Origin: an uncultured Hyphomicrobiales bacterium
GTDB lineage: Bacteria > Pseudomonadota > Alphaproteobacteria > Rhizobiales > Devosiaceae
Assembly (NCBI GenBank): GCA_903828145.1
Contig: CAIKKY010000010.1
Coordinates: forward strand, 100,039 to 164,038
Length of the DNA: 64,000 bases
Direction of reading: 5' to 3'
In this document: positions 1-64,000 of the stretch, piece by piece
How the letters are laid out: each line of letters opens with the position of its first letter
Numbering within the stretch: position 1 is the first letter of the stretch
Notes under the pieces: model-generated
Databases searched by the model: none
What the model was told of the DNA's origin: nothing
The model's input: the letters and a program-made list of their open reading frames with translations, nothing else
Made by a program: the position numbers and the translations under genes

Positions 1-1
1 G

Positions 2-664
2 ATGGCCGGCAAGGTTGCCATCGTCTGCGGCTATGGCGACGTGGGCAAAGGCTCCGCCCAGTCGCTCAAGGGCTCGGGTGCCCGCGTGCTCGTGACCGAA
101 GTCGATCCGATCTGCGCGCTGCAGGCCGCCATGGACGGATTTGAAGTTGTCACGCTCGAAGAAGCCGCGCAGCGCGCCGATATCGTCGTAACCGCGACCG
201 GCAACAAGGACGTGGTGACGCTTGACCACATCCGCCAGTTCAAGGACATGGCCATCGTCTGCAACATCGGCCATTTCGACAACGAGATTCAGGTTGCCGC
301 GCTGCGCAACTTCAAGTGGACCAACGTCAAGCCGCAGGTCGATATCGTCGAGATGAGTTCGGGCAAGCGCATTGTGCTCCTGTCCGAAGGCCGTCTCGTC
401 AACCTCGGCAATGCCACCGGCCACCCCAGCTTTGTGATGTCGGCCTCGTTCTCCAACCAGACGCTGGCCCAGATCGAACTGTGGACCAATGGCAAGACCA
501 TGGAAAACGCCGTGCACGTGCTGCCCAAGCATCTCGACGAGAAAGTGGCCGAGCTGCACCTCGCCAAGCTTGGGGCCAAACTGACGAAACTGACCAAGCC
601 GCAGGCCGATTATATCGGCGTCAGCGATCAGGGACCGTTCAAATCAGGTCAGTACCGCTACTGA
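2..664 (+). CDS. ahcY: Adenosylhomocysteinase, C-terminal part (5' end outside window)
   Basis: Translated product contains [23 protein letters not shown]-binding motif and [12 protein letters not shown]-terminus KSGQYRY typical of SAHH. Confidence 0.97.
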
Positions 665-673
665 TACCGGAAA

Positions 674-703
674 AAAGGGCGCCTTCGGGCGCCCTTTGTT
701 TTT
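674..703 (+). terminator. Rho-independent terminator after ahcY
   Basis: AAAGGGCGCC-TTCG-GGCGCCCTTT hairpin followed by GTTTTT. Confidence 0.9.
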
Positions 704-744
704 GGGGGGAGTGGGAAATTTTTTCCCGGCAAATCAGATGGTTG

Positions 745-760
745 TTAACCATACGTTCAC
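745..760 (+). promoter_or_regulatory. Candidate CtrA-type site upstream of divL-like gene
   Basis: TTAA-CCATACG-TTCAC: one mismatch to TTAA-N7-TTAAC and also contains the half-site TTAACCAT. Confidence 0.4.
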
Positions 761-987
761 TGTTCGGGCCGGGGTCAACTCCCCTCGTACCCATCTTCCC
801 CAAAGACGACATGTAATTAGACTCTTTTTGCGCGAATCGCGGCCCGCTATGTTGCGGTGATTCGCGGGGCATGAGGTCTAGCGCCGCGATCCTGATGGGC
901 AGTGCTGTTGCGCGCCCGTCGGTGCGGTCAGTACCACGGCTGTCGGCGGGCAGTCTGAGTTGCGGAAATCACAATCAGGGGCTGGGC

Positions 988-3438
988 ATGGGGCCGGAAA
1001 CTTTCCGGAACGTAAGAGGATTCGCGGGGTGCTCCGTGGGTCTATTGGCACTGGTTGCGGCATCTCCCGCACTGGCGCAGGGTCTTACGCCCGCCACGCT
1101 GTTGAGCGCCGCCCCGATAACCATGGCCGTGGGCGCTGTCGCCTTTGCGCTGATTGCCGCCGAAGTGACCCGCCGCGTCATGCGCGATCTCGGCCGGTCA
1201 CGCGTCAGCGCGGCCGAACAGGCAGCCGGGCTCCGCGCCCGCATTGATGAATATGAAGGGCTGCTGTCCGCCGGCCGCGAACTGGTGGTCCTGTGGGCCG
1301 ACCGCGACGATACCCCGCGCTTTCTCGGGCCGGCGTCCTCGGTGCTGCCTGTCGGCAGATGGGCCGAAAGCGCCCTCAATTTCAGCGAATGGCTAGACGA
1401 TGCCGAGGCGCGCCTCCTCGCGCATGCCGTGCATGATCTGCGCCAAGCGGGCCGTACCTTTGAAGTCACGCTGAAAGCGAGCGACGGCCGTATGATCCGC
1501 GCCTTCGGCACCGTGCTCGGCACGGGCGCCGCGCTGCGGCTTCGCCCGGCGTCACTCCAGCCGGAGACCGGCGCAGAGACCGTTTCCAGTGGCTTGGATA
1601 TCGGCGCAGAGCGCGCCCTGATCTCGGGCCTCGCGGACCCGGCCTTCCTCCGCAATGCCGATGGCGAACTGGTGCATGTCAACGCCGCCTATATGGCGCT
1701 CGCCTCAGCGCTCGGGCGCCGCCGGGCTGATGGCGGCCGCCCCGAACTTGTTGACCAAAGCCTGGTCCAGCGTCACTGGATGGCCGTGACCCAATCCGGC
1801 GAAGCGCATATCAGCAGCGTCACCCTGGGCGATCGCGGCGTCTATGACCTCTGCGAATTTCCGCTGCCAGGCGGCACGGGCGGCTATTTCCGCGCGCGCC
1901 CCGCCTCGGCAAAGACCGAACTTGGGCTCACCTATCTGCGCGCCACCATCGACGCGCTCGAACGCCCGATTGCGATCTTCGGGCCGGGCCGTGAGCTGGT
2001 TGAAGTCAACCGCGCCTATTGCGACCTCTGGGGCCTCGATCCCGACTTCCTGCGTCCGGGCCTCGATGAGCGCGCCATTCTCGACAGGCTGCGGACCGAG
2101 GGCAAGCTGCCAGCGGAGCCGGACTATCAGGCGTGGCGTGCCCGGCATCTCAGCGCCTACGACCTGAAGGCGCCCGAAGAGCGCGCTGCGTGGCACCTGC
2201 CCAACGGGCGTACGCTCAGCCTCGTGGCCGGTCCTGCCGGCGTGCCGGGCAGCGTGGTCTATGTCTTTGAGGACATTACCGATCAGCTCAGGCTGCAAAG
2301 TGCCCACAAGGCCATTCTCGATGTACAGCGCTCCACCCTCAACGCGCTGTCGGAAGCCGTGGCGGTGTTCGGCACCAATGGACGGCTGACCCTCGCCAAC
2401 CCGCGCCTCGCGACCCTGTGGCGGCTGCCGACCGATATGCTGGCCAAAAATCCGCATATCGACCAGATCGCCGTGGCGGCGGGGCAGGCCATGCCCGAGG
2501 ATGGCCGCACCATCTGGATCGAGCTGAAACGCGCCATTATCGATCTGACCCCGGCGCGCGGCGACCAGCAGGGCCGCATCGCGCGCGATGATGGCAAGCT
2601 GCTCGATTACGCCATCACCCGCCTGCCCGACGGGCAGACCATGATGACCTTCCTCGATGTCACCGAAAGCGCCAATTACCAGCGCGTGCTGAAGGAACGG
2701 AACGACGCTCTTGTCACCGCCGACCGCCTGAAGGACGCCTTCGTGCAGAACGTGTCCTACGAGCTGCGCTCGCCGCTCACCAATATCATCGGCTTTGCCG
2801 ACCTGCTGGCCTCAGGCAGCGCCGGGGCGCTCAACGAACGCCAGCGCAACTATACCGATTACATCCGCGCTTCGAGTGTCAGCCTTGGCGTGCTGATCGA
2901 CAACATTCTCGATCTGGCCACCGTCGATGCCGGTATTGCCGAGTTGCGCCCCTCGCCGCAGGATATCGCCGATCTCGTAGAAAAGGCCCGCGCTGGTGTG
3001 GTGGCGGCCTTCCCAAGGACCAATGGCAAGGCACCGCTCGATATCAGGGTGCGGATCGCTTCCGGGCTTCCGCCGCTTGTCGCCGATGGAACGCGCGTGG
3101 TTCAGGTGCTCTATAATCTCCTCGCCAATTCGGCCCGCTATGCCGATGAATCCGGCGAAATCAGCCTCAGCGTCGAAAGCCGCAACAACCGCATCCAGTT
3201 CATCGTCGAAGACGAAGGCACGCGCTCGGGCGAGCAGGTGCGCGCCGCCATTGCCGATACCTATGATCCGACGGTGCTGGCGGCACGACAGCGCGGTGAG
3301 GGCCTGGGCCTCGCCATTGTCAGGGCTTTCGTCAGCCTGCATGGCGGCACCATCTCCACCGAGGCGCGGGCGCCGAGGGGCACGCGCGTGGTGGTGAGCC
3401 TGCCGGCCGACGTGGCCGTCGCTGGTGCGGCTGAGTAA
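988..3438 (+). CDS. divL: DivL-like cell-cycle sensor kinase homologue (multi-PAS, HATPase) with Tyr replacing phospho-acceptor His
   Basis: DHp motif reads FVQNVSYELRSPLTNIIGF (SYELR instead of SHELR); C-terminal GEGLGLAIVRAFVSLHGG ATPase motif; next to ahcY/tsaE. Start chosen at ATG 988 (ORF open from 871). Confidence 0.8.
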   Translation: MGPETFRNVRGFAGCSVGLLALVAASPALAQGLTPATLLSAAPITMAVGAVAFALIAAEVTRRVMRDLGRSRVSAAEQAAGLRARIDEYEGLLSAGRELVVLWADRDDTPRFLGPASSVLPVGRWAESALNFSEWLDDAEARLLAHAVHDLRQAGRTFEVTLKASDGRMIRAFGTVLGTGAALRLRPASLQPETGAETVSSGLDIGAERALISGLADPAFLRNADGELVHVNAAYMALASALGRRRADGGRPELVDQSLVQRHWMAVTQSGEAHISSVTLGDRGVYDLCEFPLPGGTGGYFRARPASAKTELGLTYLRATIDALERPIAIFGPGRELVEVNRAYCDLWGLDPDFLRPGLDERAILDRLRTEGKLPAEPDYQAWRARHLSAYDLKAPEERAAWHLPNGRTLSLVAGPAGVPGSVVYVFEDITDQLRLQSAHKAILDVQRSTLNALSEAVAVFGTNGRLTLANPRLATLWRLPTDMLAKNPHIDQIAVAAGQAMPEDGRTIWIELKRAIIDLTPARGDQQGRIARDDGKLLDYAITRLPDGQTMMTFLDVTESANYQRVLKERNDALVTADRLKDAFVQNVSYELRSPLTNIIGFADLLASGSAGALNERQRNYTDYIRASSVSLGVLIDNILDLATVDAGIAELRPSPQDIADLVEKARAGVVAAFPRTNGKAPLDIRVRIASGLPPLVADGTRVVQVLYNLLANSARYADESGEISLSVESRNNRIQFIVEDEGTRSGEQVRAAIADTYDPTVLAARQRGEGLGLAIVRAFVSLHGGTISTEARAPRGTRVVVSLPADVAVAGAAE

Positions 3439-3439
3439 C

Positions 3440-3877
3440 ATGCCCGCCGTGTTTCTCCCCGATGATCATGCGACCGCCGCTTATGGCGCGCGGCTCGCGG
3501 CCCTGCTCCGGCCCGGGGACCTTGTGCTGCTCATCGGCGATCTGGGGGCGGGGAAAACCGCCCTGGCCCGCGCCATGATCCGCGCCCTTCTTGCTGATCC
3601 GGGGATGGATGTCCCGTCGCCCAGTTTTGCGCTCGTGCAGCCCTACGAGGGCACAGGGCAGCGGGTGCTCCACGCCGACCTTTACCGCCTCACCAACCCG
3701 CGCGAGGTTGATGAGCTCGGCCTGCTCGATGATCCGCAGGCCATCGTGCTGGTTGAATGGCCTGAGCGCGACCCCGACCTCATGGCGCGCGCCGATGTGC
3801 AGGTCACGCTGGAAATTCCCCGAGGCGCGGAGGGGCGACAAATCGAGACACGCTTTGCCGACACCCGCACGCTCTGA
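3440..3877 (+). CDS. tsaE: tRNA threonylcarbamoyladenosine biosynthesis ATPase TsaE
   Basis: LIGDLGAGKTALARAMIRAL Walker A, VPSPSFALVQPYEG, HADLYRL motifs. Confidence 0.93.
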   Translation: MPAVFLPDDHATAAYGARLAALLRPGDLVLLIGDLGAGKTALARAMIRALLADPGMDVPSPSFALVQPYEGTGQRVLHADLYRLTNPREVDELGLLDDPQAIVLVEWPERDPDLMARADVQVTLEIPRGAEGRQIETRFADTRTL

Positions 3878-3915
3878 GGCTGGACATCGGCATCCCCACT
3901 CGGTCTGATGCGGCC

Positions 3916-6900
3916 ATGCGTCGAGAGTCGGTTTTCACCATTGCCTCCCATGCGCCGTTTCTCGAAACGCTGGTCGCCCGCCTGCGCGACGGCACGCTGC
4001 TGCCCGGCCACGATCTGCAAGGCCCGTTCGGGCTGGCCGATATCACCATCGTCCTGCCGACCCGTCGCGCCCGGCTGGCGCTCGCCGATGCCTTCGCCCG
4101 CTCCTTCGGCGGCTCGGTTCTGTTGCCCGATATCCGCACCTTTGGCGGCGAAGCGCCCGATGAGGAGCCTTTCCTGCCGCCCTTTGATGCGCCGCCTCTG
4201 CCGCGCGCCGTGCCGCCTTTCTTCCGCACCCTGACGCTGGCGCGGCTGGTCGATGCCTGGGCGCGGTCCGAACAGGGCCGGGCGCTCCTGTCCAACCCGC
4301 CCTCCGCCGCTGAAATCTTCGGCCTCGCGGATAGTCTCGGGCAAGTCATCGATGATCTTGCCATTGAGGGCGGCAGTCTGGCAGCGCTCGAAGCGGGCAT
4401 GGCACTCGAATTGGCCGAGAACTGGCTTGAGATGCGGCAGCTCCTCGATATCGCGCTTGAGGTCTGGCCCAAGGTGCTCGCTGCCGAGGGCCGCGACGAC
4501 GCCGCAAAGCTCCGCAACGAGCGGTTACGCCGCGAGGCCGACGCCATCCACGATATTTACGGCGACAGGCCGGTGATCGCGGCGGGCTCGACCGGCTCAA
4601 TTCCCGCCACGGCGAACCTGCTCAGGGCCATCACGCGGCTTCCGCAGGGCGTGGTGGTTTTGCCCGGGGTGGATACCAGCCTCAGCGATGGTGAATTCGC
4701 CACGCTGCGCAAAGCCGAGGCCAACCCGCAGGGCCATCCGCACTATGTGCTGATGAAGCTGCTCGCCGCCCTGGGTATCCTGCCCGGGGCCGTGCGTGAG
4801 TTGTCGACCCCGCCGGGCGAGCGGACCGACCAGCTCGACAGGCCGGGCTCCGAAGCGCGGACGGCTCTTGTGCGCGCAGCATTGGCCTTGCCCGATGCGA
4901 CGGCGGATTGGCCGGAGCGGCGCACGCGGATTGACATCGCGGCGGCCCTCCATGGCACGGGCCCCCGCCCGACCGCTGATGTGGCGCTCCTCAAGGCCCG
5001 CACCGAAGATGAAGAAGCCCGCGCCATTGCCCTTGCGGCCCGCGACGCGCTGGAGCGAAAGCTGACCGTCGGCATCATTTCGCCCGACCAGACCCTGTCG
5101 CGCCGCATTGCTGCCGAACTCCGCCGCTTCGAGATTGTGCTCGATGACGCCGCCGGGACGCCGCTCGCGCAATCGCCCATCGGACGCCTCGTGCGGCTCG
5201 CGATTGGTATTGCCGAAACCACCGGTCCGGTCCAGATCATGTCGCTGCTGCAAAACCGCGCGGTGACGCTGGGTCTTCCCCGGGCCGAGGTCAGCCGCCT
5301 CATGGCCCGCCTTGATGGTGGCGTGTTGCGGGGCCGTCGGCTCGGCGATGGCCTTGCCGGGCTCGCCACAGCCATTCAACAGGCGCTCAAGGCGAGCGAC
5401 GATACCGGGCCGCTCCTCGACCTCATGGAGCGGCTGGGGCATGCCCTGGCCCCGCTCAGCGCGCTGCTCAGCCGCGACACGATCACCGTGCCGGATTTCG
5501 CCGGGGCCGTGATGGCGACCCTCGAGGCCCTGATGGCGGGCGGCCTGCCCGATGCCCTGCCGCCGGGGTTTGATGCACTCGCGCTCTGGGCCCGTGAAAT
5601 CGCCGACGCCGAAGAAGGTGGCCCGCCGTTCCGCCCCGATGCGCTTGAGGCCGTGTTCCACGCGCTGACAGCGGGGCGCACCGTGCAGCCGGTGCGGCCG
5701 GGCCGCGACGATATTGCCATCTGGGGCCGTCTTGAAGCGCGCCTGATGCGGCGTGACATGATGATCCTTGCCGGCCTCAACGAGGAAATCTGGCCCGATG
5801 CTGCTGACCCCGGTCCCTGGCTCAGCCGCTCGATGCGCATCGCGGCGGGGCTGGAACCGCCGGAATTCCAGCAGGGGCAGGCCGCCCATGATTTCGAAAT
5901 GGCGCTTGGCAATCCGCATGTGGTGCTGGCCTACGCCGAACGGCGCGGCACGGCCCCGGCGCTGCCCTCGCGGCTGGTGCAGCGCCTTGTCGCCTTTATC
6001 GGCAAAGGCGAGTCGGACGCGCTCATCGCCAAGGGTGCGGTCTGGACTGCCGCCGCCCGGGCGCTCGATGCTTCATCCGCCCCGCCCGTCCCGGCACTCA
6101 GACCCACGCCAAGACCGCCCGTCCATCTGCGGCCGAAACAGCTCTCGGTCACGCGGATCGAAACGCTTATCCGGTCCCCCTATGATGTCTATGCCCGCTC
6201 GGTGCTGGGGCTCGTCCCGCTTGAACCGCTCGGTCAGCCGCTTGATGCCCGCGAGGTTGGCACGCTGGCCCACGATATTTTCGCCCGCTTCATCACCGAG
6301 GGGGGCGATCCGATGGACCCGGACGCCCGCGCGCGCCTGATCGCCATTACTGAAACGGCGTCCGAAGGGCTCGAAGCCATTGGCGACCGCCGCGACATCT
6401 GGTTGAACCGCTTCAAAGACGTCATCGACGCCTTTTTGCGGTTCGAGCGCGACCGTAATGGCCAGATCGCTGAGCGGCACGCCGAAATTGCTGGCGAATG
6501 GCGGCTCCCCTCTGGCTTCACGCTCACCGGCAAGGCAGATCGCGTCGATATTCGCACCGATGGCCGCGTCGCGCTGATTGATTTCAAAACCGGTCGCGTG
6601 CCCGAAGGCAAGGACATGAAGGCACTGCTGAAGCCGCAACTGCTCTTGGAAGCGGCCATGGCGGAGGCCGGCGCCTTCGCCGGGCTCGGGAGTCTGGCCC
6701 CGGCCTCACTCGCCTATATCAAGATTGCGCTCGGCCCCAACCCGTGGACGGAAAAGCCCGTGGGTGGCGAGGATCAGGCGCTGGTCGATGCCGTCAGTCG
6801 GGTGAAGACCCTGCTCAACCGGCACGTTGAGGCCCTGCTGCTGAGCGATGACCTTCCCATGGCCCCGCATGTGCTGCCCGATGAAAAACAGAACTTTGAG

Positions 6901-6963
6901 GGCGCCTATGACCATCTGATGCGCCGCGACGAATGGGCCCTCAGCGGGGAGGACGAGCAATGA
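3916..6963 (+). CDS. addB: Double-strand break repair protein AddB (alphaproteobacterial type)
   Basis: 1015 aa, C-terminal PD-(D/E)XK-like VALIDFKTGR nuclease motif; immediately upstream of addA. Confidence 0.92.
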   Translation: MRRESVFTIASHAPFLETLVARLRDGTLLPGHDLQGPFGLADITIVLPTRRARLALADAFARSFGGSVLLPDIRTFGGEAPDEEPFLPPFDAPPLPRAVPPFFRTLTLARLVDAWARSEQGRALLSNPPSAAEIFGLADSLGQVIDDLAIEGGSLAALEAGMALELAENWLEMRQLLDIALEVWPKVLAAEGRDDAAKLRNERLRREADAIHDIYGDRPVIAAGSTGSIPATANLLRAITRLPQGVVVLPGVDTSLSDGEFATLRKAEANPQGHPHYVLMKLLAALGILPGAVRELSTPPGERTDQLDRPGSEARTALVRAALALPDATADWPERRTRIDIAAALHGTGPRPTADVALLKARTEDEEARAIALAARDALERKLTVGIISPDQTLSRRIAAELRRFEIVLDDAAGTPLAQSPIGRLVRLAIGIAETTGPVQIMSLLQNRAVTLGLPRAEVSRLMARLDGGVLRGRRLGDGLAGLATAIQQALKASDDTGPLLDLMERLGHALAPLSALLSRDTITVPDFAGAVMATLEALMAGGLPDALPPGFDALALWAREIADAEEGGPPFRPDALEAVFHALTAGRTVQPVRPGRDDIAIWGRLEARLMRRDMMILAGLNEEIWPDAADPGPWLSRSMRIAAGLEPPEFQQGQAAHDFEMALGNPHVVLAYAERRGTAPALPSRLVQRLVAFIGKGESDALIAKGAVWTAAARALDASSAPPVPALRPTPRPPVHLRPKQLSVTRIETLIRSPYDVYARSVLGLVPLEPLGQPLDAREVGTLAHDIFARFITEGGDPMDPDARARLIAITETASEGLEAIGDRRDIWLNRFKDVIDAFLRFERDRNGQIAERHAEIAGEWRLPSGFTLTGKADRVDIRTDGRVALIDFKTGRVPEGKDMKALLKPQLLLEAAMAEAGAFAGLGSLAPASLAYIKIALGPNPWTEKPVGGEDQALVDAVSRVKTLLNRHVEALLLSDDLPMAPHVLPDEKQNFEGAYDHLMRRDEWALSGEDEQ

Positions 6964-9900
6964 CCGAACGTCCGCTGCTGCTTCCGCTCCCGCGTGACCT
7001 CACCGACAGCCAGCGGCGCGCTGCCGACCCTGCGCTCTCCATCTGGGTGGAGGCCAATGCCGGCTCAGGCAAGACCCGCGTCCTGACCGACCGTGTGCTG
7101 CGCCTGCTGCTCGATGGGGCGCGGCCCGACCAGATCCTCTGCCTCACCTATACCAAGGCAGCGGCGGCTGAAATGCGCGACCGCGTGGGCCGCAGTCTCG
7201 CCGCCTGGGCTCTCGCCACCCCTGAAGCCCTTGCGGCAAATCTGAGCGATCTCATTGGCACCGCGCCCGAACCCGCAGCGCTCGGCCGGGCCCGCACCCT
7301 GTTTGCCCATGCGCTCGAAACGCCGGGCGGCCTGAAAATCCAGACCATTCACGCCTTCGCTGAAAGCGTGCTGCACCGCTTTCCGGTTGAAGCGGGCGTG
7401 CCCTTCGATTTCGGCGTCATCGAAGACGAGGAAAAGACCGCGCTGGTGATTGCCGCGCGCGACCGCGTTCTGGCCGAGGGCCTGTCCGGCTCCGATGGCG
7501 CAGCACAGGCGGTGGACGTGCTGTTCGATGCCATCAGCGACCATACGCTCAATGCCGCCATTGACGCGGCGCTGGCCGATACCACGCGGCTGAAAACCGT
7601 CCTGCGCGACCCGGCGGCCGCCGCGAAAGCGCTCGCGGACTTCCTCGGCATTGATCCGGCCCTGCGCCGCGCCGATGTCGAGCGCGATATCGTTGCCGGA
7701 TCGCTGCTCGACCCGAGCGACCTCGACACCATTGTCACCTGGCGCGATGCTGCCGATAAGCCCGTGGGCTTTGCGCGCTTTGTAAAGGACCATAAATTTC
7801 ACGCCCCCGATGCGGCGGCGCTGATGGCCATCTGCCTCACGCAAGAGGGCGGCGAACGCCTCAAGCCGTTCAACAAGGCGTTTGAGGCCGATCTGCCCGA
7901 TCTCTGCGACCGCATGCGGGCCGAGATCACGCGCGTATACGCCTTGTCGGAAACCCTGAAGCGCGTCGGCGTCTTCGAGCGCTCTTCCGCCCTCATGCTG
8001 CTGCTGAATCTCATCATAGCGCGCTATGAGGCCGAAAAAGCCGCCCGGGCCCGCCTCGATTTCGAAGATCTGATTGCCGCCCTGTCGCGCCTTCTCGGCG
8101 ATCAGAGCCGCGGCCCCTGGGTGCGCTACAAGCTCGATGGCGGTATCAGCCACGTGTTGATCGACGAGGGTCAGGACACCAATCCCGAGCAGTGGAAGCT
8201 GATCCGCCCGCTGGCCGAGGAAATCCTGGGCTCGGGCGGGATCGACCGCCCGCGCAGCCTGTTCGCTGTGGGCGATGGCAAGCAGTCGATCTATTCCTTT
8301 CAGGGCGCAGACCCCAAGCGCTTCCGCGATGAACGCGAGAGCCTGCAGGATACGGCAAAACAGAACCACCGCCCCTTCGAGCGCGTGCGCCTCACCACCA
8401 GTTTCCGGACCCTTTCGAGCGTGTTGCTGGCCGTTGATCGGGTGTTTGAAGATGAGGCGCGCCGGGTGGCGGTGCTCGAGGACCTGCGGGTCGAACACCG
8501 CACGGCGCGGCGCGACGAGGGCGGCCATGTGACGCTCTGGCCGCTGGTCGAGCAACCGGTGAAAGCAGCGCCGCTGGAGGAATGGCCGCTGGAGGCCGCT
8601 TCGGGCACCGGCTCGCCGCAGCGGCAACTGGCGGAGCGGATCGCGGCCACCATCAGCCAGTGGGTCGCTAATGGCCGGCCGCTAGAACACCGGGGCCGTG
8701 CCGTTGGTGCCGATGACGTGCTGGTTCTGGTGCAGACCCGCTCGGTGCTGTTCCACGAAATCATCCGCGCCTTGCGCGCTGCGGGACTTGCTACCCCCGG
8801 TGCCGACCGCCTGCAGGTGACCGGCCATATCGCCGTGCGCGACCTGCTGGCGCTGAGCGATGTGCTGCTCAACCCGACCGATGATCTGCAACTGGCCGCG
8901 CTGCTGCGGTCACCGCTTTTTGACGTGAGCGAAGACCAGTTGATGGCGCTGGCGGCCGAGCGCGTGCGCGGCGAGCGGCTCTGGAACCGGCTTGAAACGG
9001 CAACGGACCCAGCAGCAGAAGCCGCGTATCAACGGCTCTATGAGTGGCGACGCCGTCTGGATTTCGACCGACCCTACGAATTTTTCGCCGATGTGCTCTA
9101 TCGCGATGGCGGGCTTGAGCGTTTCCACCGCCGCCTTGGCATCGATGTCGATGATGTGCTTTCCGAGTTTCTGGCGCTGGCGCTCGATCATGAGTCGCGG
9201 CCTGTCCCCGCGCTCCAGGCGTTCCTCGCCGAGATGCGCCACCGCAAGGTCATCATCAAGCGCGAGCTGTCTGAACGCGGCGCGGGCGTGCGCGTCATGA
9301 CCGTGCATGGCGCCAAGGGTCTGGAGGCACCGATCGTCATTCTGGCCGATGCCACGGCGCTCCCCAGCGGCCCCCAGCTCAACCGACCGCTTTATCTCGA
9401 TGAGCACGACCGGTTCATGGTGCACGCCAGCTCAACCGCAACGCATGCGCCCGAAACGCTGGCGCTGCGCGAGGCCGTGCGTGCCCAGCAATTTGAGGAA
9501 TATTGGCGCAAACTCTATGTCGCCATGACCCGCGCCGAAGACGAACTCTATGTCACCGGCATTGCGCCCCAAAAATCGAGCGATACCCAAAGCTGGTATC
9601 AGGCCATTGAGGCGAGCCTCGGTCCGGCCTGTGTTGCAACAACCGCCGACGATGGCGCCGTACACCGGGTCTATCGAAGCCCAGACTCTGTGCCCGTGGC
9701 CCCTGTCCGGGTCCGGCCGGCCGTCCTCGGTCAAAACCAGCCGGCCTTCCTTGCGCCCTCGCCCATCCCCGCGCCACCGCGCCGCGACATCCTGCGGCCA
9801 TCGAGCCTCGGGGATGATGATCCGCTGCATGTGCTCGATACGGCGGCCCAGACCCAGCGCGATACCACGCCGGGGCGCGCGGCTGAACGGGCGCGCGGCG

Positions 9901-10409
9901 AGGGCACGGCGCTCCACGCGCTGTTGCAGCACCTGCCGCGCATCGCGCCCCCTGAGCGCCACGCGATCGGGCTCAAGGCGATGGCGGTTCTGCTCCCCGA
10001 TCAGGCGGCGCGGCACGAGGCTCTGGTCGACAAAGCGCTGTCGATCCTCGATCAGCCCGACCTCCAGCCCCTGTTCGGCCCCCACTCGCGCGCCGAGGTG
10101 CCGTTCCTCGTCGATCTCGTCCGCGACGGCACCCCGATTCGGGCCGCCGGGCGCATAGATCGGCTCGTCGTCACCGAGAGCGGGCGCGTACGTATCATCG
10201 ATTTCAAGTCCGACTCGGTGCCCGCGACCAGCCTCGAAACCGTCAATCCGGCCTATTTGCAGCAGTTGGGGCTCTATGCGCTGTGTGCAACGCAGCTTTT
10301 CCCAGGCAAGGAGATCGAGGCCGCGATCCTCTGGACTGCGCTGGAATCGCTGCTAGAATTGCCTGCCGCCCTGTTGGCGGACTCGGTCCGGGGCTTCACC
10401 TTGAGGTGA
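6960..10409 (+). CDS. addA: Double-strand break repair helicase AddA
   Basis: UvrD-type [53 protein letters not shown]-terminal VRIIDFKSD nuclease motif; overlaps addB stop (ATGA). Confidence 0.95.
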
Positions 10410-10488
10410 GCTTCCTTGTAAGCGCACTGGACTCTGCCTAGCTTTTGGAACACACACACCGCCGGTTAAAACCCAAAAGGCCAATCAC

Positions 10489-10812
10489 ATGACAACCCAC
10501 GTTTCCGACGCCAATTTCGGCGAGGAAGTCCTGTCCGCCAAAGAGCCCGTCCTCGTCGACTTCTGGGCTGAATGGTGCGGCCCCTGCCGGGCGATCTCTC
10601 CGGTGCTCGAAGAGCTGTCCGAAGAGTTGAAGGGCAAGGTGAAGATCGTGAAGCTGAACGTGGATGAGAATCCCGGCACGACCGTGAAATACGGCGTCCG
10701 TTCGATCCCCACCATGATCCTGTTCAAGGGCGGCGAAGCCGCCGATATGAAGATCGGCGCAGGCACCCCCAAGGCGGGCCTTGCCAAGTGGCTGGAAGGC
10801 CACGCGGCCTGA
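10489..10812 (+). CDS. trxA: Thioredoxin
   Basis: [20 protein letters not shown] active site, [11 protein letters not shown]. Confidence 0.97.
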
Positions 10813-10835
10813 TCCTCGAGACTTAAAGGTTGAAT

Positions 10836-10872
10836 AACGCCGCTGGCCCTCGGGTTGGCGGCGTTTGTTTTA
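10836..10872 (+). terminator. Terminator between convergent trxA and folC
   Basis: AACGCCGC...GCGGCGTTTGTTTT hairpin. Confidence 0.7.
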
Positions 10873-12153
10873 CTCGGGCGGCGTGCCGTTGCGGTGCAGC
10901 ACCTGACCTGCGAGATAAAGCGACCCGCAGATCACCACCCGCCCGGCCCCTGTCTTTGCGGCCCGGCGCAGCGCCGCCGCAATGGATGGCGCCGCATCTG
11001 CCACAAGCCCGAGCGCAGCCGCACCCTCAGCAATCCGCTGTGCAGGGTGCGCGTTCGCCTCACCCGGAATCGTCACCCCGATAATCGTGGGTGCGAGGTC
11101 GCGGAACGGGGCCAGCAGATCCTCCGGCGCGCGGGTGTTCATCATCCCCACGATCAGGGCGAGCGGCTTGGGCTGCAGGGCGCCGAGGGCCTTCGCGAGC
11201 GCGGCGGCCCCGTGGGCGTTATGCCCGCCATCGAGCCACAGTTCGGTCCCTGGCGTAAGGAGCGCGCTGAGCTTGCCCGCGAGCGGCATGAGCCGCGCGG
11301 GCCAGCTGACCCGCCTCAGGCCTTCAGCAATGTGCATCTCGCTGACCGGCAGCCCGAAATGGCGCGCGGCAGCAATGGCGAGGCCTGCATTGTCATATTG
11401 ATGCGGGCCCGGCAGCCCCGGCGGCGGCAGATCGAGAAGGCCGTCACCATCCTGAAACACCAGGCGGCCGTCTTCGGCCTGGGCGTCAAAATCCTCGCCC
11501 GCAATCAGCGGTCTGATCCCGAGCCGCGCCGCCTGGCGCGTCAACACCGTATAGCCGCCATCGCGTTGCCGTCCAAACACCGCCGGCGCACCGCGTTTCA
11601 GGATGCCCGCCTTGGCCTTGGCGATTTCGGCAAGCGTATCGCCCAAAAACGCCTGATGGTCGATATCGACCGGGGTAATCACCACGCCGAGCGGGTGGTC
11701 GATGACATTGGTCGAGTCAAACTCGCCACCAAGCCCCACTTCGAGCAGCAGGTAGTCCGCGGGCACCTCGGCAAACAGCTTGAACGCCGCCGCCGTGGTA
11801 ATTTCGAAAAACGTGATCGGCTGGCCCGCGTTGATCTCTTCGCACGCTTCCAGCGCGCGGTTGAGCTGGGCGTTGGAGACGAGCTTTCCCGCGAGGCGGA
11901 TGCGCTCGTTGAAGCGCACGAGATGGGGCGAGTTATAAACATGCACCCGCTTGCCTGCTGCTTCGAGAAAGGCGCGCAGGAAGGCAATGGTCGAGCCCTT
12001 GCCATTGGTGCCCGCCACATGAATGACCGGCGGCAACCGGTCCTGCGGGCGCCCCATAGCCTCAAGCAGCCGCAGCACCCGGTCGAGACCGAGGTCGATC
12101 AGCTTGGGATGGAGCGACAGCAGTCGCCCCAGAGTGGCATCGGTGCGCGACAC
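10870..12153 (-). CDS. folC: Bifunctional folylpolyglutamate synthase/dihydrofolate synthase
   Basis: VIHVAGTNGKGSTIAFLRAFLEAAG, LEVGLGGEFDSTNV, DGGHNAHGA motifs. Confidence 0.95.
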   Translation of the reverse strand: MSRTDATLGRLLSLHPKLIDLGLDRVLRLLEAMGRPQDRLPPVIHVAGTNGKGSTIAFLRAFLEAAGKRVHVYNSPHLVRFNERIRLAGKLVSNAQLNRALEACEEINAGQPITFFEITTAAAFKLFAEVPADYLLLEVGLGGEFDSTNVIDHPLGVVITPVDIDHQAFLGDTLAEIAKAKAGILKRGAPAVFGRQRDGGYTVLTRQAARLGIRPLIAGEDFDAQAEDGRLVFQDGDGLLDLPPPGLPGPHQYDNAGLAIAAARHFGLPVSEMHIAEGLRRVSWPARLMPLAGKLSALLTPGTELWLDGGHNAHGAAALAKALGALQPKPLALIVGMMNTRAPEDLLAPFRDLAPTIIGVTIPGEANAHPAQRIAEGAAALGLVADAAPSIAAALRRAAKTGAGRVVICGSLYLAGQVLHRNGTPPE

Positions 12154-12156
12154 GCC

Positions 12157-13116
12157 TTATTCGGCGTGAGCCGGTTCAGGCATCTCGCCCGGACCGTCGC
12201 CAGCGCCGGTGAAGATCGGGGTGGAGAGGCGGCTCGGATCCGTTTCCGCGAGTTCCTCGCGCATCGGCGCGTTGGTCAGGATGCCGACCAGCGACCCGAT
12301 CGTCTCGCGCAGGTTGTGCCGGTGCACCACCATGTCGATCATGCCGTGTTCGTAAAGATATTCCGAGCGCTGGAAGCCCTTGGGCAGTTTTTCGCGGATC
12401 GTCTGTTCAATGACGCGCGGCCCGGCAAATCCGATCAGCGCGCCGGGCTCGGCAATATGCACATCGCCCAGCATCGCATAGCTCGCCGTCACGCCGCCGG
12501 TCGTGGGATTGGTGAACACCACGATGAACGGCAATCCGGCTTCGCGAAGCCGCAAGACCCCAACCGTGGTCTTGGGCATCTGCATCAGCGACATGATGCC
12601 TTCCTGCATGCGCGCGCCGCCCGACGAGACAAACAGCACGAAAGCCGTTTTCTTCGTCACGGCGGTTTCAAGCCCCGTTACAATCGCGGCACCCGCCGCC
12701 ATGCCCAGCGAGCCGCCCATGAAATCGAAATCCTGCACGGCCACTGTCACCGGCTGGCCGAACAGCTCGCCCACCGCCACCGTGACCGCATCTTCAGCAC
12801 CGGTCTTCAGCCGGTATTCTTTCAGCCGGTCGGAATAGCGCTTGGAATCGCGGAACTTCAGCGGGTCCTGCGGCACGGTCGGCAGCGGCACGGTGTCGTA
12901 TCGGCCCTCATCGAGGAAGGTCGACAGCCGATCAGCCGCCTTGATTTTCATATGGTAGCCCGAATTGGGCACGACCCACATATTGGCTTCAAGATCGCGG
13001 TAAAACACCATCTCGCCGGATTCCGGGTCTTTGACCCAGAGATTTTCCGACGCGCTTTCCTTGGGCTTCAGGAAGCTGCGAATGCGGGGGCGGACAACGT
13101 TGTTGATCCAGTTCAT
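12157..13116 (-). CDS. accD: Acetyl-CoA carboxylase carboxyltransferase subunit beta
   Basis: [16 protein letters not shown] start; [51 protein letters not shown]. Confidence 0.96.
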
Positions 13117-13396
13117 CTTCGGCGGACCCGTGTGGTTTTGGGCGGGGAGCAAGGCGTTCCCCGGCGATATTTCGTGATTGTGGCAATTCTTATCAGCTTT
13201 GCCCGCCAAAGGGGAGACAGAACCAATATCTCCCCGGAGGAAGCCCGGGTGTTAACATGCAGTCGCTGTTCATTGACCTGCAAGACCTCCGGTCCTAGAT
13301 TAAGGGCCTGATAAACGACCCTGTTCATTCGTCCTTGATCGAAAGCACCTCTGTGCTACGAGTGAACGGGGTCAAATTATCAGGGTTTACCCGCAT

Positions 13397-14011
13397 ATGC
13401 CCAGCTATGCCATTCTGATGGACGGTGCGTTTGTTCGCACCAAGTTGCAGCGGACCCTCAATCGCTTTCCCGCCGTTTCCGATATTGCCGACGAAATCAA
13501 TCGGCTCAAAGCCATTGACGCCCTGGCCGGGCATAGCCTGCTGCGCACCTATTTTTACGATGCGCCCCCTGCCGGGGGAAGTTTGACAAATCCCATCAGT
13601 GGCGAAAATCTCAACCTCAACGATTCCGATCAGGCCAATGCCAACCGTGCACTTCAGCAGGCGCTGGACTTGCTGCCCGATTTTGCGTTGCGATCAGGCG
13701 AAACCGACGTGAACGGCTGGACGCTGGGACGTGCAGCGCTCAAAGACCTGAAACAGAATGGCGCGCGCGCCCTGAAGGCATCTGACCTGGTGCCCAAAAT
13801 CGAGCAAAAAGGCGTCGATCTGCGCATCGGGCTGGATATCGCAAGGCTGTCGATCCAACGCATGGTGCAGGCAATCGTCGTTGTCACCGGTGACAGCGAC
13901 ATGGTGCCCGCGTTCAAGTTCGCCCGGCGCGAAGGCATGCGTGTGATCCTGAGCCCCATGGGACACGGGATAAAGCGCGAGCTTAAGGTCCATGCCGATC
14001 TGGTTGTGTGA
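13397..14011 (+). CDS. NYN-domain (LabA/DUF88-like) putative nuclease
   Basis: YAILMDGAFVRTKL start and VVVTGDSDMVPAFKFARREGMRVIL C-terminal acidic motif typical of NYN/PIN-like domains. Confidence 0.8.
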   Translation: MPSYAILMDGAFVRTKLQRTLNRFPAVSDIADEINRLKAIDALAGHSLLRTYFYDAPPAGGSLTNPISGENLNLNDSDQANANRALQQALDLLPDFALRSGETDVNGWTLGRAALKDLKQNGARALKASDLVPKIEQKGVDLRIGLDIARLSIQRMVQAIVVVTGDSDMVPAFKFARREGMRVILSPMGHGIKRELKVHADLVV

Positions 14012-14016
14012 TTGCC

Positions 14017-16947
14017 CTAATGCGCGCCGTCCCAGTCCTTGGCGGCATGGGCGTCGACGCGGATGGGGACGGTGAGGCGGAGGGCCGGTTCGGCGGCGGT
14101 TTCCATGATGTGCACGATGGCCGGAATGGCTTTGTCCTCGGTGCCCGCGTCCACTTCGAAGATCAGTTCGTCATGCACCTGCAACAGCATGTCGGCTTTG
14201 ATCCCAGCCTCGGCCAGCGCGCCCTCCATGCGGATCATGGCGCGGCGGATGATATCGGCTGCCGAGCCCTGGATCGGCGCATTGATCGAGGCCCGTTCGA
14301 TAAAGGCGCGTTCTGACGGGTTGGAGGAATTGGCGTTCTCAAACGCGATCTTGCGGCCAAAAATGGTGGTCACATAGCCATCGAGTTTCACCCGGCGGCG
14401 CTGCTCGTCCATGTAACCCTTGATGCCCGGGAAGCGGGCGAAATACTTCTTGATGTAATCCGACGCTTCCGACCGGTCGATGCCGAGCTGGTTGGCCAGC
14501 CCGAAGGCCGAAATGCCATAGATGATGCCGAAATTGATCGCCTTGGCCCGCCGCCGCACATCAGATGGCATGCCCTCAACCGGCACGCCGAACATTTCGC
14601 TCGCAGTCATGGCGTGAATATCGAGCCCTTCTTCGAAGGCGTCGCGCAGCGACTGGATATCGGCGATATGCGCCAGCACCCGCAATTCGATCTGCGAATA
14701 GTCGGCCGAGATCAGCAGCTTGCCCTCGGGCGCCACAAAGGCGGTCCGGATTTTGCGGCCATCCTCGGTGCGCACCGGAATGTTCTGCAGGTTCGGTTCA
14801 TTCGAGGAGAGCCGCCCGGTAAGCACCGAAGCCTGATTATAGCTGGTGTGCACCCGGGTCGTGCGCGAATTGATATATTCGGGCAGCGCCTGGGTGTAGG
14901 TGCCCATCAGCTTGGTCAACTGCCGCCAGTCGACAATGGTCCGGGCGAGTGGAATGCCCTGCAGCGCCAGCTCTTCGAGCACATCGGCGCCGGTTGACCA
15001 TTGCCCGGTCTTGGTCTTGGTCCCGCCTGGCAGCGCCATTTTGCCAAACAGGATATCGCCAAGCTGCTTGGGTGAGCCGAGATTGAAGGTTTCCCCCGCA
15101 AGGCTCTGCGCTTCGGCCTCGAGCGCGGCGGCGCGCTGGGCGAAATCGCTGGTCAGCCGCGACAGAATCCCGCGATCCACGGTAATGCCGCGCGCTTCCA
15201 TGCGTGCGAGGACCGGCGACAGGGGTCGTTCCAGCGTTTCGTAGAGCGTCGTCATGTTCTCGGCCGGCAGACGCGGCTTCAGCACCTGCCACAGCCGCAG
15301 CGTGATATCGGCATCTTCAGCCGCATAGCGGGCGGCATCGGCAACCGGCACATCGGCGAAGCTTTTCTGGTTCTTGCCCGTGCCGATCAGGTCCTTGATC
15401 GAAATGCCCGAGTGGCCGAGCCAGGCGAGCCCCAGGGCTTCCATCGAGTTCTGCCGCGCGCCATCCAGCGCATAGGCCATCAGCAGCGTGTCGTCGAAAG
15501 GCGCAACCGTGATGTCGTAGCGGTTGAGAACGCCCAGATCGAATTTCATATTGTGCCCGATCTTGAGGATCGAGGGATCTTCCAGCATGGGTTTGAGCAG
15601 CGCCAGCGCGGCGCGGATCGGCATCTGGCCTTCAGCAGGACCGCCGCCCAAAAGGTCGCCAACACCGGTGCGGTGCCCGAGCGGGATATAGGCGGCCCGG
15701 TTCGGCGCAATGGCCAGCGAGACGCCCACAAGGTCGGCGCTCTGGTTGTCGAGACTGCTGGTTTCGGTATCCACCGCCACGGTACCCGCTTGGTAGATCG
15801 CCTCGATCCAGCGCTGCAGCGCCGCCTCATCGGTGATGGTTTCATAGCCATCAAGGATAAAGGGCAGGGCCCGCACGGCTTCGGCCCGAGCGGTGGCAAA
15901 GGCCTTGGCCCCGTCGCCATCAGCGGTGGCGGCGCCGTGGTTTGCCGCGGGCTCCGCCACATGGCCGGCAGCACCGGCAGGTCCAACCGCGCCTTCCGTC
16001 AGGGCCGTATGGGCTCGATAGGTCGGGTCGGGCTCGAAGTCATCGGGGTTGGCCTCCAGCGTCGCCGCGATGCGCCGCATGAAGGTGTTGAATTCCATCG
16101 CCTTGAGGAAGGGAATGATCTCGGTCGCCAAAATGGGGGTGCGCACCAGTCCATCCAGCGGAATGGCCACCGGCACGCCGCGATGCAGTTCGACCAGCCG
16201 CCGCGAAATGCGGGCCGATTCGGCATGCGCGACGAGGTTCTCGCGCCGTTTCGGCTGCTTGATTTCATCGGTACGCGACAGCAGCGTTTCCACATCGCCA
16301 TAGGCGTTGATGAGTTCGGCTGCCGTCTTGATGCCAATGCCCGGCACGCCGGGCACATTGTCCACGGCATCGCCGCACAGCGCCTGCACTTCGATCACCT
16401 TTTCAGGCGGAACGCCGAACTTCTCCATCACCTCGGCCGGGCCGATCCAGCGATTGCCCGTGCCCCCGGGGCGTTGCAGCGTATCCAGCATGCGGATCGT
16501 CCCTTCGGGGTCGATCAGCTGCATCAGGTCCTTATCGGACGACACGATGGTCACGCGCCCCCCCACCTTGGCCGCCTCGGTGGCATAGGTGGCAATGATA
16601 TCGTCGGCTTCCCAGCCTTCCATCTCGATGCAGGGCAGCGCAAAGGCCTTGGTGGCGGCGCGTGTCAACGGAAACTGCGGCACCAGATCTTCTGGCGCCG
16701 GCGGGCGGTGCCCCTTGTACTCGGGGTAAAACTCGGTCCGGAAGCTCTTCGATGAATAGTCGAAGATCACCGCCATATGGGTGGGCGCGTTATCGCCCTT
16801 GAGGTCCTCGGTCACGAGCTTGAACAGCATGTTGCAGAAGCCCGACACGCAGCCCACCGGCAAGCCGTCGGATTTGCGCGTGAGCGGCGGCAGCGCGTGG
16901 TAGGCGCGGAAGATGAAGGTCGAGCCGTCGACGAGTACGAGGTGCAT
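14017..16947 (-). CDS. polA: DNA polymerase I
   Basis: 5'-nuclease N-terminus (LVLVDGSTFIFRAYHALPPLTR), 3'-5' exonuclease VAVDTETSSLD, polymerase motifs ISADYSQIELRVLAH and AKAINFGIIYGIS, LLQVHDELIFEV. Confidence 0.98.
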   Translation of the reverse strand: MHLVLVDGSTFIFRAYHALPPLTRKSDGLPVGCVSGFCNMLFKLVTEDLKGDNAPTHMAVIFDYSSKSFRTEFYPEYKGHRPPAPEDLVPQFPLTRAATKAFALPCIEMEGWEADDIIATYATEAAKVGGRVTIVSSDKDLMQLIDPEGTIRMLDTLQRPGGTGNRWIGPAEVMEKFGVPPEKVIEVQALCGDAVDNVPGVPGIGIKTAAELINAYGDVETLLSRTDEIKQPKRRENLVAHAESARISRRLVELHRGVPVAIPLDGLVRTPILATEIIPFLKAMEFNTFMRRIAATLEANPDDFEPDPTYRAHTALTEGAVGPAGAAGHVAEPAANHGAATADGDGAKAFATARAEAVRALPFILDGYETITDEAALQRWIEAIYQAGTVAVDTETSSLDNQSADLVGVSLAIAPNRAAYIPLGHRTGVGDLLGGGPAEGQMPIRAALALLKPMLEDPSILKIGHNMKFDLGVLNRYDITVAPFDDTLLMAYALDGARQNSMEALGLAWLGHSGISIKDLIGTGKNQKSFADVPVADAARYAAEDADITLRLWQVLKPRLPAENMTTLYETLERPLSPVLARMEARGITVDRGILSRLTSDFAQRAAALEAEAQSLAGETFNLGSPKQLGDILFGKMALPGGTKTKTGQWSTGADVLEELALQGIPLARTIVDWRQLTKLMGTYTQALPEYINSRTTRVHTSYNQASVLTGRLSSNEPNLQNIPVRTEDGRKIRTAFVAPEGKLLISADYSQIELRVLAHIADIQSLRDAFEEGLDIHAMTASEMFGVPVEGMPSDVRRRAKAINFGIIYGISAFGLANQLGIDRSEASDYIKKYFARFPGIKGYMDEQRRRVKLDGYVTTIFGRKIAFENANSSNPSERAFIERASINAPIQGSAADIIRRAMIRMEGALAEAGIKADMLLQVHDELIFEVDAGTEDKAIPAIVHIMETAAEPALRLTVPIRVDAHAAKDWDGAH

Positions 16948-17392
16948 GGGCGGTTCCGGTTGATCGGCGGCGACCATAATCCATTGTGCCCGATCTCAAA
17001 AGCCGAAGCTGGGCCAAAGCCACATCGCTTGCGGGGCGGGGGGCGGGGCGACCCGGCCCGGCCCTGCCCGGACCCGGTCCCACGATGGACCGCAGCCGGC
17101 ACGCGAAAACGGTCAATTGTCCCGCCGCTGAGACGTGCGACGCAATGTCCCACAGCAACACTCGGCAATGTTCCTAAGCGCTTGATCGCACAAGCCCTGA
17201 GAGGGCAAGGCCGCATACAGGGTGGTACGAGTTGGCGGTCCCCCCGAGGTGTTTCCCTTATTTCTTTGTTGAGACGTTTGGAAAAATATGAGACACAGTT
17301 GCAACCAATGCGGCGGAACGCGCGTTAGGTACGCGACGTGTCTGCGTGTTGATCAGCGTCTGCTCTCGGGCTAGGCGCGTCTGTAACGGCTG

Positions 17393-17415
17393 GCTTTATC
17401 CTCATATGATAAAGC
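17393..17415. promoter_or_regulatory. Inverted repeat GCTTTATC-CTCATAT-GATAAAGC, candidate operator
   Basis: Perfect 8-bp arms; half-site GATAAAG recurs at ~17592, both upstream of the LuxR-type gene. Confidence 0.35.
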
Positions 17416-17688
17416 AGGTCGTTGCACTCTTCTGTTGTACTTGCGTTTTAGGTCGATCTGGAGTGGGGAACCCTAGAATACAGGGCACCTTGGCCTGTTA
17501 TCGACAGTTATTCATGCCTTTAGGTTATTGAGATCATCGTTAAGCCAGTTACATAAATCCTTGAAATAGGGCCGGGTATGTGTAAAGTCCTGATAAAGTA
17601 TCGGTATGTGCCGCAAGCGCGGATCGAATCACTTCAGTCGGAAATGCGCAACACCGGTCGCTAACTTGCCAGGGGCAAAGAGGGCAAA

Positions 17689-18345
17689 GTGGAAAGACTT
17701 TCAGACACAATTCCGTACCGCACCATCCTGAACCGGGATCGGCTGGTTTATCTGACCCATGCTGATGCGCTGGTTTGCAAGGCGCTGTGTGATGAGTTTA
17801 TTGCTCAGGGTTACCAGGTTTCCATGGTGCCCGATCTGCAGGCGCTGACGCGTCTGGTCAGTGTGCGCCGCCCCGATCTGGTGGTGGCCGCTCTCACCGA
17901 TGCCGATGGCAATACGGCTCACACCATTGCGGCGCTCGATTCCATTCGCGGCCAGCATCTGGGCATTCACACCTTCCTGCTCGCGCCGGAAAATGTGCGG
18001 GCCGAGCTGGTGGTCGAAGCGGTGAAGCATGGCGCATCGGCCGTGTTCTCGCCGCCCTATGCGGCCGTTGCCATTGCCCGTGCCGCCGAAGAAATTTTCC
18101 GGTCGGACATCCAGATCGAGCCGAGCAAGGATGGCGCGGAAGCCGTCAAGGTGCGCGGCTTCGGTGCCCTCACCTATCGCGAACGCCAGATTCTGCAGTT
18201 CGTGATCGATGGCCGGACCAATAAGGAAATTGCGGCGGACCTGGGGCTTTCGTACCGCACGGTTGAAGTGCACCGGCGGCACATCATGGAAAAGATCGGC
18301 GCGCGCAATACCGCCGAACTCGTTCGCATGGCGGTTGGCAGCTAA
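17689..18345 (+). CDS. LuxR-family transcriptional regulator with receiver-like N-terminal domain
   Basis: C-terminal LTYRERQILQFVIDGRTNKEIAADLGLSYRTVEVHRRHIMEKIGARNTAELVRMAV (GerE/LuxR HTH). Confidence 0.93.
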   Translation: MERLSDTIPYRTILNRDRLVYLTHADALVCKALCDEFIAQGYQVSMVPDLQALTRLVSVRRPDLVVAALTDADGNTAHTIAALDSIRGQHLGIHTFLLAPENVRAELVVEAVKHGASAVFSPPYAAVAIARAAEEIFRSDIQIEPSKDGAEAVKVRGFGALTYRERQILQFVIDGRTNKEIAADLGLSYRTVEVHRRHIMEKIGARNTAELVRMAVGS

Positions 18346-18368
18346 CAGCGGCCCTTTACCAAAAAATC

Positions 18369-18396
18369 AGGCGGGACCCCGGTCCCGCCTTTTTTG
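18369..18396. terminator. Terminator after LuxR-type gene
   Basis: AGGCGGGACC-CC-GGTCCCGCCT followed by T-tract; A-tract on the other side. Confidence 0.9.
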
Positions 18397-18422
18397 TTTC
18401 CCGAAAGTTTAGTCCCAGGCGC

Positions 18423-19064
18423 CTAGTTGAGCCCGATAGCATCCAGCAGGCCGAGCCGCTTGGCATCGTAATAATAGCCGCGCTTGTAAAAGCGAATGGC
18501 ACGATCGGAATTGAAGCCGGCCGTGAGATAGGCGCCGCGCAGATATTTCACCGCATATTTCAGGTTCGCATCCGGGTCGAGCAGTCCGGCGGCGTTGCCG
18601 CGATAGCCCATGGCCCGCGCCGTGGCGTGGCTGATCTGCATCAGGCCGTAATAGGGGCCGTTCCGGGCGCGGGCATTATAGCCGCTTTCGCGCTGCACCA
18701 CGCGGCGCACCAGCGCCTCAGGCACATCGTAGAGCCGAGCATATTTACCGATCAACCCATCGATGCCGCCCACGCTGACCGGTTCGGGCGCGAAGGCCAA
18801 CGCGGCCTCGGATCCGTCTGGCGTGCGCGCAAACGACCTCGGCCGCATGGCGGGAATCGGGGGCAGGTCTGATAGATCGCTGAGGGCGATCGCCCGCGCA
18901 ATCGGGTCATCGGGCGGCGGCGCCGGAGCCGCCACCGGGGCCGATGCCGGCCGCGGTGCGAAATGCGATAGACCGGCTACAGAACACCCGCCCAGAACCC
19001 CGGCAAGGGCAGGGACCAGCAAACCGGCCAACAGACTGCGCGAGCGCACGATACGCGTAAACAT
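18423..19064 (-). CDS. Lytic transglycosylase (SLT domain) lipoprotein
   Basis: ALVRRVVQRESGYNARARNGPYYGLMQISHATARAMGY SLT motif; N-terminal LVPALAGVLGGCS lipobox. Confidence 0.9.
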   Translation of the reverse strand: MFTRIVRSRSLLAGLLVPALAGVLGGCSVAGLSHFAPRPASAPVAAPAPPPDDPIARAIALSDLSDLPPIPAMRPRSFARTPDGSEAALAFAPEPVSVGGIDGLIGKYARLYDVPEALVRRVVQRESGYNARARNGPYYGLMQISHATARAMGYRGNAAGLLDPDANLKYAVKYLRGAYLTAGFNSDRAIRFYKRGYYYDAKRLGLLDAIGLN

Positions 19065-19122
19065 AGAGGCTGTTTACCAGATCGTAACCGCCGAGAAAAC
19101 CCGGGTTCTCCCTCAGCCCACC

Positions 19123-20223
19123 TTAGCGGAACTGCCCGGTCTGCACCGAACCCGACAGCGGCTCCGGACGCGTGACCGGCGTGGTGATGGCCACCTCGCG
19201 GCGTTCCCGCGCCGCGATATCGAGCGCTTCCATGACTTCGAGCACATGCAGCGCCAGATCGCCGGAAGCGCGATGCGGGCGCCCGGTGCTGATGGCATGG
19301 GCCATGTCGGCAACGCCAAGCGAGCGGTAATTGGCATCGGCAAAGGGCGCGGTGACCGGCACCTCGGTCCAATCCGTTTCCCCCGGTGCGCGGGTCTTTA
19401 CCGGCCCGCCGAACATATTGGGGTCGGGCACCAGCACGCTCAGCTTTTCGCCATAGAGTTCAATCGGGGTGTGGGCGTGCGCGGGCACATCAAAGCTCAT
19501 CAGCACCTGAATGATGGCGCCTGAGTGGAAGCGCAGCAGGCCCGACACATGGGTCGCGACATGCACCGGCATCATCTGCCCGCGCTTCGGTTCCGAAAGG
19601 ATCGGGCGTTCAGGCCGCGGCGTGCCGCTCATCGCCATCACGCTCTCCACCGGCCCCAGAAGCTGTACGAGATCGGTGATGTAATAGGGGCCCATGTCGA
19701 GCACCGGGCCGCCACCAATATCATAGTAGAACGCCGGATCGGGGTGCCAGCGTTCGTGGCCCGGGCAGGCAAAGGTCGCTGTCCCGCCCACGATGCGGCC
19801 CGCCGCCCCGGAATCGATCAGCGCCCGCACCTGCTGGTGGCCGCCGCCGAGGAATGTATCGGGCGCCGAGCCGACGCGAAGCCCGGCCTTGGTGGCGGCA
19901 TCGAGCAGCGCCTTGCCTTCGGCGAAATTAATCCCGAGCGGCTTTTCGCTATACACATGCTTGCCCGCCGCAATGGCCTTGAGGCCAACCGCCACATGGG
20001 CGCGCGGAATGGTGAGGTTAACGATAATCGTCACGCGCGGATCAGCCAGCAGCGCATCAACACTCACGGCCACAAGGCCGAATTCAGCGGCCTTGCGCTC
20101 AGCCACATCGGCCTTCATGTCGGCCACGGCGATGATCTCAAGCCCGTCGAAAGCGCTCATCGCCTTCAGATACTGCGTCGAAATATTCCCGCAGCCGATA
20201 ATGCCAACACCAACGCGTGCCAT
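19123..20223 (-). CDS. Gfo/Idh/MocA family oxidoreductase
   Basis: MARVGVGIIGCGNISTQYLKAM Rossmann start; AAGKHVYSEKPLGINFAEGKAL motif. Confidence 0.92.
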   Translation of the reverse strand: MARVGVGIIGCGNISTQYLKAMSAFDGLEIIAVADMKADVAERKAAEFGLVAVSVDALLADPRVTIIVNLTIPRAHVAVGLKAIAAGKHVYSEKPLGINFAEGKALLDAATKAGLRVGSAPDTFLGGGHQQVRALIDSGAAGRIVGGTATFACPGHERWHPDPAFYYDIGGGPVLDMGPYYITDLVQLLGPVESVMAMSGTPRPERPILSEPKRGQMMPVHVATHVSGLLRFHSGAIIQVLMSFDVPAHAHTPIELYGEKLSVLVPDPNMFGGPVKTRAPGETDWTEVPVTAPFADANYRSLGVADMAHAISTGRPHRASGDLALHVLEVMEALDIAARERREVAITTPVTRPEPLSGSVQTGQFR

Positions 20224-20390
20224 GCTCTGTTCCCCTCTATCTGCGCCTTTGCGCAATCCGGGCGCCAATGTGCCGTCTTTTGCCCGGTGCGCCAGCCCCA
20301 ATTGCGCCGTAACCGCAGAATTTTCTCCGCCTCCGGGGAGGCGGGTCGGCCCCCGTCTTGTCGGCGGTGAGTCATATGGTATGACGCGCC

Positions 20391-21062
20391 ATGCTTGACC
20401 CGATGCCCGCAACCTTCACCTACGCTCCCCCAACCGATCCCTGGCTGAATGTCCTTCACGCCGATGCGGATCTGGTGGTGCTCGACAAGCCCTCGGGCCT
20501 CCTCTCGGTCGCGGGAAAAGACCCGCGCCTCGCCGATTGCCTCGAAGCCCGGGCCAAAGAGCGCTGGCCGACGGCCGCCATGGCGCACCGGCTCGATAAG
20601 GATACCTCGGGCGTTCTGGTGATGGCGCTTAACAAGCGCGCGCTTGGCCATGTGGGGCAGGAATTCGAGCAGCGCCGCGCCAAAAAAAGCTACGTCGCCC
20701 GCGTGTGGGGTGAGGTTGCCGGCGAATCCGGCCGGATTGAACTGCCGCTCGCGACCGATTGGGACAACAAGCCCCGCCAATGCGTGGATTGGGAAAACGG
20801 CCGGATGAGCATCACCGACTGGCAGGTGGAGGCGCGCGAGCCGGGCGGCATCACCCGGCTGCGCCTTAATCCGCTCACCGGCCGCACCCACCAGCTGCGC
20901 GTTCACCTTCTCGCGATTGGCCACCCGATCCTTGGCGATGTGTTTTACGCCACCGGCGATGCGCTGATGGCGGCGAACCGGTTGCAACTGCACGCTGAAA
21001 CGCTGGGCTTCAACCACCCGCAGGGCGGCTGGGTCGATTTCGTCAGCCCCGCCCCGTTCTGA
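20391..21062 (+). CDS. RluA-family rRNA/tRNA pseudouridine synthase
   Basis: AHRLDKDTSGVLVMALNKRA catalytic motif, NPLTGRTHQLRVHLLAIGHPILGD. Confidence 0.93.
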   Translation: MLDPMPATFTYAPPTDPWLNVLHADADLVVLDKPSGLLSVAGKDPRLADCLEARAKERWPTAAMAHRLDKDTSGVLVMALNKRALGHVGQEFEQRRAKKSYVARVWGEVAGESGRIELPLATDWDNKPRQCVDWENGRMSITDWQVEAREPGGITRLRLNPLTGRTHQLRVHLLAIGHPILGDVFYATGDALMAANRLQLHAETLGFNHPQGGWVDFVSPAPF

Positions 21063-21174
21063 CCGGCGCTTGTTTCGCCCCACAATCGCCCCGCGATGGC
21101 CCCTTTCGCGCCCCGGGCCCGCCCAAGCCACCCTGTAGCCTTGTCCGCTCACATGGCAGCACGGGAACACGCTC

Positions 21175-21414
21175 ATGCCCAAACGAATACGACACCGCAC
21201 CGGCACGGCCCTCGTGCCGATTTCCATGGCGCGGCTCAATTCGGCCACCCAGATCGACGACGCCCTCGCCAGCGGCATGGCGGCCATTGTCGCCGCCTTC
21301 ACCGCGACCGAAAGCGAAAACGCCGAAGCCGACCGCGCCGATGAAACCACCCGCGCCCTTCTGGCACGGCTCAACCAGCTGTGGGTTCAACCCTCGGAAA
21401 ACCAGAGCCTGTGA
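21175..21414 (+). CDS. Small hypothetical protein (79 aa)
   Basis: ORF in the gap between RluA-type gene and the RM system; no recognised motif. Confidence 0.35.
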   Translation: MPKRIRHRTGTALVPISMARLNSATQIDDALASGMAAIVAAFTATESENAEADRADETTRALLARLNQLWVQPSENQSL

Positions 21415-21454
21415 TCCGCTCGTGGGCTGCTCAATCCCGGGCAGGCAATGGCAA

Positions 21455-24112
21455 TCAGGCACCCATAATTGCGCGATCAATGTCCGAAAACTGCTGGTCG
21501 CTCACCATGACAAACAAACAGTTCCCCTCGGAACTGTCGGCCCACAAGGCCCCGATCAAGGCCTTCTCTACAGCATCGTCTGCTGTGACTAAATGTTTAC
21601 CCTTGTATTCAACGACCAGAACCCGCCCGTCTTCGAGAAGCGCCACAAAGTCCGGATAAAACTTGTCAGTCGAGGTTTGCAGCCAGAAGGAATGAGGTTG
21701 GCTGGCGGTGTTGCGCACCCAGGTTTTCACCTGGGGCAACCTCTCAAGGTAGACGGCGCAGGCATACTCCTCTCCACTCGGCTCAAGGTCACCGACGACA
21801 CGACAAAAGTGCTTGTTGAAGATTGTCCCGCCCCGGTACGGCTGCCGGTAGGCATATTTTGACTCATCGAATTCCAGTTCCGCTTCGTGGCTTGTTTCAT
21901 AGCTCAGCACGCTGGGGACGAGAACGCGCTGAAAAGCCTGCTTTTCGCGTTCTTCCCGATAGTCAGCAATGGTGCGAGTCAAGGCATCAAGTACCTTGGC
22001 CTTGCCATAGGCGAGCGCTTCCAGCGTCATGCCCCTCGAGCTTTCGAGCGTGTCCAGCGCCTTCTTGATGAACAGTGTCGATGAAGTGCGCGTTATGTCT
22101 TGCCGCGATTGCAGGGGCAGGCGCCTGTCCAGCCAGTTGATCAGGTGTGGCCTGCTCCACCCCCGGTGCTCCAGGGTGAGAGCAAGTTGCTCGTGCAGGT
22201 CCTGCACAAAGGTCACTGTCGTTGTGCCAGCGTTGCTGACATTCAGATGAGCCTCGTTGGCCGCCGTCGTTGGCGGCGCAAAGTGCTTGATTATGGCCGC
22301 CGGGTCGCAGGTCTCAAGCGGCCACGGAACGTCCAGAAAGTGCGCCCGGTCAAAGAGTTCGAGACCATTGCCCTTGCGCACGCAGAGGAGCGGAACAGCG
22401 AAACGCGACGCATCCCGAGGGTCTGCCGGAGGCTTCAGCCGAGCGCCCCTCGACTTGTGGACCAAGGCTTCCACCGCTGAAGCCGCCGTTGCAGGCACCG
22501 CCAGCATGACGGCCGTCCTGTCGTAGTCGGTTAGCGCCCCGCGGGCGAGCAGCTTGCCATTGGCCACATCCACTTTCACCCGATGGCCCGTTGCTGTCTC
22601 CACATTCAGTTTGAAGGCCGCGGCATCCACACCCTCGGGAAGGCTTTCCTCATAGAGATAGGCCGAACCGCCCTCTTCCAGGCCGGTCAGGGTCGCTTCA
22701 TCGGTACGGACCAGAGCCTTGGCTTCGATCCGTTCGAAGCCATTGGCCACCAATCCCTCCTGCAGGTTGGTCGCGGTTTTCTGAAATGCTGTGGTGGTTG
22801 CAAATGCATAGGCCCGGTTCATGTCTTCATTGCGCTTGCGAGAGGCGCGCGGCAGCCGCAGCACCCGGCCCAGAAGCTGTTCCACCGCGCGGGGCGATTT
22901 CTGTTCCGCCACCGAACAGAGCACATAGGCAAAGGAGCAATCCCAGCCTTCTTTCAGCGCCTGTTGGGTAATGATGAAGCGCACCGGGCAATCCCGGTCG
23001 AACAGATCGACGCCATCCAGCCCTTTCGACTCGCCGGTCGCAATCACAACATGCGCGTCCGGCACGCGAAAATCGTTGAGCAGCAGCGCCTTCACCGCTT
23101 CGGCGTGCAGCGTATCCCGGTCTTTGGATTTCGCTTCGGATTGCAGCAGCATGACGGGGCGGATGAATTCGCCCGTGGCCTGTTCTTCTGCCTTTGCCGT
23201 CTCTGTCAGTTCATCCAGCCAGGCAATCGCATCGCTGATGGTTTCATTGGGATCGGCCCGTCCGCGCAGGATCACGGGAAGCTTGATCATCTCCGCCGCT
23301 TTGAGTTCGGCGGCGGAAACCTGATGCAGCACATTCGAGGCGTAGATGCCCTGTTCGGGCTTGTGCTCCTCCGGCGTGACCGGCGTTGCCGTGAATTCGA
23401 TGATCAGCGACGGATTCAGCCGCGCCAGCGTATCGAACGACAGCGCCGAGCGCGCATTGTGGGCTTCATCCACAATCACCATCGGGCGGCGCAAGCGCAA
23501 CACGTTCGCCAGCGACGGCACCGGATCACCGGAAGGGCCCGCGTCCAGCGTGTTGCGCAAGCCGCCGGCAAGCCCGGTGAAATGGTCCATCAATTCGCCA
23601 TTGGCGTCGTAGACCTTACGGCCCTCCGTCTCTTCGATGCGGAAGGCCTGTATCGTCGCGACGATTACCACCGCGCCGCCATCATAATCGGCGCGCCGGG
23701 CATAAAGGGCATCGGCAACCGTCATTACCCGGATATTTTCGCCGAAGCGATCCGCCAGCGCCCGACGGTTCGGGTGCGCCCGGTCCTGAAGTGTTTTCAA
23801 CGTCTGGTCGCGGATCGTCTGCGAGGGCACCAGCCACAGCACGACGGGCGCATCGGTGCGCAGAAAACTGTCGGCGGCAACCGCTACCGAATGCGCCGCA
23901 AGGATTGTCTTGCCGCCGCCGGTGGGAATGCGCAGGCACACATAGGGCAGGCCGGGTAGGCTTGGCACCGGCACAAACGGCCGCTTGGTGAGCGCATAAA
24001 ACGCCGTGTCGGCATCGTTCAATTCAACCGTCTTCTCGAGAAAACGGCGCAGCGCGCTCAGCGTCTGGGTCTGGTAGGTCTTCAGGCTGAACAGGGGCGA
24101 GGCCATGCTCAC
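21455..24112 (-). CDS. Type III restriction endonuclease, Res subunit (DEAD/DEAH helicase-nuclease)
   Basis: YVCLRIPTGGGKTILAAHSV, VDEAHNARS, and C-terminal FYPDFVALLEDGRVLVVEYKGKHL (PD-(D/E)XK); overlaps mod by ATGA. Confidence 0.93.
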   Translation of the reverse strand: MSMASPLFSLKTYQTQTLSALRRFLEKTVELNDADTAFYALTKRPFVPVPSLPGLPYVCLRIPTGGGKTILAAHSVAVAADSFLRTDAPVVLWLVPSQTIRDQTLKTLQDRAHPNRRALADRFGENIRVMTVADALYARRADYDGGAVVIVATIQAFRIEETEGRKVYDANGELMDHFTGLAGGLRNTLDAGPSGDPVPSLANVLRLRRPMVIVDEAHNARSALSFDTLARLNPSLIIEFTATPVTPEEHKPEQGIYASNVLHQVSAAELKAAEMIKLPVILRGRADPNETISDAIAWLDELTETAKAEEQATGEFIRPVMLLQSEAKSKDRDTLHAEAVKALLLNDFRVPDAHVVIATGESKGLDGVDLFDRDCPVRFIITQQALKEGWDCSFAYVLCSVAEQKSPRAVEQLLGRVLRLPRASRKRNEDMNRAYAFATTTAFQKTATNLQEGLVANGFERIEAKALVRTDEATLTGLEEGGSAYLYEESLPEGVDAAAFKLNVETATGHRVKVDVANGKLLARGALTDYDRTAVMLAVPATAASAVEALVHKSRGARLKPPADPRDASRFAVPLLCVRKGNGLELFDRAHFLDVPWPLETCDPAAIIKHFAPPTTAANEAHLNVSNAGTTTVTFVQDLHEQLALTLEHRGWSRPHLINWLDRRLPLQSRQDITRTSSTLFIKKALDTLESSRGMTLEALAYGKAKVLDALTRTIADYREEREKQAFQRVLVPSVLSYETSHEAELEFDESKYAYRQPYRGGTIFNKHFCRVVGDLEPSGEEYACAVYLERLPQVKTWVRNTASQPHSFWLQTSTDKFYPDFVALLEDGRVLVVEYKGKHLVTADDAVEKALIGALWADSSEGNCLFVMVSDQQFSDIDRAIMGA

Positions 24113-25716
24113 AGCCCCTCGATTTGATAGGGGATTTGCTTGAAGGTGACACCAAGACGTGAAAGCCGGTCATCGGGCACCGTGCAGCCTTCGCCATAGA
24201 CGATGCGTGCGCCGCTGAAGCCGGGTTCAGGCAAGGGCAGCGAGTCGAGAACGCCGCCCGTGAGCACATTCCCGGCATTCGTGCTGGCAACGCCCATGGC
24301 GTCGGCATTGTGCAAGAGATAGATCGCCCGGCCTTGGAACGTGCCGATAAGCGGCGTTTCGCCCGTGGCACGGCGCGGAATGGGCGAACCCGTCTCGCAA
24401 AAGAAAACATGGGCAGCAAGGTCGGGGAAACTGACGGCGGCATTGACATTGCCATCGGCGTCAAAAAGGGGCTCGCCAAGGGTGCAGTAGCGGAAGCCGG
24501 AACCAACTAGTTCGGCACTGTCTCGGATCGCGAATTCAAGCCGCTTCTTTGTTACTGCCGTGCAGATGTGGCCGTCCATTTCTATCGCGATAAACTTGCG
24601 TCGTTTTTTCTGTATTTCACCAACACGGAATGCGGCATGTCCAGTTGTTCCACTTCCAGCAAAAGAGTCTAATATAAAATCACCTTCATTGGTCGCAATT
24701 TGAATAATTCGTTCGATCAATCTCGTTGGTGTAGGTGTATCGAATGCTGTTTGCGTACCAAATATTTCTCGGATTTCCTTCTTTGCTTCGTCGGTATGCC
24801 CAACCTCATCGTGCGTCCACCAAGTCCAAGGAGTCATGCCTTCTACTTCGGACAGATATCGCACTACACTCGGCTGCGCGTTTCCGTCCTTGCCCCAATA
24901 AATTCGACCTTGAGACTTCAACTTTACAAATTCGCTTTCGATCATTGACCAACAACGTCCTTCGGGCGGTTGATGCTCTTTGCCCGTCGGCGATATGATG
25001 GTGTACATCTGATTTGGTCGAAATCCCTGCGCTGTCATTGGCAAGCCGCGCCAACGCTTTGTTGGGTCCGTTTCCTTGGGGTTGTCGGGATTGCGGTAGA
25101 CCTTGGATTGCTCCTCGGTGAAATCGATCAAGTTTCGACCATTTTTGAACTTGAGCGGGTCTTTCCCGTAAACAGCAATGTATTCGTGTGCATCACCAAT
25201 CGCTTCGCGGTTTTCGCGGCTGTAGCGCTTTTGCCAAACGTTCGATGCAATGAATTTTTCTCTCCCGAAAATTTCATCCATCACCATCCGTAGTGAGTGG
25301 CTTTCGGCGTCATCAATCGAAATCCAGATCGACCCCTCTTCGCTCAAAAACTCCTTCAGCAACCGCAGGCGCGGATACATCATGCATAGCCATTTGTCGT
25401 GCCGTGACAGGTCCTCGGCTTCCTTGCCAACAACTTTGCCAAGCCACGCCTTCATTTCCGGCGAGTTCACGTTGTCGTTGTAAACCCAGCTTTCGTTGCC
25501 GGTATTATAGGGCGGGTCGATATAGATGCACTTCACCTTGCCCGCATAATACGGAAGCAGTGCTTTGAGCGCTTCGAGGTTATCGCCCTGCACCAGCAGG
25601 TTGCCCGCGTCCGGATCGCCGACGCTTTTGGCTTTGTCGCAATGGATCAGCCGGTACGGCACCTCGCGATGGTGGTTGACCACCGCCTTCTTGCCAAGCC
25701 AGTCCAACGTGGGCAT
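24109..25716 (-). CDS. Type III DNA (adenine-N6) methyltransferase, Mod subunit
   Basis: CIYIDPPYNTGNESWVYNDN (motif IV), DFILDSFAGSGTTGHAAF (motif I); start MPTLDWLGKKAVVNHH at 25716. Confidence 0.94.
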   Translation of the reverse strand: MPTLDWLGKKAVVNHHREVPYRLIHCDKAKSVGDPDAGNLLVQGDNLEALKALLPYYAGKVKCIYIDPPYNTGNESWVYNDNVNSPEMKAWLGKVVGKEAEDLSRHDKWLCMMYPRLRLLKEFLSEEGSIWISIDDAESHSLRMVMDEIFGREKFIASNVWQKRYSRENREAIGDAHEYIAVYGKDPLKFKNGRNLIDFTEEQSKVYRNPDNPKETDPTKRWRGLPMTAQGFRPNQMYTIISPTGKEHQPPEGRCWSMIESEFVKLKSQGRIYWGKDGNAQPSVVRYLSEVEGMTPWTWWTHDEVGHTDEAKKEIREIFGTQTAFDTPTPTRLIERIIQIATNEGDFILDSFAGSGTTGHAAFRVGEIQKKRRKFIAIEMDGHICTAVTKKRLEFAIRDSAELVGSGFRYCTLGEPLFDADGNVNAAVSFPDLAAHVFFCETGSPIPRRATGETPLIGTFQGRAIYLLHNADAMGVASTNAGNVLTGGVLDSLPLPEPGFSGARIVYGEGCTVPDDRLSRLGVTFKQIPYQIEGL

Positions 25717-25951
25717 CCGCTGTCCTTTCCTTCCTCCATGATATAAGTTTTTACACGTATCACGAAAAAGGTCGACAAGCAGTAAAGCGGGGTAGTCCCG
25801 CTCCAGTCGTGCGTCCGCAGACAGCGCTAAGCGGCAGCGCATCAATCGGGGCGCGCGCTATCAGGTTGGCCAGTCTCTGATCCGCCTGCGCGCTGCTGTG
25901 CGCCCGCGCTGACAGCCGCTTGCACTCGGTCGCCTGATGTCTTATTGGCTC

Positions 25952-26035
<84 letters not shown>

Positions 26036-26104
26036 ATTTTTCGTGTGGTTTATCAGTGAGTTAGGCTGATGCCCGCGAGAGCAAAAGAGCCAAGGAAACT
26101 CAGC

Positions 26105-26123
26105 TGTCACAACTGTGTCACAG
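26105..26123 (+). repeat. Paired TGTCACA direct repeat, left end (candidate integrase arm-type sites)
   Basis: TGTCACAACTGTGTCACAG: two TGTCACA units 11 bp apart; matches the right-end TGTCACAACCCTGTCACAC. Confidence 0.55.
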
Positions 26124-26136
26124 CGAGGGACCGGCA

Positions 26137-27132
26137 ATGGCCGCAATACGCAAGCGTGGAGAGAAGTGGCAGGTCCAAGTCAGGCGGCTTGGACAGCGAA
26201 GCGTGTCACGCACATTCATTAGATTGAAGGATGCCCAGGAATGGGCACGCAGCTCGGAAGTGGCTGCAGACCGCGAGGGTCTGGGTGCCGATCGGAGTGC
26301 ACTGAAGAGGCTGACGCTCGGAGAGCTTGTGCGGCGCTACCGCGATGAGGTCGTCGCCAAGAAGAAGAGTACACAGGTGGAGACCATCGTGTTGGATGCC
26401 TTCGCTCGGCATCCGATCTGTAACAAGAGCCTCTCAGCATTAAAGATGACGGACTTCGTTCGCTATCGGGACGAGAGACTGGAAGAGGTGGCTGCAGCCA
26501 CTGTGCGTCGTCAGCTCAATCCGATCCGGCATATGTTCAATGTCGCAATTGATGAATGGGGCATGCCCCTGCCAGAGAACCCGCTTGCCAAGGTGAAGGT
26601 AAAGGGAGCTGACAAGCGGCGAGAGAGGCGGTTGAAAGCTGGCGAGTTTGAGCGCCTCATGCAAGTGGCAGTTGTGTGCCAGACCCCGCACCTTGCAGCC
26701 ATAATCGAGTTCGCGGTCGAGACGGGTATGAGGCGCGGCGAAATCCTCGCCATGCGCTGGGAGCATCTGCAGCTCGACAAAGGGCTGTTACTAATCCCCG
26801 AGACAAAGACGGGACATCCCCGCACCATTCCTCTGACCGCAAGAGCAAAGTGGCTGCTGAGTGCGAGACTAGGCACACAGGGGAGAGTGTTCAGCCTGTC
26901 GGCCAATGCACTCCGACTTGCTTGGGAAAGAGTGACCCGCAAAGCGGGCATAGATGACCTGCACTTCCATGACCTTCGGCATGAGGCGATCAGCCGCTTC
27001 TTCGAGATGGGACTGACAATGCCTGAGGTGGGATCGATCTCTGGGCACAGGGATGCTCGCATGTTGCTGCGCTATGCGCATGCCAAGGTCGAGGAGCTGG
27101 CAGAAAAATTGCAGATCAGTACTCGTCCGTAG
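26137..27132 (+). CDS. int: Tyrosine recombinase/phage integrase
   Basis: VETGMRRGEILAMRWEHL, DLHFHDLRHEAISRFFEMG, SGHRDARMLLRYAH catalytic R-HxxR-H-Y signatures. Confidence 0.95.
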   Translation: MAAIRKRGEKWQVQVRRLGQRSVSRTFIRLKDAQEWARSSEVAADREGLGADRSALKRLTLGELVRRYRDEVVAKKKSTQVETIVLDAFARHPICNKSLSALKMTDFVRYRDERLEEVAAATVRRQLNPIRHMFNVAIDEWGMPLPENPLAKVKVKGADKRRERRLKAGEFERLMQVAVVCQTPHLAAIIEFAVETGMRRGEILAMRWEHLQLDKGLLLIPETKTGHPRTIPLTARAKWLLSARLGTQGRVFSLSANALRLAWERVTRKAGIDDLHFHDLRHEAISRFFEMGLTMPEVGSISGHRDARMLLRYAHAKVEELAEKLQISTRP

Positions 27133-27290
27133 ATGCAAGGTGTATGTCTTTGATAAATATAAAACGCATTTCCTCGTAACATCTTTACATAGGAAATGCG
27201 GCTCCTATCAACTTGTTCAAAATAACTACGACTTGAAACCCATGTCTGTGCATCCAATCTCGCAGCTGTGCAACGGAAAGGAGCACGAGA

Positions 27291-27824
27291 TTGGACACAG
27301 ATACTGTTTTCGACTGCGACGGAAATGCAGTTGAGCTGCTCAGGCCTAATTTTGATGGAATTCCCATCGAACTTCAGGAGCGGTGCCGCTGGGCTGTTTG
27401 GAAGGCGACCCCCCGTGAGGGCAATCCGGGGAAGTTCAACAAGGCCCCCGTCAGCCCAACCACTCGCCGAATGATCGGAACCAACAAGCCGGAGCTGTGG
27501 GGGTCCTTTGCTGAGGCCAAAGCCGCTTATGAAGCGGGCGGCTACACAGGGGTTGGCCTTCTTCTGGATGGGTCTGGCCTCATCGGCATCGACATCGACG
27601 ATGCATCAGCCGCGATGCGGACCGTGCCAGACCTTACCCAGTGGATCAAAGATGCCTCCAAGGCTGGCGCCTACCTTGAGCTTTCTCCCAGCAATAAGGG
27701 CCTTCGTCTCTTTCTAGAAGGTCAGCTTGTCGAAGCCGTGAAGGGCGGACCGCTGGAAGTCTATACCGATAGGCGCTTCATGACTGTCACCGGGCGCCAG
27801 CCGGGAGCTAAGCGCGATGCTTAA
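27291..27824 (+). CDS. Primase-polymerase-like (AEP-type) protein of mobile element
   Basis: RCRWAVWKATPREGNPGKFNKAPVSP, GLIGIDIDDA and ELSPSNKGLRLFLEG resemble phage/satellite prim-pol N-terminal domains. Confidence 0.7.
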   Translation: MDTDTVFDCDGNAVELLRPNFDGIPIELQERCRWAVWKATPREGNPGKFNKAPVSPTTRRMIGTNKPELWGSFAEAKAAYEAGGYTGVGLLLDGSGLIGIDIDDASAAMRTVPDLTQWIKDASKAGAYLELSPSNKGLRLFLEGQLVEAVKGGPLEVYTDRRFMTVTGRQPGAKRDA

Positions 27825-29472
27825 TATTACGGGTGGTCAGAACCTTATCGACCGTTTTGCGGGCATGGCCGCAGCACAGAAGGGCTCTGGCCGCAATGTG
27901 CCTGTCGCTGTGGCAACTGCCACCAATGCCCCGCCTGCGGCGAATAGCAACAAGCAGCACTCGGCGGAAGTAGCCGCAATTTTGGCCGTTGTGTCGCAGG
28001 AGGCGCTTTGGGCCGGGGACTGGCAGAACTGCCTTGACCACTCAGGCAAGTCCTATACGTCCCAAAGCGAGGCCGACTACAGCCTCTTGGGCGCCATCGT
28101 GAAGGAGGCTTACTTCTTGGGCCTCCCCGAGAGCCTGGTGCCGTCCATTGCCGAGCAGGTGTGGGTACAGTCAGGGCTCTACCGGCCTGAAAAACTGCAT
28201 CGTGTTCGCACGCAGGACATTCCCAATCAGATCGAAGATAAGCGCGGATTGCTGCCTCGGACACAGGGTGGTTTGGAAATTATTGGGGGCCCTACGCGCC
28301 ACAAGCGATTGATTGGAGACGGGCGGCTTTCGGTGCCGACAACCCCTCCTCCGCCTCGGGACTACATTCTTGAGGGGCTTCTGCTCAGGTCCACGCCCGC
28401 TGTGTTGGCAGGGGCTGGTGGTACGTCAAAGACCATGTTGTCGATCCAACTGGCGATCGCGTTTGCGCTGGGGCGCGACATCCTTGAGAAGAAGTCTACA
28501 GAGGGTTGCTCCCTGCTGTTGTTAGCCGAAGAAGACCAGAGCGAAGCTAAACGGCGGGTCGGGGCGGTTTGTGCCCACCTCGGGCTGTCACCTGCAGAAC
28601 GGCTGATGGTCGAGGAACGTGTGCGGATTTTCCCGCTTGTGGGGGTCGATGCTCGGCTGACTGCATTTGACCAGAAGGTGCGTAGCCTGGCGAGCACAGC
28701 CTTTGATGAGGAGATCATCGCTACCGCCCAACAGATTGTGTCAGGAACCGGCATTCCTATGAGTTTGGTTGTTTTGGACCACGCTGGCATTATGCACGGC
28801 GGCATGTTCGATGCCCGCGAAGATACCGCACAGACGATGCGTATTGTTGCCCGAATTGCCCAGGAGACGAAGGCAGCTACCCTGCTGCTAGCGCATTCCC
28901 CGAAAGCATCAGCCTCAAAGGACTTTTCTGATGCGCAGGACGTCGCGGGTTCGGCAGCGTGGACGGACCATGCTCGTGCGGCCTTTGTTTTGCGCTCGAT
29001 GACGAAGGCAGCGGCAAAGCCGTTCGGCATCCCTGATGCCCTGCTGGGGAATTATGTGACCTTCAGCGTGGTGAAGAACAACTATGGCCCGTCACACGAG
29101 AGCATTCCTTTGGAGCGCTACGTTGTGCCGAACTACTCCGTCAGCGTTTTGCAGCCCTATAACCAGATTGCCGTCATGCGGTCCGCCCAGCCTTCGCTGG
29201 TGGACAAAGTGGTAAAACTCGTCGGCGACCACCCCCGCCAGTACTCGAAGACGACGCTGCGCGAAAAGCATAGCGGGATCAGGGGGACCTTGGGAGCCAG
29301 TAAGCAAAACGTTGCTGATGCCATTGAGCAGGCACTCTCGAGCGGCAGGCTCGTTCAAGTGAAACCCTCCGCTGCGGACCGCAAGGCTCATGGGCTCAAA
29401 GCACAGGTTAGGGAAGTCCTAGACACTCCCAGCCGCCTGCCGCCTGCCGCCCAATCGGACGGCAACGCCTAA
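27817..29472 (+). CDS. RepA-like hexameric helicase / AAA ATPase
   Basis: VLAGAGGTSKTMLSIQLAIAFALG Walker A, SLVVLDHAGIMHG Walker B-like, ATLLLAHSPK; overlaps upstream prim ORF by 8 nt. Confidence 0.85.
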   Translation: MLNITGGQNLIDRFAGMAAAQKGSGRNVPVAVATATNAPPAANSNKQHSAEVAAILAVVSQEALWAGDWQNCLDHSGKSYTSQSEADYSLLGAIVKEAYFLGLPESLVPSIAEQVWVQSGLYRPEKLHRVRTQDIPNQIEDKRGLLPRTQGGLEIIGGPTRHKRLIGDGRLSVPTTPPPPRDYILEGLLLRSTPAVLAGAGGTSKTMLSIQLAIAFALGRDILEKKSTEGCSLLLLAEEDQSEAKRRVGAVCAHLGLSPAERLMVEERVRIFPLVGVDARLTAFDQKVRSLASTAFDEEIIATAQQIVSGTGIPMSLVVLDHAGIMHGGMFDAREDTAQTMRIVARIAQETKAATLLLAHSPKASASKDFSDAQDVAGSAAWTDHARAAFVLRSMTKAAAKPFGIPDALLGNYVTFSVVKNNYGPSHESIPLERYVVPNYSVSVLQPYNQIAVMRSAQPSLVDKVVKLVGDHPRQYSKTTLREKHSGIRGTLGASKQNVADAIEQALSSGRLVQVKPSAADRKAHGLKAQVREVLDTPSRLPPAAQSDGNA

Positions 29473-29485
29473 AAAAGGCGGGTTC

Positions 29486-29582
29486 AAAGGCCCGGATTTA
29501 CAGGGGTTACAGCCGCTTTTTTTGTGCCGCCCGCAACTACCCCCCTCACAGGCGGCTGAAACCCTAACAAATCCGGGCCTTT
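29486..29582. repeat. Long imperfect inverted repeat (31-nt arms, 35-nt loop)
   Basis: 29486-29516 AAAGGCCCGGATTTACAGGGGTTACAGCCGC pairs with 29552-29582 GCGGCTGAAACCCTAACAAATCCGGGCCTTT at 26 of 31 positions. Confidence 0.85.
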
Positions 29583-29601
29583 CAGCCGCCCTCCAAACCT
29601 A

Positions 29602-29635
29602 ACGTCTTACAGACGTCTGTCGCCTTCGGGCGACA
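29602..29635. other. Tandem small hairpins in the structured non-coding block
   Basis: ACGTCT-TAC-AGACGT followed by TGTCGCC-TTCG-GGCGACA. Confidence 0.75.
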
Positions 29636-29786
29636 AGACTGTCTGCCTGTGCACAGAAAGGGTAGCCTATGCGTTTGAACACTGCCCACGTAGGCTCACC
29701 TCTTTTAGGGGGCTTTGATACGTTCATCAGGGTCGGACCCCAGCTAAAACGGCGCTCTATACAGGGCGCCGCCATCACTAACCCGT

Positions 29787-29815
29787 GTGCCTCGTTAGGC
29801 ACTTTCTTCAATTCT
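29787..29815 (+). terminator. Candidate terminator closing the structured non-coding block
   Basis: GTGCCT-CGTT-AGGCAC followed by TTTCTTCAATTCTT. Confidence 0.5.
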
Positions 29816-29890
29816 TGGTCACAGCTTTCCAACTGACACGACAGTGTATCAATGATAGTATATGTATGTGATCACGCAGAGGTGCGCCAT

Positions 29891-30184
29891 ATGAGCACGA
29901 AGACGTTTCTGATATTGTCTGCGCTTGCAATATTTGCAGCAGTATCGTTATCCAACGGCATGTTGAATGGATTTATGGCAACAATTTTATGCTTTTTCTT
30001 GGCCGGATTTTTTGGTTTTATGTTTTCTTTTGTGTTTGGCGACAGCGCAGGCCGTGTCGCTCTGTTTATAGTCATGGGGATTCTCGTTTTCGCTGCCGTC
30101 ACATCCCCGGAAAGTTTTAGAGGCGGCGGGCGGTATAGTTGGGAGGGTGATACCTGCGTCCAAAGCCGATACGTCGGATGTTGA
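29891..30184 (+). CDS. Small multi-pass membrane protein (cargo)
   Basis: MSTKTFLILSALAIFAAVSLSNGMLNGFMATILCFFLAGFFGFMFSFVFG..VALFIVMGILVFAAVTS: three hydrophobic segments. Confidence 0.65.
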   Translation: MSTKTFLILSALAIFAAVSLSNGMLNGFMATILCFFLAGFFGFMFSFVFGDSAGRVALFIVMGILVFAAVTSPESFRGGGRYSWEGDTCVQSRYVGC

Positions 30185-30210
30185 AGTTCTGCCGCCACCA
30201 GTGAGGAGCC

Positions 30211-30558
30211 ATGTACCTGCGACATTACCGGGAACAGCTGCGGCAAATCAGGGAAGCGAGCCTCCGTGCGGAGGAGGAGCAGCGCCAGCGCAAGGCTAGT
30301 CAGAGTGCAGCGCCGACCTACAAGCCCCTTGACCAGCAGATCGAGGAACTGATGCGCTCGCTACCCCCTGCGCAGAGGGACCGTCCTTGGTCGATGGATG
30401 AACTGGTGCTCAGGCTACAAGGGCGCTATCGCCCCCATCCACATCCGAAGGATGTCGGGACAGCCCTGAGGCGGCTAGGCTGGCAGAGGGTGAGGGATTG
30501 GTCTGCTGTCGGCTGCGGTATGCGAGTTTGGACACGAAGCGAAAATCACGGAAGTTAA
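30211..30558 (+). CDS. Hypothetical protein with possible winged-helix C-terminus
   Basis: 115 aa, charged N-terminal helix (RQIREASLRAEEEQRQRK); PWSMDELVLRLQGRYRPHPHPKDVGTALRRLGWQRVR resembles wHTH. Confidence 0.55.
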   Translation: MYLRHYREQLRQIREASLRAEEEQRQRKASQSAAPTYKPLDQQIEELMRSLPPAQRDRPWSMDELVLRLQGRYRPHPHPKDVGTALRRLGWQRVRDWSAVGCGMRVWTRSENHGS

Positions 30559-30815
30559 CTGTTCGTTTTAAATCGCGAGAAGAAACACACGCACAAGATA
30601 ACAATACCCCACGCCCACATCTCTCCGTTGTCTAGGCCGGGAAGCGTCACAAAATCGCGCACAAGCGCGGCCAAAATGCATAGGCCACCAACGGCATATC
30701 CTAATAAGCGCATTTGTGGGCTCCGGTAGCACCAGTACAGAAATCCGATCCCCAAACCCCACCGGAGCATCTGATTAATTGTTTCTTCGAACATTTTCCG
30801 CCTTTCGGGCTCCAC
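30555..30815 (-). CDS. Small membrane protein
   Basis: 86 aa with hydrophobic segments LLGYAVGGLCILAALV and MWAWGIVILCVCFF; tail-to-tail with upstream ORF. Confidence 0.5.
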   Translation of the reverse strand: MEPERRKMFEETINQMLRWGLGIGFLYWCYRSPQMRLLGYAVGGLCILAALVRDFVTLPGLDNGEMWAWGIVILCVCFFSRFKTNS

Positions 30816-30960
30816 AGGGAAGAGTGCTCGCAGTCAGCATCTAAAGTCACACGGTGGCAGCTGCGTAACGCTCTGACAGAGAGTATCAAATTGGCGCTTG
30901 CATGCGAGACTGTTCTTGTTCAGTTTGCGGCTAGGATGGCCAAGGCGTTTCGGTGTCAAT

Positions 30961-32283
30961 ATGAGCGGGAAGTCGCACGTCGGCGCACTAGCGGTACTCT
31001 TTCTTGCATCAACTCTGGGGTCCGCCAAGGCCCAAATTGCTGAGTTTGAGGACGTAAGTGCTTGGAAGACCTATACAGTTACTCAAAAGCTCGCATCTGG
31101 TTTGAAGGGTTGCATTGCAAACCAGACCGAACCTGCCTCATCGCCCTCCTTTTGGATACAACAGACAACTGACGGGAGAATTGGCTTCGCATTCTCCGGT
31201 GGCAATTGGAATATAGGGCCCAATCACCTCACAAGCGGATCAGTGACTTTTGAGAATGGATTTAAATATCCGTTCTATATGCGGCAAAATCCGCCCATGC
31301 TTGAAATTTTCGTTAATGATGTCGCGAATTCGGCGTCAATGAAGAGTGCAATTGCGAAAAGCAAATTCGTAAAAGTGTATCTCGAGTGGGCTGGTATTTT
31401 TGGGAACATAAATAAGAAGTTTTCTCTTGCCGGGTCTGCCGATGCGCTTCGTAGTCTTGATCGGTGTATTGCGCAGATTGCAGTAGACGAGGAGACGCGT
31501 GCGGCAGAGGCGGAGCAAGCTCGTGAGGCATTGAGGAAAAAAGCTGCAGAGTGGAAGGCCGCAGAGGAAGCACAAAAAGCTGCGGAGGAAGAAAAGAATA
31601 CCAGCGAAGGTAACAGTACACCACAGACGCAGCCCGCCGCACCCTTGCCAGCGCTTTATTCGGCTGGCAGCGGCTTCGTTGTGGGTGGCGATGGAAGCAT
31701 CATAACGAACGCGCACGTGGTCGCTGAGTGTAACCAGTTGCAGGTCGTGGATGCATCTGGCCAAAAATTTAAGGCCAATCTGAGGGGTGTTGACCCATCA
31801 AATGACCTTGCCCTTCTGCAGTCAGGCGCCGTGCCAAGAGCTGTGGCAGAACTACGTCTTTCGCCCTCACTTAGGCCGGGTGACAAGGTTGCGGTGTACG
31901 GGTATCCCTTACCTGGCACACTTTCGGACACGGGAAACATTGTATCGGGAACACTTAGCTCGCTTTTAGGCATCCAGAATGACGTGCGTTTCGTTCAGTT
32001 TTCCGCGCCTATACAGCCGGGCAACAGCGGAGGAGCGCTTTTAGATAGCGCTGGCAATGCAGTCGGGATTGCCACTATGAAACTTGATGAATTGGCCATG
32101 TCACAAGAGGTGGGAGTGTTTCCCCAAAATGTAAATTTTGCTGTGCGTATTTCAATAGTGGCAAGTTTTTTGGATGCCTTTGGCGTGCAGTACAAGGCTG
32201 CGAGTTCGATTGAGGAACGACCGCTTCCTGACGTGGCAGACCTAGCAAGGGCGTTTTCTATGCAGGTTTTGTGCTACCGTTGA
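30961..32283 (+). CDS. Secreted trypsin-like serine protease with IalB-like N-terminal region
   Basis: Signal peptide MSGKSHVGALAVLFLASTLGSAKA; triad in ITNAHVV / DPSNDLALL / QPGNSGGALL; charged EAEQAREALRKKAAEWKAAEEAQKAAEEE linker. Confidence 0.85.
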   Translation: MSGKSHVGALAVLFLASTLGSAKAQIAEFEDVSAWKTYTVTQKLASGLKGCIANQTEPASSPSFWIQQTTDGRIGFAFSGGNWNIGPNHLTSGSVTFENGFKYPFYMRQNPPMLEIFVNDVANSASMKSAIAKSKFVKVYLEWAGIFGNINKKFSLAGSADALRSLDRCIAQIAVDEETRAAEAEQAREALRKKAAEWKAAEEAQKAAEEEKNTSEGNSTPQTQPAAPLPALYSAGSGFVVGGDGSIITNAHVVAECNQLQVVDASGQKFKANLRGVDPSNDLALLQSGAVPRAVAELRLSPSLRPGDKVAVYGYPLPGTLSDTGNIVSGTLSSLLGIQNDVRFVQFSAPIQPGNSGGALLDSAGNAVGIATMKLDELAMSQEVGVFPQNVNFAVRISIVASFLDAFGVQYKAASSIEERPLPDVADLARAFSMQVLCYR

Positions 32284-32415
32284 CGATAAGCGTTATTACT
32301 TATTTTCGTTTTTTACGTCCTGCAACGCGCGTCTTGCGACATTACCGTGGGGCAGTGCCTTTGCCTGTCCATGTACCCCCCACTGAACTCTGACTCGCAT
32401 GCAGGACTCCCATCT

Positions 32416-32445
32416 TGTCACAACCCTGTCACACCAACTGTGACA
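32416..32445 (+). repeat. TGTCACA repeats, right end (candidate arm-type sites)
   Basis: TGTCACAACCCTGTCACACCAACTGTGACA: two direct copies 11 bp apart plus one inverted copy. Confidence 0.55.
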
Positions 32446-32513
32446 GGCGGGCACGTTGCAGCCATGTCCGATTTCGGGTAATCTGCACTAAGCAGTTGAT
32501 TTTCTTTGGCCTT

Positions 32514-32597
<84 letters not shown>

Positions 32598-32818
32598 TTT
32601 CCAGACAGCGCCACCAATGCACGCTGCGCACCCCCTCTGCGGGGCTGACGGCGATGCCGGGCCAGCCTGGCTGTACCGGGCTACCGGCAGGTGTCCGTTT
32701 TCACCGGTAAGCCCCTCAAGTGAACAACGCCTGCGCTCTGGCCGGTGCCGGTCAAAGGACGTAGCACCAATTGGTGTAGTCCCTCCCCGATATGCATCGT
32801 AACGGCTATAATTTATTA

Positions 32819-32834
32819 TTAATTTAGGGTTAAC
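32819..32834 (+). promoter_or_regulatory. CtrA-type binding site
   Basis: TTAA-TTTAGGG-TTAAC, exact match to TTAA-N7-TTAAC, ~150 bp upstream of the coiled-coil gene. Confidence 0.5.
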
Positions 32835-32982
32835 GCGACTGTCATTCGGCCTGTTTTGCGAATATCCGGTAAGTATGCCCCTCGTGTGGTTGATGGGTAT
32901 TTTCGAGTTTTCAGGCTGTAAGGCCGCGCCTTTGGCGACCTGCGGTTTATTCGAAAGAGTACTTAGCTAAGGACGCAAAGAC

Positions 32983-35900
32983 ATGGCTTCGAAGTCTTCT
33001 GGACGCAGGAAAGACGCAGCGCAGCACAAACCTGCCGAAAGCGCTGTCCAGAACGAACCGGCCCTGGTGGTTGCTCCTGCCACCCCGCCCGAGCCCGTGG
33101 CCGAGCCCGATCTTCACCGTGCGCCGACGGTCTCTGCGCCGTTTGGCGCGGCCGCCGACGCGTCGACTGAAGAGCGCCGCACGGTCGCGCACAAGCAGGC
33201 CAGCATCGGCGCCAGTGTGGCGAACGACGACCTGTGGCGCGCGACGCCGCGCGGTCCGGCCGCGCGCAAGCAGCGATCCTCAAACCTGCCGTTTTATGTG
33301 GCTGCGGCCGTGGCCCCGCTTTGGGTCGCCGCGGCGATGACCTCGGCGGTGCTGCGGGGGGATTTCCAGCGCGCTGGTTACTTCGTGTCGCCCGACTTTG
33401 TGGGTCTGTTCGCGCTGGCGATCCTGCCCGCCATCGGGACGTTCGCCATTGCCTCCCTCGTCAAGCGGTCGCGTGACCTGCGCGATGCGGCGCTCGCCAT
33501 TGCGGCGGCGTCGCGGCACCTCGCCGAGCCGGAAACCAGCGCCAAGGAAGTGATTGTCTCCATCGGCGGCGCGGTGCGTCGCGAGCTTGAGGCCCTGGAC
33601 CAGGGCGTGGGCCGCGCCCTGACCCGTGCCGGCGAAATCGAGTCGATCCTCCACAACGAAGTGGTCGCGCTTGAGCGCACCAGCGCCGAGAATGAAAAGC
33701 GCATGCGCATGCTCGTTACGGAAATGGCAAGCCAGCGCGACGCGCTGACCAGCAATACCGATCGGACGCGCGAAGTTATTTCCGAGAGCCACTCCAGCCT
33801 GATTTTCGACCTGTACGGGGTCTCGCAGCGCGTTTCCACGTCGATCATGGAGGCGGGCAACGGCCTCGCCCAGGCGCTCGATTACCGGGTGTCGACGCTC
33901 AATGATGCGTTCAGCGGCTATTCGGCGTCGTTCGCCCGGATGATGACGCAGGGCGGCATGCAGATGCTGGATAATCTCTACGCGCGTGAGAAAGAGATCA
34001 CCTCGGCGCTCGAACAGGTCGGCTCCCGCATGGCCGAAGACATTACCGACCGCGCCAGTGACGCCGAAGGCATGATGGGCCGCCTCAGTGAGCGGCTCAA
34101 CGAGCATGTCCACACGCATGTGAACGAGCTGGAGTCGCGCCTGCATAGCTCCATGATTGAGTTGACCGCCTCGATGGAGGCGACCACGGAACGCGCCCGG
34201 TTGGGCCTTGTTGAGGTCGGCAACGGAAACCTCGAGCAGTTCGAGGCGCAGTCCCAGCAGGTGAAGTCTGCCATCGAAACGGGCATTGATGTGTTTACCG
34301 TGATCGTCGGGAACGCCGGCAAGCGCGTTACCGATGCCCTTGATCGCCACCAGACGGACTTCGAGACGCGCGCGAATGTCCTTGAGACCGCGCTCGATAC
34401 CAAGGCGCAGGATTTCGCCGCTGCAGCCTCGCGGCACACGCGCGAACTGACTGAGACGCTTGCGGATCGGTCCGAGCAGATCGCCGGTGTGATCGGCGAA
34501 AAGAGCCGCGAGATTTCTGAAGCGTTCGATACCCATGGCCGGGACATGGTTGAAGCCCTCGACGGCCGGACTTTGCAGCTGTCGAAGGCCCTGCAGGCGC
34601 GTCAGGCCAAACTGTCGGAAACGATCGGCAACCGGACGCAGGCGCTTGCAGACACGCTCGACGCGCGCGGCGCGGCGCTGGATAAGTCCGTTGCCGGGCA
34701 TGTGGACGCGCTCACAACCCTCGTGTCGCAATCAGGCCAGCAGATCGAAACGACTCTCGATGGCTATGTCCGGCAGGTGGCCGGGACGCTGGAGGAGCGT
34801 GGCGCGCAGATCGGCGCGACGATCTCGGCGCGGGCTGGAGAGCTTGACGAGGTTATGACCAAACGCGGGCGTGAGCTGGACGAAACACTTGAGCGCCGCA
34901 CCGACGCGTTCTCGGCGGCCATTACGGGCCGCAGCTTCGAGATGGCCCGGGCCGTCGAGACCAGCACCTTAGGCGCAACGCGTCTGTTCGACGACAAGAT
35001 CGCCGAAATGGATGACAGCATGGCGCGCAGTGCCGACAGGGTGGCCCAGCACATCACGCGCAGCAAAACCGAAATCATGGGTGAGCTGGACGCCTTTGCG
35101 TCGGGCATCGACGAGCGCAGCCGCCACGTCGTTACTGCCGTCGAAGATAGTGTCGCGGCGCTGCATGACTCAGTGCGGGCTCTTCTGAATGACCGGCTTG
35201 GCGCTCTGCCCCAGGAAATTTCGGCGCAAGCCGAGGCAGCGACGGGTCGGCTCTCGGCGCTGAATACCTCGATCGAAGCCTCGCTCGCGAGTGCGCTCGG
35301 CTCCATCGAGTTCAGCGCCAACCGCATTCATGATCAGGTGGGCACCGGCCTGTTGCAGTCGATGCAGTCGATTGCCGGTGAAATCGACACAACCGTGAAT
35401 CACATGGACGGAACGGTCCGCGAGTCGCTGTCGCGCCTTCAGGAGACGTCACGCGAACTGGATGGCCTGATTTCGACCCGAGCGTCTGAGGCCGCCGCTG
35501 CCGCGAGCGAGCGGGCACTCGAGGTCAATCGACTGCTCACTGAGGCAACGGGCGATTTTGACCGGGTTGTCGGCGGGCGCGCCGCAGAAATCGAACAGTC
35601 GCTCGCCGGTCATGCCGAGGTGCTGGAAGACACCATGACGCGTCTCGCAGCCGATGCAGAAACGCTCATGAACCGGTCGACCGCGCATCTGACAGAACGG
35701 GCCGTGGCGACGATTGCCCGCGTGGCCGGATCCACCCAGGCCCTGAAGGAACTGGTGGAAACCTCTGGCAGCACCCTGTCCGAAACGGAACGCCTCTTGG
35801 CGCAGTCGGCTGAATCCTACGCGACCGCCGTCCGGCAGGCCGCTGTGGCCACGGCGCAGATGGGCCGCACGGCCGAGGATCGTACGGCGTCCATGGCGGG

Positions 35901-36642
35901 CTCGATTGCCGAGATGATGCGTGAGTTCCATGCCCTGGAGGCGGGGCTGGACCGCGTTTCGACCAAGCTCGACAGTGTTCCGCGTCCGACCCTGCAACCG
36001 TTTGTTCCGTCGTCGTTGAAGGCCGACCTGCGACCGTCTGGCCGAACGAACGCCCTGCCGTCCAGTTTCGCGCTGGCGGCAGCCCCGATGGACCAGCAGC
36101 AGGCCTCGATGCTGCGCGAGGACGGGCAGACTTCCGCGACCTTGCTGTCGCTGGTGCCAAAAGCACCGGCGCCTGTTGACGCCGCCACTGCGGAAAAGGC
36201 CGTGCCGGTCAAAGGCAATGCCGATGATTTCCGCGGTGTTGCCGCACGGCTGAACCTGATTGCAACCCCGGCGCCCAAGGCACCGGAAGCAGCCGACGGC
36301 GCGGACGGTGATCTCAACAGGCTGGCCAGCCGGCTTGCCGCTGCAATCGATTCAGAGCAGCTGTCGAGCGCCTGGCGCCGCTATCAGGGCGGGGAATCGG
36401 GCGGGTTCGGCAAGGACCTCTACGCGATTGGCGGCCGCGCGCTGTTCGACCTTCTCCACCGGCGGGTGAAGCTTGATCCGAAATTCGCTGATCAGGCGCG
36501 TGTCGTCGTCGATGAGTTCGAACCATTCCTAACGGCGTGCCGCAGCGAACCTGACCCGCTGGAGGCCAGCCTGAAGGTGCTGTTGACCGAAAAAGGGCGC
36601 GTCTATGTTGCGCTCGCCCATGCACTCGGGCGCTTGGCCTGA
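32983..36642 (+). CDS. Large membrane-anchored coiled-coil protein, GPR/RgsE-like polar growth factor candidate
   Basis: 1219 aa: disordered N-terminus, two TM segments (FYVAAAVAPLWVAAAMTSAV; FVGLFALAILPAIGTFAIASLV), ~900 aa of apolipoprotein-like repeats (ETLADRSEQIAGVIGEKSREISEAFDTHGRDMVEALDGRTLQL). Confidence 0.75.
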   Translation: MASKSSGRRKDAAQHKPAESAVQNEPALVVAPATPPEPVAEPDLHRAPTVSAPFGAAADASTEERRTVAHKQASIGASVANDDLWRATPRGPAARKQRSSNLPFYVAAAVAPLWVAAAMTSAVLRGDFQRAGYFVSPDFVGLFALAILPAIGTFAIASLVKRSRDLRDAALAIAAASRHLAEPETSAKEVIVSIGGAVRRELEALDQGVGRALTRAGEIESILHNEVVALERTSAENEKRMRMLVTEMASQRDALTSNTDRTREVISESHSSLIFDLYGVSQRVSTSIMEAGNGLAQALDYRVSTLNDAFSGYSASFARMMTQGGMQMLDNLYAREKEITSALEQVGSRMAEDITDRASDAEGMMGRLSERLNEHVHTHVNELESRLHSSMIELTASMEATTERARLGLVEVGNGNLEQFEAQSQQVKSAIETGIDVFTVIVGNAGKRVTDALDRHQTDFETRANVLETALDTKAQDFAAAASRHTRELTETLADRSEQIAGVIGEKSREISEAFDTHGRDMVEALDGRTLQLSKALQARQAKLSETIGNRTQALADTLDARGAALDKSVAGHVDALTTLVSQSGQQIETTLDGYVRQVAGTLEERGAQIGATISARAGELDEVMTKRGRELDETLERRTDAFSAAITGRSFEMARAVETSTLGATRLFDDKIAEMDDSMARSADRVAQHITRSKTEIMGELDAFASGIDERSRHVVTAVEDSVAALHDSVRALLNDRLGALPQEISAQAEAATGRLSALNTSIEASLASALGSIEFSANRIHDQVGTGLLQSMQSIAGEIDTTVNHMDGTVRESLSRLQETSRELDGLISTRASEAAAAASERALEVNRLLTEATGDFDRVVGGRAAEIEQSLAGHAEVLEDTMTRLAADAETLMNRSTAHLTERAVATIARVAGSTQALKELVETSGSTLSETERLLAQSAESYATAVRQAAVATAQMGRTAEDRTASMAGSIAEMMREFHALEAGLDRVSTKLDSVPRPTLQPFVPSSLKADLRPSGRTNALPSSFALAAAPMDQQQASMLREDGQTSATLLSLVPKAPAPVDAATAEKAVPVKGNADDFRGVAARLNLIATPAPKAPEAADGADGDLNRLASRLAAAIDSEQLSSAWRRYQGGESGGFGKDLYAIGGRALFDLLHRRVKLDPKFADQARVVVDEFEPFLTACRSEPDPLEASLKVLLTEKGRVYVALAHALGRLA

Positions 36643-36649
36643 CACAGGC

Positions 36650-38296
36650 TTACATGCCCGTGTAGGTCGGTCCCGAGCCCCCTTCGGGCGGCGTCCAGGT
36701 GATGTTGTCCAAGGGGTCTTTGATGTCGCAGGTTTTGCAGTGGATGCAGTTCTGCGCGTTGATCCGAAAGCTGGGTAACCCGCCGCTGCTTATGATCTCG
36801 TAGACGCCAGCCGGGCAGTAGTGCACGGCCGGCTCAGCCCCCAGGCGCGGCACGGTCTCCCCGAGCGGACCATCGGGATTGCTGAGCCGCAGATGCACCG
36901 GCTGATCGTCGTCATGGGCAATATTGGCGAGGTGAACCGAGTCGGCCCGGCTGAAGGTGATCGTACCATCGGGCCGGGGGTAGGACCGGCTGCGCCCGCC
37001 GACAACGGGCCTGAAACTCGCCCGGTCCGGCCCTTTGTGATGCAGCGTCCCGAGCAGGGAGCGCCCGGCAAGCTGGGTGATCCAGAGGTCGAGCCCAGCA
37101 AGGGCGGCCCCCGCCAGCGGCCCAAAGCGCGACCAGAGCGGCTTGACGTTTCGCACGCGCCGCAACTCTTTGCCGATCGGCGAGGACATAAGCTCGTCAC
37201 GCAGGCTGTCGAGCGTGATCGTGCCCCCCTCGACCTGAAGGGCTCGGGCGACGTGCTCTGCCGTCAGGCGCCCAGACCGCATCGCGCTGTGCACGGCTTT
37301 CAGCCGCGCCACATTCATGAACCCTGCCGCACACCCCATCAGCGCGCCGCCGGGGAAGGCCAGTTGCGGGATCGATGGCCACCCGCCTGAAGCTATGGCC
37401 CGCGCGCCATAGCTGAGCCGCGTCGCCCCCTCGAGCAGGGGGCTGATGGCCGGGTGGCGCTTGAAGGCCTGGAACTCTTCAAACGGCGACAGCGTGGGGT
37501 CGGCGTAGTCAAGATGCACCACAAGGCCCAGAAACAGCTGGTTTCCAGCGGCGTGATAGGCGAAGCCGCCGCCCGCCGCGGCGTTACCCAGCGGGTGGCC
37601 GAGATAGTGGTCCACCCGGCCTTCGGCGTGCCGGTCCGAAGGAAGGTGCCAGACTTCCTTGAGACCGAGGCCATATTTCTGCGGGTCGCTGTGCTTGTCG
37701 AGCGCGAAGCGGTCGATGAGGGTGCGGGCCAGCGACCCGCGCGCGCCTTCGGCAATCAGGGTCTGGCGCGCCCGGATAGCCACCCCCGGCGCAAACCCCG
37801 GTTTCGGCCGCCCATCGCGGTGGCGCCCGAGGTCGCCTGTGAGCACGCCTGTGACGGCCCCATCATCACCGAAGAGCGGCGCGACAGCGGCTGTCATGGT
37901 GAAAACCTGCACCCCGAGGGCCTCCGCCTCGCGCGCCAGAAACCGGACCACTTCGCCAAGGGAGACGATCAGCCCGTCCGGCGTCTTCATGATGTCGGGG
38001 ATGAGCCAGTCGGGGATCTCAAGGTCGGTCTTCGCGCCAAGCACGTGGAACCGGTCTCTGGTCACCGGAACGGCTGCGAAGTCCCGGCGATCGCGCCAGC
38101 CCGGCAGCAGTTCATCAAGCCCCGCCGGGTCGATGACCGCGCCGGACAGCGTATGTCCGCCAATTTCAGATGCCTTTTCGAGCACGATGACATCGCGCTC
38201 CGGCGCCACCTGCTTCAGTCGGATTGCCGCACTCAATCCCGCCGGGCCGGCGCCAATGATGGCGATGTCGGTGTCGATGGTCTCAAGCGTCGTCAT
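36650..38296 (-). CDS. Electron transfer flavoprotein-ubiquinone oxidoreductase
   Basis: IIGAGPAGLSAAIRLKQ FAD motif; C-terminal INAQNCIHCKTCDIKDPLDNITWTPPEGG 4Fe-4S motif. Confidence 0.95.
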   Translation of the reverse strand: MTTLETIDTDIAIIGAGPAGLSAAIRLKQVAPERDVIVLEKASEIGGHTLSGAVIDPAGLDELLPGWRDRRDFAAVPVTRDRFHVLGAKTDLEIPDWLIPDIMKTPDGLIVSLGEVVRFLAREAEALGVQVFTMTAAVAPLFGDDGAVTGVLTGDLGRHRDGRPKPGFAPGVAIRARQTLIAEGARGSLARTLIDRFALDKHSDPQKYGLGLKEVWHLPSDRHAEGRVDHYLGHPLGNAAAGGGFAYHAAGNQLFLGLVVHLDYADPTLSPFEEFQAFKRHPAISPLLEGATRLSYGARAIASGGWPSIPQLAFPGGALMGCAAGFMNVARLKAVHSAMRSGRLTAEHVARALQVEGGTITLDSLRDELMSSPIGKELRRVRNVKPLWSRFGPLAGAALAGLDLWITQLAGRSLLGTLHHKGPDRASFRPVVGGRSRSYPRPDGTITFSRADSVHLANIAHDDDQPVHLRLSNPDGPLGETVPRLGAEPAVHYCPAGVYEIISSGGLPSFRINAQNCIHCKTCDIKDPLDNITWTPPEGGSGPTYTGM

Positions 38297-38300
38297 GGCG

Positions 38301-39230
38301 CTAGAGCGCCGCGATCAGGTCGGGAAGGGCCGTAAACAGGTCGGTAGACCACACATAGTCGGCAATCTGGTTGATCGGCGCATCAGTGTCGCTGTTGATG
38401 ACAACCACCGTTTGCGAGTCTTTCATGCCCGCCACGTGCTGGATGGCGCCGGAGATTCCGACGGCGATATAGAGCCGGGGTGCCACGACCTTGCCGGTCT
38501 GGCCCACCTGCAGGTCGCTGGCCGCATAGCCCGCATCCACGGCCGCCCGACTGGCCCCGACAGCGGCGCCGAGCCGGTCAGCGAGCTGCACCACCAGCTG
38601 GAACCCCTCGGCACTGCCAACGCCCCGGCCACCAGAGACCACGATGGGTGCGGTTGCGAGGTCAGGTCGGTCGTCACTGCGGACACTATCGCTGATCCAG
38701 ATCGTCTGCACGGCGCCCTGTTCGACGGCCAGCGGTTCGATTGGCGCGGGCGGCTGTACGCCCAGACTGGCGCTGAAGCTCGTGGGCCGAATAGTCAGGA
38801 AAATTCCGGTCTCGAGGCTCTCAACGACTTCAAGGGCATTGCCCGCGTAGATGGGACGCTCAAAAGTCGCGCGATCCACAATCCGGGTCACGTCCCCGAT
38901 GACCATCCTGTCGCATAGGGCCGCGGCGCGCGGGAGGTAACTCCGCGAACTGGCCGAGGTCGCGGCCACAACATGCGTGAAGCCGGGCGCCAGCGTGGCG
39001 ATGATGTCGGCCATGTCTTCAGCCAGCCGGGGCGCGAGCCAGGCTTGATCAGCGACCAGCACGCGCGCGACGCCCTCAAGCGCCGCGACCTCGGCAGCCG
39101 GCTGTGCCACCTGGTATCCGGCCACCAGCACGCTGACCTTATCGAGACCGCGCACCGCGTTGATAGCCTTGGCCGTGGCCTCGCGGTTGAGGGCACTGCC
39201 GCTCAGGTCGGCAATCACGAGGATGCTCAT
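38301..39230 (-). CDS. etfA: Electron transfer flavoprotein alpha subunit
   Basis: [45 protein letters not shown] motifs. Confidence 0.95.
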
Positions 39231-39985
39231 TTCAAGGCTCCTTCGGCACGCAGCGACCGGACCAGATCAGCAGCCGACTCGACCCGGATGGCGGTCTTCG
39301 CCCGGGCCGGGGGCGGGCTTACGGCGCGCTGCCTGAGCCGCGGTGTCACATCGACGCCAAGCTCAGCCGGGGTCCGCACCGTAATGGGACGCGACCGCGC
39401 TTTCATGATGTTGGGCAACGAGGCATAGCGCGGAGTATTGAGACGCAGGTCGGCGCTCACCACTGCCGGAAGCGGCAGCTCAAGCGTGCGCAGCCCGGAA
39501 TCGGTCTCTGTCACGACGCGCAGGTGAGTGTCGATGAGGGTCAGCTCGGAGGCGAAACTGGCCTGGGGCCATCGCAACAGACCGGCGAGCATCGGCCCCG
39601 TTCCACCGAGGTCCGTGTCGATGGCCTGCTTGCCAAGCAGCACCAGTGAATAGCCATCCTCGCGCACGATCGCGTCAAGCAGCTTGGCCACCGCCAGCGA
39701 ATCGATCGGCGTATCGGCAGGAAGCTCGATATGGACGGCTTTATCCGCCCCCATGGCCAGCGCGGCGCGCAGCGTGTCCTGCACCGTCCTGGGGCCGATT
39801 GACAGGGCCGTTACGTCGTCCACCTGCCCCTTTTCGCGCAGCCTTATGGCCTCTTCGAGCGCAATTTCGTCAAACGGGTTCATCGACATCTTGACCCCGT
39901 TGAGGTCAATGCCGCTGCCATCGGCTTTAACCCGCACGCGGACCGAATAGTCGACCACGCGCTTGACCGGAACCAGAACTTTCAT
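39227..39985 (-). CDS. etfB: Electron transfer flavoprotein beta subunit
   Basis: MKVLVPVKRVVDYSVRVRVK, MSMNPFDEIALEEAIRL, LVLLGKQAIDTD motifs. Confidence 0.95.
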   Translation of the reverse strand: MKVLVPVKRVVDYSVRVRVKADGSGIDLNGVKMSMNPFDEIALEEAIRLREKGQVDDVTALSIGPRTVQDTLRAALAMGADKAVHIELPADTPIDSLAVAKLLDAIVREDGYSLVLLGKQAIDTDLGGTGPMLAGLLRWPQASFASELTLIDTHLRVVTETDSGLRTLELPLPAVVSADLRLNTPRYASLPNIMKARSRPITVRTPAELGVDVTPRLRQRAVSPPPARAKTAIRVESAADLVRSLRAEGALK

Positions 39986-39999
39986 GGGCTCTCCTGCAC

Positions 40000-40845
40000 T
40001 CAGCACGCCGAGACGAAACGCTCGATCATGGTGTCCAGCACCAGGCCGGGGTCGCGCTGCCACCAGGTGCGGGCTGAAAAAATCTCGACTTCGCTGATGC
40101 CGGTATAGCCGCCGTCGCGCGCGGCCCGGCGGATGCCGACGATATCGGCCACCCCATCACCCATCATGCCGCGATCAAGCAGCGTGTCCGTGGTGTCATG
40201 CAGCCAGTCGCATAGATGCACGCCTTCGATGCGGCAGTCCGGCCGCTGCAGCTGGCGCGCGAGATCGGTGTCCCACCAGACATGATAGACATCGACCGCC
40301 ACCCCGACATTGGGCGCCCCGATGCGCGCGCAGATATCAATGGCATCCCGCACGGAGGTGAGGCAGCTCCGGTTCGCGCCATAGACCGGGTTGAGCGGCT
40401 CGAGCGCCAGGCGCACGCCGCGCGCCGCCGCATAATCGGCCCCCTTTGCCACACGCTCTTCGAGCCGTCGGAGGCTGGTTGCAGGCCCTTTGGTGTCCGG
40501 CTCAATGCCGCCGGCAACGATCGTCAGCACCGGCGCGCCAAGCGCCGCAGCCGCATCGATGCTGGCCATAAAGCCATCCATCACCGCCTGCGGCTCGCGG
40601 GGCGTTTCGTGCCCCACCAGATAGGGCGCGCGGCAGAGGCCCACGACCGCCATCCCGGTTGCGCGCACGCGCTCACCAAGTGCCACTTCGCGCCCGGCGA
40701 TCTCGCGCCGCCAGAATACAAGGCCACCCAGCCCCCGCTCAGCGCAGGCATCGATGGTCTGCTCCGGCGACCAACCCGCCCCGGCCCCGTCGAGATTGTG
40801 GCCGAGCGTCGCGGTATTGAGGGCCAGACCCGACGCAGCGGTCAT
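40000..40845 (-). CDS. Sugar phosphate isomerase/epimerase-like TIM barrel
   Basis: ALEPLNPVYG, NVGVAVDVYHVWWD, GYTGISEVEIFS typical of xylose isomerase-like TIM barrels. Confidence 0.85.
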   Translation of the reverse strand: MTAASGLALNTATLGHNLDGAGAGWSPEQTIDACAERGLGGLVFWRREIAGREVALGERVRATGMAVVGLCRAPYLVGHETPREPQAVMDGFMASIDAAAALGAPVLTIVAGGIEPDTKGPATSLRRLEERVAKGADYAAARGVRLALEPLNPVYGANRSCLTSVRDAIDICARIGAPNVGVAVDVYHVWWDTDLARQLQRPDCRIEGVHLCDWLHDTTDTLLDRGMMGDGVADIVGIRRAARDGGYTGISEVEIFSARTWWQRDPGLVLDTMIERFVSAC

Positions 40846-41996
40846 CCCTCGACTCCCGACATGGCAAGCAGGGTCCGCATGCGGCGCTCTGCGAGGTCAG
40901 GCTGGCTGAGAATGCCGCACTGGTCCGCAAGGCGGAAAATCTCGGCAAAATGGACCAGCGAACGCGCCGATTGCGCCCCGCCCAGCATGACGAAATGGTC
41001 CTGAAAGCCGTTGAGCCAGGCGAGGAAGACCACGCCAGTCTTGTAAAAGCGCGTCGGCGCCCTGAAGATTTGCCGCGCCAGCGCCACGGTGGGGTCCAGC
41101 GTCTGGTGAAACCCCGCGCGGTCGCCCGCAGTCAGGCGCGACACGGCATAGGCGGCCGCCGGCGCAAGCGGATCAAAGATTCCGAGAAGCGCATGGCTGA
41201 AGCCGTGCTCATCGCCCGCAATCAGCTCGGGATAGTTGAAGTCGTCGCCGGTATACATGCGCACACCCTGCGGCAGGCGGCGGCGCATCTGGATTTCCTT
41301 GTCCTTGTCCAGCAGCGATATTTTGATGCCATCAACCTTGGCCGCGTTGCGGGCAATAACCTCGAGCGCAACATCCAGGGCTCCGGGGAACGCGTCATGG
41401 CCCCAATAGCCGGCCAGTGCCGGGTCAAACATTTCACCCAGCCAGTGCAGAATGACCGGGTGGTCGGCCGCCGCGAGCACACGGTCGTAGACATAAAGAT
41501 AGTCGGCAGGCGAGCGGGCGACGCGCGCCAGCGCCCGGCTGGCCATGACGATCAGACGTCCCCCGAGGCGCTGGATGGCCTCGACCTGCTCGAGATAGGC
41601 CGCGACGACCTGATCCAGCGTCGTTACCCCCGCCGGGTCGAGATGATCGGTGCCGCACCCATTGGCGACGAGCGCCTCGGGCACCTCGGCCCGGGTGCGG
41701 CGGATCAGCTCAAGCGCATGCGGCCAATCCAGACCCATGCCGCGTTGTGCCGTATCCATCGCTTCGGCAATACCAAGGCCCAGCCCGGCCAGGTGACGGC
41801 GGAAGGCCATCGTGCCCGCCCAGTCGATGGCAATAGCCTCAGACGGATCGGTTGCGGCAAGGGGATCGGCAACGACATGCGCAGCAGCATAGACGGTGCG
41901 TACAGCATCGGCCGCGAGGGTACCCCCGGCGATTGGCGTTCCCTGAAGCGTATAGGGTACGAGTTGGGTGTCGGCGTTGGGCAGCAGCAGGGTCAT
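40842..41996 (-). CDS. DUF993 / dihydrodipicolinate synthase-like aldolase family protein
   Basis: IAIDWAGTMAFRRHLAGLGLGIAEAMDTAQRGMGLDW and YTGDDFNYPELIAGDEHGFSHALLGIFD. Confidence 0.8.
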   Translation of the reverse strand: MTLLLPNADTQLVPYTLQGTPIAGGTLAADAVRTVYAAAHVVADPLAATDPSEAIAIDWAGTMAFRRHLAGLGLGIAEAMDTAQRGMGLDWPHALELIRRTRAEVPEALVANGCGTDHLDPAGVTTLDQVVAAYLEQVEAIQRLGGRLIVMASRALARVARSPADYLYVYDRVLAAADHPVILHWLGEMFDPALAGYWGHDAFPGALDVALEVIARNAAKVDGIKISLLDKDKEIQMRRRLPQGVRMYTGDDFNYPELIAGDEHGFSHALLGIFDPLAPAAAYAVSRLTAGDRAGFHQTLDPTVALARQIFRAPTRFYKTGVVFLAWLNGFQDHFVMLGGAQSARSLVHFAEIFRLADQCGILSQPDLAERRMRTLLAMSGVEG

Positions 41997-42005
41997 GGTC
42001 GCCTC

Positions 42006-42773
42006 CTAGAACCGGGGCACCAACATGCCGCCATCAACCGCGATGACAGCTCCAGTGACATAGGGCAACCTGCCTTCGGCCAGGGAGACCACGACATTGC
42101 CGACATCGGCCGGTTTGCCGAGCCGCGGCATCAGGGTAAAGCCGTCAGCGGCCATGCGGGCGTATTTTTCAATCACGGGGGCGGTCAGGTCGGTTTCGAT
42201 CAGCCCGGGCTGAACATCAAAGACCTGAATGCCCTCGGCGCCGAGCCGGACGGCGAAGGTCTTTGTGACCATCGCTGCTGCTGCCTTTGATGCCGCGTAT
42301 TCGGCCCGCTGCACGGCTGCGGCCGTCGCATTGGATGATGTGATCGAGATAATCGCATAGCTGAGGGCAGGTGCGCGCGGGCGCGACAGCAGGCGGCGCG
42401 CAAAGCGCTGCGTCAGGAAAAACAGCGCCTTGGCATTCACCGCGTGGCAGCGGTCCCAACTTTGTTCGGTCACATCGAGAATGTCGCCGCGCTGGAGCAC
42501 GCCCACGCCGGCGTTGTTGACGAGCGTTGTCAGCGGCCCGATGGCGGATTCGGCGCGCTCGAGCGCGGCGTCATGGGCAGAAAGGTCCGTGATATCGAAG
42601 GGCAAGAGCACAGTCGGCACGCCCAGCGCCGCAATGCGCTGCCCGGCTTCTTCGAGCGCCGGGCTGGGGCCGACATCATTGAGGGCGATGGCAAATCCGG
42701 CCTTGGCCAGCGCCTCCGCCACACCAAAGCCGATCCCTCGCGCCGCACCTGTGACCAGTGCTGCCTGATTCAT
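42006..42773 (-). CDS. SDR family oxidoreductase (FabG-like)
   Basis: ALVTGAARGIGFGVAEAL, VNNAGVG, YAASKAA; C-terminal VTGAVIAVDGGM. Confidence 0.92.
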   Translation of the reverse strand: MNQAALVTGAARGIGFGVAEALAKAGFAIALNDVGPSPALEEAGQRIAALGVPTVLLPFDITDLSAHDAALERAESAIGPLTTLVNNAGVGVLQRGDILDVTEQSWDRCHAVNAKALFFLTQRFARRLLSRPRAPALSYAIISITSSNATAAAVQRAEYAASKAAAAMVTKTFAVRLGAEGIQVFDVQPGLIETDLTAPVIEKYARMAADGFTLMPRLGKPADVGNVVVSLAEGRLPYVTGAVIAVDGGMLVPRF

Positions 42774-43912
42774 CCCCGCGCCCCCTTCTTCATCAATTCG
42801 CGGGCAATGATGACACGCTGGATCTGGTTCGTCCCCTCATAGATCTGGCAAATTTTGGCATCGCGATACAGGCGCTCAACCTCGAAGCCCCGGATATAGC
42901 CCGATCCCCCAAAAACCTGCACCGCATCGGCGGTGCGGGCCACGGCAATGTCAGCGGCAAAGCACTTGGCCATCGAGCAGGCCTTGGTCGCATCAAGCCC
43001 GCGATCAATATGGCTTGCGGCAGAATGGACGAGCAGGCGCGCCGCCTCGATATCCTTGGCCATGTCGGCCAGCAGGAACTGCACGCCCTGAAATTCACCA
43101 ATGGTCCGGTCGAACTGCTTGCGGGTGCCCGCGTAGTCGAGCGCCGCTTCGAGGCCCGCCTGGGCAATGCCGACCGCCAGGGCCGCAATGCCGACGCGGC
43201 CCTTGTCGAGCACACTCATCATCATGTGGAAGCCGCGACCTTCCTCGCCAAGTCTGGCGGTAGCCGGCAGACGCACATCCGTAAAATTGAGCGCACCCAC
43301 CTGGCTGGCGCGCTGGCCCATCTTGTGTTCCTTCGGGCCGCGCTCGACCCCAGCCGCATGCAGATCCACCACGAAGATGGACATCCCCCGGTGCCCCGCG
43401 CTCTTGTCGGTGCGGGCCAGCACAAAGCCGAGGTCAGCCACCGGCGCGTTGTGAATCCAGATCTTGCCGCCATTCAGCACCCAGCCGGTGCCATCGCGCT
43501 CGGCAGTGGTGCGGATGCCGTTGACGTCCGACCCGGCTTCCGGTTCGGTGATGCAATAGGCCACTTTTGTGCGCATGCCGAGAATATCGCCAAGCAGGGC
43601 CTGCTGCTCTTTGGTGCCGTGCCGCACCAGCAGGGTAGCAATCAGCTCGACGAGGCCGCATTGATCGGCCACGCTGGCATAGCCACGCGACAGCTCTTCC
43701 ATCACAAGGGCATAGGTCAGGCTATCGAAGCCCGGGCCGCCCAGCGCTTCCGGCACGCCAATGCCAAAAAGCCCGAGCTTGGCCATTTCGTCATAAATTT
43801 CCGAAGGGAAGCGCTCGTCATGGTCCAGCGCCTCAGCCGCCGGACGAATCACCTCATCCGAAAATTGCCGCGCCAGATCGCGTACCTGTTCATGAAGCTC
43901 GGTGAGATACAT
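42770..43912 (-). CDS. Acyl-CoA dehydrogenase
   Basis: YCITEPEAGSDVNGIRTTAERDG, KIWIHNAPVAD, QVFGGSGYIRGFEVERLYRDAKICQIYEGTNQIQR. Confidence 0.96.
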   Translation of the reverse strand: MYLTELHEQVRDLARQFSDEVIRPAAEALDHDERFPSEIYDEMAKLGLFGIGVPEALGGPGFDSLTYALVMEELSRGYASVADQCGLVELIATLLVRHGTKEQQALLGDILGMRTKVAYCITEPEAGSDVNGIRTTAERDGTGWVLNGGKIWIHNAPVADLGFVLARTDKSAGHRGMSIFVVDLHAAGVERGPKEHKMGQRASQVGALNFTDVRLPATARLGEEGRGFHMMMSVLDKGRVGIAALAVGIAQAGLEAALDYAGTRKQFDRTIGEFQGVQFLLADMAKDIEAARLLVHSAASHIDRGLDATKACSMAKCFAADIAVARTADAVQVFGGSGYIRGFEVERLYRDAKICQIYEGTNQIQRVIIARELMKKGARG

Positions 43913-43928
43913 CGCAACCGTCCGTGTA

Positions 43929-43944
43929 GTAACTGGATAGTTAC
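43929..43944. promoter_or_regulatory. Candidate TetR operator, site A
   Basis: GTAACT-GGAT-AGTTAC perfect palindrome upstream of the acyl-CoA dehydrogenase operon. Confidence 0.65.
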
Positions 43945-44031
43945 ATACGGGCCCACTTCTGTTCGGTCAAGACCCGACATACAGGCGCTGGGTTAGCGCG
44001 CCGATAGGCCTGATCCAACGGCGGCCAGGCC

Positions 44032-44724
44032 TCAGACCGAGACGAGCCGGAGGACGGTTTCGATATTGAAGGCGAGGCGCTCTTCAAGCGCTTCCTTGGC
44101 CATGAGATCGCGCTCAAACACCACCGATCCGGTGAACCGGTTGGTCAGGTAATAGTAGCCGATTGCTGCAATCGTGATGTTGAGCTGCACCGGGTCGATT
44201 CCTGTACGGAAGGCGCCGCTGGCGACGCCTCGGTCGAGAATGGCCGACACCATCGACACAAAGCGCCGGTTTGCCGCTTTCACCGATTCCGACTTCTGCA
44301 GATGTTTGCCGCGATGCAGATTTTCGCTGTTCACCAGCGTGATGAATTCCGGGTTCCGGATGTAGTAGGTCCAGGTGAACCGCACCAGACTTTCGAGGGC
44401 CGTGCGGGGGTCCAGGTGATCGAGATCGAGCTTCTGTTCGGCGGTTCGGATATCGAGATAGGCCTCTTCCAGCACGGTCTGGAACAGGCCGTCCTTGCTC
44501 TCGAAATAGTGGTAGATCATGCGCTTGTTGGCGCTGGCGCGCTCGGCGATCACATCGACGCGGGCGCCGCCAAGACCGTTGCGCGCAAATTCGCGCTTCG
44601 CGGCCGCAAGGATGCGCGCCTTGGTGGCTTCCGCGTCGCGAATCCTCGGCTTTTCAGGCTTTTTTTCAGTTTTGGTGCGTGTGGCGGCCACAGGCGGCGT
44701 TCCCGGCAACAGAGAAGAGACCAC
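44032..44724 (-). CDS. TetR/AcrR family transcriptional regulator
   Basis: TKARILAAAKREFARNGLGGARVDVIAERASANKRMIYHYFESKDGLFQTVLEEAY N-terminal HTH. Confidence 0.95.
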   Translation of the reverse strand: MVSSLLPGTPPVAATRTKTEKKPEKPRIRDAEATKARILAAAKREFARNGLGGARVDVIAERASANKRMIYHYFESKDGLFQTVLEEAYLDIRTAEQKLDLDHLDPRTALESLVRFTWTYYIRNPEFITLVNSENLHRGKHLQKSESVKAANRRFVSMVSAILDRGVASGAFRTGIDPVQLNITIAAIGYYYLTNRFTGSVVFERDLMAKEALEERLAFNIETVLRLVSV

Positions 44725-44837
44725 ACCATCTATCCGGCTTTACCGGCACCCGTCAAAGCCGCTCTGCCACCCCCACGCCCAAAGCAATCGCGTCTCGGCC
44801 CAACAGGAGGGGGCTTGACTTCGGCGCAGCTAAAAAA

Positions 44838-44853
44838 GTAACCAGTTAGTGCG
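44838..44853. promoter_or_regulatory. Candidate TetR operator, site B
   Basis: GTAACCAGTTAGTGCG between divergent tetR and ABC operon. Confidence 0.5.
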
Positions 44854-44967
44854 TTAAGTCGGCGAACATGGTTCAGGGCGACTTCGAATTACGCCAGTGT
44901 CGAACGGGAGTATCGGCACAGATGACGCGACCAGCTCGGTGGTGCCGAGTGCATTTGGGAGGAACAA

Positions 44968-46080
44968 ATGTCCACCTTTATCAAGGACTTCATCGAAAAA
45001 GAGACCATCAGCCGCCGGAACTTTCTTCTGGCTTCGGCTGCCGGGTTGACCACGGCCGCGATCCCCGGCGTGTTTGGCGGCGGGGCCGCTCAGGCGGCGC
45101 TGACGGATCCGGCCATCGCATGGTCCTATCGCGACCGCGCCTCGGCCTACTGGAACTCCATCGTGTCGGGTGGCGAGGCTTTTGTGGAATCGATCGGCAA
45201 GCCGAAAGATTTCCTCGTCAATCTGATCAACGAAGGGTCGTCGGAAAAGTCGCTGGCCGATATCAAGGCCTTCCTGGCCAAGACCAACGGCAATTGCGCC
45301 ATCGCCTGCGATGCGAATGACAGCCCCAATGCCCGTCCGGTTGCAGAAGCCGTTCAGGCCGCTGGTGGCTATATTTCGACGATCTGGAACAAGACCGACG
45401 ATGCCCACCCGTGGGACTTCGGTGACAACTGGGTCAGCCACATGTCGTGGTCCGACGAGAAGCCGGCGGAACAGACTGCCCGCATCCTCATCGAAGCCAT
45501 GGGCGGCAAGGGCGGCATCGTTCACCTCGGTGGCATCGCGGCCAATAACCCGGCCGTCGAACGCCTGAATGGCCTCAAGAACGCCATCAAGGACTTCCCC
45601 GACGTTGAACTGCTCGACGCCCAGCCGGCCGATTGGGACACCCAGAAGGGCGCGGCACTCATGTCGCAGTTCCTCACCCGTTATGGCGACAAGATCAAAG
45701 GCGTGCATTGCGCCAATGACAACATCGCCTACGGCGTGATCGAGGCCCTGAAGGCCGAAGGCATCGAGGGCATGCCGATTGTCGCCTATGACGGCAACCC
45801 GGAAGCCGTGCAGATGGTGATGGATGGCCAGCTTCTCGCGACCGTGTTCACCAACCCGCATTGGGGTGGCGGCATCACCGCCGCGCTCGCCTACCACGCG
45901 GCAATCGGCAGCTTCAAGCCGTCTGAAGAACCCAAGGAACACCGCGAGTTCTACGGTCCGACGATCATGGTCACTGCCAAGGAAGCGGCCGACTTCAAGG
46001 CCAAGTATCTCGACAGTGTTCCGACCTACGACTGGACCGACCACTGGGGTCCGTCGAACGGTCAGATCCAGTACAAATAA
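44968..46080 (+). CDS. Sugar-type ABC transporter substrate-binding protein (Tat-exported)
   Basis: ISRRNFLLASAAGLTTAAIP Tat-like signal; RbsB-like GVHCANDNIAYGVIEALKAEG. Confidence 0.9.
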   Translation: MSTFIKDFIEKETISRRNFLLASAAGLTTAAIPGVFGGGAAQAALTDPAIAWSYRDRASAYWNSIVSGGEAFVESIGKPKDFLVNLINEGSSEKSLADIKAFLAKTNGNCAIACDANDSPNARPVAEAVQAAGGYISTIWNKTDDAHPWDFGDNWVSHMSWSDEKPAEQTARILIEAMGGKGGIVHLGGIAANNPAVERLNGLKNAIKDFPDVELLDAQPADWDTQKGAALMSQFLTRYGDKIKGVHCANDNIAYGVIEALKAEGIEGMPIVAYDGNPEAVQMVMDGQLLATVFTNPHWGGGITAALAYHAAIGSFKPSEEPKEHREFYGPTIMVTAKEAADFKAKYLDSVPTYDWTDHWGPSNGQIQYK

Positions 46081-46151
46081 GCGTGCGGAGGCGGCCACCC
46101 TCGGGCGGTCGCCTCCCCATTCTGCCTTGGGTTTCGAGAGGCGATACAGCC

Positions 46152-47120
46152 ATGGCCAAGCGACTTCTGACCTATGAAAATGCCGTGCGATGGGCGCCTC
46201 TGCTGGTGCTTCTGGCACTCATGCTGCTGTTCACCGCCATCAACCCGGCTTTCCTCACCGAGCGGAACCTCGCGCGCATCGCCATCGCGGCGGCTCCGGC
46301 GCTGATGGTCGCCGTGGGCGTCACATTCATCATCATCATGGGGTCGATTGACCTGTCGATGGAAGGGTCCATTTCGCTGACGGCCGTCCTGTTCTGCTTT
46401 GCTTTCGTGCAATTCGGCGGAACACTGGCGGCCGGCGCATGGCTGGCCGTTCCCCTCATCCTGCTGGCTGGCGCGGGCATCGGCCTCGTCAATGGCCTGG
46501 TCCATGTGCGGCTGAGAATTCCGTCCTTTATGGCCAGTCTCGCCATCGGCTTTGTCTGTACCGGAGCGGCCATCCTCGTCACGGGCGGCGACATTGTGAA
46601 GATCGATGACGATGTGTTCCGTGCACTCCTCACCTGGCGAATCCTGGGCTTCCCGCTGATGGTTTATGTCGCGGCTCTGGGCGTGGTTGTCGCCTGGGTG
46701 ATCCTCTCGCACACCCGGTTCGGGCGTCACCTTTATGCGGTGGGTGGGGGCGAAGAACTGGCCCATGCCTCGGGCGTCAATGTTGGCCGCGTGCGGCTGG
46801 TTGGCTTCGTCCTCGCGGGCCTGTTTTATGCGGTGGCGGCCATTTTGCAGGTCGCCAAACTCGGTCAGGCCGAATCCGTGACGGGCGCCAATTTCATGTT
46901 CCTGTCCATCACCTCCACGGTTGTTGGCGGTGTGGCGCTGTGGGGCGGCATCGGCGGGGCCTGGAACACGCTCGTTGGTGTGCTCATCGTGTTTGTCATC
47001 AATAACGGCATGGTCGTCATCGGCCTGCCCGATTACGTGCAGAACGGCATGCTCGGCGTGCTCGTCATCATTGCGGTCATTCTCTCGACTGACCGACGCT
47101 CGATCAGCTTCGTGAAGTGA
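46152..47120 (+). CDS. Sugar ABC transporter permease (CUT2/RbsC-like)
   Basis: Hydrophobic; GSIDLSMEGSISLTAV, FGRHLYAVGGGEELAHASGVNVGRVRL. Confidence 0.92.
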   Translation: MAKRLLTYENAVRWAPLLVLLALMLLFTAINPAFLTERNLARIAIAAAPALMVAVGVTFIIIMGSIDLSMEGSISLTAVLFCFAFVQFGGTLAAGAWLAVPLILLAGAGIGLVNGLVHVRLRIPSFMASLAIGFVCTGAAILVTGGDIVKIDDDVFRALLTWRILGFPLMVYVAALGVVVAWVILSHTRFGRHLYAVGGGEELAHASGVNVGRVRLVGFVLAGLFYAVAAILQVAKLGQAESVTGANFMFLSITSTVVGGVALWGGIGGAWNTLVGVLIVFVINNGMVVIGLPDYVQNGMLGVLVIIAVILSTDRRSISFVK

Positions 47121-47127
47121 GGTCGCC

Positions 47128-48633
47128 GTGTACGAGCTCAAGGGTATCGACAAAAAATTCGGCGGCGTGCACGCGTTGAAGCATGTGGATTTCCATGTGA
47201 AGCGCGGCGAGATCGTTGGCCTCGTCGGCGAAAATGGCGCCGGTAAATCCACCTTGATGAAAGTCATCTACGGCGCCTACCAGCCCGATAGCGGCCAGAT
47301 CCTTATGGATGGCAAGCCGGTCCGCTTTGCCAACCCGCGCCAGGCGATGGACCAGGGCATCGGCATGGTGTTCCAGGAACAGTCGCTGATCCCCAACCTG
47401 AGCGTCATGGAGAATATCTTTCTCGGCAACGAGAAGCAGTTTACCCGCGCCGGCCTCTTCGACTGGGCAAAAATGGCCGAGGCTGCGCGGCACCAGCTCG
47501 CCAAGGTGCGGCTCGATGTGGATCCGCGCGCGCCGACCTCGGGGCTGTCTTTCGCCCAGCGTCAACTCGTTGAACTGGCTAAGGTTCTGACTCTTGAGGA
47601 GCGGATTGAGGGCGATCTGGTCATCCTCCTCGATGAACCGACATCCGTGCTGTCCGAGGATGAGGTCAAGCTGCTGTTCAAGCTGGTGCGCGAGCTGACC
47701 AACCGCGCCTCCTTCATCTTTGTCAGCCACCGCATGGACGAGGTGATGGAGCTTAGCGACCGCATCTATGTGATGAAGGATGGAGCCGTCGTGGACGTGG
47801 TGGCCCGCGGCCAAAGCACGGTCGAGGCGATCCAGCACACCATGGTCGGGCGCAGCATCGATAACGAATATTACCGCGAGACGCGCCAGAAGCCGTTCGA
47901 CCCCAAGACGCGCCTCGTCGAACTGGACCGGGTAAGCCTGCCGGGGCGGATCAAGGACGTGTCGCTGACGCTGCATGCCGGCGAGGTTCTGTGTCTTGTC
48001 GGCACCGAGGGGTCGGGCCGTGAAGCCATCATGCGGACGGTGTTCGGCATGCTGAGCCCCCTCTCCGGATCGGTGCGCCTGAAGGGCGAACCCGTGCAAC
48101 GCCCCACCCCGCGCCATGCGGTAGAGCGGGGCGTCGGCTATGTCCCGCGCGAGCGCAAGGTTGAAGGCATCGTCGCGGGCATGACCATTTATGAAAACAT
48201 GACGCTCTCGCAGATGGGGCGCTACGCGACCGCTGGCGTCCTTGGTACGGGCGCCGAACGTCGTCTGGCCCGCGACTGGATCAAGCGCATGTCCATCAAG
48301 GCGCCGTCGGAAAATGCTGATTGCGGCAATCTGTCGGGCGGCAACCAGCAAAAGGTTGTGCTGTCGAAATGGCGCTCCGGTGGCTCCGACATCATGCTCC
48401 TCGACCACCCGACACGGGGCCTCGACATCGGGGCAAAACAGGACGTGTACACCATGGTGCGCGACATGAGTGACGACGGGGTGGGGATCATTCTCGCCGC
48501 CGATACACTGGAGGAGGCGATCGGCCTGAGCCACACGATCATCGTGCTCAAGGACGGCGCGGTGCAAAAAACCTTCGACTGTACACCGGGGCGAAAGCCC
48601 ACGATGTACGATCTCCTCCACGCCATGCTTTGA
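47128..48633 (+). CDS. Sugar ABC transporter ATP-binding protein (RbsA-like, tandem NBD)
   Basis: VGENGAGKSTLMKVIYGAY, LSFAQRQLVELAKVL, VILLDEPTSVL; second half LSGGNQQKVVLSKWR. Confidence 0.95.
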   Translation: MYELKGIDKKFGGVHALKHVDFHVKRGEIVGLVGENGAGKSTLMKVIYGAYQPDSGQILMDGKPVRFANPRQAMDQGIGMVFQEQSLIPNLSVMENIFLGNEKQFTRAGLFDWAKMAEAARHQLAKVRLDVDPRAPTSGLSFAQRQLVELAKVLTLEERIEGDLVILLDEPTSVLSEDEVKLLFKLVRELTNRASFIFVSHRMDEVMELSDRIYVMKDGAVVDVVARGQSTVEAIQHTMVGRSIDNEYYRETRQKPFDPKTRLVELDRVSLPGRIKDVSLTLHAGEVLCLVGTEGSGREAIMRTVFGMLSPLSGSVRLKGEPVQRPTPRHAVERGVGYVPRERKVEGIVAGMTIYENMTLSQMGRYATAGVLGTGAERRLARDWIKRMSIKAPSENADCGNLSGGNQQKVVLSKWRSGGSDIMLLDHPTRGLDIGAKQDVYTMVRDMSDDGVGIILAADTLEEAIGLSHTIIVLKDGAVQKTFDCTPGRKPTMYDLLHAML

Positions 48634-48641
48634 GGCGCACA

Positions 48642-49583
48642 ATGACCTTCCAGCGCCTGAAATCGCATCTGCCCTGGATCACGCTGCTTGTGCTCGTGGC
48701 CGTTGTCGGTGCGGTCGATCCCACCTTTTTGCGGCCCGTCAACCTGCTCGGCCTCGCCGGTGATATCGTGCCCCTGTTTATCATGGCACTGGGGCTGACA
48801 TTCGCCATCTACATTGGCGGCATCGATCTGTCCGCGCAGTCCATGGCCAATATGATTACGGTTATGGCCTCGCTCTATCTCAGCAGTCTGGGGCTGTGGG
48901 TCGCACCGCTCTGCATTGCAGTCGGGTTTCTGCTCGGCACGGTTTCGGGCTATTTCACCACCCGGCAGTTCGTGCCCTCGTTCATCTCCACGCTGGCGGT
49001 GGGCGGGGTGTGTTTCTCCATGGCCCAATGGCTTTCTGGCAACCGGGCGCTCAACATGGATGCGACGCAGCGCGATGCGCTGTTCGGCTGGATGATCGGC
49101 CGTACCGGCATCATTCCCAACGAGCTGTTTATTGCCGTGGGCCTGCTGGCCATTTGCCTGTTCATTGAGCGGCGGACGACACTGGGCCGCGCCCTAAAGG
49201 CTGTTGGCGCGGGCGAACTCGCCGCCGCTGCCTCCGGGCTCAATGTGGGGCGCTTCAAAATTCTTGCGTTTGCGATTTCCGGCGCTCTGGCCGCCGTGGC
49301 GGGCCTGCTGTTCTCGGTCAAGCTGTCGGGCGGCGCGCCAACCATTGCCAATGGGTTTCTGCTGCCGGCCATCGTGGCCGTGCTGGTGGGCGGTACGCCC
49401 CTCACGGGTGGCGTCGGCGGCGTGCTGAATACGGCCATCGGCACACTGATCGTCGCCGTTATCCGCTCGTCCATGCTGTATTTCGGCATTGAGGCGACAC
49501 AACAGCAGATGGTGTTCGGGCTCGTTCTGATCGTGGCCATTGCGCTGACGATCGACCGCTCCAAACTGCGCCTTGTGAAATGA
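48642..49583 (+). CDS. Sugar ABC transporter permease (CUT2-like)
   Basis: LTFAIYIGGIDLSAQSMANM, TTLGRALKAVGAGELAAAASGLNVGRFK. Confidence 0.92.
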   Translation: MTFQRLKSHLPWITLLVLVAVVGAVDPTFLRPVNLLGLAGDIVPLFIMALGLTFAIYIGGIDLSAQSMANMITVMASLYLSSLGLWVAPLCIAVGFLLGTVSGYFTTRQFVPSFISTLAVGGVCFSMAQWLSGNRALNMDATQRDALFGWMIGRTGIIPNELFIAVGLLAICLFIERRTTLGRALKAVGAGELAAAASGLNVGRFKILAFAISGALAAVAGLLFSVKLSGGAPTIANGFLLPAIVAVLVGGTPLTGGVGGVLNTAIGTLIVAVIRSSMLYFGIEATQQQMVFGLVLIVAIALTIDRSKLRLVK

Positions 49584-49591
49584 GGAATGCC

Positions 49592-50623
49592 ATGTCGCTG
49601 ATGCGTGCTGCCGTTCTCGTCGAGCCAAGGCGGTTCGAGCTGCAGACGGTCGCCATCCCCGAGATCGGTCCGGACGAGGTGCTGGTTCGGGTGGATCGCA
49701 CCGGCATCTGCGGCACGGACATTCACATCTACAATGGTCACTATGCGGCCGACCGGCTGCCCATGGTGCCCGGTCACGAGTTCTGCGGCACAATTGCCGC
49801 CCTGGGCCGCGATGTCCGCCACCTTGCGGAGGGGCAGACCTGCGTCGTCGATATCAATATCGGGTGCGGCACCTGCTACTGGTGCCGCCGCAACGAAATT
49901 CTCAACTGCCCCACCATGGTTCAGGTGGGCATTGGCCGCAACGGCGCGTTTGCCGATTATGTCGCCGTCCCGGCTCGGCTCGTCATTCCAGCGCCAGCCG
50001 ATGTGCCGCCTGAAGTTCTGGCGCTGGTCGAGCCGGTGTCCTGCGTCGTGCGGGCGGCCCGCAAGGCTGAAATCCGCATGGGGCAATCCGTTGTGGTGCT
50101 TGGGGCCGGCCCCATTGGTAACCTGCATGTGCAACTGCTGCGGCTCCTCGGCGCTGCGCCCATCCTTGTGGCTGACCTCTCCGAGGCCCGCTGCCAGATG
50201 GCGCTGGAGGCCGGCGCGGACAGGGCGGTGAGTGATCCCGCCCAACTCCGTGCCGAAGTCCTTCGGGCAACCGGCGGACGCGGTGCCGATGTGGTCATTG
50301 AAAGTGTGGGCAATGCCCGGCTCTATGCGCTGGCCTTTGAGCTGATCCGCAAAGGGGGCCATGTGGCGTTCTTCGGTCTGACCGGGGCAGGTGAGACCGT
50401 GCCGGTTGATATCTTGCGGACCATCCTCGAAGAAAACAGCCTCAAGGGCTCGGTGGCCGGGATGGGTGAGGATATGCACGATGCGCTCACGCTGTTGAGC
50501 CACAAGCGGTTCAGAACGGCGGCATTCACCCGCGCCAGCTATCCGCTGGACCGGATCGGCGAAGCGTTTGCGACGCTGGCCGAGCGCCCCGGCGATCTCA
50601 AAACACAGATCCTGATGCACTGA
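49592..50623 (+). CDS. Zinc-dependent alcohol dehydrogenase family protein
   Basis: GICGTDIHIYNGHY, VPGHEFCGTIAALG, CGTCYWCRRNEILNC structural zinc site, VVLGAGPIGNLHVQLL. Confidence 0.95.
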   Translation: MSLMRAAVLVEPRRFELQTVAIPEIGPDEVLVRVDRTGICGTDIHIYNGHYAADRLPMVPGHEFCGTIAALGRDVRHLAEGQTCVVDINIGCGTCYWCRRNEILNCPTMVQVGIGRNGAFADYVAVPARLVIPAPADVPPEVLALVEPVSCVVRAARKAEIRMGQSVVVLGAGPIGNLHVQLLRLLGAAPILVADLSEARCQMALEAGADRAVSDPAQLRAEVLRATGGRGADVVIESVGNARLYALAFELIRKGGHVAFFGLTGAGETVPVDILRTILEENSLKGSVAGMGEDMHDALTLLSHKRFRTAAFTRASYPLDRIGEAFATLAERPGDLKTQILMH

Positions 50624-50702
50624 TCCCTTTCGGTGCGGCTTTTTGCGCGGCTGACTTGCCAAGGCGTGCCATTCGGATTGAACTGACCCCAGGGAGGGCT
50701 CG

Positions 50703-52199
50703 ATGAAAGACAGCACAACACTGATGGCTATGCCGCAGGCGCCGCGTGATTTCGGTTTCTGGAGAGATGGAAAGTGGGTCCGGGGACGCGAAAAGGCCGA
50801 GCGCCGTTCGCCCGCCCACGGACTTCCGGTCACGCTGACGGAAAAATGCACCCTTGAGGATCTCGACGACACCGTGGCCGTAGCCCGGCGCGCCTTCGAG
50901 GATCGCCGCTGGTCCGGCCTGTCGGGCGCAGCGCGGGGCACTGTGCTGTTGCGCACCGCCGACCTGTTGCGCCGCCGCCGCGATGAAATCGCCTATTGGG
51001 AAGTGCTGGAAAACGGCAAGGCCATCACCCAGGCCCGAGGCGAAATCGACCATTGCATTGCCTGTTTCGAGACAGCCGCCGGCGCGGCGCGGCTCCTGCA
51101 TGGCGATAGTTTCAATTCGCTGGGAGACGCCCTGTTTGGCATGGTGCTGCGCGAACCGGTGGGCGTTGTCGGTCTGATTACGCCTTGGAACTTCCCCTTT
51201 CTCATCCTGTGTGAGCGGGTGCCCTTCATCCTCGCCTCGGGCTGCACGCTGGTCGTGAAGCCGTCTGAGGTCACAAGCGCCACGACCCTCATTCTGGGCG
51301 AAATCCTCACTGAGGCCGGTCTGCCGGATGGCGTCTATAATGTGGTGACCGGGCCGGGCCGGACCATCGGCCAGGCGCTCACCGCCCATCCCGATGTGGA
51401 CATGCTGTCCTTTACCGGGTCAACGGCCGTGGGCCGATCCTGCGTGCATGCGGCAGCGGATTCCAATTTCAAGAAGCTCGGCCTTGAACTGGGCGGCAAG
51501 AACCCGATCATTGTGTTTGCCGATTCCGACCTTGAAGACGCCGCCGACGGCGCCGCCTTTGGTGTCAGTTTCAATAGCGGGCAGTGCTGCGTGTCCTCAA
51601 GTCGCCTGATCGTCGAGCGGTCCGTGGCGGCCGAGTTTGAAAAGCTGCTCGCCGATAAGATGAAAAAGATCGTCGTCGGCGATCCGCTCGATCCGGCAAC
51701 CCAGATTGGTGCCATCACCACCAACGCCCAGTTCGATACGATTTTCGGCTTTATCGAACGCGGCCAGGCCGAAGGGGCAACGGTCGTTACCGGGGGCAAG
51801 GTGCTGGATTTCGGCCGTGGCCAGTATATCGAGCCCACGCTGTTCTCCGGTGTTACCCGCAACATGGCCATCGCCCGCGATGAAATCTTCGGGCCCGTCC
51901 TCTCCTCCTTCCATTTTGATACCGTGGATGAGGCAATCGAGATCGCCAATGATACGGTTTATGGTCTGGCTGCGAGCCTGTGGACCAAGAATATCGACAA
52001 GGCCCTGACCGTGACACGGCGGGTGCGGGCCGGACGCTTCTGGGTCAATACCATCATGGCGGGTGGGCCGGAAATGCCGCTCGGCGGGTTCAAGCAATCC
52101 GGTTGGGGCCGCGAGACCGGCCTGTATGGCGTCGAAGAATACACCCAGGTGAAATCGGTCCACATCGAGATCGGCAAACGTTCGCACTGGGTGAGCTGA
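50703..52199 (+). CDS. Aldehyde dehydrogenase family protein
   Basis: ITPWNFPFLILCERV, LELGGKNPIIVF, FNSGQCCVSSSR catalytic Cys. Confidence 0.96.
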   Translation: MKDSTTLMAMPQAPRDFGFWRDGKWVRGREKAERRSPAHGLPVTLTEKCTLEDLDDTVAVARRAFEDRRWSGLSGAARGTVLLRTADLLRRRRDEIAYWEVLENGKAITQARGEIDHCIACFETAAGAARLLHGDSFNSLGDALFGMVLREPVGVVGLITPWNFPFLILCERVPFILASGCTLVVKPSEVTSATTLILGEILTEAGLPDGVYNVVTGPGRTIGQALTAHPDVDMLSFTGSTAVGRSCVHAAADSNFKKLGLELGGKNPIIVFADSDLEDAADGAAFGVSFNSGQCCVSSSRLIVERSVAAEFEKLLADKMKKIVVGDPLDPATQIGAITTNAQFDTIFGFIERGQAEGATVVTGGKVLDFGRGQYIEPTLFSGVTRNMAIARDEIFGPVLSSFHFDTVDEAIEIANDTVYGLAASLWTKNIDKALTVTRRVRAGRFWVNTIMAGGPEMPLGGFKQSGWGRETGLYGVEEYTQVKSVHIEIGKRSHWVS

Positions 52200-53803
52200 T
52201 GGCTCAGGGTTTTGACTATGTCATCGTGGGGGGCGGCTCAGCGGGGTGCGTGATGGCCGCCCGGCTGTCCGAAGACCCGACCTGCCGTGTCTGCCTCATC
52301 GAGGCGGGCGGGCGGGACAGCCACCCCTTTATCCACATTCCGGTCGGTTTTGCCAAAATGACCACCGGGCCCCTGACCTGGGGGCTGACCACCGTGCCGC
52401 AGCGGCACGCCAATAATCGCGAAATTCCCTATGCACAGGCGCGTGTTCTGGGCGGTGGGTCGTCAATCAACGCTGAAATCTTCACGCGCGGCCACCCGTC
52501 GGATTACGACCGCTGGGCTGAGGACGAAGGGGCGACCGGCTGGGCCTTCAACGACATTTCGCGCTATTTTCTGCGCTCCGAGGGCAACAGCATCCTGTCG
52601 GGTGAATGGCATGGCACGGACGGGCCTTTGGGCGTGTCCAATGTCCCTGAGCCCAACGCCCTGAGCCGCGCTTTTGTGCAAAGCTGCCAGGAATTGGGTA
52701 TGCCCTATAACCCCGATTTCAACGGGGCGAGGCAGGAAGGCGCAGGGATCTATCAGCTGACGACCCGCAACAATCGGCGCTGCTCGGCAGCGGTTGCCTA
52801 TTTGCGGCCGGCGCTCACCCGCCCCAACCTGACGCTGGTCACGGGCGCGCTTGTGCGCCGCATCGTGATCGAAAACGGTCGGGCCACGGGCGTAGAATAC
52901 AGCCTCGGCAAAACCATCATCACCGCCGCGGCCAGTTCCGAAGTGCTGGTGACTTCCGGCGCCATCGGTAGCCCGAAGCTCCTGATGCTGTCGGGCATCG
53001 GGCCGTCTGCTCACCTCAATGCCGTGGGTGTGCCCGTCGTCCATCACCTGCCCGGTGTGGGCCAGAACCTCAACGACCATTTCGGCATCGATATCGTGGC
53101 CGAACTCCATGGCCATGGCTCGCTCGACAAATACAACAAGCCGCACTGGATGCTGTGGGCGGGCCTGCAATACGCGCTGTTCAACTCGGGCCCGGTGACC
53201 TCCAACGTCGTGGAAGGCGGGGCGTTTTTCCATGCTGACCGCAAGCGGTCGGACATGCCTCCCGATCTGCAGTTTCACTTTCTGTGTGGCGCGGGAGCCG
53301 AGGCGGGTGTGCCTTCGGTTCCGGTGGGATCGTCGGGCATTACGCTCAACAGTTATACCGTGCGCCCGAAATCACGCGGGTCTGTCACCCTGCGGTCCGC
53401 TGACCCGTCGGACAAGCCGCTGGTCGATCCTAATTTCCTTGCCGAACCCGATGACCTGCGGGTTTCAGTCGAAGGCGTTCGGATCAGCCGCGATATTTTC
53501 AACCAGCCGTCGCTCAACAAATACATCAAGGCGATCCGCTTCCCGGACGACAGCGTGAAGACCAAAGCGGATTTCGAAGCCTATGCCCGCCAATACGGCC
53601 GCACCTCGTACCATCCCACCTGCACCTGCAAGATGGGCACCGACGACATGGCCGTGGTCGATCCGCAGTTGCGGGTCTACGGGATTGAAGCGCTGCGGGT
53701 CTGTGACAGCTCGATCATGCCCTCGCTGGTGGGGTCGAATACCAATGCGCCCACGATCATGATCGGCGAGAAAGCCTCAGACCTCGTGCGTGGCAATCGC
53801 TGA
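52199..53803 (+). CDS. GMC family oxidoreductase (choline dehydrogenase-like)
   Basis: FDYVIVGGGSAGCVMAARLSEDP, VLGGGSSINAEIFTRGHPSDYDRW, SGAIGSPKLLMLSGIG, YHPTCTCKMG. Confidence 0.95.
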   Translation: MAQGFDYVIVGGGSAGCVMAARLSEDPTCRVCLIEAGGRDSHPFIHIPVGFAKMTTGPLTWGLTTVPQRHANNREIPYAQARVLGGGSSINAEIFTRGHPSDYDRWAEDEGATGWAFNDISRYFLRSEGNSILSGEWHGTDGPLGVSNVPEPNALSRAFVQSCQELGMPYNPDFNGARQEGAGIYQLTTRNNRRCSAAVAYLRPALTRPNLTLVTGALVRRIVIENGRATGVEYSLGKTIITAAASSEVLVTSGAIGSPKLLMLSGIGPSAHLNAVGVPVVHHLPGVGQNLNDHFGIDIVAELHGHGSLDKYNKPHWMLWAGLQYALFNSGPVTSNVVEGGAFFHADRKRSDMPPDLQFHFLCGAGAEAGVPSVPVGSSGITLNSYTVRPKSRGSVTLRSADPSDKPLVDPNFLAEPDDLRVSVEGVRISRDIFNQPSLNKYIKAIRFPDDSVKTKADFEAYARQYGRTSYHPTCTCKMGTDDMAVVDPQLRVYGIEALRVCDSSIMPSLVGSNTNAPTIMIGEKASDLVRGNR

Positions 53804-53832
53804 CAACAGGCCCTGAACACGGCCGGGCACAG

Positions 53833-53857
53833 CCGGTTCGGGAGTCCCCCGAACCGG
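53833..53857. terminator. Hairpin between convergent GMC and aldo/keto reductase genes
   Basis: CCGGTTCGGG-AGTCC-CCCGAACCGG. Confidence 0.6.
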
Positions 53858-53865
53858 GTCGCCTC

Positions 53866-54684
53866 TCAGTCAAATACGGGCGCGTAGGGCACTTTGGCGT
53901 GATCGACCACTCGGTAATTGATGCGGCTCATGGCGTTGATTCGGGCCATGTCGATGGACGACAGGGTGAAATCCATCACATCAAAGTTCGCCCGGATATT
54001 GTCCGGCTTTGTGGACATGGTGTTGATCGGCACGCCCGTCTGAAGAATCCAGCGGAGCACCACCTGCGCCGCGCTTTTGCCATAGCCCGCCCCGATCTCG
54101 GCGAAGATCGGGTATTTGAACACCTCACCGCGCGCCACCGAGCAGTAAGACGAGAGCGGAATGCCGGTCTCATTGGCTGCGGCCAGCAGGGTGGACTGGT
54201 TGAGCAGGGGGTGAAACTCCACCTGGTTGGTGGCGAGCGGGACCGACACCGTATCGCGCGCGACGCGCATCATGGCGGCGGTAAAGTTTGAGATGCCAAT
54301 GTGGCGGGCAAGCCCCTGCCGATGGGCACGTTCAAGCAGGCGCAGCGTGGGCTTGATCGTGCCGTCAGGGTCTGGCCAGTGCAGCAACAGCAGGTCCACC
54401 TGCTCGATCCGGAGGGCTGCGAGCGATTGCTCGACCGACGGCAGGAACAGGGCTTCGCTGAAGTTATGAATCGACACTTTGGTGGTTATGCACAGCGACT
54501 CGCGGGAAATCCCGCAGGCGGCGAGGGCGCTGCCAACATCGGCTTCGTTGTCATACATCTGCGCGGTATCGAAGGCGCGATAGCCCACCTGCAACGCAGC
54601 GCTGATCGCGCCAGCCAGGTCAGCGCCCTTCAGCGGGAAGGTTCCGAAGGCCCGCTGGTTGCTTTTCTCAAAGGTGATGGTCAT
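53866..54684 (-). CDS. Aldo/keto reductase
   Basis: GYRAFDTAQMYDNEADVGSAL, LLLLHWPDP, GISNFTAAMM. Confidence 0.93.
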   Translation of the reverse strand: MTITFEKSNQRAFGTFPLKGADLAGAISAALQVGYRAFDTAQMYDNEADVGSALAACGISRESLCITTKVSIHNFSEALFLPSVEQSLAALRIEQVDLLLLHWPDPDGTIKPTLRLLERAHRQGLARHIGISNFTAAMMRVARDTVSVPLATNQVEFHPLLNQSTLLAAANETGIPLSSYCSVARGEVFKYPIFAEIGAGYGKSAAQVVLRWILQTGVPINTMSTKPDNIRANFDVMDFTLSSIDMARINAMSRINYRVVDHAKVPYAPVFD

Positions 54685-54775
54685 CCTGCCTCCGATGGCG
54701 GTGGAAAGCTGTTTTGTGAACTGAACGCACGCATGATTTGGCTCTTGAAGACAATGGCGTGAGCTTGTTATTTTG

Positions 54776-54791
54776 ATAACCGGTTAGTTAC
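54776..54791. promoter_or_regulatory. Candidate TetR operator, site C
   Basis: ATAACCGGTTAGTTAC (reverse complement GTAACT-AACC-GGTTAT) between divergent AKR and CoA-transferase genes; contains TAACCGGTTA. Confidence 0.55.
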
Positions 54792-54820
54792 TTGTTGCCA
54801 ATCGGGGTTAGGGGCGAATC

Positions 54821-56392
54821 GTGGGAAAAGTGCAGTCTGCTGCCATGGCCGTGAGCCGGATCCGGGACGGGGCGGTGGTGGCGGTGAATTCGTCCTCGGG
54901 TCTGATGTGTCCAGACGGGGTCCTGAAGGCCTTGGGCGAGCGTTTTGTCGCCGAAGGGGCGCCAAAGGCGCTGAACATGATCCATCCGATCGCCGCTGGT
55001 GACATGTTCGGTACCAAGGGCGTCGATCATCTCGCCCATAAGGGCATGATCGCCACCATCATCGGCGGGTCTTACCCATCGGGTCCGTCTGCCGGCACCC
55101 GACCGCTGATCTGGGACCGGATTCTCGACGAGGATCTCGCGGCCTATAATCTGCCCTCTGGCGTCATCTTCGACATGCTGCGCGAAGGCGCTGGGCATCG
55201 TCCGGGCGTCCTGACCAAGGTCGGCATGGAAACCTTCGTCGACCCCGACCTTGATGGCGGGGCCATGAACAGCAGCGCGCGCGCCCGCCCCATCGTGAAG
55301 AAGGTCGATTTTGCAGGCGAAACCTGGCTGCATTTCCCTCCTCTGCGGCCGGATGTTGCGATTATCCGCGCGACGACCGCCGACGAAAACGGCAACCTGA
55401 CCTTCGAGCAGGAAGGCGCATTGCTCGGCGCCATGGAGCTGGCCCTCGCTGCCCATAACAGCGGCGGCCTGGTGATCGCGCAGGTGCGGCGCGTTGCGGC
55501 TTTCGGCACGCTCAGGCCCCATGATGTGCGCGTGCCCGGCGTGCTGGTTGATATCATTGTCGAAGAGCCCGAACAGCTTCAGACCACGGCAACACCCTAT
55601 GATCCGGCGATTTCGGGCGAGCTGTTCCGCCCGCTCGACAGTTTCGATCTGCCTGAGTTCGGCGTCAGCAAAGTGATTGCCCGGCGCGTCGCGCAGGAAC
55701 TGCAGCGCGGCTGGGCCGTGAATATCGGCTTCGGCATCTCCGCCAATGTACCCCGCATTCTGATTGAGGAAGGCCTGCACGGCCAGGTGACCTGGGCGAT
55801 TGAACAGGGCGCCGTGGGCGGGGTACCGCTGCTCGACTTCAAGTTCGGCTGCGCGTCGAATGCCGAGGCCTTCGTCGCATCGCCGCACCAGTTCCTGTAT
55901 TTTCAGGCGGGCGGTTTCGACTGCACCTTGCTGTCCTTCCTCGAAATTGGGGCCGACGGCTCGGTCAATGTCAGCCGTCTCGCGTCAACACCCCATCGGA
56001 CGGCCGGCGCGGGCGGCTTCATCGACATCACCGCCCGGGCAAAAAAGATCGTGTTCTCGGGCAATTTCAATGCCGGTGCCAAGATGCATATCGAAGACGG
56101 GCGCCTGGTCATCGATCACGAAGGCAAGGCGGCCAAAATCGTCGGGACGGTGGACCATGTGACGTTTGCCGGCGCGCGGGCGCTGCGGCAGGGTCAGGAT
56201 GTCACCTATATTACCGAGCGCTGCGTGATGAAGCTCACCCACGAGGGGCTGGTTGTCACAGAGATCGCGCCGGGCCTTGACCTGAGACGTGACATTCTCG
56301 ACCGTGCGGCGACACCACTCGTCGTGTCGCCAACGCTGAAACCGATGGCGCCGGACCTGTTCCGGCCCGAAAAGATGGGACTGCACCTGTGA
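54821..56392 (+). CDS. Acyl-CoA:acetate/3-ketoacid CoA-transferase family protein
   Basis: DGAVVAVNSSSGLMCPDGVLKALGERF, TADENGNLTFEQEGA, GFGISANVPRILIEEGLHGQVTWAIEQGAVGGVPL. Confidence 0.9.
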   Translation: MGKVQSAAMAVSRIRDGAVVAVNSSSGLMCPDGVLKALGERFVAEGAPKALNMIHPIAAGDMFGTKGVDHLAHKGMIATIIGGSYPSGPSAGTRPLIWDRILDEDLAAYNLPSGVIFDMLREGAGHRPGVLTKVGMETFVDPDLDGGAMNSSARARPIVKKVDFAGETWLHFPPLRPDVAIIRATTADENGNLTFEQEGALLGAMELALAAHNSGGLVIAQVRRVAAFGTLRPHDVRVPGVLVDIIVEEPEQLQTTATPYDPAISGELFRPLDSFDLPEFGVSKVIARRVAQELQRGWAVNIGFGISANVPRILIEEGLHGQVTWAIEQGAVGGVPLLDFKFGCASNAEAFVASPHQFLYFQAGGFDCTLLSFLEIGADGSVNVSRLASTPHRTAGAGGFIDITARAKKIVFSGNFNAGAKMHIEDGRLVIDHEGKAAKIVGTVDHVTFAGARALRQGQDVTYITERCVMKLTHEGLVVTEIAPGLDLRRDILDRAATPLVVSPTLKPMAPDLFRPEKMGLHL

Positions 56393-57165
56393 GCGATCCG
56401 CGCCTTGAGCTGACCTATGAGGGCGAGATCGCCCGGCTCACGATCCGGCGGCCTGACAAGCTGAATGCTCTCGACGCCGAGATGATGGCGGCGCTGGTCG
56501 GCCTTGCGCACGAGGTCGAACAATCGTCTGCGCGCGTCCTCATCCTGCAGGGTGAAGGCGGCCGTGCCTTTTCCGCCGGCGGTGACATAGCGGCCTGGAG
56601 TGCCGAAACACCCGAGGCCTTCGGTCGGCACTGGGTGCGCGATGGGCACGTCGCGCTCGATGCGCTGGCGCAACTGGCTATTCCCGTCATAGCGGCCATT
56701 GATGGCCACTGTCTGGGCGGCGGGCTCGAACTGGCGGCGACCGCCGATTATCGCATCGCCGAGGCGCAGGTGACTTTTGGCCAGCCTGAAACGAGGATCG
56801 GCATTATTCCCGGCTGGTCAGGCACGCAGCGGGCGGTTCGCCGCTTTGGGGCGCAGATTGTGCGCCGTATGGCCCTGTTTGGCGAGGTGCTCACGGCGGC
56901 CGAGGCTGAGGCCGCAGGCATTGTGGACAAGGTGGTCCCCGAGGGACAGGCCGGGGCCGCCGCACTTGCGCTGGCCGAGCAGGTTCTTGACCGCGCGCCG
57001 CGCGCGACGGAATTGACCAAGATGCTCATCAATGCCGCTGAGGGTGAAGAAGGCGGGCGCATCCTCGAATCGCTGGCGGGCTCGATTGCTGCGGCCAGTG
57101 ATGACCTGCAACTCGGCCTCGCGGCCTTCCGCGCCAAGCGTAAGCCCGACTTCCGGCGGCGCTGA
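56389..57165 (+). CDS. Enoyl-CoA hydratase/isomerase family protein
   Basis: [49 protein letters not shown]. Confidence 0.94.
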
Positions 57166-57217
57166 TCCCTGGCGAACAAACGTTCGTGCAGTCCACCCAC
57201 ACCAGCGAGGCCCCGGT

Positions 57218-58471
57218 TTGCGCGACAAGGCATTTCTGACCGGCCTGTTTGAGGCCGCCGTGGCTGCGGCTGATCCGCAGGCGGCGCTGCGGGCGCATCT
57301 GCCGCCAAAACCGCGAGGCCGCACCGTCGTGATCGGTGCGGGGAAGGGCGCGGCGCAGCTGGCTGCCGCGCTCGAAACCCTGTGGGATGGTCCCCTCAGC
57401 GGTGTCATCGTTACCCGCTATGGCTATGGCTGTGCGACACAGACCATTCGGGTGATGGAAGCAGCGCACCCGGTACCCGATGGGGCGGGTCTTGCAGCGA
57501 GCGCGGCCCTCCTTGCGGCGGTGCAGGGCCTCTCCCCCGATGATCTCGTCATTGCCCTTGTTTCAGGCGGCGGGTCGGCGCTGTTGCCGGCACCGCCCGA
57601 TGGTCTGGGCCTTGCCGACGAGACTGCGCTGGCGGAGGTTCTCCTCGCATCCGGCGCGCCGATTTCGGTGATGAATGCAATCCGCAAGCAGGTGTCGACC
57701 ATCAAGGGTGGGCGGCTGGCGGCAGCCTGTTTTCCGGCCCGTGTGGTCAGTCTGATCGTATCCGATGTCCCCGGCGATAACCCCGCCGAAGTGGCCTCGG
57801 GCCCGACCGTACCCGATGCTGTTGCCCCCGAGGAGGCGCTGGCGCTGGCCGATGCCTGGCGGATCGTTTTGCCGCCCCGCATCCGCGCTCACCTGCAGTC
57901 CGGCCGGGCCGCTGCGCCTTTGCCGACAGACCCGGTTTTTGCTCGCAATACGGTTCACGTTATCGCCTCGGCCCGGCAGTCCCTGGAGGCCGCGGCCCGG
58001 CGCTCTGAAACGCTCGGCGTGGCGGCTGTCATTCTCTCTGACAGCATGGAAGGTGAGGCCCGCGAGGTGGGCCGCGTTCATGCCGCCCTGATGCGGGAGA
58101 TCGCCCTGCATGATCGCCCGTTTTCGCGCCCCGTCGTGCTGCTATCGGGCGGGGAAACAACCGTCACGGTCCGGGCGAAGGGCAAGGGCGGCCGCAATAC
58201 CGAGTTCCTCCTGGCCCTTGCTGCGGCGGCACCGGGTCTGGCCTTCACAGCGCTCGCGGCGGACACCGATGGCATCGACGGCACCGAGGATAATGCGGGT
58301 GCCTTTGCCGATGGCACCACGGCGGTGCGCCTGCGCGCTCTTGGGCTCGATCCGATTGCCTGCCTGGCCGGCAATGACGCCTGGACCGCTTTTGCCGCCT
58401 TGGGGGACCTGTTCGTGCCCGGCCCAACCGGCACCAATGTCAATGATTTCCGGGCGCTTCTGTTGCGCTGA
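57218..58471 (+). CDS. Glycerate 2-kinase (MOFRL family), predicted TTG start
   Basis: [55 protein letters not shown]-terminal [28 protein letters not shown]. Confidence 0.92.
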
Positions 58472-58479
58472 CCGGCCTC

Positions 58480-58935
58480 TTAGCGCTGAACCATCAACAG
58501 GTTCGTACCCATCTGCACAGCCTCGCCGCGCTGGTTATGCACGGTGACGGCCAACTCGATGATCCCCCGGGTCCCGTCGCTGGTGGGACGCAGGGCGCGG
58601 ACCTCGATGCGGGCCCTGATTGAATCGTTCGCGAGTACGGGATGTCGGAACGACCAGTCCCAGTGGAGCGACGCAATGGCCCGAAATTGGGCAGCAGCCT
58701 GATTTTTGAGCCCATCGGTCAACGAGAGGATCAGCAGTCCGTGGGCGACGCGGCGGGGAAAGCCCAGCGCGCGCGCCGCCTCATCGTCCATGTGAATGCC
58801 GAAGCGGTCCCCCGTCATGTCGGCAAACTGGTCGATCAAGGCTTCCGAAACGATGGTTTCCGCCGTTTCGATGGCGTCGCCGACCACAAGGTCATCGAGT
58901 CCGTAAGTGCCCGGGGGCAGCAGGCGGCCGCTCAT
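58480..58935 (-). CDS. MaoC-family (R-hydratase-like) dehydratase
   Basis: IDQFADMTGDRFGIHMDDEAARALGFPRRVAHGLLILSL hot-dog hydratase motif. Confidence 0.93.
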   Translation of the reverse strand: MSGRLLPPGTYGLDDLVVGDAIETAETIVSEALIDQFADMTGDRFGIHMDDEAARALGFPRRVAHGLLILSLTDGLKNQAAAQFRAIASLHWDWSFRHPVLANDSIRARIEVRALRPTSDGTRGIIELAVTVHNQRGEAVQMGTNLLMVQR

Positions 58936-59948
58936 GCGGGGACCGGCGCATCGTCGCGCAACAGCCCCTGCGACTTGAGTTCAGCCCAGAATTCGGCGGG
59001 AATGGGGTGACTGAACCAGGCAAGGTTCTGCTCAAGCTGATCCACGGTCCGGGTACCGGCGCAGAACGACGGCACCGCCGGGTGCGCCACGACGAATTGC
59101 AGGGCTGCGGCCGGCAGGGGCACGTTGAAGCGGTGGCAGACCGCCTCGATTTTCGCCACTTTTTCCATCACGGCTGCAGGAGCCGGGGCATAGTTGTAGC
59201 GGGCACCGGGCTTGGCGCCCGTGGCGAGGATGCCGGAATTGAAGCCCCCGCCCACAAGCACGGCGGCGCCGCGCGCTTCGCACAAAGGCAGGAAGCTATC
59301 GAGCGCCTCCTGTTCGAGCAGCGTATAGCGCCCCGCAAGCAGGAAGCAGTCAAAGTCCCGCTGCTGCAAGGCGGCATGGCACACCTGCCACTCGTTGACT
59401 CCCACACCGATCGCTTTGACGAGTTTTTCGTCCCTGAGCCGGGCCAGCGCCCTATAGCAGCCATCCATGGCCTGCCGGAACACCTCCGGCTGCTCGGCGC
59501 CGCGCGTGAAGACATCGATGTCGTGGATGAAGAGGATATCGATACGCTCAAGCGCCAGCCGCTGCAGGCTATCTTCGAAAGAGCGCAACGTACCATCGTA
59601 GCTGTAGTCGAAATCCATGGTGAACGGCGCGGCATTGGTCCAGGGCGAAAAGTCGATGGTGTCGCGCTTTGCTGGCCGCAGCAGCCGCCCAACCTTCGAG
59701 GCCAGCACGAAATCGTCGCGCTTCTTCCAGCGCAACGATTGGCCGGTGCGCAGTTCGGACAGGCCATGGCCATACATGGGCGCAGTGTCGAAGAAACGCA
59801 CGCCCTGGGCCCAGGCGGTCTGAAACATCGCGTCTGAGGTTTCTTCGTCGATCTCGCGGACGAAATTGCCGACGGGTGCGGTACCAAATGCAAAGCCTGT
59901 TACATCAAGGTCAACCCGCCCGAACTTGCGCTTTTGATCTGGACGCAT
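58932..59948 (-). CDS. Aldo/keto reductase (D-threo-aldose/pyridoxal dehydrogenase-like)
   Basis: AWAQGVRFFDTAPMYGHGLSELRTGQSL, RIDILFIHDIDVF, AIGVGVNEW. Confidence 0.92.
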   Translation of the reverse strand: MRPDQKRKFGRVDLDVTGFAFGTAPVGNFVREIDEETSDAMFQTAWAQGVRFFDTAPMYGHGLSELRTGQSLRWKKRDDFVLASKVGRLLRPAKRDTIDFSPWTNAAPFTMDFDYSYDGTLRSFEDSLQRLALERIDILFIHDIDVFTRGAEQPEVFRQAMDGCYRALARLRDEKLVKAIGVGVNEWQVCHAALQQRDFDCFLLAGRYTLLEQEALDSFLPLCEARGAAVLVGGGFNSGILATGAKPGARYNYAPAPAAVMEKVAKIEAVCHRFNVPLPAAALQFVVAHPAVPSFCAGTRTVDQLEQNLAWFSHPIPAEFWAELKSQGLLRDDAPVPA

Positions 59949-59968
59949 GGCATTCTCCCCTCAAATAA

Positions 59969-59984
59969 GTAACTGTTTGGTGCA
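59969..59984. promoter_or_regulatory. Candidate TetR operator, site D
   Basis: GTAACTGTTTGGTGCA upstream of AKR-MaoC operon; shares GTAACY-N4-RGTGC with site B. Confidence 0.5.
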
Positions 59985-60092
59985 TTAATGGCATGCAGGG
60001 GCGGTGGATGCAAGGCGGTGGCTGTGCATCGGACGGGCACTTTTCCAGAGCGGTACGACGGTTGCGCGAGCGGCTGGAGCCTCGTTTGCGGC

Positions 60093-61853
60093 CTAGCTCG
60101 TCACCATCCCGTCCATCAGCATTTTGACCGCGTTCTGCATTGAGCCCGCCGGGGTCACGCTTGTGGCATTGACGAAGAAAATCTCGTCGGCCGTGTCGAT
60201 GGTGTTGAGGCGATGGGCAATAATGACTTTGGTCGTTGTCTTGGGGAGCTGGGCGAGGATCGTGCCCAAAAGCTGCTCGGTCACCGTATCAATATTCGCC
60301 GTGGCTTCGTCGAGGACCAGGAGATCCGGCTGCCGCAGCGCCGCGCGGATGAAGGCGATGAGCTGCTTTTGCCCGAGGCTCATCGAGTCTCCGGCCGATG
60401 ATACGGGCGTGTCGAGACCCTGATCGAACCGGCTGAGCAGGGCAGACAGCCCCGCGGCGTCGAGCCGGGCCGTCAACGCCGCATCACTCAGCGCCGCAAT
60501 CGCCCTGTCGCCATAGCTGATGTTATCGCGCACGGTGCCGGTGAACAGGAAGGGCTCCTGGAGAATGAACCCGATCCGCGCGGCCCGCGCCTCGGGCGTC
60601 AGGGTTCGGATATCCCGACCGTCCAGCGTGATCCGGCCCTCCGCCGGGTCATAGAGGCGCGCCATGAGCGAGGCCGTCGTGGTCTTGCCGCCCCCGGTGG
60701 GCCCGACGAGCGCATAGGTTTTGCCGCGCTCAAGAGTGAAGTTCACCGCCCGCAGCACGCTGCGGCCACCCGGATAATGAAACGACACATTTTCAAAGGC
60801 CAAGAGCGGACCCGCCGCTGTCGCCGGTTCGGCCGGCAGCGTTACAAGATTTGAGGTGAGGGCGAGAACCTCGGAGATGCGATCCAGACCGGCAAGGGCG
60901 AGCTGCAGCGACGCCCAGATCGTCGCGAGCTGGCGAAGCGGCGTGTAGAAATTCAGGACGTAAAACAGAAACCCGATCAGCAGCCCGATACTGATCTGCC
61001 CGGTTGAAACGAGGCCAATGCCATAGGCGAGGACCGCCAGCTGCCCCAGTGCCGCCGCAAGGGCATAGAGCGGGATGAAAATATTGCCGGCGATGCCTGC
61101 CCGGATCGAGGCAGCATAGTTCGCCGCGTTGGCGGTGCGGAACTTGTCGCGGAAATAGTCCAGCCGGTTGAACGCGACGATCACCTTGAAATTCGCCAGG
61201 CTCTCCTGGATTTCACCGCTCATGCTGCCGAGAGTCTGGAGGCTTTTGAAGCTGGCGCGCTTCACCCAACCCGCGACCAGTTGCGTGATCACCAGCACCA
61301 GCGCTGCAGGAACCAGAGCGACCGCACCGAGCCTGACATTCAGCACCAAAAGCAGCACCCCGGCGCCGACGATCAGGAACACATTGCCGAGGAATTGCAG
61401 CAGGGCCTGCGCAAAGAACTGGTTGAGCTTGTCGGTATCGTTGTTGATGCGCGAGATCAGGTCGCCAGCCCGGTTCTCGTTAAAAAAAGCGACCGGCAGG
61501 TCCTGCAGCTTGGTGAACACAGCGTGGCGCAGGTTGAACAGGATGCGTCGGCCCACGCCGCCCATCGTGCGGGTCTGGACATAGCTCGATACCAGTCCGA
61601 CGAGGAAAAGGGCGAGGAGCAGCCCCGACCAGGAAAACAGCCCCGGATAGTTCTTGGTGGTGATGAAGCTGTCGATGATGTGGCTGATGATCAGCGGCGC
61701 AGCGAGTGCCAGGCCCGATGTCATCAAGATTGCGGCAAAGGCAATGGCGACTTTGCCGCCCTCGCCGCGCATGAGCGGCACCAGCCGGGCAAGCGCTACC
61801 CAGATCGGCTCTTTGATCGTGTCCGCTTCGCGGGTGTTAAGCTTGTAGTTCAT
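60093..61853 (-). CDS. ABC transporter, fused permease/ATP-binding (degenerate signature half)
   Basis: YALVGPTGGGKTTTASLMARLYDP Walker A; MSLGQKQLIAFIRAAL signature; LLVLDEATANID Walker B. Confidence 0.95.
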   Translation of the reverse strand: MNYKLNTREADTIKEPIWVALARLVPLMRGEGGKVAIAFAAILMTSGLALAAPLIISHIIDSFITTKNYPGLFSWSGLLLALFLVGLVSSYVQTRTMGGVGRRILFNLRHAVFTKLQDLPVAFFNENRAGDLISRINNDTDKLNQFFAQALLQFLGNVFLIVGAGVLLLVLNVRLGAVALVPAALVLVITQLVAGWVKRASFKSLQTLGSMSGEIQESLANFKVIVAFNRLDYFRDKFRTANAANYAASIRAGIAGNIFIPLYALAAALGQLAVLAYGIGLVSTGQISIGLLIGFLFYVLNFYTPLRQLATIWASLQLALAGLDRISEVLALTSNLVTLPAEPATAAGPLLAFENVSFHYPGGRSVLRAVNFTLERGKTYALVGPTGGGKTTTASLMARLYDPAEGRITLDGRDIRTLTPEARAARIGFILQEPFLFTGTVRDNISYGDRAIAALSDAALTARLDAAGLSALLSRFDQGLDTPVSSAGDSMSLGQKQLIAFIRAALRQPDLLVLDEATANIDTVTEQLLGTILAQLPKTTTKVIIAHRLNTIDTADEIFFVNATSVTPAGSMQNAVKMLMDGMVTS

Positions 61854-63585
61854 AGTCCTCGGTGCTCTGCTGGGACGCGTAGATCTGGACGTATTCCGGC
61901 GATTTCGCCAACAGCTCCTTATGGGTGCCGATGGCGATGACCTTGCCCTCCATCAACAGGATGATCTGGTCGTAGTCCTCAACCGGCGCGATCTTCTGCG
62001 TCACCGAGATCAGCGTGATGCCAGGGTAGCTTTCGCGCACATTGGCGAGGATCTGCCGTTCGGTTCTGAGGTCCACGCGGGCCGTGAAATCGTCGAGCAG
62101 CAGCACCACCGGATTGAGCGCCAGCGCGCGGGCCAGCATCACACGCTGCTTCTGGCCGCCCGAAAGGCTGGTGCCGCGTTCGGAGATTATGGTGTCGAGG
62201 CCTTGCGGCAGCGTCGCAACGAAGTCGTCGAGTTCAGCCGCGTTCACCGCCTTTTCAAGGGTTGCGTCATCGACGTCGCTCGAAAATGCGATGTTCTCCC
62301 GCAGGCTGAGATTGAATGTTACGCTGTCCTGAAAGACCAGCCCGATCTGCCGGTGCAGCGACTGCTTGTCGAATTCGGAGAGGGCGACGCCATCATAGCG
62401 CACCACGCCTTCATCCGGCTCGATCAGCCCGGTGAGCGCATAGAGCAATTGGGTCTTGCCCGCAGCAGTCGGGCCGATCACCGCTGTCCGCGTGCCGGCC
62501 CGGGCCGTAAAGCTCACATCATCAATAATGGTGCGCTGGCCATAACGCACGCTCAGATGGTCCACCGTGAGCGCTCCGCTCAGGTCCGTCACGCGCCTGC
62601 CCACCCCTGTCGGTTCTGCCGCATCGAGCACCTTGACGATGCGGTCATAAGACGCCGTGGCCTGCGCGACGACATTGCTCATGAAACCGATGACGATGAT
62701 CGGAAAGATGAGGATCGCGAGGTAGGAATTGAACGCCGTGAAATCGCCCAGCGTCATGGCGCCGGTCATCACGAGGTGGCCGCCAAAGGCGACAATGCCC
62801 AGCGTCGCGAGGTTCGTGCAGAAAGTGATCGCCGGGATGAGCGCCGCAAAGAGCTTGAGGATCTGCATCCCGATGGTCATGGCCTCTTCGTTGGCCGCCG
62901 TGAACTTGTCGTATTCAAACGCCTGCGCGTTGAGCAGCCGGATCAGCGAGGAACCCAGAATCGACTCGTTGATCACTTTATTGAGCCAGTCGATGGCTTC
63001 CTGCGCCTTACGGAACAGTCGTCGTACCCGGGCCAGGACATAATAGAAGGTCGCGGCAATCACGGGCACGACCGCCAAAACGAGCAGCGCCAGCCGCCAG
63101 TTGAGCAGCACCAGAAGGGCGCTGGCCCCGACAATCAGAAAGGCCGACGAAACGATCGATGCAATCGCCTGCGACACAAAGGATTTGATCGCGTCCACAT
63201 CCGAGGTGAGGTTGGTCAGCAACTTGCCTGGCGATGTGGTTTGCACATAGGCGAAATCCTGCTGGGCGATCTTGGCAACGAGCTGGTCGCGCAGGTCGCG
63301 CGCCACGCGCTCTGACGTGTAGGTCTGCACGATGGATTGCAGATAGGTCAGGACGAAAATCCCGGCGGCAATGGCCGCGAAGGTCACAATGGTCCCCTGC
63401 AGCGATTGCCCGGGCAGCCCGATGCTGTCGATGGCCGCTGCAATGAGCCGCGGGACCAGCAGGTTCAGGCTGTTGGCCACCAGCGTCAGGATAACGAGCA
63501 GCGCGATCCAGCCCCGATAGGGGCGGAACAGCGCCATGAAGCCGGGCCTGCGGGTGCGGTGCGGCGGCGTGTCTTGGTCGGCCAT
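61837..63585 (-). CDS. ABC transporter, fused permease/ATP-binding (degenerate Walker B half)
   Basis: AVIGPTAAGKTQLLYALTGLIEP; LSGGQKQRVMLARAL; VLLLDDFTARVD. Confidence 0.95.
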   Translation of the reverse strand: MADQDTPPHRTRRPGFMALFRPYRGWIALLVILTLVANSLNLLVPRLIAAAIDSIGLPGQSLQGTIVTFAAIAAGIFVLTYLQSIVQTYTSERVARDLRDQLVAKIAQQDFAYVQTTSPGKLLTNLTSDVDAIKSFVSQAIASIVSSAFLIVGASALLVLLNWRLALLVLAVVPVIAATFYYVLARVRRLFRKAQEAIDWLNKVINESILGSSLIRLLNAQAFEYDKFTAANEEAMTIGMQILKLFAALIPAITFCTNLATLGIVAFGGHLVMTGAMTLGDFTAFNSYLAILIFPIIVIGFMSNVVAQATASYDRIVKVLDAAEPTGVGRRVTDLSGALTVDHLSVRYGQRTIIDDVSFTARAGTRTAVIGPTAAGKTQLLYALTGLIEPDEGVVRYDGVALSEFDKQSLHRQIGLVFQDSVTFNLSLRENIAFSSDVDDATLEKAVNAAELDDFVATLPQGLDTIISERGTSLSGGQKQRVMLARALALNPVVLLLDDFTARVDLRTERQILANVRESYPGITLISVTQKIAPVEDYDQIILLMEGKVIAIGTHKELLAKSPEYVQIYASQQSTEDYELQA

Positions 63586-63861
63586 GGCGTCGGCACTTCC
63601 CGATCATGCACGGGGGGTCGTCCCGGCTTCTCGGTCCTTCGATACGCTCAATGCCCCCCGTTGGGAATGAGTGCCGAACGATCACGGCTCGGCCGGGCGC
63701 CCCACCGGTCAAACCACAATCACTCCCCCGCCTTCCCGTACGCATCGCCACGCGGCGTCTCCATTTCGGATGCAAAGGCGCTTTACCCTCTGGGTGCCGC
63801 GCCCTAGCGATTAAAGGAATTGAAGATTTTACCCGTCGCTGAGTCCGACGTGAAAGGGATC

Positions 63862-64000
63862 TGAACCGCACCGGGTTTGTCGGAGGCTCCAACTCCTGAT
63901 TAGGATGGAGCATGACCAGCAAGACGACGAACAAGTTTTCAGGTGAGGTCCGCGCCCGAGCGGTGCGGATGGTGCAGGAGCATGGCGGGGAGTATCCGTC
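63862..64000 (+). mobile_element. IS3-family insertion sequence, left end (truncated by window edge)
   Basis: IRL-like TGAACCGCACCGGGTTTGTCGGAGGCT followed by OrfA start. Confidence 0.8.
63912..64000 (+). CDS. IS3-family transposase OrfA, N-terminal fragment
   Basis: [30 protein letters not shown], typical IS3 OrfA start. Confidence 0.85.

Follow-up and report, generated by a model that had tools for sequence, protein, structure and literature searches.

A probable stem-loop replication origin 3′ of a RepA-type helicase gene in a tRNA-integrating element

The integrative element and its genes

The window, the whole 64,000-nucleotide stretch of DNA that was analysed, contains a 6.6-kb integrative element bounded by two identical 84-bp tRNA-Arg(CCG) repeats. 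The gene order is integrase, prim-pol, helicase, a noncoding block, a small hydrophobic ORF, ORF115 and an HtrA-like protease. A sister element resides in the same genome and serves as a point of comparison throughout. The main features are as follows.

25952..26035, plus strand: left attachment repeat, a whole tRNA-Arg(CCG) gene, 84 bp exact (ARAGORN, exact repeat)
26137..27132, plus strand: tyrosine integrase (PF00589, 5e-27; 94% identical to the integrase of the sister element)
27291..27824, plus strand: prim-pol, archaeo-eukaryotic primase-like (phrog_13901 DNA primase/helicase, 1.7e-28; phrog_1829, 2.5e-25)
27817..29472, plus strand: RepA (RSF1010)-type hexameric helicase in its own ORF (PF13481, 4.5e-24; RepA/AAA_25 type)
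30211..30558, plus strand: ORF115, predicted winged helix (model pLDDT 79, wHTH topology; 85% protein identity to the sister's copy)
32514..32597, plus strand: right attachment repeat, second copy of tRNA-Arg(CCG) (ARAGORN, exact repeat)

There is an 8-bp overlap between the prim-pol and helicase genes, and in one relative (L099) a single 841-aa frame spans prim-pol and helicase. The helicase family profile matches RSF1010 RepA (1g8y) at 1.9e-42, and the helicase model matches RepA crystal structures (Foldseek 1nlf, 3.7e-19). The C-terminal region of the helicase (about residues 461-533) is kept across the alignment of relatives and has a predicted H-H-H-E-E succession at moderate confidence (pLDDT about 50-76), which makes it a predicted winged helix. 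The ORF115 model had no significant Foldseek match; the protein is a candidate accessory initiator or regulator. Scans of the genome contigs and viral contigs for the helicase and ORF115 found no relatives, and no Pfam or NCBIfam match to a RepC initiator was found among the element ORFs scanned. Integrase relatives recovered by scanning (54% and 46%) sit in elements lacking a related replication module.

Each attachment repeat takes in the entire tRNA gene and the 7 bp ahead of it, where the usual case is the 3′ part alone; a complete tRNA is duplicated in the sister element too. TGTCACA-type repeats are located just within both element ends (26105-26125 and 32415-32445), as they are in the sister, and probably serve as arm-type sites for integrase binding. 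At their right ends the two elements also have GGGGCAGTGCCTTTGCC(T/G)GTCCATGTACCCCCC in common. The HtrA-like trypsin-fold protease (30898-32283) is cargo and weakly resembles RT-protease and other proteases associated with defence. A Type III restriction-modification pair (21455-25845, minus strand; methylase 24109-25845, restriction subunit 21455-24112) lies outside the element and adjoins its tRNA-Arg integration site upstream.

The inverted repeat after the helicase stop codon

A preliminary description had singled out about 360 bp after the helicase gene as a densely structured block with no convincing ORF. Only one ORF reaches 60 aa, a minus-strand frame of 77 aa that starts with TTG and has no family matches, in agreement with that statement. 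The block and its borders contain these features.

29429..29450, plus strand: short repeats CAGCCGCC/GCCTGCCGC in the end of the helicase gene, within the same repeat cluster as the inverted repeat (repeat listing and profile)
29476..29592, strandless: proposed origin, an imperfect inverted repeat with 41-nt arms and a 35-nt loop that carries a C6 tract
29507..29516 (plus strand), 29552-29561 (minus strand) and 29580-29589: copies 1, 2 and 3 of the iteron-like TTACAGCCGC
29602-29607/29611-29616 and 29618-29635, strandless: hairpins ACGTCT/AGACGT and TGTCGCC-TTCG-GGCGACA (z of 29600-29720 = -2.3/-3.4)
29787..29806, plus strand: weak intrinsic-terminator-like hairpin GTGCCT-CGTT-AGGCAC (29787-29802) followed by TTTC
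29833..29861, plus strand: promoter-like site CTGACA-17-TAGTAT ahead of the next gene (one site, 1.9 expected by chance)

The inverted repeat had been described as 31-nt arms (29486-29516/29552-29582) with 26 of 31 positions paired around a 35-nt loop. This was reproduced exactly, and the arms extend without gaps to 41 nt (29476-29516/29552-29592, 32/41 paired). The resulting 117-nt structure begins 4 bp past the helicase stop codon. The two small hairpins at 29602-29635 are likewise present as reported. The inverted-repeat score of 18.5 is the highest of the 64 kb (runner-up 15.5), and five dinucleotide-shuffled versions of the window gave maxima of only 12-14.5. The repeat score of 29 for 29301-29600 is also the 64-kb maximum, with the next value outside the cluster being 15, and none of 2000 shuffles matched it.

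The half-site AAAGGCCCGGATTTnnnnGGGTTnCAGCCGC is present in both arms in inverted orientation. It is unique in the 2.95-Mb genome when up to 3 mismatches are allowed, and its pattern had 0 matches in viral contigs. The block holds just 3-4 imperfect iterons, with 9-11 bp repeats in both orientations. Searches of the block for three or more direct iterons of about 20 bp, a DnaA or IHF site, or a CCC-(A/T)3-6-GGG palindrome found none, and there is no AT-rich segment (AT content 0.32-0.50 across 29400-29809). No DNA homologues of the block were detected in 136 family genomes, 298 order genomes, plasmids or phages. One weak order-level match (G171, E=8e-4 over 31 bp) was rejected as chance; its surroundings are unlike the block beyond the matched hairpin.

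The sister element and related helicase loci

The position of repeats across loci was used as a test because the block has no detectable homologue. The sister element (L036:6945-13229; G000:C31) is integrated at a duplicated tRNA-Val(CAC) and has the integrase, ORF115 and a similar right end in common with the window element. Its replication protein is different, an 812-aa P4-family protein of the D5 type (primase_Cterm 3.9e-76). The strongest inverted repeat of the sister (L036:8680-8783; 42-nt arms, 20-nt loop, score 27, z=-15) starts 11 bp after the replication gene, just ahead of ORF115, and consists of four TGCGCACTT iterons, two per arm, flanking an AT-rich core. The two blocks are unrelated in sequence and equivalent in position. 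A constant position with a sequence that changes with the replication protein is as expected for a protein-specific origin, and the difference in sequence between elements with a common integrase and ORF115 means that the repeat segregates with the replication module. The sisters thus appear to be a case of a protein-origin pair swapped as a unit. The sister also carries an AlpA-like regulator and different cargo.

The wider comparison covered 41 loci with related helicases, the relatives being distant (identities of about 20-25% across the alignment). The statistic, the location of the most repeat-rich 300 bp of each locus, was noticed in a first set of loci and then fixed; the second, held-out set came nearly all from other genomes. 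The top window coincided with the helicase 3′ end in 21 of the 41 loci, where about 2 were expected, and with the helicase 5′ end in none. The enrichment was seen in both the first set (12/22, expected 1.1, P=8e-11) and the held-out set (9/19, expected 1.0, P=1.5e-7), with P values that are somewhat optimistic because a few loci are closely related (e.g. L080/L082) or share a genome. For the remaining genes of these loci, the top window fell at a 3′ end in 11 of 297 cases (3.7%). In about half of the 41 loci the helicase 3′ cluster is not top-ranked. The window element fits the pattern, its top repeat window being 29301-29600.

Many of the 3′ clusters consist of iterons phased at 9-11 bp, and the arrays are element-specific: TTCCAATCCC x9, CCTTCATCTCC-type x9, GCACGTCCGG x9, ACTGGCGCAC x8 and CTTCCATGCC x10. 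A CCC-(A/T)3-6-GGG palindrome occurs within 350 bp past the stop codon in 11 of the 41 loci, a 15-fold enrichment for a motif picked after viewing the loci. Visual inspection of a few loci had suggested a conserved ACCCCCC-TATA-CCCCCC motif, which was dropped when it proved not to exceed the reversed control in 15 genomes. In many elements of Alphaproteobacteria (L074-L146), the gene for the RepA-type helicase is immediately followed by iteron arrays with CCC-(A/T)-GGG palindromes. This arrangement looks like a general origin plan, and the window block can at most be counted as a diverged member of the set in which the stem-loop dominates. We tentatively propose, with somewhat more doubt than confidence, that alphaproteobacterial elements with RepA-type (SF4) helicases have in common an undescribed plan, element-specific iterons around a C-rich/AT/G-rich palindrome immediately 3′ of the helicase, and that in the window element, as a diverged version, the iterons are condensed into one large stem-loop, which would link iteron origins to pRN1-type origins.

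The origin reading, its alternatives and known systems

The segment 29476-29592 is probably the double-stranded replication origin of a satellite-like, tRNA-integrating element, built as a stem-loop and containing few iterons. The sequence basis for this reading is the inverted repeat, its position, its genome-wide uniqueness and the family-wide cluster at helicase 3′ ends; origin activity, the binding protein and priming in the loop are what we infer from it. The preliminary description had placed a candidate origin in the whole 360 bp after the prim-pol/helicase operon. The sister, the 41 loci and the pRN1 precedent speak for the first ~120 bp of that block and not for its full length. The origin probably extends over 29476-29592 only, perhaps together with the repeats that occupy the final ~45 bp of the helicase coding sequence. 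Points that weigh against the origin reading are the few and imperfect iterons of the block, its lack of a CCC-(A/T)-GGG palindrome, of an AT-rich segment and of DnaA or IHF sites, the failure to find homologues of it, the distance of the helicase relatives, and the roughly half of the related loci in which another cluster ranks first.

The main competing explanation is a structured regulatory RNA of about 330 nt (antisense or for copy control, for instance), either derived from the 3′ UTR or independent and ending at 29787-29806. The preliminary description had offered a structured RNA as its alternative. RNA folding of 29465-29830 gave z=-8.15 on the plus strand and -4.5 on the minus strand, which together with the shuffling result upholds the description of the block as dense in structure and, being better on the plus strand, is in favour of an RNA. 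The cUUCGg tetraloop hairpin and the terminator-like end on the same strand are also in its favour. The inverted repeat itself accounts for most of this signal, however: folding is concentrated in 29470-29600 (z=-7.3/-4.4 on plus/minus), and the main structure pairs as well on one strand as on the other (-60.4 and -65.4 kcal/mol). What is left in 29600-29830 is weaker (z=-4.3/-3.5), although the plus-strand value still counts for an RNA. Rfam returned nothing at gathering thresholds and a best E=0.4 at relaxed settings, no promoter-like site was found on the plus strand before or in the block, and no homologues were found from which covariation could be read. The unrelated sequence at the same position in the sister fits specific origins and not a conserved RNA. 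An RNA gene is accordingly unlikely, and positive support of the kinds sought (an Rfam match, a consistent strand bias or a promoter) was lacking. The positional comparison with the sister and the 41 loci, which is the deciding evidence, and the analogy with pRN1 instead indicate an origin. The segment 29593-29806 is moderately structured, has a weak terminator at its end and is without an RNA-specific signal; it may contain a structured 3′ UTR or a small RNA.

The block would be a mere transcription-termination region, with hairpins that have no replication role, if its structure reflected the end of the helicase transcript alone. It does sit between the stop codon and the promoter-like site at 29833-29861, a small hairpin overlaps the stop codon, and the hairpin at 29787..29806 is the probable end of the helicase transcript. 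That hairpin is present as first described, but its terminator-like character is not above chance, since terminator-like sites are no commoner than in shuffles (3 in the region scanned, against an expected 5.2). Terminators do not have the shape of an imperfect inverted repeat with 41-nt arms and a 35-nt loop, and 3′ ends of other genes seldom carry the top cluster vs about half of the helicase genes, which leaves termination as the sole role quite improbable. It is very improbable that the inverted repeat is an operator or a recombination or packaging site (for an excisionase, a repressor or a cis packaging signal). Inverted half-sites would suit a dimeric regulator, and ORF115 with its predicted winged helix is encoded downstream of the repeat in both elements. 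Against this, the integrase-type TGTCACA repeats are at the element ends instead, from one unrelated element to another the repeat stays with the replication helicase's 3′ end, and its sequence switches with the replication protein between the sisters.

A mechanism can be proposed for the origin reading. The integrase would first excise the element. The RepA-type helicase would then use the winged helix predicted at its C-terminus to bind the origin just past its own gene, perhaps with ORF115, with the half-site inverted in both arms as the recognition target. The inverted repeat may be opened by the helicase or extruded to expose a single-stranded loop, the prim-pol could prime on the exposed strand, and a host polymerase would extend the primer. 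The reading gives a testable origin location for a small satellite-like element and a simple rule for unannotated integrative elements, to seek the origin where the gene for the RepA-type helicase ends. Within a single genome, the sisters offer a clean case of a replication protein and its presumed origin exchanged together.

A stem-loop or iteron origin 3′ of a primpol-helicase is a known type, and the window block would be a variant of that type. In pRN1 of Sulfolobus, replication requires a stem-loop of ~100 nt that lies 54 bp beyond the primpol-helicase gene; it can be relocated and its function depends on its structure, and stem-loops of a similar kind come after related phage replication genes (PMC4234260). 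The replication gene of pRN1 joins prim-pol, helicase and winged helix. The window element likewise has a large stem-loop of ~100 nt soon after prim-pol and helicase, the helicase having a C-terminal winged helix predicted at moderate confidence, and a terminator-like hairpin close by, and in both systems the stem-loop persists though its sequence varies. pRN1 differs in having one fused SF3-helicase protein rather than overlapping genes for a prim-pol and a RepA-type helicase, and in its spacing and loop (54 bp and 58 nt, compared with 4 bp and 35 nt). Stem-loop function was demonstrated for pRN1 alone and is proposed from sequence for the window element.

In RSF1010, RepC binds the iterons, RepA unwinds and exposes stem-loops, and RepB′ primes there (PMC4234260). 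The likeness to the IncQ oriV lies in a RepA relative by sequence and fold, a separate primase and the stem-loop priming sites of RSF1010. The window element differs from IncQ in that no RepC, triplet of 20-bp iterons or AT-rich region was found, the primase is of another family, and the helicase itself has a predicted DNA-binding C-terminus. The window element merges pRN1 and RSF1010 parts: a RepA-type helicase, a prim-pol and a large stem-loop 3′ of the helicase.

SaPI elements have an iteron origin plan. The window element resembles P4 and SaPI as an integrative element with its own primase-helicase and differs from them in its sparse iterons and the absence of a P4/D5-type helicase. The preliminary description had cited P4-like satellites as an example; the helicase is of the RSF1010-RepA type and not P4-alpha. 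The P4 type occurs in the sister, whose iterons around an AT-rich core beside a P4-family protein resemble the P4/SaPI plan.
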